From Nitrospirales bacterium (GTDB lineage: Bacteria > Nitrospirota > Nitrospiria > Nitrospirales > UBA8639): DNA of 32,778 nt. Of the stretch, positions 1 through 32,778 are shown piece after piece. Within the stretch, counting starts at the first letter, position 1. The number at the start of each line of letters is the position of its first letter. The notes under the pieces are model-generated. The model searched no databases. It worked only from the letters and a program-made list of their open reading frames with translations, and was not told the origin of the DNA. The stretch covers positions 1-32,778 of the forward strand of contig WHTE01000020.1 of NCBI GenBank assembly GCA_009377845.1, in the 5' to 3' direction. Both the position numbers and the translations under genes were made by a program.

Positions 1-390
1 CATGGCGGATGGAATTATGGCAATACGTTTGTGTTTGGCAAGGAGTTACATCCATTGCCTGAGTGCACGGGCATCGCCTTGCAGGCTCTGGCTGGCACCA
101 CCCCCATCCACGAAATAGAACGGAGCCTCGATTATCTATTACACGAACTCCCTCACATCCGGACTCCCATCTCACTGGGTTGGACTCTCCTCGGTTTAGG
201 AGCCTGGGGATTGAAGCCCGCGGATACGGAGGAGTTAGCTTTGGCGAGCCTGCAACGCCAAAACCGGTATGGGCCCTATCCTGTTCCCTCGCTGGCATTG
301 CTTCTGTGCGCCGTCAAAGCGTCTCAGGGTCTGCATTCCTTATTCAGATCTTCGCCACAAGAAACACTTTCTTCTTCTGCCCACCACTGA
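1..390 (+). CDS. Squalene-cyclase/prenyltransferase-like toroid protein, C-terminal part (5' truncated)
   Basis: The reading frame is open from the first base of the window, so the gene starts upstream; about 129 residues are visible. The first residues, HGGWNYGN, followed by ECTGIALQALAG, match the repeat of prenyltransferase/squalene-oxidase proteins (alpha-alpha toroid fold), where GG-W-N-G motifs recur before each inner helix. A second repeat-like stretch (SLGWTLLGLGAWG) follows, and the last 20 residues are low-complexity and Ser-rich. The stop TGA at 388-390 lies 21 bases before the next gene, so the two are probably co-transcribed. No catalytic motif can be judged from the fragment, and a cyclase activity should not be assumed; many such proteins next to DUF362 genes are uncharacterised. 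Confidence 0.6.
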   Translation, partial: HGGWNYGNTFVFGKELHPLPECTGIALQALAGTTPIHEIERSLDYLLHELPHIRTPISLGWTLLGLGAWGLKPADTEELALASLQRQNRYGPYPVPSLALLLCAVKASQGLHSLFRSSPQETLSSSAHH

Positions 391-411
391 ATTAGGAAAA
401 AGACAACTTCG

Positions 412-1437
412 ATGACCACTCCTCTCACGCACACAGAACAGCCAACGCTCTCCAGAAGACAATTCCTGCAGGCTTGTTTGGTCGGAGGGGGGTTGGCTGT
501 TTCAGGGTTCTCTCTGCTTCATTGGTTGACAGGCCCTCGCCTGACAGCTCAGACGTTTATCGGTCAAGCGGGAACCTATAGCGCGGACATTGCCTTACTC
601 ATTCGCCGAGGACTCCAAGAATTGGGAGTGACCCCATCAGAGATCAAAGGGAAACGTATTCTGTTAAAGCCTAATTTGGTTGAGCCACACCAATCGTTGT
701 CCCATATCAACACCCATCCCCTTGTCGTGCGAGGCGCGGTCGAAGCGTTCCTTCACCAGGGTGCCGCTTCCGTGGTGGTTGCCGAAGGGCCCGGGCATCG
801 TCACGATACCCTCTTAGTGTTGGAAGAATCCGGCCTGGCGGATGTGCTGTACGAAGATCATATCCCCTTTCACGATCTGAACACGATGGAAGGCGTGACC
901 ATGCCCAATCTGGGTGGCCATACAAAACTGACCTCTCTGACCTTTCCCAGAGTGGTGCAGGAAGTGGATTGGGTGGTCTCTCTGGCCAAGATGAAAACCC
1001 ACCATTTGGCCGGCGCCACCTTATCCATGAAAAATTTTTTTGGGGTGATGCCCGGAAACTATTATGGGTGGCCAAAGAATGTGTTACATCAAGTGGGAAT
1101 ACCGCAATCCATTTTGGATATAAATGCCACCATCAAACCTCATTTCGCCATTGTCGACGGAGTCACCGGGATGGAAGGGGATGGCCCGATTATGGGCACT
1201 CCTATTCAAGCCGGAGTTTTGGTCATGGGGAGAAATCTCCCGGCCGTCGATGCCACCTGTTGTCGGATCATGGGAATCAATCCACATCAAATCGAATACC
1301 TTCGTAAGGCCGACCAGTGGTTAGGCCCCATTCACGAATCGCTAATTGAACAACGCGGAGAATCCTGGCGATACGTGTACCACCCCTTCAAACTGATCCC
1401 GGAGATTCCCGCCCACCAGGGCATTCGTTTAGCCTAG
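412..1437 (+). CDS. DUF362 domain protein with Tat signal
   Basis: A 341-residue protein. Residues 14-20 read SRRQFLQ and are followed by a hydrophobic stretch (about 21-40), a typical twin-arginine signal, so export in a folded state is expected. The mature part fits DUF362: ILLKPNLVEP near residue 84, VVVAEGPGHRHD, VVSLAKMKTHHLAGATLSMKNFFGVMPG in the middle, and IVDGVTGMEGDGP later. This family is often found with iron-sulfur proteins, but no ferredoxin-type cysteine cluster is visible here, so any cofactor is unknown. The gene begins 21 bases after the toroid-protein gene, with a weak AGGA upstream of the ATG. Family assignment is firm; function is unknown. Confidence 0.75.
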   Translation: MTTPLTHTEQPTLSRRQFLQACLVGGGLAVSGFSLLHWLTGPRLTAQTFIGQAGTYSADIALLIRRGLQELGVTPSEIKGKRILLKPNLVEPHQSLSHINTHPLVVRGAVEAFLHQGAASVVVAEGPGHRHDTLLVLEESGLADVLYEDHIPFHDLNTMEGVTMPNLGGHTKLTSLTFPRVVQEVDWVVSLAKMKTHHLAGATLSMKNFFGVMPGNYYGWPKNVLHQVGIPQSILDINATIKPHFAIVDGVTGMEGDGPIMGTPIQAGVLVMGRNLPAVDATCCRIMGINPHQIEYLRKADQWLGPIHESLIEQRGESWRYVYHPFKLIPEIPAHQGIRLA

Positions 1438-1542
1438 CGGACTTACCCTGACTCCTTTGCAGAATCTCCAAGCCTTATCCGGCCTTCGCTCCAAGCCGAG
1501 GCTTCATTCTACTATTTTTCACCTCAAGGAGATTTGACTCTA

Positions 1543-1602
1543 GAGGTTCTGGGAAAAAACCTCGAAAGGGGCAACCTGCTTTCCGGCGCAAACAGGCAGG
1601 TT
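1543..1602 (-). terminator. Possible hairpin terminator behind the acyltransferase gene
   Basis: On the minus strand the acyltransferase stop codon is followed by a 7-bp inverted repeat (GCAGGTT at 1596-1602 with AACCTGC at 1573-1579), then a second 6-bp one (GAGGTT 1543-1548, AACCTC 1558-1563) that contains a run of T on the minus strand. The U-tract is not directly behind the first stem, so this is only a weak candidate. Confidence 0.3.
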
Positions 1603-2743
1603 ATACATTGACATTTTGTAAAATTAATTCGTGAGACCGTTTTTTTCCAATACACAGTTTCCGTTTGAGATATTCTCTACTAGGTTTCTCAATCCAGAAA
1701 TAACACAAGGAGGCCATCGCAACCACCGAAAAGAGAATTCCGCATAAATGGGCCCACAAAATAGGTTGATTGAGCTCAGGATTCATACCAGAATAATAAT
1801 TATCGAATGCGTATCGAACTATTTCTAGCATCGGATAGTGAACCATATATATTCCAAAGGATATGGTTCCCAAAAATACTACTGTTTTATTCGCAAATAC
1901 TTGAGCAATGCCCATTTGTGAGTTCGCAAGCGTCACAATGAAAAATGGAATGAGAGGATACAGAAACACAATCGGTAACCCCAATACCAGAAAAACAATG
2001 AATACCAACAGAAGAGCCAGACACCAACGAGACGACCGCAAGGAATCTTTGAGCATGTCACAATTTTCTTGAACATAAAACATCACGCAACCCAAAATAA
2101 ATCCATTCAACACCCGAGCCACGGCTACCCAGCCATAATGCCATTCCCACTGCCAATGGTTGTGCATGATACTCAACGGATAAACCGTGACCAATAAGAG
2201 AATGAACAAGAATTGAAAACCTCTACTTTTTACCGGAATCAAACATTTCATGACGATCGGAAAACTGAGATAGGCTACCCATTCCGCACTCACGGACCAT
2301 GCAGGCGTATTAAGGGATGGATCAACCCACATATTAGTGAGCGTGACATTGCGTACCAACTCCCAATAAGTAATAACCTTCTGATCCCAAACCCCAATCC
2401 CGTTCGCTATGACCAGTAAGCAGACAATGACAAGATGCATGGGATAAATTCTGGCTAATCGAAGAGCAAGAAAATTTATCACTCCATGCAGGGTCAGTCT
2501 CCTTTCAAATTCATGTCGATGCACATACGTAAGAATGAATCCGCTCAAGACGAAAAAAAAATCAACTGCATACACCCCCTGAACAATGATATTCCTCCCC
2601 AATCCCCAGTGAATTTTTTCATGAAATCCAGGTAAATACCCATTGGGTTCTCCAAAACACGTATGAAAGAGAACAACCCATAACGCGGCAAAACCTCGGA
2701 GGCCCGTTAGCGTATTTATATTTTCCCGACCTTGAGATGTCAT
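1601..2743 (-). CDS. Acyltransferase 3 family integral membrane protein (OafA/YrhL type)
   Basis: A 380-residue, highly hydrophobic protein with about ten predicted membrane segments. The N-terminal signature GLRGFAALWVVLFHTCFG (about residues 14-31), with its Arg and His, and FFFVLSGFILTYVHRHEF are characteristic of acyltransferase family 3, which moves acyl groups (often acetyl) onto sugars of O-antigen, exopolysaccharide or peptidoglycan at the inner membrane. The C-terminal SFGIYMVHYPMLEIV and FWIEKPSREYLKRK are also typical. No SGNH domain is attached. The ATG at 2743 has no clear Shine-Dalgarno sequence. The gene is richer in A and T than its neighbours and stands alone between a + strand gene and cpoB, which suggests an accessory acquisition. 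The substrate cannot be predicted. Confidence 0.8.
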   Translation of the reverse strand: MTSQGRENINTLTGLRGFAALWVVLFHTCFGEPNGYLPGFHEKIHWGLGRNIIVQGVYAVDFFFVLSGFILTYVHRHEFERRLTLHGVINFLALRLARIYPMHLVIVCLLVIANGIGVWDQKVITYWELVRNVTLTNMWVDPSLNTPAWSVSAEWVAYLSFPIVMKCLIPVKSRGFQFLFILLLVTVYPLSIMHNHWQWEWHYGWVAVARVLNGFILGCVMFYVQENCDMLKDSLRSSRWCLALLLVFIVFLVLGLPIVFLYPLIPFFIVTLANSQMGIAQVFANKTVVFLGTISFGIYMVHYPMLEIVRYAFDNYYSGMNPELNQPILWAHLCGILFSVVAMASLCYFWIEKPSREYLKRKLCIGKKRSHELILQNVNV

Positions 2744-3057
2744 AATACTGAAAGCCCAAATTGATTAATAACCAACCGTAATCGAAGATTCGGTTTAGAA
2801 AGGTTATTTCTTAAATACCATGATTTAGGCGATTCCGGATAAGGCTACTCAGCGCCCTCTATCGGTATTCCCCTCATTTTGTGACAGGGATCCCTCCGGA
2901 AGAATTCCAAAATGTCAGCCAAGGGTTAGTCAAAATGACGGAAGGAACAAGGAAGAGAAATTCTGTTCAAGCAGAAAGGAAAACTGGCATGAGTTGAAAC
3001 AGGTGACTCACCCGGATCAGGATACGGGAGTCAATGCCCGGGCACATGCCGTGGAGT
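2744..3057. other. Intergenic region between cpoB and the acyltransferase gene
   Basis: About 314 bases, AT-rich on the acyltransferase side. It should hold the acyltransferase promoter (minus strand) and the end of the pal-cpoB transcript. I see no convincing -35/-10 pair, no terminator with a U-tract, and no coding sequence. Confidence 0.4.
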
Positions 3058-4488
3058 TCAGGAAGGGGTTTCGAGGAGAGCATTCACTTCTTGAAGGCGA
3101 CCGTGGGCTTTGTCAGCTTCGGGGCTTTGAGGGTAGGTCCGCACGAGCTGTTGAAACACCGAACGGGCCATCGATAGCTGCTGTAATTCGAGGTGAGAAT
3201 AGCCAATCTTCAACAGGGATGCGGGAACTTTATTGCTGGAAGGGTAGAAGGCAAAGACTCGTTCAAATTCATCGATCGCTTCTTGAAACCGTCTTTGTCC
3301 GTAATAACATTCACTCAACCAGTATTGCGCATTCGCGGCCAGGGGAGAGTCTGAGAACGTCCGCAAAAATGTCGAAAAACCGCTGGCGGCTTCCACAAAA
3401 TTCCCTTGCCGAAGGAGCGTCAATGCCCTTTCATACGTCACCTGAGGGTCGCGGACTTCGACACGACCGGGAGAAACCGTGGCTGGCGCTCCGGCCCGAG
3501 CCGGCAAAGTCCTGGGAATGTGCGATGAGAGCGCATATGGAGCGACCGCCCCAGCGACAACAGGTTGAGCACTTCTCTTCGAAGATTCTGAGCGATTGAT
3601 TCCCCCGGACTGAGAAGATCGGGGCGTGATGCTCGAAGGGAGAGCGCGGGATTCTCCTGACCGTGCGGACAGTTCGGGTGTCTGGGCCACGGGGGCATTG
3701 AAGGAAAGCGGACCACCTTGCTGGCTGGCAACCCGGGAGAGCTTTTGCTCGTGTTCATCCAATCGCGCCCCGAACGTGGTGCTGACTTTTTCCAACGTTC
3801 CCACTACCGACTGTATACTTCGCCGGACTTCTTCGAAATTCGCCTGGACTTGTTGCCCCTGAACGTCGTGTTTTTGGCCTGTGAGCTCGGCCTGCTTGCG
3901 CAACTCCGCGACGTGCTGCTCTTGTTGTGCGACATGTTGTCGAAGGGAGGCAAGCACCTGCTGGTAATCCACTAACGAAGTCCGAAACTCTCCCAACTTT
4001 CCTCCCTGCTCCGTCAAGAGCTGCTCTTCCGCCGCCAAACGATCTCGAAGTTGATGCACCAGGGGCTCAGATTGTTGAAGCCGGGTTCGCACTTCTTTCA
4101 TCTCCGTGTCATACCGTCCCATTTTTTGGTTTAACTCGTTGACCTGATGCTGATTCTTTTCAATAGCCCCCCGAACCTGGGAAAGGTCCGTATCCTTCAA
4201 GGTGGCCATTTGATCCATCACCTCCGCACGGGCATGAAGTAATTCCTTAATCTCGCCCCGTTGCTGTGCAATCAGGAGATTCGCCTTTCCTAACGCATCA
4301 TTTGCTTCATTCACCGATTGTTGGAGCGACGTTTTACTCTTATCGAGCTGGCCGATCTTCGCGTCCAACTCTCGCTTTATTTTCACCACATCCGCCTGCT
4401 GAGCCACACACCCCACCACCATGGCGCCCAGCCCCAAGATGACCAATCGGGCACTCCAACGACCACAACACGAACGGGGTCTTAACAT
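3058..4488 (-). CDS. cpoB: Tol-Pal system protein CpoB/YbgF-like lipoprotein
   Basis: A 476-residue protein. Residues 11-27 form a hydrophobic signal ending in VVGC, a lipobox that predicts lipidation at Cys27. A long coiled coil follows (about 35-240, rich in Gln, Glu, Leu and Lys), then a Ser/Pro/Ala-rich linker, and finally TPR repeats from VTYERALTLLRQGNF (about residue 350) to the end, including the typical AQYWLSECYYGQRRFQEAIDEFERV. CpoB links the Tol-Pal machine with peptidoglycan synthesis during outer-membrane constriction. The usual proteobacterial protein is about 260 residues and periplasmic; here the coiled coil is much longer and the protein is probably membrane-anchored. It lies downstream of pal on the same strand. 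tolQ, tolR, tolA and tolB are not in the window. Confidence 0.8.
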   Translation of the reverse strand: MLRPRSCCGRWSARLVILGLGAMVVGCVAQQADVVKIKRELDAKIGQLDKSKTSLQQSVNEANDALGKANLLIAQQRGEIKELLHARAEVMDQMATLKDTDLSQVRGAIEKNQHQVNELNQKMGRYDTEMKEVRTRLQQSEPLVHQLRDRLAAEEQLLTEQGGKLGEFRTSLVDYQQVLASLRQHVAQQEQHVAELRKQAELTGQKHDVQGQQVQANFEEVRRSIQSVVGTLEKVSTTFGARLDEHEQKLSRVASQQGGPLSFNAPVAQTPELSARSGESRALPSSITPRSSQSGGINRSESSKRSAQPVVAGAVAPYALSSHIPRTLPARAGAPATVSPGRVEVRDPQVTYERALTLLRQGNFVEAASGFSTFLRTFSDSPLAANAQYWLSECYYGQRRFQEAIDEFERVFAFYPSSNKVPASLLKIGYSHLELQQLSMARSVFQQLVRTYPQSPEADKAHGRLQEVNALLETPS

Positions 4489-4556
4489 GGTGCTTTCTCT
4501 ATCCTCTCAGAACCGAAGATATACAATGGCCGGCAAGAGACCTTGACCAATCCATG

Positions 4557-5300
4557 CTAATCAGTCCGGTTGGCAGGGTACTGCATGGCGGTTGACGCCA
4601 CACTGATATCCAACACCAAATGGGCACGCCGATTCTTCTGGTAACACGGTTCAGTTGAGTCCCAACAGGCCGGGTTATCCTTACCGAATGACATGACGTG
4701 GAGTCGCTCAGCCGGCACTCCCAGACTGGCGAGATAGTTTTTGGTGCGAATCGCGCGCTTTTCACCTAAGACATGGTTATACGAGGCCGTCCCACGATCA
4801 TCGCAATGTCCCTCAATGGTGATCTCCGCATGTGGGTGAGCTTTCAGCCACTCCGCGTTGGCGCTTAACGTCGTCTTGGCCAGTTCATTGAGTTGGAAGC
4901 TATCAAATTCAAAATGCACATCTTGTATCCCGCTTTGAGCGGTGAGTTGTTCGGCACGAGTTCGATCTACCCAATAATCATTTGGAGAAACAGGGGACTT
5001 CAGGTCTAAGCCAAAATTTTTGTCTTCCCGGATCATGGGATTTTCTTCAAGCAGATCGGATAATTTCCCTGCCTCTTCAGAGAAATACCCTTCTCCACCG
5101 GAAGTCACTCCGTGTAACCCTTTTTCCGTGGATACCGTTGAAAGATCGCCCTGTGAGACGACCACAGTGGGCTTCCCCGTCTTTTTGCCATGTTTATGGA
5201 CCCCATGGGAAGAGCGATGGCCACAACCGGTCGCTAGCAACACCATCAGGATCACTATTCCCCAAACATAGATTCTGCAGGTCGATGCATGAAATGTCAT
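4557..5300 (-). CDS. pal: Peptidoglycan-associated lipoprotein Pal
   Basis: A 247-residue protein. Residues 9-26 give a signal peptide ending in the lipobox LLATGC (Cys26 lipidated). A polar linker of about 100 residues leads to an OmpA-type peptidoglycan-binding domain (about 130-240): IQDVHFEFDSFQL, ITIEGHCDDRGTASYN and LGEKRAIRTKNYL contain the conserved Asp and Arg that bind diaminopimelate. Two further cysteines (PACWDSTEPCYQ) may form a disulfide. Pal anchors the outer membrane to the cell wall and works with TolB. The ATG at 5300 is preceded by AAGGAG at a spacing of 9, which supports the start. cpoB follows after 68 bases and is probably in the same transcript. Confidence 0.88.
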   Translation of the reverse strand: MTFHASTCRIYVWGIVILMVLLATGCGHRSSHGVHKHGKKTGKPTVVVSQGDLSTVSTEKGLHGVTSGGEGYFSEEAGKLSDLLEENPMIREDKNFGLDLKSPVSPNDYWVDRTRAEQLTAQSGIQDVHFEFDSFQLNELAKTTLSANAEWLKAHPHAEITIEGHCDDRGTASYNHVLGEKRAIRTKNYLASLGVPAERLHVMSFGKDNPACWDSTEPCYQKNRRAHLVLDISVASTAMQYPANRTD

Positions 5301-5833
5301 GATGCAAACTCCTTGTTCAACGGCTACAGCGAACTACACACGAGGTGACTCTGTTCAAAACGCCTACCCCTGAAACAAAAATTTGCAAAAACAAGGCCAA
5401 GTCACCATGCCGAACAAGATTGGGACTCACCCCAGCGAAGCATCGGCGCCTGGAATACCCCCATACGAGAACATGCAAAAGAAGAAATGTTCCGGCGATA
5501 GGATCTATTGGCACACAAATCCATCAAAATTCCATAGTTGGGCTGCAGAGTTACGGATCCCTCACCTATTGCTCGAGCGGAAACCAAGCTCTTTAATTTA
5601 AAAGGAGTTACAACATGCCATAAGACCGCAAGCTACTCGGGAGAAGGATTGGAAGGCTCAACCGACACGTCGATATGAAACTTGTTCCGTTCCCCACGCG
5701 GCATTTACTCAACAATCGTGGCTTTTCCTCAACGCTCTTAAATGACAACCTGCGTGGAAGATGACCAAGGAGGTAGGATTTTGCTGGAGAATAGGTCTCG
5801 GGAAGAAGACAGGACAGGTCAGCGGGCCAAAGA
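5301..5833. other. Intergenic region between pal and the diguanylate cyclase gene
   Basis: About 530 bases without a credible gene. It must carry the promoter of pal (minus strand) and the 3' end of the diguanylate cyclase transcript. The one striking element is the Shine-Dalgarno/mini-ORF at 5601-5623 on the + strand, listed separately. I recognise no riboswitch or tRNA. Confidence 0.4.
5601..5623 (+). other. Two-codon mini-ORF with strong Shine-Dalgarno
   Basis: AAAGGAG at 5601-5607, a spacer of 7, then ATG CCA TAA (5615-5623). The initiation context is close to ideal, yet the frame stops after Met-Pro. It may be the stump of a lost gene, a tRNA-sequestering minigene, or chance. A -10-like TTTAAT at 5592-5597 lies too close to serve this start with a normal leader. 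Confidence 0.3.
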
Positions 5834-7795
5834 CTATCCGGCATTCCATTCAGACGTGGCGAAATACCAGCTCTGCCCACCGCATTCTTTAGCCCGATAC
5901 ATCGCTTGATCGGCAATTTCTAATAATCGATGAGGGTCCGTGGAATCTTTGGGATAGACCGCAATTCCGATACTGATCTGAATAGGAATATCCTGCCCAC
6001 CCAACCGAGCGGGTGGAGCCAGGCATTCTAAAATTTTCTCGGCCACCTGCCGAATGTCCTGAATTCGATCAAGCCCCTGAAGAATCACTGTGAACTCATC
6101 CCCGCATAATCGCGCGACGGTATCGGTCGATCGCACACAAGTCGCCAGCCGCTTCGCGACAACGCGCAACACGCGATCTCCAGTTGGATGACCATGGTGA
6201 TCGTTGATTGCCTTGAAATTGTCGAGATCCAAAAAAAATAAAGCCAGCAAGGTCCCATTCCGCCTTGCATGCGCTACCGCCTGTTGCAGGCGGTCTTCAA
6301 ACATAATTCGATTCGGTAGATCGGTCAACGGATCGTGATACGCCTGATGTTTCATCAGCAGTTCTTGCGCCTTACGAGCCGTCACATCATGCAAGATCGC
6401 GACAAAATGCGTGAGTTGTCCCTGCTCATTCACCAAAGGAGTGACCACTTGCTCAAGAACCAGGGATTCGCCATTTTTCCCTGTTTGCATAATCTCGGTC
6501 TTCACACAACAGAGATTCTTGGCAGAAGAATCATACGGATGGCTCATGGCTTGCAATTGCGCATGAGGGAACGAACTCAACGGTGAGCCCAGCATCTGTT
6601 GCGTGGCGAGGCCCAGCAACGCGGAATAGGCTTCATTCACCCATTCCAGACGACCCTGCGGGTCCGTCACGCACACCGCGTCATTCACTGAGCCGATAAC
6701 CGCGCTCTGTAATCGCCATTGTTCCAATTGCCTTCCACGCGCCATCAACCGTTCGATCTGATCGCCCAAGGCCCGCAACCACCCGGTCACCGTCACATCG
6801 AACATGTAAGGTCTTGCGGAACACACCACCAGCACACCGGAAAGATCGCCCTGACGACCCAGAGGAACGCACAACGTGTCATGAAGCTGAAAAACGGGTG
6901 GGAACCAGGCTATCTCGCCTGATTGAGGGCCACAGCTAGAGAGGAGAAACACGTCAGAGGCCCCACAGGCCCTGACTAACCCGTCCTGTCGGGAAACCTC
7001 GTTCCACCAACTCGATCCATGCGGTTCCCAATCCAAATCTGCCGTCACGGCATGGGCGCGTAACTGGGCACCATATCCCTTACGCACAGTTGCCATCCAC
7101 ACAAAGGGAAATCCAAAGGTGTGCACGAGGCCCTCACAGATCTGCGTCAGACATGCATCTATACTCTGGCCGGCAAATAATTGCGCTTCGAGACTCTGCA
7201 CCAATTGGATAAAGGGCTGAGCGGAAGAATGCTCCGTCGCCTCCAGGGTCACTCCCCAATGCCACGCCGTCACCTTCTGAGACTGGTCGAACATGGGCGT
7301 CACCACACACGCGACTTTCCGCGATGGTCCTCTTGATAGGCGCAGCGTCAACACCCCCATCGCGGATCCTTGAGAAGGGTCAAGTGCACGAAGCTGATTC
7401 CGGATCATTCTCCATTCTTCTTGAGGAACATATTCAGCCACCGACACCTTACCCATACTGGCCAGATCCATGCCCAGTGCATCGCACACGGCATCATTGG
7501 CCATCAGGATTACACCTTCACACGAAGTCACAAAATGGATCTGGGGCTTATCCGGGAGAGAGATGGGAGCCGTGAACGAAGCAGTCGGATCACTGGCCGT
7601 CAGCAATTCAGGGAATAGGGATGGTTCCGAAGTGGTCGCAAGAATCTCGGTGAGCCGACCCGTCAATCGGTGAAGCGCCTGACTGAGTTCTTGTTCTTGT
7701 GCGTCGGAGAGGTCACTCGATTCAGCTTGAAAATCCCGCAAAGACTGTTCGAGTAATTGGTGGAGTTGATTAAAAGTCGCCACGATTACATTCAC
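5834..7795 (-). CDS. Diguanylate cyclase with PAS-GAF-PAS-GGDEF layout (CGDEF active site)
   Basis: A 653-residue cytoplasmic signalling protein with no membrane segment. A short helical N-terminus is followed by a PAS-like domain (about 85-190), a GAF-like domain (about 205-350), a second PAS domain with a PAC-like end (VVTPLVNEQGQLTHFVAILHDVTARK) and a C-terminal GGDEF domain starting at HDPLTDLPNRIMFEDRL. GGDEF domains make cyclic di-GMP from two GTP. The active-site loop reads ARLCGDEF, so the first Gly is Cys. The inhibitory-site RxxD (RSTD) lies five residues before it, which predicts product feedback. The Mg-binding LDLDNFKAIND segment is intact. No EAL domain is present. The predicted start is GTG at 7795 without a strong ribosome site, so the start is uncertain. 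Confidence 0.85.
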   Translation of the reverse strand: MNVIVATFNQLHQLLEQSLRDFQAESSDLSDAQEQELSQALHRLTGRLTEILATTSEPSLFPELLTASDPTASFTAPISLPDKPQIHFVTSCEGVILMANDAVCDALGMDLASMGKVSVAEYVPQEEWRMIRNQLRALDPSQGSAMGVLTLRLSRGPSRKVACVVTPMFDQSQKVTAWHWGVTLEATEHSSAQPFIQLVQSLEAQLFAGQSIDACLTQICEGLVHTFGFPFVWMATVRKGYGAQLRAHAVTADLDWEPHGSSWWNEVSRQDGLVRACGASDVFLLSSCGPQSGEIAWFPPVFQLHDTLCVPLGRQGDLSGVLVVCSARPYMFDVTVTGWLRALGDQIERLMARGRQLEQWRLQSAVIGSVNDAVCVTDPQGRLEWVNEAYSALLGLATQQMLGSPLSSFPHAQLQAMSHPYDSSAKNLCCVKTEIMQTGKNGESLVLEQVVTPLVNEQGQLTHFVAILHDVTARKAQELLMKHQAYHDPLTDLPNRIMFEDRLQQAVAHARRNGTLLALFFLDLDNFKAINDHHGHPTGDRVLRVVAKRLATCVRSTDTVARLCGDEFTVILQGLDRIQDIRQVAEKILECLAPPARLGGQDIPIQISIGIAVYPKDSTDPHRLLEIADQAMYRAKECGGQSWYFATSEWNAG

Positions 7796-8404
7796 CCCGG
7801 TGCAAGGAAGAGGAAAACCGCATAGAGTATCTTATAGATAATACACCCAATATCGATATCTTTTGGCAAGCCGTCCCGGACGTCAACCCGTCCAAAGTGG
7901 GAGCCATCATCGACTACCATTCTCTGTCCGAGAAATACCATCATGCGCCAGATCTTTCAACCCATAGACCCCCGCCCGCTCATTGCGGAGATGACCAAAG
8001 AAGATGGAGGGAATTCATGGGTAGTCTATCAGGGGGACGTTCTGGAGGCTGTTGAATAAATACAATATTTTGCCTGTTGATCCGCAAGTGGGTACCCGAG
8101 AGCCATATAATAATATGGAAATATGGGGAGTATTCAAAAAAGCCCCTGTTGGTAGCCCGCCCAGCCCCGGCGTGAGACGCGCCGTTTCCCGTGACAAGGC
8201 AGCACGGATTCGTAGGAGTAAGGCGTCAGGAGTAAAATGACAAAAGTCAAACTGTTCTGAGTGTTCTTCTGCCACCTACTCACTTTTTACTTCTCACTTT
8301 TCACTGGTTCAAAGAACGCCGCTGGCCTGCCTGCCGAGCCTACTCCGCCGAAGTAGCTTTGGCTACGAAGGCCGGGAGCTCCGGTGCAGGCACGGCGGCA
8401 TTTT
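7796..8404. other. Intergenic region, mostly repeat-derived
   Basis: About 600 bases without a credible gene. The half next to the diguanylate cyclase gene should hold its promoter. The other half, from about 8128, is a repeat element listed separately. A short palindrome, CCATAT-AATA-ATATGG, lies at 8103-8118. The small frames here show no recognisable protein. Confidence 0.4.
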
Positions 8405-8413
8405 TCAACACTC
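8128..8413. repeat. Intergenic repeat element with imperfect terminal inverted repeats
   Basis: The left end GAGTATTCAAAAAAGCCCC (8128-8146) and the complement of the right end (8394-8413, read as GAGTGTTGAAAAATGCCGCC) match at about 15 of 19 positions. The interior holds a segment (8156-8308) related to 22478-22635, including CACGGATTCGTA, GGAGTAAGGCGT and the TC-rich CTTCTCACTTTTCACTGGTT. It also holds a small hairpin, GTAGC-TTTG-GCTAC, near 8353. There is no transposase inside, so a MITE-like or REP-like non-autonomous element is the simplest reading. The right end runs into the last codons of murU and supplies its stop codon. Confidence 0.55.
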
Positions 8414-9151
8414 CCTTCTGGAAAAAAGGGAAATCAATCCTTCCTCGGCATCGGCTTGTGCGTGAGCATAGCGTTCCACCGTCCCGATATCTGACCAATA
8501 ACCGGAATGAACAAATCCAAACATTCTCGAACCACGCGCAAGCTCATTCGTATAGGAGTCGATGATGGAAAACGGAGTATCCGGCGGAGCATCTTGCATG
8601 ACAGACGGATGGAGAATATGGACGCCCGCAAACATCCGTTCAACCAGAGGACCGGTCGAATCGGCCTGGCTCATTCCCCGGCCATTTATTCTGAGGATGC
8701 GATTTCGTGCATCCGATTCCACGGCTCCCCATTGGGCGGCTTGTGGATCATCGCGAAGCACCAACGTCGCCACTCCACCATGAGCCCGATGAAATTCTCT
8801 CAGTGCCTTCACATCCAACCCGATCAACGTATCGCCGTTAATGACGACAAAAGGTTGGTTCTCAAAAAACCACTCGGCCGCTTTCAATCCACCACCCGTT
8901 CCCAACAGTGTTGGTTCATGAGAATACCTCACCTGCATATCCCAGCGTGAGCCATCACCGATCGCTTCCTCGATCAAATGCCCCAAATAATGTAAATTAA
9001 TAATGACATCACAAATCCCGCCAGCCCGCAACAATAACAAATTCCATAGGATGAGCGGCGTCCCCCCAACCGGCAATAACGGTTTTGGAATCGTGTCGGT
9101 CAACGGCCGAAGACGGGTGCCCAAACCCGCTGCCAAAATCATGGCCTTCAT
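8405..9151 (-). CDS. murU: N-acetylmuramate-1-phosphate uridylyltransferase-like nucleotidyltransferase
   Basis: A 248-residue nucleotidyltransferase. Residues 5-25 carry the full signature (LAAGLGTRLRPLTD, IPKPLLPVGG with the phosphate-binding Lys), and VVINGDTLIGLD holds the metal-binding Asp; SGYWSDIGTVERY is the usual C-terminal Asp motif. MurU makes UDP-MurNAc from MurNAc-1-phosphate in the recycling route that bypasses de novo synthesis. The assignment rests largely on the gene directly upstream, an AmgK-like sugar kinase that makes the substrate; the gap is about 10 bases. Without that context it could be another sugar-1-phosphate nucleotidyltransferase. The ATG at 9151 has no Shine-Dalgarno sequence, so translational coupling to the upstream gene is likely. 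The final Cys and TGA codons fall inside a repeat end. Confidence 0.75.
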   Translation of the reverse strand: MKAMILAAGLGTRLRPLTDTIPKPLLPVGGTPLILWNLLLLRAGGICDVIINLHYLGHLIEEAIGDGSRWDMQVRYSHEPTLLGTGGGLKAAEWFFENQPFVVINGDTLIGLDVKALREFHRAHGGVATLVLRDDPQAAQWGAVESDARNRILRINGRGMSQADSTGPLVERMFAGVHILHPSVMQDAPPDTPFSIIDSYTNELARGSRMFGFVHSGYWSDIGTVERYAHAQADAEEGLISLFSRREC

Positions 9152-9161
9152 AAGAGAGGAG

Positions 9162-10273
9162 TTATTGCCATTCAGGAATATAAGGAGAGAGATGAGTGAG
9201 CAATCGGTGGAGTTGGGGGTATTGATTTAAGTTGGAACGGACATTATTCAGTGTCTGAGGAATCGACGCCAAAAAGCTTGGATTCCCTTTCACTCGATCG
9301 ATATAGACAAACCGACCGGCAGCCTTCAGATTTCGTTGAATACTGGTGAAATCAAACAGCCGACGAAACGCTGTCGGGTCATGTAATAGCATGGCCGTTT
9401 GTTGCGGTAATGATAGTTTCTGACGCATCCCTTCAACATATCGGGCAATGAGGCAGTCGATTAACGACTGATCCAGGGCGATGTAGGAATCCCGTAACAA
9501 GGAAGCCAGATCATAGGTCACAGGCCCCATCAATGCATCTTGAAAATCGATGACCCCCAGCCGTTCCCCATCCACCATCAAGTTACGGCTATGATAATCC
9601 CGGTGGCTAAACACTTGCGGTTGAGCGGCCAACCATTCCGCCATTTTCTGAAATTCCTCTCGAACTGGCACATAACCCTCGGAACACATGGGTTGACCCT
9701 GCCGGGCCACAATACCATATTCCCAAAAATGGTCGAATTCCCACATGTATAAGGGGACATCGAATGAGCGGGTAAAAGCCATACAAGGTACAGTGGAAGG
9801 ATGAGAGGCTTGCAGATGAAGCTGAACGAGTTGATCGATGGCCTGGCGGTACAGTCGCTCAACTGTGCCCGGAGGAGATTCCCGACAGGCTTGAGCCAGC
9901 GTCACATCGCCAAAATCTTCGAGATAGAGTAACCCGCCGGGTTCATCGTAATAATACAAAACGGGAACCTGAACTTTACTCATCTGCAAGTGTTTCAGAT
10001 ATTTATGAAGGGCAACTCGGTAACGTCCACTCCCGATCCACTTACGGCTTCCTCGGACGCTTTAAACCCTTCCGGATCAGCCAGCTGCATCAGGATCAAG
10101 GACGCGATTGGAGCCATGGAAAGGTGTAAACGATAATATCGGCGGTTGGAGGCATCGCCCGCCAACGGCACGCATTGGTCAAGTGCGGCGGTGAACGGGA
10201 GATGTCGGCGAAGAGTAGAGGAAATACGCGAGACGTCGAGAGCAGTCGAAGACGGGGAAGCGTGAGGTGTCAT
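9162..10273 (-). pseudogene. amgK: AmgK-like anomeric amino-sugar kinase, frameshifted
   Basis: Two adjacent frames make one aminoglycoside-phosphotransferase-like kinase of about 370 residues. The first (from ATG 10273) carries PLAGDASNRRYYRL, the nucleotide-binding start of AmgK, and ends at a stop at 9995-9997. The second continues with YLKHLQMSKVQVPVLYYYDE and holds the catalytic loop FSHRDYHSRNLMV (H-x-D-x4-N) and the metal-binding GVIDFQDALMGPVTYDL. One inserted base around 9998-10015 joins them without loss. AmgK phosphorylates MurNAc and GlcNAc at C1 for MurU, whose gene follows. Everything apart from the shift is well conserved, so the lesion is either very recent or a sequence error. 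A programmed shift is less likely, because no slippery run is obvious. Confidence 0.7.
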
Positions 10274-10281
10274 GTATGGCG

Positions 10282-10310
10282 ATTATACGGCGACACCAAC
10301 TTCTTGTCAT
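10282..10310 (-). promoter_or_regulatory. Strong sigma70-like promoter of amgK-murU, near-leaderless
   Basis: On the minus strand, -35 ATGACA (10310-10305), a 17-base spacer and a perfect -10 TATAAT (10287-10282). Only 8 bases separate the -10 box from the ATG at 10273, so transcription should begin at or within about two bases of the start codon. No Shine-Dalgarno sequence is present (CGCCATAC before ATG). This predicts a leaderless mRNA. Confidence 0.65.
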
Positions 10311-10985
10311 CAATCGAACAGACGCCTTTTGGGAAGGGATGTTGAGGGACCAATAAAAAATTCCCCATTAAAGATGGAGAACATTCTGACGATAAGTTGT
10401 AGTAAGAGAGGGAAAAGCCTCACAAGCCGCCATAATCACCCTCAAATCTCAAGGTGCTGTATGGAAATCAACAATTTTTCCCCACCAATTAGCACTCCCG
10501 CTCGCTCCACCTCAACGGTCGAGGATGGAGATGTGGGCCAGAAGGGGAGTTATTATAGTCGCACCAGGATGAAACCAAAAAAGAACCAAGACCAAAATGC
10601 CGAAGAAATTCCACCTCGGTTAGAGGGATCGTCCTCACTGATCGACATCCTCGTGTAACCGGATTTTCATGAATTCTTTCGTTATTTCTTCCTTCATATT
10701 CCCACACAATGCTGCTAGAGATTCCGATACCGGCCACAGATACGGTAGAGCGCTAAATGTCTTAAGATCCCCGTGGTCAAAAACGAAAAGAGGGAGCCGC
10801 TTACAGCCCTTTCAAACTTTACAGGTTTCCCGTTTCACCCTCTTGATGATGTTGAACCATCGAAGGGAAAGTCTCAGCAAAGACTGGAAGGGTGTTTGAC
10901 GGCCACAGGTCAACCTTTCCCCCATATATTTTATTGACACCTTGGGCATGGTGGTCCCTTGCTATTGGATGCCAATGAGCAAACC
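10311..10985. other. Long intergenic region between amgK and the GH15 gene
   Basis: About 675 bases. It should hold the promoter of the GH15-gnd-zwf block. A TTGACA lies at 10934-10939, but no -10 box follows at a normal distance. A + strand frame of 128 codons (10272-10658) has no recognisable protein character. A small minus-strand frame is listed separately. Nothing else is clear. Confidence 0.4.
10553..10648 (-). CDS. Candidate 31-residue single-span membrane peptide
   Basis: ATG at 10648 to TAA at 10553 encodes 31 residues: a polar N-terminus (MSISEDDPSNRGG) and a hydrophobic aromatic C-terminus (AFWSWFFFGFILVRL). That layout resembles small membrane peptides. GAGG lies directly against the ATG with no spacer, which is poor for initiation. 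It stands alone inside an otherwise empty region. I do not recognise a family, and chance is a real alternative. Confidence 0.2.
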   Translation of the reverse strand: MSISEDDPSNRGGISSAFWSWFFFGFILVRL

Positions 10986-12836
10986 ATGAGCGTCAAGAAT
11001 ATCGGTGACTACGGCATCATCGGAGATCTTCATACGGTCGCCCTTGTCGGCATAGACGGTTCTATCGATTGGTGCTGCCTACCCCGGTTTGATTCCCCCA
11101 GCCTGTTTGGAGCTATTCTTGATCATAAAGTAGGAGGACACTTCAAGATTGCTCCCATCAGCAAGGGCAATACTCGACAAATGTACCTGCCGGAAACCAA
11201 TATTCTGCTGACCCGGTTTCTGCAACAGGATGGCGTCGGCGAACTCACCGACTTCATGCCGGTCGAATCGGACGAAGCCGGTTACCGGCCTCGCCGCCAC
11301 CAGATTATCCGAATGCTCTCGGTTGTCCGGGGAACCGTCCCCTTTCGACTTGAATGCTCGCCCGCATTTAATTTTGGCCGTGATCCACATGTAATCGAGA
11401 TTCGACCGAAAGGTGTTATCTTTCAATCAGGAGGTCAATCTGTGGGGTTGATCAGTCCCCTTCCCCTTCAAACGCGGGACGGCCTCGCCTATCAGGAATT
11501 TACCCTCCACCAAGGCGAAAGCCTTACATTTTTTCTGGAATACATGGAAACCCAAAATGGCAAGCAACTACTGTCCGCACCTGAATCCGGCGACGAAGCC
11601 TTTCAGAACACCTCAGCCTTTTGGCAACGCTGGTTGTCCCAATGCCAATACGACGGACGATGGCGGGAAATGGTGCATCGCTCCGCTCTCACACTCAAGC
11701 TCCTGACTTACGCCCCCACCGGAGCCATTGTGGCCGCCCCCACCACGAGTTTACCGGAGCATATTGGCGGCCATAGGAATTGGGACTATCGATACACCTG
11801 GATTCGCGATTCGGCATTTGCCCTCTATGGCCTCTTACGCTTGGGGTTCACGATCGAAGCCGGCCGCTTTATGGAGTGGATCAACGCCAGGTGTCACGAA
11901 CTCAATCCTGACGGGTCTCTCCAATTGATGTATGGCATTGATGGGCGTCGCAATGTTGATGAAGAAGAATTATCCCACTTGGATGGTCACCGCAGTTCCC
12001 GTCCCGTGCGGATCGGCAACGGCGCCGCCTCCCAACTGCAAATGGATATGTACGGAGCCTTGATGGACGCGGTGTATCTCTATAATAAACACGGCGCGTC
12101 CATTTCGTATGATCTCTGGGTGAATCTCTGTCGCCTTTTGGATTTTGTCAGCGATAATTGGGAACAACCCGATGAAGGCATATGGGAAGTCCGGGGAGGA
12201 CGCCGTCATTTTGTTTATTCCAAAGTGATGTGCTGGGTGGCCTTAGACCGCGGCATTCGTCTGGCCGACAAGCGAGGCTTTCCGGGCAACCGGCCTCGAT
12301 GGATGGCGGAACGGGACCGGATCTACCGGGAAATCATGGAACGGGGTTGGAATGCCGACATTGGAGCCTTTGTCCAATCCTACGATAGCGAAGCGTTGGA
12401 TGCCGCCAACCTGATTATGCCTCTCGTGTTCTTCGTGTCTCCCACCGATCCTCGTATGCTCTCCACAATCGACCGCACATTGGAACAACTGTCATTAGGG
12501 AGTCTCGTGTACCGCTATGAAAACGGGAAAGCCGCACCCGATGGCCTGGACTGCGAAGAAGGCACCTTTAGCATGTGTACATTTTGGTTAGTCGAAGCCC
12601 TGACGAAGGCCGGGCGATTGACGGAAGCGCGACTAATCTTTGAAAAAATGTTAAGCTATGCCAATCATCTTCGATTATATGCCGAGGAAGTCTCACACTC
12701 CGGTGAACAGTTGGGAAATTTCCCCCAGGCCTTTACGCATTTTGCCTTGATTACGGCCGCCTGCAATCTGGACCTTGCCCTCAATACGAAACGTGCCGCC
12801 CACACAGTCGTGAGGCGTAACCAACCATCATCATGA
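10986..12836 (+). CDS. Glycoside hydrolase family 15 protein (glucoamylase/trehalase-like)
   Basis: About 616 residues. The N-terminal beta-sandwich domain starts with the usual IGDYGIIGDLHTVALVG and DGSIDWCCLPRFDSPSLFG. The catalytic (alpha/alpha)6 barrel carries the GH15 hallmark HRNWDYRYTWIRDSAFAL and a later acidic segment, GLDCEEGTFSMCTFWLVEAL, that fits the second catalytic Glu. Enzymes of this family release glucose from alpha-glucans or cleave trehalose; the specificity cannot be fixed from sequence. No signal peptide is visible, so it is probably cytoplasmic. An upstream TTG at 10959 is in frame, but the ATG at 10986 aligns with the usual family start. gnd and zwf follow on the same strand, so glucose from a storage glucan or trehalose could enter the oxidative pentose phosphate pathway. 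Confidence 0.85.
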   Translation: MSVKNIGDYGIIGDLHTVALVGIDGSIDWCCLPRFDSPSLFGAILDHKVGGHFKIAPISKGNTRQMYLPETNILLTRFLQQDGVGELTDFMPVESDEAGYRPRRHQIIRMLSVVRGTVPFRLECSPAFNFGRDPHVIEIRPKGVIFQSGGQSVGLISPLPLQTRDGLAYQEFTLHQGESLTFFLEYMETQNGKQLLSAPESGDEAFQNTSAFWQRWLSQCQYDGRWREMVHRSALTLKLLTYAPTGAIVAAPTTSLPEHIGGHRNWDYRYTWIRDSAFALYGLLRLGFTIEAGRFMEWINARCHELNPDGSLQLMYGIDGRRNVDEEELSHLDGHRSSRPVRIGNGAASQLQMDMYGALMDAVYLYNKHGASISYDLWVNLCRLLDFVSDNWEQPDEGIWEVRGGRRHFVYSKVMCWVALDRGIRLADKRGFPGNRPRWMAERDRIYREIMERGWNADIGAFVQSYDSEALDAANLIMPLVFFVSPTDPRMLSTIDRTLEQLSLGSLVYRYENGKAAPDGLDCEEGTFSMCTFWLVEALTKAGRLTEARLIFEKMLSYANHLRLYAEEVSHSGEQLGNFPQAFTHFALITAACNLDLALNTKRAAHTVVRRNQPSS

Positions 12837-12905
12837 TCATCCCTCTCATGTCAGGCGACTTGACGACTGAAGAGGCAACAACTCGATTTCACAGGAGGAT
12901 ACAAC

Positions 12906-13799
12906 ATGGATATCGGTTTTATTGGACTTGGCAAAATGGGGATGAACATGATTACCCGGTTGAGCCAGGGGGGGCATCGGGTTGTCGCATACGACCGCAC
13001 TCCCGAACTGATCACAGCGGCCGAAGGGAAAGGGGCCACGGCGTCCTCCTCATTGGAAGATTTGATCGCCCGATTACCCAAACCGCGAGCTGTGTGGGTG
13101 ATGGTCCCTTCAGGCAAACCCACTGAGGACACCGTGCAACATCTCCGAACGATCCTGGACGACAACGATATCGTTATCGATGGGGGCAATACCAAATTTC
13201 ATGATGATGTCCGCCGGGCCGCCGACCTTCAGAAACATGGCATTCATTATGTCGATGCCGGAACCAGCGGCGGTATTTGGGGATTGCAAATCGGCTATTG
13301 TCTAATGGTTGGCGGGGAGAACGAACCCGTGAATCGATTGGCCCCGATTCTGACGACCTTAGCTCCGGAAAATGGATGGGCGCATGTGGGGGGCCATGGC
13401 GCTGGACATTACGTGAAGATGGTTCACAATGGCATTGAATATAGTATGATGCAGGGATACGCGGAAGGCTTCGAACTCATGTCCAAGAGTGAATATAATC
13501 TGGATCTAGCCAGAGTCGCCGATCTCTGGATGCATGGCAGTGTTGTCCGCTCGTGGCTCCTGGAACTTGCGGCAGAGGCTCTCAAAGACGATCCCAAACT
13601 GGACTCGTTAAAAGGGTATGTGCAGGATTCAGGAGAGGGGCGGTGGATGATCATGGAGGCCATCGAAAAAGACGTACCGGTTCCCACGCTGACGACCGCC
13701 TTATTCACCCGATTCCGATCGCGACAGGAAACCTCCTTCGCCGAAAAAATGTTAGCGGCGTTGCGAAAGGCCTTTGGCGGACATAGTGTCCGGAAATAA
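12906..13799 (+). CDS. gnd: 6-phosphogluconate dehydrogenase, decarboxylating, short NAD-type
   Basis: A 297-residue protein, the short form (the classical enzyme is about 470). The Rossmann motif GFIGLGKMGMNM opens the protein. At the end of the second strand the sequence is VVAYDRTPE: Asp where the NADP enzymes have Asn in NRT, which favours NAD. DGGNTKFHDD, DAGTSGGIWGLQIGYCLMVGG and GHYVKMVHNGIEY (catalytic Lys and Asn) are all present. The enzyme oxidises 6-phosphogluconate to ribulose-5-phosphate and CO2. ACAGGAGGATACAAC before the ATG is a strong ribosome site. The gene lies 69 bases after the GH15 gene and 21 before zwf. Confidence 0.9.
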   Translation: MDIGFIGLGKMGMNMITRLSQGGHRVVAYDRTPELITAAEGKGATASSSLEDLIARLPKPRAVWVMVPSGKPTEDTVQHLRTILDDNDIVIDGGNTKFHDDVRRAADLQKHGIHYVDAGTSGGIWGLQIGYCLMVGGENEPVNRLAPILTTLAPENGWAHVGGHGAGHYVKMVHNGIEYSMMQGYAEGFELMSKSEYNLDLARVADLWMHGSVVRSWLLELAAEALKDDPKLDSLKGYVQDSGEGRWMIMEAIEKDVPVPTLTTALFTRFRSRQETSFAEKMLAALRKAFGGHSVRK

Positions 13800-13820
13800 C
13801 GAGATCTTTGCGAGGTCAAC

Positions 13821-15371
13821 ATGCCACCCGCCGAACCATCCTCCACGACTAGAACACCCGTCACGGCCAATCGAACAGCGGCCACTCAAGCGTGCACGAT
13901 TGTCATTTTCGGTGCTTCTGGCGATCTGACGCGCCGCAAACTTTTGCCAGCCCTGTACAACCTGCTCCTGGACGGCCTGTTGCCTGACAATTTTGCGGTG
14001 CTGGGTTTAGGCCGCAAGACCCTATCGGATGAGGATTTTCGGAGCATCGCCCGGGAAGGCATCGAACAATTTTCCCGGCAAACGCTTAAACACGACACGT
14101 GGAGCACATTCCAAAGTCGCTTGTTTTATTGTGCCGGAGATATTGCCGATTCCGACTATTATGTGACTATCGGGAATCGACTGAAGGACATTGAGTCACC
14201 ATTCAACCTACCCGGCAACCGCATCTTTTATTTAGCCATTCCACCAACGTCCTTTGCTCCCGCGTGCGAGGGGCTCCATCAGGCCGGTTTAGTGGCTGCC
14301 CCTGGCCATGCGAACACATACTCTCGAGTCATTGTGGAAAAGCCTATCGGGCATGATTTGTCTTCCGCCCAGGCCATTAATACCGCCATCGGCAATGTCT
14401 TTGATGAATCCCAGATTTATCGCATTGATCATTACCTCGGAAAAGAGACCGTCCAGAATATCATGGTCATGCGATTTGCCAATTCCATCTTTGAACCCTT
14501 GTGGAACCATAAATACATCGATCATGTGCAATTGACGGTGAGCGAAGCCGTCACCCTTGGCAGCCGGGCCGCATATTATGAGGAAGCCGGAGCGCTCAGG
14601 GACATGGTGCAAAATCACATTTTGCAATTATTGTGTCTTATTGCGATGGAGCCCCCCTACTCACTGGATCCGGATGTGGTTCGGAATGCCCGGATGGATG
14701 TGTTACGCGGACTGCGCCCCATTCGAGGAAAAGAAGTCGAACAGATGACAGTTCGCGCTCAATATGCCCACGGACGCATCAAGGACCAGGAAATGCCAGG
14801 CTATCGACGAGAGGAAGGGGTGCAGCCTGACTCCACGACGGAAACGTATGTGGCCGTAAAAGTCTTTGTGGAAAACTGGCGTTGGGCCGGAGTGCCGTTC
14901 TACATTCGCACGGGGAAAGCGATGCCTACACGCGCCACTGAAATCGCCATCCAATTCAAGGACATTCCTCAGATTTTGTTTAATGCCAATCCCCAAACTC
15001 CCCAGGCTCCGAATCTGCTTACGCTTCGCATTCAACCCGAAGAAGGCATGGCCTTGCGAATCATTTCGAAAGTTCCAGGCACCAAAGCACAAACGCATCC
15101 TGTTGAAATGGACTTTCACTACGGTGATGCCTTTGAGGCGCCTTCCCCGGAAGCCTATGAGCGATTGTTGCTGGATGTGATGGAAGGGGATACGTCTTTG
15201 TTCATGCGGCGGGATGCCGTTGAGGCTTCGTGGAAATGGGTGACGGATATCCTCGAAGGATGGAGCACGTACGAAACAAAATGGTTACCAGAGTATCCCG
15301 CCGGCAGCTGGGGACCGGTCGAAGCCGATCGGCTCATTCATACCGGCGGGCACCATTGGCGAAAAATCTAG
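13821..15371 (+). CDS. zwf: Glucose-6-phosphate 1-dehydrogenase
   Basis: A 516-residue protein of normal length. After about 25 residues of polar leader comes the nucleotide-binding IVIFGASGDLTRRKLLPALYNL. The substrate-binding signature RIDHYLGKETVQN, with its His and Lys, lies near residue 205, and VIVEKPIGHD precedes it. The enzyme oxidises glucose-6-phosphate to 6-phosphogluconolactone, the first step of the oxidative pentose phosphate pathway. GCGAGGTCAAC precedes the ATG. Together with gnd it forms most of the oxidative branch; a 6-phosphogluconolactonase gene is not in the window. The gene converges on tal-pgi. Confidence 0.93.
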   Translation: MPPAEPSSTTRTPVTANRTAATQACTIVIFGASGDLTRRKLLPALYNLLLDGLLPDNFAVLGLGRKTLSDEDFRSIAREGIEQFSRQTLKHDTWSTFQSRLFYCAGDIADSDYYVTIGNRLKDIESPFNLPGNRIFYLAIPPTSFAPACEGLHQAGLVAAPGHANTYSRVIVEKPIGHDLSSAQAINTAIGNVFDESQIYRIDHYLGKETVQNIMVMRFANSIFEPLWNHKYIDHVQLTVSEAVTLGSRAAYYEEAGALRDMVQNHILQLLCLIAMEPPYSLDPDVVRNARMDVLRGLRPIRGKEVEQMTVRAQYAHGRIKDQEMPGYRREEGVQPDSTTETYVAVKVFVENWRWAGVPFYIRTGKAMPTRATEIAIQFKDIPQILFNANPQTPQAPNLLTLRIQPEEGMALRIISKVPGTKAQTHPVEMDFHYGDAFEAPSPEAYERLLLDVMEGDTSLFMRRDAVEASWKWVTDILEGWSTYETKWLPEYPAGSWGPVEADRLIHTGGHHWRKI

Positions 15372-15390
15372 CTCCGCCCTGTATAAAAAT

Positions 15391-15463
15391 AGTGAGGAGT
15401 AATAAGAAATCGCAGGTCTTTCCGCCATACTCCTCACTCCTTACGCTTCCTTCTCCCGCCTGA
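15391..15463. repeat. TC-rich intergenic repeat with 11-bp perfect inverted repeat
   Basis: AGTGAGGAGTA (15391-15401) pairs perfectly with TACTCCTCACT (15428-15438) around a 26-base loop, then comes a TC-rich tract (CCTTACGCTTCC, CCGCCTGACGCC). It belongs to the same compositional family as the repeats at 8271-8305, 22597-22632 and 28239-28275. It lies between the convergent zwf and tal-pgi genes. It could stop transcription from either side, but there is no U-tract. Confidence 0.5.
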
Positions 15464-15575
15464 CGCCTCCACGCCTTCTGAAGATGGATTCCCGATAACA
15501 CATGTCGAGAATACGTGTCGGGTTACGGCCGCGGACCGCCTAACCCGACCTACTCAACTCTTCATCCCTTCCCCC

Positions 15576-18428
15576 TCACGAGATAGTGGCTTCGATCGTT
15601 TGCTCAAGGCGAGCCAGCCCTTTGACGACATCGGTGCCGACATGCACCCGAATGACGCGTCGTTGACGACTGGTCAAGCTTTGCATATCGCCCAGTGCTT
15701 GCGCGGATTTTAATACCCCAAACGAATACGGCTCACCGGGAATTGAAAGATCCTCTTGATCGTCACAGGTCACTTGGATAAAGACACCAGAGTTGGGTCC
15801 GCCTTTATGCAATTGCCCGGTGGAATGGAGAAACCGTGGGCCATATCCTACAGTCGTCGCCACCTGTTTCACTTCACGCACTCTTGTACGGATGCGTTCG
15901 AATATTTGATGGACAGCATCAGTGCGTTCCACATAGGCATTAATGGCAAAATAATCCCCCGATTGGATACGAGACAGATGCGCAGCCACCACCGCTTCCA
16001 CAGTCTGGGCACCTTTCAGAGCCTGACGATTCTGTTCATCCGCAAACACGCGAAGCGTCCCATCCGTCAACAGCGGGGACGACTCCGGAAGCACGCCGGT
16101 TTGGGTAAACTTCTCCAGATAGGCTTTCGTGTAGTCTTTACTTTCCTGGACGTTCGGCTGATCAAAGGCATTAATCTCTAACATGGCTCCGGCCACCGCC
16201 GTGGCCATTTCCCATAAGAAAAATTGCTGACCCAGATTAATCAGGTCCGCGACGTCTATTCGAATCACCGGATGTCCGGCTTGCTCAAGAGCGTTCACGT
16301 TGGCTTCCTGCGCCGCATCGATCCCTTGTTCATCCCGGATGTACGCAAAGACCCGATCTTGGCCATAGACCTCAGGGATGCCTAAGGATTCGCCATCCAC
16401 CGGAATAATCCCCTTTCCCTCTTTTCCCGTGCTCTCAGCCACCAATTGTTCTATCCACGCACCCAGATCCCACAACGCCGGCGAGATCACAAACGTGAGT
16501 TTGTCCTTTCCGGCCTTGGCAAGGAGGCCCAGGACCGTCCCGAGGATTACCCCGGGATTATCCGATGGAGGAACGCTGGCTCCACAGGAATGACGCATGC
16601 GTTCCGCCCGATACAAGAGATGTTCAATATTCACGCCCATCAATGCAGTGGGAACCATCCCAAAGTTGGAAAGGGCTGAATAGCGCCCGCCTATCTCTGG
16701 CACTCCCGGAAAAATATGCCGGAATTGGAGGTCTTTGGCCACTTGTTCCAGCAAAGACCCGGGATCGGTAATGGCAACAAAATGGTCACCAGCCTTATTC
16801 CCCACGACGTGTTGCATACGCTCAAAGAAATATTTTTGAAAAACGAGTGGTTCGGTGGTGGATCCCGATTTACTTGCCACCACACACAAGGTTTTTGACA
16901 AATCTATCCGATGCTCAAAGGACCGCACTTGCGAGGGCACGGTGCTGTCCAAGACATGCATTTCGGGAAACCCGGGAATCAGGCCAAAGGTCATCCGGCA
17001 CACTTCAGGACACAGGCTGCTTCCCCCCATACCCAGGACCAGGACATGTTTGAATCCTGCGTCTTTGATCTCTTCCGCCATGGCCAGTAATCGGGGTATG
17101 TAGAGAAGTTGCTGTTCCGTGATCCTCAGCCACCCCAGCGCATTCCGAATAATCTGGTGATGAACGGGATCGTGATGCCAGACGGTCGGATCTTTGGTCC
17201 ACACTCGGCGAACCAGATTGGTGTGCCGAAATTCTTTGAGTTTCTTGTCAACCTGCTGCTGAACAGCGCCGACCGAATAGGTGACCCGGTCCAACTTCGC
17301 GCCTAACACCGACGCTCGCTTCCGGCTAATCACTCCCATTAATTGATCGAAAGCATCCACAAATAATTGTGCGCCATCTCTCAAGAGCGTGTCGGTCACC
17401 TCCTCCATCGAAATTCCCGCCTCAGCCAACCACTGCATGGTGACTGTCGCTTCAGCGAGGCCCTCTTGGATCGTGTTCTTCACCTTTCCGTGGGTCCGGA
17501 AGGAGGCAAAGGTCGCTTCCGGCATCGTGTTGACGGTATCCGGACCAATGAGATTGTCCACATAATAAGTATCCGGATACTTGGGATTTTTTGTGCCGGT
17601 GCTGGCCCAGAGGACCCGTTGGACTCTTGCCCCCTCGGTCTTGAGGGTTTGAAACTCTGAACTCGCGAAGATCTCCTGAAATTTCTTATACGCCAGTTTG
17701 GCATTGGCAATGGCCACTTTTCCGAGGAGACCTTCCATCTTGGCTCGTCGGCCTGGATGGGATTCTTCTTTTATTTTCGCTTCCAATTTCTTATCGATCA
17801 GGCTATCGATCCGACTCACGAAAAAGCTTGCCACCGACGCGATATGATGCAGATTCCCACCATGCGCGGATAACCGTTTCAGCCCACGGATATAGCTCCA
17901 GGCAACTTGTTCATATATCGCCACACTGAATAAGAGCGTGACATTGATATTGATGCCTTGGGACAGAAGTTCCTCGATGGCTGGTAACCCTTCCGGCGTT
18001 CCGGGCACTTTAATCATGACATTGTCCCGGCTCACGGTCTTATACAGATGGACCGCTTCGTCAATGGTTGCTTGAGTATCAAAGGCCAAATCCGGAGACA
18101 CTTCCAAGCTCACATAGCCGTCCCGACCGTCCGAGGTTTCATAGACGGGTCGCATCAGGTCGGCCGCATCCTGGATGTCTTGAATGGCCACCCGCTCATA
18201 AATCTGCTTCACGCTCGTAACCATGGAGGCCACTTGCGTGATGGCCTCGTCATAGTCAGCACTCCCCGTCATCGCTTTTTCAAAAATCGAGGGGTTCGAG
18301 GTCATTCCCATAAGACCATCGTTCTCAATAAGCGCCTGGAGTTCTCCAGAGGTAATCAACCCCCGACGAATATAGTCATACCAGGGACTTTGTCCCACAT
18401 CACGAAGCTGCACGAGTGGATTCATCAT
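15576..18428 (-). CDS. Bifunctional transaldolase / glucose-6-phosphate isomerase
   Basis: A 950-residue fusion. The N-terminal transaldolase (about 1-370) has GMTSNPSIFEKAM, the Schiff-base Lys in DNVMIKVPGTPEGL, and NINVTLLFS. The C-terminal phosphoglucose isomerase (about 400-950) has VVASKSGSTTEPLVF, the sugar-phosphate loop, and GRYSALSNFGMVPTALMG. Such Tal-Pgi fusions occur in several bacterial phyla and join the non-oxidative pentose phosphate branch to the hexose-phosphate pool. A GTG at 18431 is in frame, but AAGGAG sits 6 bases before the ATG at 18428, so I chose that. The gene follows tkt after 24 bases and is surely in the same operon. Confidence 0.92.
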   Translation of the reverse strand: MMNPLVQLRDVGQSPWYDYIRRGLITSGELQALIENDGLMGMTSNPSIFEKAMTGSADYDEAITQVASMVTSVKQIYERVAIQDIQDAADLMRPVYETSDGRDGYVSLEVSPDLAFDTQATIDEAVHLYKTVSRDNVMIKVPGTPEGLPAIEELLSQGININVTLLFSVAIYEQVAWSYIRGLKRLSAHGGNLHHIASVASFFVSRIDSLIDKKLEAKIKEESHPGRRAKMEGLLGKVAIANAKLAYKKFQEIFASSEFQTLKTEGARVQRVLWASTGTKNPKYPDTYYVDNLIGPDTVNTMPEATFASFRTHGKVKNTIQEGLAEATVTMQWLAEAGISMEEVTDTLLRDGAQLFVDAFDQLMGVISRKRASVLGAKLDRVTYSVGAVQQQVDKKLKEFRHTNLVRRVWTKDPTVWHHDPVHHQIIRNALGWLRITEQQLLYIPRLLAMAEEIKDAGFKHVLVLGMGGSSLCPEVCRMTFGLIPGFPEMHVLDSTVPSQVRSFEHRIDLSKTLCVVASKSGSTTEPLVFQKYFFERMQHVVGNKAGDHFVAITDPGSLLEQVAKDLQFRHIFPGVPEIGGRYSALSNFGMVPTALMGVNIEHLLYRAERMRHSCGASVPPSDNPGVILGTVLGLLAKAGKDKLTFVISPALWDLGAWIEQLVAESTGKEGKGIIPVDGESLGIPEVYGQDRVFAYIRDEQGIDAAQEANVNALEQAGHPVIRIDVADLINLGQQFFLWEMATAVAGAMLEINAFDQPNVQESKDYTKAYLEKFTQTGVLPESSPLLTDGTLRVFADEQNRQALKGAQTVEAVVAAHLSRIQSGDYFAINAYVERTDAVHQIFERIRTRVREVKQVATTVGYGPRFLHSTGQLHKGGPNSGVFIQVTCDDQEDLSIPGEPYSFGVLKSAQALGDMQSLTSRQRRVIRVHVGTDVVKGLARLEQTIEATIS

Positions 18429-18452
18429 CACCTTCTCCTTGAAAGAAAGGGC

Positions 18453-20543
18453 TTACGGTTGAGAGGCCGTCAACTGAGGCGGTATACGCGCTATCTGCGC
18501 CTTGGCGGCCGCCACCACATGGTCAACCGTAAATCCAAATTTTTTAGCCAATTCCTTGAGCGGAGCCGAGGCGCCGAATGATTTCATCCCGATCGCCTGT
18601 CCCCGTGTTCCTACATAGCGCCCCCATCCAAAAACAGACGCTTGCTCGACCGACACCCGTGCGGTGACATCGGAGGGAATGACTGACTGTCGATAATCTT
18701 CCGGTTGCTGTTCGAACAGTTCCCAGGAGGGCATACTCACTACTCGACTTTTGATACCTTCAGCAGCCAATTGCTCATGGGCTTGCACACACAAGGCCAC
18801 CTCACTTCCCGTTCCGAGCAATAACACATCGGGCCGGCCATCAGAAGTATCCACTAAGACATAGGCGCCTCGGGCCACTCCAGCCGCAGACGCATACTTT
18901 GTTCGATCAAAGGTGGGCATCGCCTGCCGGGAAACAATCAAGATCACCGGTTCATGCCGCAGCTGCATGATGACCTTCCAGGCCTCGACAATTTCGTTGG
19001 CATCTCCCGGGCGCAACACGATTAACCCTGGAATCGCGCGAAGCGAAGGGATGTGTTCAATAGGCTGGTGTGTCGGTCCATCTTCTCCCACGCCGATTGA
19101 ATCATGGGTAAAAATATGCACCGCCGGGATTTCCATCAAGGCACTCAACCGGATGGCCGGTCTGGCATAATCACTGAATATGAGAAATCCGGAGCCATAG
19201 GGGCGGACTTTTGACAAGGACAGGCCGTTCACGATGGCCCCCATGGCATGCTCCCGAACACCAAAATGAACATTTCTTCCTGATAAATGGCTGCTGGTAA
19301 AATCCCCGGCTCCTTCAAAGGTCAATCGGGTTTTAGTGGATGGGGCCAAGTCAGCCGACCCGCCGAGGAGCCAGGGAATGGCCTCAGCCAAGGCATTCAA
19401 CACGATTCCCGAAACTTCTCGACCGGCAAGCCCCTTGGCATCGGGCGGGAAGACGGGAAGCTTGCGGTCCCATCCATCGGGCAACTGCCTGTGCTGCATT
19501 TTATACAGGTGATCAGCCAATTCCGGGTACCTGGCTTGGTAGTCCGCAAAGCGGGACATCCACGCTGTGCGCAAGTCTTTTCCCCGTTTTCCAATTCCTT
19601 GTTGAAAATGGGCGGGTACTTCAGTGGGCACAAGAAATTGTGCGTCTTCCGGCCATCCATAATTCCGTTTGGTCAACCGGATTTCTTCTTCACCCAATGG
19701 TTCACCATGAGCGGCATGCGTGTCCTGTTTATTCGGAGCCCCATAGGCGATGTGGCTATCCACAATCATCAGAGTCGGACGCTCCGTTTCTTTCAGGAAC
19801 GTGCCAAACGCGCGATCCAGCATCTCGAGATCATTGGCATCCCCCACCCGTGTCACATTCCATCCATACGCCATAAACCGGGTGGCGACATCTTCGGTAA
19901 AAGCCAAATCCGTATGGCCTTCAATGGTGATTTTATTGTTGTCATAGATCCAACAGAGATTCGACAACTTGAGATGTCCGGCGAGAGAGGCAGCTTCCGA
20001 TGACACCCCTTCCATCAAGCAACCATCACCACATACGGCATACACATTGTAGTCAAACATCTCAAAATCCGGACGGTTGAAGTAACCGGCCATCCATCGT
20101 TGCGCCATCGCCATGCCGACGCTGGTGGCCACTCCCTGACCCAAAGGCCCGGTTGTCGTTTCAATCCCGGAGGTCCAACGATATTCCGGATGCCCAGGGC
20201 ATTTGCTCTCTAATTGCCGAAACTGTTTGATATCATCCAACGTCACGGAAGGCTCACCCAATTGCTCATATTGGCCGTTCACCGCTTTCACGCCGCACAG
20301 ATGCAGCAAGGAATAGAGCAACATGGAAGCATGCCCGGCAGATAGAACAAACCGATCACGATTCGGCCAGATTGGATCGTCCGGATCGAAGCGCAATAAT
20401 CGGTTCCATAGCCAATAGGTCACCGGCGCCAGGGCCATCGGGGTACCGGGATGCCCGGAGTTCGCGGCCTGAACCGCGTCCATCGCCAGCGTTCGCATAG
20501 TCGTGATGCATAACCGGTCGCGTGCGTCGGACTTGGAATTCAT
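18453..20543 (-). CDS. tkt: Transketolase
   Basis: About 696 residues, the normal length. The thiamine-diphosphate region has VCGDGCLMEGVSSEAASLAGHLKLSNLCWIYDNNKITIEG split over its motif (GDG to NN). The N-terminal AVQAANSGHPGTPMALAP and the central HIFTHDSIGVGEDGPTHQPIEH are diagnostic. The enzyme moves two-carbon units between pentose and hexose phosphates. The frame is open to 20576, but AGAAGAGGAG precedes two adjacent ATG codons (20546 and 20543); spacing favours the second. tal-pgi follows directly. With zwf and gnd on the other strand, the block covers both branches of the pentose phosphate pathway. Confidence 0.93.
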   Translation of the reverse strand: MNSKSDARDRLCITTMRTLAMDAVQAANSGHPGTPMALAPVTYWLWNRLLRFDPDDPIWPNRDRFVLSAGHASMLLYSLLHLCGVKAVNGQYEQLGEPSVTLDDIKQFRQLESKCPGHPEYRWTSGIETTTGPLGQGVATSVGMAMAQRWMAGYFNRPDFEMFDYNVYAVCGDGCLMEGVSSEAASLAGHLKLSNLCWIYDNNKITIEGHTDLAFTEDVATRFMAYGWNVTRVGDANDLEMLDRAFGTFLKETERPTLMIVDSHIAYGAPNKQDTHAAHGEPLGEEEIRLTKRNYGWPEDAQFLVPTEVPAHFQQGIGKRGKDLRTAWMSRFADYQARYPELADHLYKMQHRQLPDGWDRKLPVFPPDAKGLAGREVSGIVLNALAEAIPWLLGGSADLAPSTKTRLTFEGAGDFTSSHLSGRNVHFGVREHAMGAIVNGLSLSKVRPYGSGFLIFSDYARPAIRLSALMEIPAVHIFTHDSIGVGEDGPTHQPIEHIPSLRAIPGLIVLRPGDANEIVEAWKVIMQLRHEPVILIVSRQAMPTFDRTKYASAAGVARGAYVLVDTSDGRPDVLLLGTGSEVALCVQAHEQLAAEGIKSRVVSMPSWELFEQQPEDYRQSVIPSDVTARVSVEQASVFGWGRYVGTRGQAIGMKSFGASAPLKELAKKFGFTVDHVVAAAKAQIARIPPQLTASQP

Positions 20544-20755
20544 CATGTTCTCCTCTTCTCGGCAGGGGTATCGCACTCTTCCGACACAGCGGCTGCCATG
20601 AGGGCCCGGAGGATCGGTTGTTCACCAATCATGTTCGATCTTATCATTTTACCTGAGTTTCCAATAGTTCTTTCGGTTTCCTGGACTTCCGACTTAATGG
20701 AAGAAACACCCTGCCTCACCCTCTGCGCACACACAAAGAACTTTCCTCACCCCAT

Positions 20756-20785
20756 TTGCCAATCACGGGAATCCCTCTTTATGAT
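20756..20785 (+). promoter_or_regulatory. Sigma70-like promoter of ttuB-ttuA, near-leaderless
   Basis: -35 TTGCCA (20756-20761), an 18-base spacer and -10 TATGAT (20780-20785). Eight bases separate the -10 box from the ATG at 20794, the same distance as at amgK, and there is no Shine-Dalgarno sequence (GCGAAGTT before ATG). A leaderless transcript is predicted. Confidence 0.55.
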
Positions 20786-20793
20786 GCGAAGTT

Positions 20794-20988
20794 ATGAAAG
20801 TGCATCTCAGCCATCCGACTCGGGAGATGGAACTCAGGGGTCCCAAACGAGTCGCTGATATTTTCAAAGAACTCAATTTGATCCCTGAGGCCTTCTTGGT
20901 CATACGCGGGCAAGATCTCATGACCGAAGACGAAATGCTGGCGGATGGGGATAGCATTGAAATCCGTCCTGTCATTTCCGGAGGCTAA
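20794..20988 (+). CDS. ThiS/MoaD/TtuB-like ubiquitin-fold sulfur carrier
   Basis: A 64-residue protein ending in SGG, the C-terminal Gly-Gly that is adenylated and thiocarboxylated in sulfur carriers. The beta-grasp pattern is visible: KVHLSHP, TREMELRGPKRVADIFKELNLIPEAFLVIRGQDL with a break, then MLADGDSIEIRPVISGG. The length and the gene that follows, a TtuA-type thiolase only 3 bases away, argue for the TtuB role (sulfur donor for tRNA thiolation). ThiS or MoaD functions cannot be excluded from sequence alone. Its last codons contain GGAGG, which serves as the ribosome site of the next gene. Confidence 0.8.
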   Translation: MKVHLSHPTREMELRGPKRVADIFKELNLIPEAFLVIRGQDLMTEDEMLADGDSIEIRPVISGG

Positions 20989-20991
20989 CCC

Positions 20992-21927
20992 ATGCGCTGT
21001 CGAAAATGTCCGAAACGGGCGGTGCTCGGGATGCCGAGACACAATACGGCGTTTTGTGCACCCTGCCTGACTGAATTTGTGCGAACCCAGGTACAACGGG
21101 CCATTAAAGCCCAACACATGTTTTCCACTGACGATCGCATTCTGGTCGCCGTTTCTGGCGGGAAAGACAGCCTGACCCTCTGGGAAATTCTGCTGAAATT
21201 GGGCTACCGGGCCGATGCGTTGTATGTGGATTTAGGCATTCCCGGTTATTCCGGACGATCAAAAGAAAAGGTCGAACGGTTTGCCCGAGAGGTGGCCGAA
21301 CCCTGTGGCGCACAACTCACCATTCATACCGTTGAAGAAGATGCGGGAGCGGGAATCAAAGAGTTAGCCAATCTGATTAAGCGACCCACCTGCTCAGCCT
21401 GTGGCACCATTAAACGGTATCAATTCAATCGGGTGGCCTGGCAAAACCACTACGACGTGATGGCGACCGGCCACAACTTGGATGATGAGGCTGCTAGACT
21501 CCTCGGAAATGTTCTCCAGTGGCAGGAAGCCTACCTCCAGAAACAATCCCCGAGCCTTCCAGCCTCTGTCGAAGGTTTTGCGAAAAAAGTGAAACCGCTC
21601 TACCGGATGACGGAACGGGAAATTGCGGCCTATGCTGTGGTCAACAGGATTGACTACCTGGTCGAAGAATGCCCGATGGCCAAGGGCGCGAAAATGTTGG
21701 TATACAAAGACGCGCTCAATCGATTAGAGGCCGAATCGCCGGGAACCAAGCAACGGTTTTATTGGGGGTTCCTTGAGAAACAGGAGAACTCCGCTTCTAG
21801 TTCACCCTCCATGAGTGATCTCGATCAAACCAATTTGCAGCCCTGCACCGTTTGCAGACAACCAACGACTGCGGGGACCTGCTCCTTTTGTCGCATGATG
21901 GCCCGCGCCAAAACCTCAGCGAAGTAA
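20992..21927 (+). CDS. TtuA-family tRNA 2-thiolation enzyme
   Basis: A 311-residue adenine-nucleotide alpha-hydrolase. An N-terminal zinc ribbon (CRKC at 3-6, CAPC at 22-25) is followed by the PP-loop SGGKDS (55-60). CSAC (134-137) and Cys227 (EECPM) form the three-cysteine set that binds a 4Fe-4S cluster in TtuA/Ncs6-type enzymes. ATGHNLDDEA is the second nucleotide motif, and a C-terminal ribbon (CTVC, CSFC) closes the protein. The layout is that of TtuA/CTU1, not TtcA. These enzymes activate a tRNA uridine with ATP and insert sulfur delivered by a ubiquitin-like carrier, here presumably the preceding gene. The exact tRNA position in this organism is unknown. Confidence 0.82.
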   Translation: MRCRKCPKRAVLGMPRHNTAFCAPCLTEFVRTQVQRAIKAQHMFSTDDRILVAVSGGKDSLTLWEILLKLGYRADALYVDLGIPGYSGRSKEKVERFAREVAEPCGAQLTIHTVEEDAGAGIKELANLIKRPTCSACGTIKRYQFNRVAWQNHYDVMATGHNLDDEAARLLGNVLQWQEAYLQKQSPSLPASVEGFAKKVKPLYRMTEREIAAYAVVNRIDYLVEECPMAKGAKMLVYKDALNRLEAESPGTKQRFYWGFLEKQENSASSSPSMSDLDQTNLQPCTVCRQPTTAGTCSFCRMMARAKTSAK

Positions 21928-22626
21928 TTTCAAAATTTTTAATTTTCATTTTCTTATGATCAGCGGAATATCGACTGTAAAAGCTGGACAATACGGCTGA
22001 GATCTACCGTTCTGCCCTCTGTCCATCCACGATAGAAGATGAGCCTCCTCTGCTTGCGTGAACACCTTGTTCCTCGTCTCTTTTCCTCACGATTTCTATG
22101 TACAATATTTTCTCCGAAACACGCCTCTTCATATCAGTCCTCATGAATGGGAGGAACGGATATCTCGTGATTATTGAGGAGGAAGCCAGGGACCATCACG
22201 GAATGTTCCGGAGCTGTATAGAAAATAAGTTAAAAGCTAAAAGTGAGAAGTGAGGAGATCAAGACTCGTCAGTCCGTTCTTTCCGGCTCCCCCATTCTCC
22301 ACCTGCCAAATTCATAATGCAGGGGTGAGCCAAAGGCTCATGATAACTGTTGAATAATTCGAAAATTTCTTTATTTCTGGCTATCTTTGACATCTATCAT
22401 AAAACCATACAACGACAGAATGAGTAGAGAAGGCTCAAAGCTTGTCCCGGGGGTTGATGAGGGAAGGCCGCCTTCTTACCCGCCCAACTCCGGCACACCA
22501 AGATGTGCCTCTCCACGGGCAAGGCCGCACGGATTCGTAAGGAGTAAGGCGTGAGGAATAAAATGACAAGAGTTAACCTGTTCAGAATGTCCTTCTGCCA
22601 CCTCCTGACTTTTCACTTCTCACTTT
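21928..22626. other. Long intergenic region, largely repeat-derived
   Basis: About 700 bases with no credible gene. The first part is AT-rich after the ttuA stop, with no clear terminator hairpin. AAAAGTGAGAAGTGA (22239-22253) and TCACTTCTCACTTTT (22613-22627) are a perfect 15-base inverted pair enclosing about 390 bases. The right half is the dispersed repeat listed at 22478-22635. Confidence 0.45.
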
Positions 22627-22635
22627 TCACTGGTT
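22478..22635. repeat. Dispersed intergenic repeat, second copy
   Basis: Runs parallel to 8156-8308 with shared blocks in the same order: CCCGCCCA, CAAGGC-GCACGGATTCGTA, GGAGTAAGGCGT, AGGA-TAAAATGACAA, CTTCTGCCACCT, and CTTCTCACTTTTCACTGGTT. The middle differs, so the elements are related but diverged. The end overlaps the stop codon and last residue of the minus-strand gene ending at 22627. Confidence 0.6.
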
Positions 22636-23064
22636 ATCGGGGAGTTCGATGCCGCCGCCTTCGAGGTCGGTCTCAATCCCGGTCAGTTCCATTTTGTTAC
22701 CGACCCGCCACCATTCTGGAGAGACTTCAGACAAGATTCCCTTCGAGGTATAAAATTTTGCAGCAGGGATGCCCACTGTTTGGTGCTGTCTTTTGTGTAT
22801 CTCCATGACGACGGTTTTCAGGGTCCTGTCTTCCACCTTGACCATATCCGGTAATTCCGTGAGGACAAACCGATCGTTAGGGTTATGTTCCCAGACATTG
22901 CGTTGTAACCTGGCCACTTCGGTCCCCGTGGGCATAAACACACCCATACTCAATGCCAGTTTTTTCTCCTCTTCCAACCACTCAATATGTAGCTGTTCCT
23001 TGCCGTGAGCGATAAAGACGCCGTTGGTATTCCGGAGAGTATTCGTTCCCAGTTCGATATCCAT
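22627..23064 (-). CDS. Hypothetical protein at the end of the phosphonate-type operon
   Basis: I do not recognise this protein. With the ATG at 23064 it has about 145 residues and no membrane segment or signal; it looks beta-rich and soluble (GVFIAHGKEQLHIEWLEEEKKLALS, ending IELPDNQ). AAGGA-type sequence (GGACCAAGGAACG) precedes this ATG, which is why I chose it. The frame stays open to a TTG at 23160, giving 177 residues, but that start has no ribosome site. It lies behind the flippase-like gene on the same strand, so it may be its last partner, but its role is unknown. The last codons and TGA stop fall in a dispersed repeat. Confidence 0.5.
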   Translation of the reverse strand: MDIELGTNTLRNTNGVFIAHGKEQLHIEWLEEEKKLALSMGVFMPTGTEVARLQRNVWEHNPNDRFVLTELPDMVKVEDRTLKTVVMEIHKRQHQTVGIPAAKFYTSKGILSEVSPEWWRVGNKMELTGIETDLEGGGIELPDNQ

Positions 23065-23176
23065 CGTTCCTTGGTCCTTTCTTTGCGATCCATCCGTGAC
23101 GATCCGATTATTCACGATAGAATCGATGAGTTCAAGCCACGGAATATGTTCTCCACACAATCAGCATGTTTCGTCC

Positions 23177-24174
23177 CTACTGTTCCAAAGAGCTCATTGG
23201 CTTTGATACGCCGTCCTGGTTTTTTAGCAACATCAGACAGACGAGGCCAAAAAGAATCCAGAGAATTTCTCGCAATCTTCGAATGAGCGCGAAGGTAATG
23301 CCTGTCACTTCCGAATATCCAAAACTCATCAATAGTAAGGTATATCCTCCTTCTTGGGCACCCAGGCTCCCAGGGATAAAAAACGTACCCCCTTTGATGA
23401 ACACCGTCAACGCCGCAATTGAAATGGCTGTCCACACATCGATATTCACATCCAGGTAGTAGAGGATGGCATAGACCTCAAGAGTTTCCGTCAGCCACGC
23501 CAGGAAAAAAATGGCCAAGGCGCATAAAAGGTCTGCTGGCGCTGAGAATAAAAACCCCGGATGGTGCCGTCCAGCTCCCGCAGTTGAGGTTCTCGTTTAT
23601 CAAGAAAAGCCAACCGGATGCCGCACGCTCTCAATATGCCCAAGCACCCCATGCCGATGCCATGGCGTTGGAGCAGCACAAACAGCCCGACTCCAAACGC
23701 TAAAACTCCCCCGCTGACCAACATGGCCACCCAATAATGACCCGCGTCCCCAATAATCCAAAAAGCCAGAGCCAATCCCAGCAAGATAAAGAGCACTTGC
23801 GCAAGGGTCATTGTGGTCTTCGCGGTAATGACGGATGCCAACCCGTCCACCATTGGCACACCATACCGTTTCAGGAGATAGGCCTTCAGGGGTTCCCCAC
23901 CTACATAGGCCGTGGGAGTCGTGACATTGACGGTTTCACCGGCCATCCTGATGGCAAACACACGCATGAACCCGACTTTTCGAGCATGAGACCCCAGAGT
24001 GAGTTGCCATCCCAAGGCTTCTAACCCATACACCACAATCATGGGGAGAAGGATAAGCCCGAGATGAAGAAGACCTAATTGGGAAACGGTCTGGAGGATC
24101 GGTTCGAGACCGATGTGGAGAACAATCCCGACCAGGGCCGCCAGGCCAACGATCAGGAAAATCAGTTTAAGCAC
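23177..24174 (-). pseudogene. Lysylphosphatidylglycerol-synthase-TM/UPF0104-like membrane protein, frameshifted
   Basis: Two frames form one protein of about 330 residues. The first (GTG 24174) begins with LIFLIVGLAALVGIVLHIGLEPIL and has several membrane segments with the family pattern AGETVNVTTPTAYVGGEPLKAYLL. The second has TETLEVYAILYYLDV, FFIPGSLGAQEGGYTLLL and FALIRRLREILWI, which are typical of the C-terminal half. The shift maps to about 23505-23530, where the minus strand has seven T; an eighth T would restore the whole frame. Members of this superfamily are membrane proteins, some of them acting as lipid flippases. The start overlaps the end of the CDP-alcohol phosphotransferase gene, so it is part of the operon. 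It may be a real lesion, a phase-variable tract, or a sequencing error. Confidence 0.72.
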
Positions 24175-25651
24175 GAGGGATGAGGCTTCGACGAAGCATC
24201 CAGGCCATCGACATCACAAAGACCCATGAGCCAACCGCAGCCAGAGCTAAAAACCAGTGCAGGATGCCTAACCCTGCACAGAGTAACACCAGGACTGAAA
24301 AATCCCGATTGACAAGATGGCCCAACATAAATTCAATATTGGCCCGTTCCCGTTCTGTCAGTTGCCGAAGTGCACGAGGACGGGCACGCAGTTGCCGAGC
24401 ATGATTGACTAACAACAAGGACGCCACATTCGCCATGACCGTCGATGCACCAAGCAGAAGGGGGAGATGGGTGTGCTCCCAAGGCCCATGGAGAAACGCC
24501 CCGCAGGCAATTCCGGCAAAGAGCACGATGTGCACGATATTATCGGCCCAAATATCGAGTTCTTGTCCAAACTTGGATTCTGAAAAAGTCAGACGGGCGA
24601 CCTCACCATCACAGCAATCAATAATCGCGGACAATTGGAGAATCAGCGCCCCGAGAATGGCCAGTTCCCACGACCCGGGCACGAACAGCGCCGCCGCCAC
24701 GAGCCCCACAACCATGGACACCAGAGTAATGGTGTTCGGTGACCAACCCAACCGTAAAAACCCTCGCGTGAGGAGACCTGATAATTTGCGATTCACATAC
24801 CGGTCCACCAACCCGTCCAAGCCACCCTTGAGCGTGTGGAGTGATTTCAACAGAGTCCGCTCAGCCAGCTGTGGCCCCTTGGGACCACGGACATCTCTAA
24901 ACCAATGTGAAGCCCCGCCAATTGTCTGAATCGCCCCTTCTACCGCCGCTTGTTCAAGTGCCAACCGGAGCGGATTGGTGCCATGAGCGTGCAACACGCC
25001 TGAAATTCCTAAGAGCCTGGCTGGTAGGACCATCAGATCCCCAACAAGCGGTAACCGGCATCGATCATTAGCCTGTGGTTTGGTTTTGGGCTGTGGCGGC
25101 TGGGAAATTGAATGATCATGGAATACCACCGTAGAGGTTGTTCGTCCTTCAAGCCCTTCAGGCCGCAACACCACTCCGGGATTTCCCCAGTGATGCCCTT
25201 CCTCAGAATGACCCACCACAACCACCGCTTTCCCTTGAGAGCCTTCATTGCGCAAGCGCTGGACCAATGATGGCGAATACACCGTGTGGCAGCCCACGAT
25301 CATACAGGCTCCATTCACTTCCTCAGCAAGGGTTTCCCATGTTTGTGGGTCATGAGGAGGGAATTCGCGGACCGGCAGCCAACGAACAGCGGCTTGTATC
25401 CGGCTATCTTCTCGAAGGAGCCGACGAAGGGCTTGTTCCTCCGACCCGGTCAACACCCAAATTTGCGAGATGCCGCCTCGCTGCAACGTGAACACCGCCC
25501 GTTGAAAAAGCGTCATGCCTCCGACACGGGTCAGCGGACTGGGAACAGCTTCTCCGGTCCCTGCGCCTCCATGATCGAACACACCCACCGATGTCAATAA
25601 AATTGCCGTATCGACCGCGTGGGTGGCTTCCTGCTTGAGTGTTCCGTCCAT
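24167..25651 (-). CDS. CDP-alcohol phosphotransferase fused to a degenerate nucleotidyltransferase domain
   Basis: A 494-residue two-domain protein. The C-terminal half (about 280-490) has six or so membrane segments and the complete CDP-alcohol phosphotransferase signature D-x2-DG-x2-AR-x8-G-x3-D-x3-D: Asp345, Asp348-Gly349, Ala352-Arg353, Gly362, Asp366, Asp370. The N-terminal half (about 15-260) has a nucleotidyltransferase fold like that of bifunctional inositol-phosphate cytidylyltransferase/DIPP synthases, but the glycine loop is altered, the Lys of the P-K-P-L motif is Ser38 (VPSPLTRVGG), and the metal-binding Asp position reads GCH (120-122). It is therefore probably inactive. The protein should transfer a phospho- or phosphono-group from a CMP-activated head group to an alcohol at the membrane. 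It follows the PntC-like gene after 10 bases. Confidence 0.82.
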   Translation of the reverse strand: MDGTLKQEATHAVDTAILLTSVGVFDHGGAGTGEAVPSPLTRVGGMTLFQRAVFTLQRGGISQIWVLTGSEEQALRRLLREDSRIQAAVRWLPVREFPPHDPQTWETLAEEVNGACMIVGCHTVYSPSLVQRLRNEGSQGKAVVVVGHSEEGHHWGNPGVVLRPEGLEGRTTSTVVFHDHSISQPPQPKTKPQANDRCRLPLVGDLMVLPARLLGISGVLHAHGTNPLRLALEQAAVEGAIQTIGGASHWFRDVRGPKGPQLAERTLLKSLHTLKGGLDGLVDRYVNRKLSGLLTRGFLRLGWSPNTITLVSMVVGLVAAALFVPGSWELAILGALILQLSAIIDCCDGEVARLTFSESKFGQELDIWADNIVHIVLFAGIACGAFLHGPWEHTHLPLLLGASTVMANVASLLLVNHARQLRARPRALRQLTERERANIEFMLGHLVNRDFSVLVLLCAGLGILHWFLALAAVGSWVFVMSMAWMLRRSLIPRA

Positions 25652-25661
25652 AAATTGATCG

Positions 25662-26423
25662 CTACCGGGTCACGGGCGTTGTTGTGGCATTATTCTCCAA
25701 TTCCCTCATGGCAGGCAAGATCTCTAAAGAGGCCCGGTCTATATCTTCGGGAAAATCAATTTCAATCCAAGGAATCCCCCCAATTTTCTCGTATCCCACT
25801 GGCACCTCATTGAAAAACCCTTGTAGCGCGTCCTCATATTCCATATCGAGCGTTCCAGCTTCCATATGGGCCTGGACCGATTGCAACAAGGCTGGAATGT
25901 CCGATTTTTGGACTTTGAGAAACCCGACCCCTTCGCCAGCCTCATCATAGGTGGGCGACAAGGTTTTGCTTAAGGCGAGGACTCGACCAGCCTTGGCGGC
26001 AATCATACATTCTTCGGATGTCTGCTTCACTGTGTCATCCATTAACAGCGCCGTCGGTAAGGGAGAATGAAGCAGTCGTGCCAGGATGGTCGGGGCGTAG
26101 AGAACATCAGCATCCATGAACACGACATCTTCATCCATTTCCGACCTTGCTGCCCAGAGGGAGGTCATGCTCCCGCGAGTAAACTGTTCGTTCAGGACCC
26201 ACCGGATATCTTGGGCAAAGGGATCGGCCGCCATCGCCTTTCGAATATGATCTTGAGCAAACCCCACGACCAACACCACCTGTCGCACACCCAATCGTCC
26301 CAGGTTCTCCACATGACGAGATAACAACGTCCGCCCGCCAATTTCGACCAGACATTTCGGTCGCCCCTGCGTGACACCTTGCAACCGCCTTCCGACGCCT
26401 GCCGCGAAAATAATCGCCTTCAT
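25662..26423 (-). CDS. PntC-like cytidylyltransferase (MobA-like NTP transferase)
   Basis: A 253-residue nucleotidyltransferase with an intact active site: FAAGVGRRL (6-14), RPKCLVEIGG with Lys23, the metal-binding VFMDADVLY (Asp104, Asp106), and IEIDFPEDID (220-229). Relatives in phosphonate clusters (PntC) make CMP-2-aminoethylphosphonate from CTP, and others (LicC) make CDP-choline. Here the gene overlaps the AEP transaminase gene by four bases (ATGA), as in organisms where PntC is fused to that transaminase. This favours CMP-AEP as the product; that is inference from context. It would supply the donor for the CDP-alcohol phosphotransferase encoded next. Confidence 0.75.
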   Translation of the reverse strand: MKAIIFAAGVGRRLQGVTQGRPKCLVEIGGRTLLSRHVENLGRLGVRQVVLVVGFAQDHIRKAMAADPFAQDIRWVLNEQFTRGSMTSLWAARSEMDEDVVFMDADVLYAPTILARLLHSPLPTALLMDDTVKQTSEECMIAAKAGRVLALSKTLSPTYDEAGEGVGFLKVQKSDIPALLQSVQAHMEAGTLDMEYEDALQGFFNEVPVGYEKIGGIPWIEIDFPEDIDRASLEILPAMRELENNATTTPVTR

Positions 26424-27508
26424 GCTCGTGCCCTCGATAGGGTCGTTTGAAAAGCGGATAAAAATCCCTCAATATCCTGGCTAGTGATGGCCCCAATATT
26501 GGCCACACGGAAAATTTTCTCTTCTAATTGTCCTTGTCCGGCATAGATCACATAGCCGGATTGCTTCAACCCATCATGAAGGCGTTGGTAGGCACACCCC
26601 TCAGGGAGATAAAACGCTGTTAAGGTATTGCCGCGAAGGGCTGGAGAAAGCACCGGTTTCACCCCCCACTCTTCCAAACGTGTCCGGATAGTGGCAGCAT
26701 ACCCCTGAAATCGACCAATCCGATTCCCGACCCCTTCTTCTAACAATTCATTGAGGGCTTCCCGGAAGGCATAATACACCTGCACGGCGGGAGTAAATGG
26801 GATCGTTCCCCCCTCTTGCTCTTCATAATAATTGGCCAGATTCAAATACCAGGACCGCTTGGGATACGTCTTCACCCGCTCCATAAAACCTTTTCGCACA
26901 AGCACAAAAGCCACCCCTGGGAATCCTTGAATACATTTCTGGGCGGCGCCAGCCACCATGTAAATTTTATTTCCGGCAATATCCAGGGCTTCTCCGCCCA
27001 ATCCGCTGACCGAGTCCAGCATAAACACGCGGCCGTGCCGGTCGACAATCTCCGCAATTTCTTTCACCGGATTAATGAACCCCAGGGTTGTTTCATGATG
27101 AACCATCGCGACAGTGTGCACTTCCGGGTGTTGTTTGAGCGCCAAATCAACCGTCTGCGGATCCGGTGCAACTCCCCAGTCGTATTTTAAGTCCGGCGTC
27201 CCCAAGCGATGAGTGAGAATCATAGAAGACATCCGCTGTCCGTACACACCATTGTTGATGACCATCGCCCGCTTCCCAACCGGCATGCTCGACAGTAAGG
27301 CGGCCTCCACCGCGGCCGTGCCGGAACCCGTCAAGACAATAGCGATGTACTCCTCTTCCCCACCGGGAACGAAGGCCTTCAGCAATTTTTGACGTATATC
27401 GGCCAGTAATTCCGAGAACTCCGGTTCCCGATGACAAATATCTGGTTGAAGCAACGCATTGCGGACTCGATCAGACACATTGACCGGACCGGGATTCAAT
27501 AAAATCAT
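26420..27508 (-). CDS. 2-aminoethylphosphonate--pyruvate transaminase-like aminotransferase
   Basis: A 362-residue class V (fold type I) aminotransferase of the PhnW/AEPT group. It opens with LLNPGPVNVSDRVRNAL, carries VLTGSGTAAVEAAL, VHHETTLGFINPV, the cofactor-binding Asp165 (VFMLDSVSGLGG) and the Schiff-base Lys191 in AAQKCIQGFPGVAFVLV, very like the PhnW motif NKCIQG. PhnW interconverts AEP and phosphonoacetaldehyde; in a biosynthetic operon it would aminate the aldehyde. AAAGGAA lies before the ATG at 27508. The decarboxylase genes lie upstream and the cytidylyltransferase overlaps downstream, so a biosynthetic direction is more likely than catabolism; no phosphonoacetaldehyde hydrolase is present. 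Confidence 0.82.
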   Translation of the reverse strand: MILLNPGPVNVSDRVRNALLQPDICHREPEFSELLADIRQKLLKAFVPGGEEEYIAIVLTGSGTAAVEAALLSSMPVGKRAMVINNGVYGQRMSSMILTHRLGTPDLKYDWGVAPDPQTVDLALKQHPEVHTVAMVHHETTLGFINPVKEIAEIVDRHGRVFMLDSVSGLGGEALDIAGNKIYMVAGAAQKCIQGFPGVAFVLVRKGFMERVKTYPKRSWYLNLANYYEEQEGGTIPFTPAVQVYYAFREALNELLEEGVGNRIGRFQGYAATIRTRLEEWGVKPVLSPALRGNTLTAFYLPEGCAYQRLHDGLKQSGYVIYAGQGQLEEKIFRVANIGAITSQDIEGFLSAFQTTLSRARA

Positions 27509-27563
27509 GAATCGTATTCCTTTACACGCTTCCGATTACATTTCCACGCGAACACATCCTGGA

Positions 27564-28145
27564 TTAGGCGACACTTCCCTTAAACCGTTTCGTCAGCTCC
27601 GCTGGAGCCAAGGCAATCCGATCCGCATCTTCAAGCTGTTCATTCACCTTCACCAACAAAAAACTCGGACCTTCTTCCCCTAACATGGATTTAAACTCAT
27701 ACACAATATCTTCCCGCTCCCAGACTCGCTCGACATGTATGTAACCCGCAGCTTTGGCCAATTTGTCCAAGCCCACGACCCTGGAGTAGGTGGGTTGATT
27801 GCCGGTCGTGCCATACACCTCGTTGTCGAACACCACATGAATCAGATTTTTCGGCTTCAACGCGCCGATGGTGGCCAAGGTTCCAAGACTCATCAGCACA
27901 TTCCCGTCACCATCAAAGACGACAACCGTTTTCTCCGGTCGGGCCAGGGCCAATCCTAATCCGATGCCCGCAGACGCGCCCATCGAGCCAATCATATAAA
28001 AATTTTGATCCCGATCGCGGAGTTTACAGGCTTCACGGGACGGAAACCCATTGCAGATAATGAGCGGCTGATCGGTCATCAGTTCCAAAATGGCCGACAT
28101 CGCCTGCGCCCGGCTCTGCATCACCCCTTCTTCTGGTCCAATCAT
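27564..28145 (-). CDS. Phosphonopyruvate (or sulfopyruvate) decarboxylase, ThDP-binding subunit
   Basis: A 193-residue protein equal to the C-terminal half of phosphonopyruvate decarboxylase or to the beta subunit of sulfopyruvate decarboxylase. It has IICNGFPSREACKLRDRDQNFYMIGSMG with a short break, GLGLALARPEKTVVVFDGDGNVLMSLG and FDNEVYGTTGNQ: the thiamine-diphosphate GDG...N motif is complete. With its partner it would decarboxylate phosphonopyruvate to phosphonoacetaldehyde, the step that pulls phosphonate formation forward. GGAG precedes the ATG at 28145. The transaminase gene follows after 55 bases. The two subunit genes are separated by about 190 bases of repeat-like sequence, which is odd for an obligate pair. 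Confidence 0.78.
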   Translation of the reverse strand: MIGPEEGVMQSRAQAMSAILELMTDQPLIICNGFPSREACKLRDRDQNFYMIGSMGASAGIGLGLALARPEKTVVVFDGDGNVLMSLGTLATIGALKPKNLIHVVFDNEVYGTTGNQPTYSRVVGLDKLAKAAGYIHVERVWEREDIVYEFKSMLGEEGPSFLLVKVNEQLEDADRIALAPAELTKRFKGSVA

Positions 28146-28337
28146 CTTCGAATCTCCAAAACGGATGTTCCTTTTAATCTTTCAAGACCAAGCCTTTGGA
28201 AAATATCCAACCAGGTCTGTCCTGAGTCCATCGAAGCAAAAACCCCTTACTCCTCACTCTATTCACTATTCACTCAGCCTGAGAACGCCTTACACGGCCC
28301 CTTCGGCAAGGCTCAAAACTGCTTCTTTCACACCCCA
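28146..28337. repeat. Repeat-like spacer between the two decarboxylase subunit genes
   Basis: About 190 bases. It contains CCTTACTCCTCACTC followed by ATTCACTATTCACTC (about 28246-28275) and then GAGAACGCC, which resembles the TC-rich tract and following AGAACGCC of the element at 8271-8320. A small GC-rich inverted stretch (GGCCCCTTCGGCAAGG) follows. It looks like an inserted intergenic repeat; no coding sequence is seen. Confidence 0.45.
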
Positions 28338-28850
28338 CTACGGCTGAATAGTTTTCACGATTCCTTTTTTTAACAATAACGCCAGAGGAATCCGCTTCTC
28401 CATAAATGTTTTTGCCGTCCATTGCAGATCCTCCACGATCGTCTCCGGCGACAGCGTCCGGTGGGGAATCCGCACCGTATCCAAGAGTGTCGTCATGGTT
28501 TCCCCCATTACCAGATGTTCCGGAGCATCCTTGCCTTCAAAACCGCGCCAGGATACCAACAACAAACACGGGATCTGATAAATCAAATTGAGAGAAGCCA
28601 AGACGTTGAGGGCATTGCCTAACCCGGAGTTTTGCATGAGCACGGCCGGGACTTTCCCGCCCAGGTAGGCCCCTGCTGCCATCGCCACCGCTTCGTCCTC
28701 ACGAACCGCCGGCGTATACAGCCGTTCTTCCGTCAAATGGGCAATGATGCCTCCCAAAATGGTGTCCGGAACACCGGTAAAAAAATCGAACCCAATGCCC
28801 TGCAGGCCCTTCACAAAATCATCGGCTTCTAACATGGTCATCATGCTCAT
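28338..28850 (-). CDS. Phosphonopyruvate (or sulfopyruvate) decarboxylase, N-terminal/alpha subunit
   Basis: About 170 residues, equal to the N-terminal PYR domain of ThDP decarboxylases. FDFFTGVPDTILGGI, the activator-Glu region VREDEAVAMAAGAYLGG, MQNSGLGNALNVLASL and WRGFEGKDAPEHLVMG match the phosphonopyruvate decarboxylase pattern; split archaeal sulfopyruvate decarboxylases have the same subunit size. Several start codons are close together (TTG 28856, ATG 28850, 28844); I chose ATG 28850, with low certainty. It is the first gene of the operon and has a promoter about 150 bases upstream. The partner subunit follows after the repeat-like spacer. Confidence 0.77.
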   Translation of the reverse strand: MSMMTMLEADDFVKGLQGIGFDFFTGVPDTILGGIIAHLTEERLYTPAVREDEAVAMAAGAYLGGKVPAVLMQNSGLGNALNVLASLNLIYQIPCLLLVSWRGFEGKDAPEHLVMGETMTTLLDTVRIPHRTLSPETIVEDLQWTAKTFMEKRIPLALLLKKGIVKTIQP

Positions 28851-28886
28851 ATGCAATTCTTAGAAAACCCCACCACGTTCCCCGCC

Positions 28887-28911
28887 TTATCGAAACATGA
28901 GGCGCCTCCTT
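28887..28911 (-). promoter_or_regulatory. Leader mini-ORF (Met-Phe-Arg) with strong Shine-Dalgarno in the operon leader
   Basis: On the minus strand AAGGAGG (28911-28905), a 6-base spacer, then ATG TTT CGA TAA (28898-28887). This is the best ribosome site in the leader, better than that of the first real gene 37 bases downstream. GAGGCGCCTC (28908-28899) is a perfect 10-base palindrome that can hide the site. It could be a translated leader peptide, but regulation is not shown. Confidence 0.35.
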
Positions 28912-29001
28912 CCAACAGACCGGCCCGGGGTAAGCATGCCTTTGGGGATTGTAAGTAACGACGGCATCGATAAATGAGATGCGTGCCGAAAATGACAGGC
29001 G

Positions 29002-29030
29002 ATTATAGCCCAGGGTAGGGGTATTCACAA
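29002..29030 (-). promoter_or_regulatory. Sigma70-like promoter of the phosphonate-type operon
   Basis: Minus strand: -35 TTGTGA (29030-29025), a 17-base spacer and a perfect -10 TATAAT (29007-29002). Transcription should start near 28995, leaving a leader of about 145 bases before the first gene. The bases after the -10 box (CGCC) are the same as at the amgK promoter. Confidence 0.6.
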
Positions 29031-29121
29031 GAAAGCCGCCGCATGAGGTTGCGAGGAAATTTCAGAAAAGAGTAGACTAGGCTCCCTTGTCAATTCACTA
29101 ATTGAATCTGGTCTTCAACTC

Positions 29122-29523
29122 ATGAAAAAGGCTCAACCTTCCTCTCGGTCGGGATATTCAGAACGGCATGCGAAAAGCGGACTGACCGCCAAATTACCAA
29201 GACTGGAAACCTGGCCCAACCAGTATCCGGGATACGAAATCACCATTGAAATTCCGGAGTACACGGCCATCTGTCCCAAAACAGGATTGCCGGATTTTGG
29301 CGTGATTCGGTTGAGCTACGTACCCGACCAGTCCTGTATCGAACTCAAGTCGCTTAAACTCTATATCCACGGATATCGAAATGTCGGCATCTTTTATGAG
29401 AATGCCGTGAACAAAATTCTGGCTGATTTAGTTAAAGCCTGTCGTCCGGTATCAGCAACCGTGACGGGGGAGTTTACCGCCAGAGGGGGGCTCCGCAGCG
29501 TGATCCAAGCCAGCTATCCTTAA
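29122..29523 (+). CDS. queF: NADPH-dependent 7-cyano-7-deazaguanine reductase (type I QueF)
   Basis: A 133-residue protein, the usual length of the single-domain QueF. AICPKTGLPDFGVIRLSYVPD carries the catalytic Cys and Asp in the C-x6-D pattern. ELKSLKLYIHGYRN is the family signature (E-L-K-S-L-K-L-Y). It reduces preQ0 to preQ1 in queuosine synthesis. After the signature the sequence reads GIFYENAVNKIL: the substrate-binding Glu is kept, but the His before it in the Bacillus enzyme is Tyr here and the following Asp is Asn. The ATG at 29122 has no strong ribosome site. It stands alone, divergent from the phosphonate-type operon. I saw no preQ1 riboswitch upstream. Confidence 0.9.
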   Translation: MKKAQPSSRSGYSERHAKSGLTAKLPRLETWPNQYPGYEITIEIPEYTAICPKTGLPDFGVIRLSYVPDQSCIELKSLKLYIHGYRNVGIFYENAVNKILADLVKACRPVSATVTGEFTARGGLRSVIQASYP

Positions 29524-29574
29524 TCGTCCTTCCCTTTTCTCCATCTGAAAATGTTGAAAAAGCATTGGCGGTAG

Positions 29575-30300
29575 TCCTACGGCTATCAGTGAAATGCGTG
29601 ATTGAGCCTTGATGATTGCTGTTAAAATAGAAGAAGGCGACACCAGCCTTTTGGAGCACCAACTGCTGATCGACTTGATCCCCATGAGAATACAGGGCCA
29701 GGAAGGTATTCGTGCCGTCATACTCCAGCCGGATATCTTCCCCATCATAGACATACCGGGTGATCGTCCCGACGACGTTCTTTTCAATCCGGCATCCTAA
29801 ACCATCGTATTTATACGTCACCGTCGGGCTGTCGGGGCGGTCGATCTGGATCAACTGATCCTGGGCATCCCAGTAGTACGTGGTAACCTGAGAGGTCGCT
29901 TTCTCCGTCTTCGTCTCGAGATTACCATTGTTATCGTAGGTGTAGGTGAATTGATCGTCTTCCAATAGCCGATTCAAATCATCGTGGGTGTGGGTTGTGG
30001 ATAGGAACGAGGTCGTGCGGTTGCCTACCAAATCGTAAGAAATAGGTTTCTGCTATGCCCCTGGTGCCGCTCGTCTTTAACCGCTGCAAAGCATCGTAGG
30101 TGTGGTTCCGATTCTCGGAAGGAGCCACCTGATCCAGGATCTGCAAGATATTCCCCACCGGATTGTAGGTATAGCCGAAGGAGGCATTTGGGTGTGATGG
30201 GGCCGGCGAATGCTTGAAACCGTCTCGGTTGCCATGGAATCAGCAGCAGAATATTTTGGATATGGTCGAGGCGTTGGGTGCCCAAACAGGACAGCGGTCG
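29575..30300 (-). pseudogene. Rhs/YD-repeat protein remnant
   Basis: Minus-strand fragments of an Rhs protein lie in at least three frames. In order: ETVSSI and AGPITP in two frames, FGYTYNPVGNILQILDQ in the third, then after a shift near 30040 YDLVGNRTTSF, FTYTYDNNGNLETKTE, YYWDAQDQLIQIDRP, YKYDGLGCRIEKN, RYVYDGEDIRLEYDG and finally YFNSNHQGSITHFTD. These are classic YD repeats (Y-D-x2-G-N). Rhs proteins are large secreted toxins or surface proteins; the variable C-terminal toxin is absent here. The remnant ends near 29575, where a TGTTGAAAAA motif resembling the end of the repeat at 8128-8413 begins. Clearly a decayed gene. Confidence 0.75.
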
Positions 30301-30425
30301 GCATGGTGACAAGCGGCTAAAGAGAGCGGGCAAGGCAAGAGCCAACAAACAACAAAAGATATCATCCCTTTTCCTTCGTCATCGGGCATCCATCTTCTTT
30401 TTTTCGTCATCTCTTCTCAATCAAA

Positions 30426-30612
30426 TACGGGGTTTCGACCCCGTACGACGAGATACTTTTGTTTCGGCAAAAGTATCCAAAACCATTTCCGCCCGGGTGC
30501 ATCCCTTTGGGTACCCTCGCCTCCGCACCGAATCAAATGGCTGCGCAACTCGCTTCGCTCAAACAGTGCTCGCTAGATTGTCGGATTCGGTACTGCGGCT
30601 CGACTGCACCCA
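30426..30612. repeat. Hairpin-rich Rhs-associated element
   Basis: Two perfect hairpins stand in a row: TACGGGGT-TTCG-ACCCCGTA (30426-30445) and GATACTTTTG-TTTCGG-CAAAAGTATC (30452-30477). Farther on GGGTGCA near 30486 can pair with TGCACCC near 30605, and CCGAATC near 30530 with GATTCGG near 30583. The two stable stems and the long-range pairs suggest a structured RNA or a REP/attC-like DNA element. From memory, similar sequence is common near Rhs genes in other bacteria. No protein is supported. Confidence 0.55.
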
Positions 30613-30756
30613 AGGCGGCAGTTCTTGAAAAGGAGAGTTAAGAGTTTGCTAAGGATTGTTTTCTTCCTTTTAGACCAAATACCATCAAGAATATTCTTAT
30701 TCAATTCCTCGTTTTTTAAAGAGAATTGGAGTAGACTTTTGAAGGATCAAAATCAA

Positions 30757-31935
30757 ATGTTTTTAACCCCTATAAATAAAATCGATTTTTCAAAAGTCCA
30801 GGAATTCTGTGAATCTTGGGCAGAAGGTCCACGGGTTGAATACAAGTCAAGTTTGGCCAACGTTGCTAAGGTAGTTTCGTCATTAGCCAATACCAGTGGT
30901 GGAATTATTATCTTTGGCGTTGAGATAGATAAAACAACCAACATGCCACGTTTGCCAATTACCGGAATGAAAAATGCCGGAGGTTTTGAGGAAAGTGTAA
31001 CCCAGGCGTGCATTCAAGGGGTCTATCCTCCCATAATGCCGGCAGTCAAATTAGTGCCGATTCCTTCCTCACCTGAAAACGTAGTCGTTGTTGTGAAAAT
31101 TACTGAAAGTTTAGATGCACCACATGCAATCGAAAATAGCACTAAGGTTTTCATACGAGTTAACAGCGCAACTGAACCAGTTCAATTAGCTGACATTGAT
31201 CGGATTGAATGGCTTTTATCACGCAGAAAGGGTTCTGAGAGTCGGCGGGAGGGGATTATCAAAACTGCACTGGAGAAATTTAAATTGCCTGGGGTCCCCC
31301 GGCTGTCTGTAATTATCGGGCCACTTTACCCACATCGAAATATTTTGACGCGAGATGGGTTAGAAGAGAAGGTCGAAATCTTAAAAACCAAGCACCAACT
31401 TTCATACTTGGTTTCTGGTTTTAGGAAATCTCAGGATGGCTATATTTCCTCTAGGCCACTTTCGTCTCAAGAGGGGGTTTGCCATGTTGCAATAAGTTTT
31501 TATGGGTTTTTATTTTTTGTGGAAAATCTTTCGGTTGTAAAACAGGGAAAAGAGGGTTCGGAATTTCGAGTGATACGACTGGAACAGGTGGTAAAAGGAG
31601 TAGCAGAATTTGCTAAAGCCGCAATGATTGTTCTAGATCAAAACGAAACCATTAATTTGTTTCTGCGAGTTAGACTAGAATCCGCAAGTGGGCTGGCTAT
31701 TTTCCCTGGGGAGAATTATTTCTTGCACCATTGGTACGAAGACCACAAAGTTGTGGATACTGATATTGTCATTCAAGGTGAGGAAGTAATTGCTCTGGCA
31801 GCTCTTAAAAATCAACTGACTGAAGCTATTAAGAGGTTGGTTAGACAATTGATGTGGGCATTCAATTGGTCTGACGAGAGTGTAGATGAAAGGACAGAAG
31901 CTATTTTGAGGGCAAATCGACTTCTTGGATGCTGA
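30757..31935 (+). CDS. AlbA_2 (Schlafen-like) DNA-binding domain protein
   Basis: A 392-residue protein. FCESWAEGPRVEYKSSLAN (about 16-34), VVSSLANTSGGIIIFGVEID and a later KVFIRVNSATEPVQLADIDRIEWLL fit the AlbA_2/Schlafen-AlbA_2 domain, which binds nucleic acid and appears in regulators and some anti-phage proteins. The remaining 200 residues contain no motif I recognise. AAGGA lies about 10 bases before the ATG at 30757, which I prefer to the longer frame beginning at 30625. The gene is much richer in A and T than the core genes, with AT-rich codons, and it lies between an Rhs-type element and a transposase remnant, so recent acquisition is likely. Confidence 0.72.
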   Translation: MFLTPINKIDFSKVQEFCESWAEGPRVEYKSSLANVAKVVSSLANTSGGIIIFGVEIDKTTNMPRLPITGMKNAGGFEESVTQACIQGVYPPIMPAVKLVPIPSSPENVVVVVKITESLDAPHAIENSTKVFIRVNSATEPVQLADIDRIEWLLSRRKGSESRREGIIKTALEKFKLPGVPRLSVIIGPLYPHRNILTRDGLEEKVEILKTKHQLSYLVSGFRKSQDGYISSRPLSSQEGVCHVAISFYGFLFFVENLSVVKQGKEGSEFRVIRLEQVVKGVAEFAKAAMIVLDQNETINLFLRVRLESASGLAIFPGENYFLHHWYEDHKVVDTDIVIQGEEVIALAALKNQLTEAIKRLVRQLMWAFNWSDESVDERTEAILRANRLLGC

Positions 31936-32492
31936 GGTTTCCTTAGAATCTTAATCGTATTATTTCGGATATTCGTAAATGATTAATTCGGATGACCAGG
32001 ATTAGGGGGCAAGTCTGTTGTTGCAAAAATTGCTTCTCGATTCGTTCCAGCGTGCCCCGGAAGGCCTTTTCCGCGGCTTACTTCCTCCGGACCTGGGCAC
32101 AAGCCCAGCCCACGACCCCATAGCTCTCCACCCCAAAATGCCCTGCGGTTTCCTGTAACATCAGATCACAAAGTCGCTTGACCAGATACATCGCCACCTT
32201 GCAGGCATCCTTCGCTTCTCCGCGCCGGCCCCTATTTAGGGCCACAACTTCCGCATCAAACACCACGGCGAGACGCGTATCACCGCCGAACAATACTCTC
32301 AACAACAGACTTGGCCCCTATTCCCCGCTTCTCCACCTGGACCAGGATCCTTCGCCGTTGGCTCAGGATGGCAGCTTAGATCGGGCTCACAAAGTCATCA
32401 CGTGTTGATCTAATGCCTGATTAGGGCAATATACGCTTTTACACACATCGTGTTTTCAATCATGTCTGACTTCTTTATATTTGTGACGTCGT
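31936..32492. other. Intergenic region with decayed mobile sequence
   Basis: About 560 bases. The middle (32015-32305) is the transposase remnant listed separately. Farther upstream on its strand (32306-32390) another frame reads QRRRILVQVEKRGIG, perhaps more of the same gene after a frameshift. The rest is AT-rich and featureless. Confidence 0.4.
32015..32305 (-). pseudogene. RAYT-like transposase C-terminal remnant
   Basis: The minus-strand frame reads ARG-rich GRRGEAKDACKVAMYLVKRLCD, then LQETAGHFGVESYGVVGWACAQVRRK, a stop (32080-32078), and in the same frame AAEKAFRGTLERIEKQF. This resembles the C-terminal DnaA-like helix-turn-helix tail of REP-associated tyrosine transposases: a helix followed by the E-x2-x-HFG-V-S motif. 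The HUH catalytic domain is not recognisable upstream. It is broken by an in-frame stop and probably a frameshift. RAYTs mobilise REP-type palindromes, so a link with the intergenic repeats is possible, but I cannot show it. Confidence 0.45.
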
Positions 32493-32778
32493 CTATTTAT
32501 GAAAGAAGGCTTTGATCGTGTCCACGACGTACTGAAGTTGGTCCGGTGTGAGTTCGGGATAAATGGGGAGTGAGAGCACCTCCTGTGAGAGCTGTTCCGA
32601 GACCGGGAAATCGCCTTTTTGGTACCCGAGAGTCTGGTAACATTCCTGAAGATGTAACGGGACGGGATAGTAAATTCGGTTTCCTATTCCGTGTCGGGTC
32701 AGATAGGCGCTGAGTTCGTCTCGCTGTGGCGTGCGAATGGTGAATTGGTTGTAGACATGACTATTGCCGGATGCCACG
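32493..32778 (-). CDS. DegT/DnrJ/EryC1 family aminotransferase, C-terminal part (5' truncated)
   Basis: The frame is open to the window edge, so only the last 95 residues are visible. SHVYNQFTIRTPQRDELSAYL, then GIGNRIYYPVPLHLQECYQTLGY and LSLPIYPELTPDQLQYVVDTI are typical of the C-terminus of sugar aminotransferases of the DegT/DnrJ/EryC1/StrS family. They aminate keto-sugars for lipopolysaccharide, capsule or glycan synthesis. The PLP-binding Lys lies outside the window, so the specific sugar cannot be named. A GTG near 32777 is a frame artefact, not the true start. Confidence 0.85.
   Translation of the reverse strand, partial: VASGNSHVYNQFTIRTPQRDELSAYLTRHGIGNRIYYPVPLHLQECYQTLGYQKGDFPVSEQLSQEVLSLPIYPELTPDQLQYVVDTIKAFFHK

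Follow-up and report, generated by a model that had tools for sequence, protein, structure and literature searches.

The closest described relatives of the protein studied here are two membrane phosphotransferases with a cytidylyltransferase-like domain at the N-terminus, namely IPCT-DIPPS, the bifunctional L-myo-inositol-1-phosphate cytidylyltransferase/DIPP synthase (PDB 4mnd), and AF2299 (PDB 4o6m, 4o6n, 4q7c). According to the excerpt of PMC4634129, AF2299 is a CDP-alcohol phosphotransferase that uses CDP-glycerol as donor; its N-terminal domain is packed on the membrane part, and pockets in the extramembrane domain accommodate a Leu and a Phe of the TM2–TM3 loop. For phosphonates, the reference enzyme is PntC, described as a fusion with a transaminase (Tde-PntC-AEPT; 6pd1/6pd2; Rice et al. 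2019, PMC6697681), and the same paper calls the steps of phosphonate tailoring after activation unknown. The Nostoc II phosphonate cluster comprises CDP-alcohol phosphatidyltransferase, NTPT, pepM, ppd, AEPT and hpnL genes, and the excerpt of PMC5987646 that describes it mentions neither a dead domain nor a PntC–phosphotransferase fusion.

Here we characterise a locus of a Nitrospirales bacterium with the same kinds of genes, likened to the Nostoc II cluster by description, in a window of 32,778 nucleotides (the whole stretch of DNA analysed; Table 1). A membrane enzyme of these Nitrospira-related bacteria probably attaches a phosphonate group. An order-wide operon, a pseudoenzyme domain and natural gene fusions tie together a transferase, a likely activating enzyme and a flippase, and the step after PntC becomes directly testable through this operon. 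The decarboxylase and transaminase assignments of the operon genes have scores under the NCBIfam cut-offs.

Table 1 Features of the phosphonate locus, with positions in the window.
Feature	Position	Strand	Basis
Flippase-like protein (LPG_synthase_TM / HpnL)	23177..24174	-	Two frames here; one frame in relatives
Fusion protein, 494 aa: dead nucleotidyltransferase-fold domain + CDP-alcohol phosphotransferase	24167..25651	-	ORF, Pfam, model
CDP-alcohol phosphotransferase membrane domain, about residues 281-494	24170..24811	-	PF01066; model
CDP-alcohol phosphotransferase signature DxxDGxxAR...GxxxDxxxD, residues 345-370	24542..24619	-	All eight residues in 94/94
Dead cytidylyltransferase-fold domain, about residues 10-255	24887..25624	-	Structure match 4mnd/AF2299; profile match to DIPPS-type N-domain
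Gly120-Cys121-His122, place of metal-binding Asp motif	25286..25294	-	Asp 0/94 here vs 12/12 DIPPS-type
New motif, residues 90-106 (R90, W91, E96, W105 invariant), nucleotide-loop region in alignment with intact enzymes	25334..25384	-	Alignment, dN/dS
Ser38 codon, place of catalytic Lys	25538..25540	-	Lys 0/94 here vs 12/12 DIPPS-type
Intact PntC-like cytidylyltransferase, 253 aa	25662..26423	-	Pfam, active-site residue alignment
2-Aminoethylphosphonate transaminase-like	26420..27508	-	Best model TIGR03301, 340 bits < cut-off 360.8
Phosphonopyruvate/sulfopyruvate decarboxylase beta-like	27564..28145	-	TIGR03846 185.3, TIGR03297 172.3 bits; both < cut-off
Phosphonopyruvate/sulfopyruvate decarboxylase alpha-like	28338..28856	-	TIGR03297 133.5 bits, < cut-off

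An earlier note, made from this sequence, had read Ser38 where a P-K-P-L stretch should have its catalytic Lys (the stretch is P-S-P-L here), GCH instead of the metal-binding Asp motif, and an altered glycine loop in the fused N-terminal domain. The coordinates, strand and residues proved right, and the conservation check that the note proposed extended all three readings to the homologues. Against the Pfam model NTP_transf_3 (cut-off 27) the fused domain scored 20.3 bits, versus 59.8 bits for the neighbouring PntC-like enzyme. We placed 120 ORFs in one joint alignment (among them the 94 fusions of the order, DIPPS-type fusions, direct PntC–phosphotransferase fusions, and paralogues or outgroups). 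Among the 94, the Ser38 column holds no Lys (Gly 63, Ser 27, His 2, Leu 1, Pro 1) and the His122 column no Asp, whereas both residues are present in all 12 DIPPS-type fusions, a figure that is partly one of choice, as the groups were drawn on sight of the alignment. These 12 form one clade (support 100/100) in a tree built from the phosphotransferase half alone. Both residues also occur in all four direct fusions, and six further paralogues or outgroups likewise lack the catalytic Lys. The Gly loop is gone; its sole pattern match (AAGTG in G016, without PK) we regard as coincidence. A shift of the catalytic Lys and Asp to other positions, which would have overturned the note's reading, was rejected, because the N-domain contains no conserved Lys (no column exceeds 60% across the 94 fusions), Lys within residues 30–44 occurs in only 8/94 at scattered places, and no Asp stands at the metal position. 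The loss spans families f1, f2 and f3, by which a recent local replacement was rejected; it is old and order-wide.

The adjacent gene was said to keep its catalytic residues, and it does: R13, K23, D106 and K153 are the counterparts of Tde-PntC R15, K25, D106 and K153, which are kept in 97–98 of 98 PntC-like ORFs (identity at least 36%), the single exception presumably being a decayed copy in G106. Its loop reads GVGRR, with Arg where the published GXG(T/S)R consensus has T/S. Of the two positions near the amine of 2-aminoethylphosphonate, both Glu in Tde-PntC, position 196 is Glu in 97/98, while position 104 is Asp in 98/98 (Glu104 in Tde-PntC, Asp105 in LicC), so that 2-aminoethylphosphonate is not certain as the exact substrate. 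The same active-site residues are found in the N-terminal half of the direct fusions; in contrast to Tde-PntC, the enzyme here is either separate or joined to the phosphotransferase, and carries Asp at 104.

The membrane half carries the class I CDP-alcohol phosphotransferase signature D1xxD2G1xxAR...G2xxxD3xxxD4, with all eight residues in 94/94 fusions, and a PF01066 match of 50.1 bits (cut-off 22). The structure prediction and superposition suggested by the note gave a model with both domains placed (pLDDT 82.4, pTM 0.80) that matches the membrane fold of AF2299 (Z 25.8, residues 13–490) and, over both domains, 4mnd (Z 25.4, rmsd 3.8, 399 residues). The fusion thus shares domain order, fold and signature with IPCT-DIPPS, and its dead-domain profile is nearer to the DIPPS-type cytidylyltransferase (E 3e-16) than to PntC (E 4e-6). 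To this extent the note's description of a DIPP-synthase-like fusion stands. However, the fusion lacks the cytidylyltransferase residues, lies in a phosphonate operon, and reads RDFS in 94/94 at the conserved RDxR motif, where Arg is present in 12/12 DIPPS-type fusions (4mnd has RDER, AF2299 RDFR). For this last reason we keep it apart from the DIPP synthases, and its acceptor may differ. RDxR may correspond to the RxxR acceptor motif of PIP synthase described in the PMC4634129 excerpt, although phmmer sets PIP synthase's RPER opposite a different stretch. The fusion scored 80.8 bits against the NCBIfam model NF041135 (cut-off 580), which as a Thermococcales model is a weak test. AF2299 keeps RDFR and is a chain of 372 residues, and since its phosphotransferase match begins at residue 162, its N-domain is shorter.

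The gene order ppdA-ppdB-AEPT-pntC-fusion-flippase recurs in families f1–f3 of the order and in G233, a member of another order of the same class whose N-domain is also degenerate. Given this recurring phosphonate operon, the donor for the phosphotransferase is likely CMP-2-aminoethylphosphonate, unlike the CDP-glycerol of AF2299. PepM-NTase fusions occur in 106/117 genomes. Stand-alone PntC lies upstream on the same strand in 90/94 fusion loci (86 of the 90 at most about 400 bases away), in line with the note's proposal that it took over from the fused domain; that switch is not local, as it spans f1–f3 and G233. Two genomes (G029, G020) encode PntC elsewhere, giving 92/94 fusions with an intact enzyme. 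No full PntC was found in G057 and G062, which are 87–88% complete and in which contigs end close by.

Four genomes (G032, G039, G043, G046) have deleted the dead domain in frame, joining active PntC straight to the phosphotransferase, and neither a further PntC nor a dead domain turned up in them. An assembly error is unlikely, because four separate genomes, 98–100% complete, show an open frame without stops. A single event within one genus would account for the tree and for the junction that the four share, but the grouping of G046 with the other three is not firm, and G046 has a different linker. The locus provides a clear example of an enzyme domain that died, was long retained in evolution and gave way to a live one in a few species. 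In a fourth family, two related genomes (G050, G053) carry a phosphotransferase without the N-domain and with its signature intact; in these two, L354 is replaced by Ile and F356 by His, at positions that align (by alignment only) with the AF2299 TM2–TM3 loop residues. An aromatic residue at 356 is also absent from 2 of the 12 N-domain-bearing DIPPS-type fusions (one His, one Leu). As the phosphotransferase tree is midpoint-rooted and its DIPPS-type branch long, it cannot tell whether the domain-less form is ancestral.

The dead domain itself is under purifying selection (dN/dS 0.07–0.20 in five groups). Its dN/dS ranges from equal to 1.7-fold higher than that of the membrane half in four of the five groups, and its median pairwise identity is lower (0.41 versus 0.50). 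Among the regions compared, residues 84–112 show the lowest dN/dS in 4/5 groups (0.02–0.05). R90, W91 and W105, present in 94/94 of the order's fusions and 0/12 of the DIPPS-type, belong to a new motif that aligns with the former nucleotide (base-binding) loop region of intact enzymes. With this new invariant motif, the domain appears, at the sequence level, to be more than an old scaffold. The N-domains of G244 and G244b matched none of the three profiles.

We consider it probable that the fusion is a phosphonate-transferring phosphotransferase with a dead accessory N-domain, that stand-alone PntC makes the donor and that the flippase moves the product. The observations behind this reading are the lost and the intact motifs, the operon, the selection and the natural deletions. 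The N-domain would have lost CTP-transfer chemistry, and the donor, most likely CMP-2-aminoethylphosphonate, would come in activated form from PntC. The membrane domain would then pass the phosphonate to an alcohol, which is probably a different acceptor from the inositol phosphate used by DIPP synthase, and movement of the product across the membrane would probably fall to the flippase-like protein. Packed on the membrane domain, the dead domain would act as an accessory module, and its new conserved patch would plausibly keep PntC, or what PntC makes, close to the membrane active site. What we infer is the identity of the substrates and the acceptor, the packing and docking of the dead domain, its contact with PntC, and the flipping step.

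On a narrower account, less probable but a serious contender, the domain descends from a DIPP-synthase-like ancestor, does no more than support the structure of the membrane enzyme or stabilise its dimer, and has nothing to do with PntC. This account accords with the packing of the AF2299 N-domain (PMC4634129 excerpt), with the pTM of 0.80 for both domains, and with the near absence of change in PntC where direct fusion removed the domain: only one conserved PntC column is altered in most direct fusions, so no docking face is seen to relax. It sits poorly with the two lineages that keep the phosphotransferase signature without the domain, with the new invariant motif that aligns with the old nucleotide loop, and with four deletions that put PntC exactly in the domain's place. 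The converse account, possible if doubtful, makes the domain a dedicated receptor for PntC within a membrane metabolon, in which PntC would hand CMP-aminoethylphosphonate on to the phosphotransferase; in the four cis fusions a covalent link would have replaced this non-covalent dock. The direct-fusion model retains the PntC fold (Z 29.5 to 6pd2), and its lower pTM (0.59 versus 0.80) may reflect a loosely tethered PntC, although the input alignments differ and we do not lean on this contrast.

An allosteric sensor that still binds a nucleotide or metabolite (e.g. CMP or CTP) and so gates the transferase would suit the strong constraint on residues 84–112 and the invariance of charged and aromatic residues that align with the base-binding loop. 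The domain has, however, lost its Gly loop, Lys and Asp, and four plus two genomes do without it; we rate this account unlikely. Slightly less likely still is activation by the NTase domain fused to PepM, with PntC serving another step. The PepM-NTase fusion of the source genome (G000:C57) keeps its PKT and GDV stretches (by eye), and a cluster in G244 sets a CDP-alcohol phosphotransferase beside Ppd and PepM-NTase but contains no close PntC; here, however, PepM-NTase lies outside the operon and PntC is adjacent, and in four genomes it is PntC that has joined the phosphotransferase. Nucleotide transfer through a rebuilt active site, for which the conserved Arg residues of the domain (R51, R58, R84, R90, R95, R134) might be enlisted, is highly improbable, as R51 is common to intact enzymes too, neither a conserved Lys nor an Asp at the metal position is present, and 92/94 fusions have an intact PntC.

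As to spread outside the phylum, plasmid records gave no matches to the G233 protein and two short CDP-alcohol phosphotransferase matches to the window protein, and a scan of genome contigs with the latter returned 9 relatives, 8 of them full-length.

Neither the catalytic Lys nor the metal-binding Asp of cytidylyltransferases is present in the N-terminal domain (approximately residues 10–255, hereafter the dead domain) of the 494-aa fusion, where Ser38 and Gly120-Cys121-His122 stand ahead of a CDP-alcohol phosphotransferase membrane domain. We took 120 stretches from relatives, built one alignment from the window's phosphotransferase ORF and those found in 119 of the stretches, and sorted the 120 ORFs by eye: 94 fusions of this order; 12 IPCT-DIPP-synthase-like fusions with an intact cytidylyltransferase (DIPPS-type); 4 direct fusions of PntC (CTP:2-aminoethylphosphonate cytidylyltransferase) to the phosphotransferase; 2 ORFs without an N-domain; 6 ORFs that are paralogues or outgroups; and one each of a decayed copy and a fragment. 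Across the 94 fusions, the Lys column held Gly (63), Ser (27), His (2), Leu (1) or Pro (1) and never Lys, and Asp was absent from its column in all, whereas both residues were kept in 12/12 DIPPS-type fusions, a control partly by choice since the sorting saw the motif. These twelve formed a single clade (support 100/100) in a tree built from the phosphotransferase half only. The uniform absence among these fusions (94/94) bears out the earlier note, which had proposed that the fused domain lost these residues while an adjacent PntC-like enzyme stayed intact; PntC-like proteins indeed kept the catalytic set in 97–98 of 98 cases. Because alanine at Arg15, Lys25 or Lys153 of the reference enzyme Tde-PntC leaves <10% of activity (Rice et al. 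2019, PMC6697681, in the sections available), the missing set should kill the chemistry of the dead domain.

In place of the loop N...(N/G)-(G/S/A)-x-S of the intact enzymes displayed, most fusions displayed carry R-W-x-P-x-R-E-F-P...D-P-x-T-W, with R90, W91 and W105 invariant (94/94 fusions; 0/12 DIPPS-type). Median dN/dS (Nei-Gojobori, pairs taken within five groups) was 0.07–0.20 for the dead domain, 0.06–0.27 for the phosphotransferase half and 0.07–0.18 for PntC; set against its own phosphotransferase half, the dead domain was lower in one group and equal to 1.7-fold higher in the other four. Residues 84–112, which hold the new motif, gave 0.02–0.05 in four groups and 0.21 in one genus of relatives (g4), and the former glycine-loop stretch was looser than the whole domain in 4/5 groups, in one barely. 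Taken with a median pairwise identity of 0.41 versus 0.50 for the enzyme half, these values indicate that selection maintains the dead domain, with slightly more latitude than in the catalytic half.

An AlphaFold2 model of the fusion (pLDDT 82.4, pTM 0.80, 69 alignment rows) had two best structural matches. One was AF2299 (4q7c; Z 25.8, rmsd 3.6, 329 residues), a CDP-alcohol phosphotransferase already known to bear a cytidylyltransferase-like domain. The other, the IPCT-DIPPS enzyme 4mnd, gave Z 25.4 and rmsd 3.8 over 399 residues, both domains being covered in each case; matches were also sought with Foldseek. In profile comparison the dead domain matched the DIPPS-type cytidylyltransferase (E 3e-16) more closely than it matched PntC (E 4e-6), though the closest pair was that of the two intact profiles (E 3e-37). 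Descent from a DIPPS-like fusion, the origin suggested earlier, is favoured. The RDxR motif, present in 12/12 DIPPS-type fusions, nevertheless reads RDFS in 94/94 fusions, 4/4 direct fusions and 2/2 domain-less ORFs. We infer that RDxR is the counterpart of the RxxR motif contributing to inositol phosphate binding in PIP synthase (PMC4634129, accessible text), one pairwise alignment placing it differently; if so, the acceptor of the fusion would not be a phosphorylated inositol.

The window is contig 7 in a draft genome of 3.2 Mb, its closest named relatives being metagenome assemblies of Nitrospirales and Nitrospirota, and carries six genes in a row (ppdA, ppdB, AEPT, pntC, fusion, flippase).

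Phosphonate operon of the window
Feature	Position	Strand	Remark
Decarboxylase alpha	28338-28856	minus	best NCBIfam match, below curated cut-off
Decarboxylase beta	27564-28145	minus	best NCBIfam match, below curated cut-off
2-Aminoethylphosphonate transaminase	26420-27508	minus	best NCBIfam match, below curated cut-off
PntC-like cytidylyltransferase	25662-26423	minus	
Fusion	24167-25651	minus	
Flippase-like protein	23177-24174	minus	two frames in window

The transaminase gene and pntC share 4 bases, a gap of 10 bases separates pntC from the fusion gene, and the start of the flippase gene overlaps the stop of the fusion. A Pfam PepM search gave no match within the window; a PepM-NTase fusion with an EDKxxxxxNS motif lies on contig 57 of the same genome (L001), away from the operon, and a more distant PepM adjoins the operon in some genomes (e.g. 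G106, G098). The gene set itself is already known from a Nostoc cluster reported in 2018 (CDP-alcohol phosphatidyltransferase, NTP transferase, pepM, ppd, AEPT, hpnL; PMC5987646, as far as its available text goes). Titles and abstracts, mostly outside subscription papers, yielded nothing on such a dead domain in phosphonate operons or on Nitrospira phosphonate synthesis. The flippase frame breaks near a run of seven T, either through a sequencing error or because the gene is truly interrupted; relatives have a single frame of ~345 aa. Upstream of the operon, fragments resembling an Rhs/YD-repeat protein were seen by eye (29474-30348, minus).

In the pathway we propose, PepM, Ppd and the transaminase would make 2-aminoethylphosphonate, PntC would yield CMP-aminoethylphosphonate, the membrane domain of the fusion would pass the phosphonate on to an alcohol, and the flippase would move the product; the steps before the fusion follow from NCBIfam family matches and the available sections of Rice et al. 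(PMC6697681). The dead domain would pack against the membrane domain and present its new conserved face, which may hold PntC.

Four genomes of one genus (G032, G039, G043, G046; 98–100% complete) bear on this last step: the PntC reading frame leads on into the phosphotransferase with no dead domain in between, and no further PntC or dead domain was found at the cut-offs used. Such replacement in cis fits a face that holds PntC and is no proof of it, since the dead domain could equally be dispensable. At the junction, PntC ...ILP(R/W)L is joined to ...LALEQA near the dead domain's end. CGGTTG occurs at the dead-domain side in 4/5 unfused relatives displayed and at the PntC end in 2/6, and a short-homology deletion is a possible origin; G040, the closest unfused relative by phosphotransferase (84–89% there, 85–92% in PntC), has CGGCTG at the PntC end. 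In two genomes of family f4 (G050, G053) the phosphotransferase lacks an N-domain, and five conserved membrane-domain columns are changed outside the linker. Two of these, L354 and F356, align with TM2-TM3 loop residues of AF2299, which fit pockets of its extramembrane domain (PMC4634129, in part), which hints at a tie to the missing N-domain in these two related genomes; 2/12 DIPPS-type fusions likewise lack an aromatic at 356.

As to the acceptor, six-helix enzymes take soluble ones according to the accessible portion of PMC4634129, which sits uneasily with a flippase in the operon. A short squalene-hopene-cyclase-like toroid gene, found in 2/18 genomes searched (both from families f2/f4), may point to an isoprenoid. 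It lies between pntC and the phosphotransferase gene in L088 (327 aa, Pfam), L137 and L138 (f2) and in L132 and L134 (f4); a Rieske-like protein accompanies it in four of these five loci (L088 by Pfam, others by eye).

Matches were obtained in 110/117 genomes, the window's own included and a few being partial or paralogue-only. The ppdA-ppdB-AEPT-pntC-fusion-flippase order recurs in families f1 and f3 and, with two additional genes ahead of the fusion, in f2; G233, from another order of the same class, shares both gene order and a degenerate N-domain. The full set of six was not seen at each locus: of 101 loci, simple ORF calling grouped a flippase in 93 and a transaminase in 86. PntC lay upstream on the same strand in 90/94 loci; of the remaining loci, those of G029 and G020 have PntC at another place in the genome, and none was found in G057 and G062 (87–88% complete). 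Paralogous fusions that pair a different, degenerate N-domain with an intact phosphotransferase signature occur in L131, L165 and L166 (G048b, G104b, G328b), stretches in which no phosphonate gene was matched. G106 has, besides an intact copy, a second, decayed partial operon with transaminase to flippase pieces (L141; contig 1, 1219000-1234500), and in L130 (G048 contig 20) the dead domain is in frame, the phosphotransferase part is mostly gone and the flippase follows directly.
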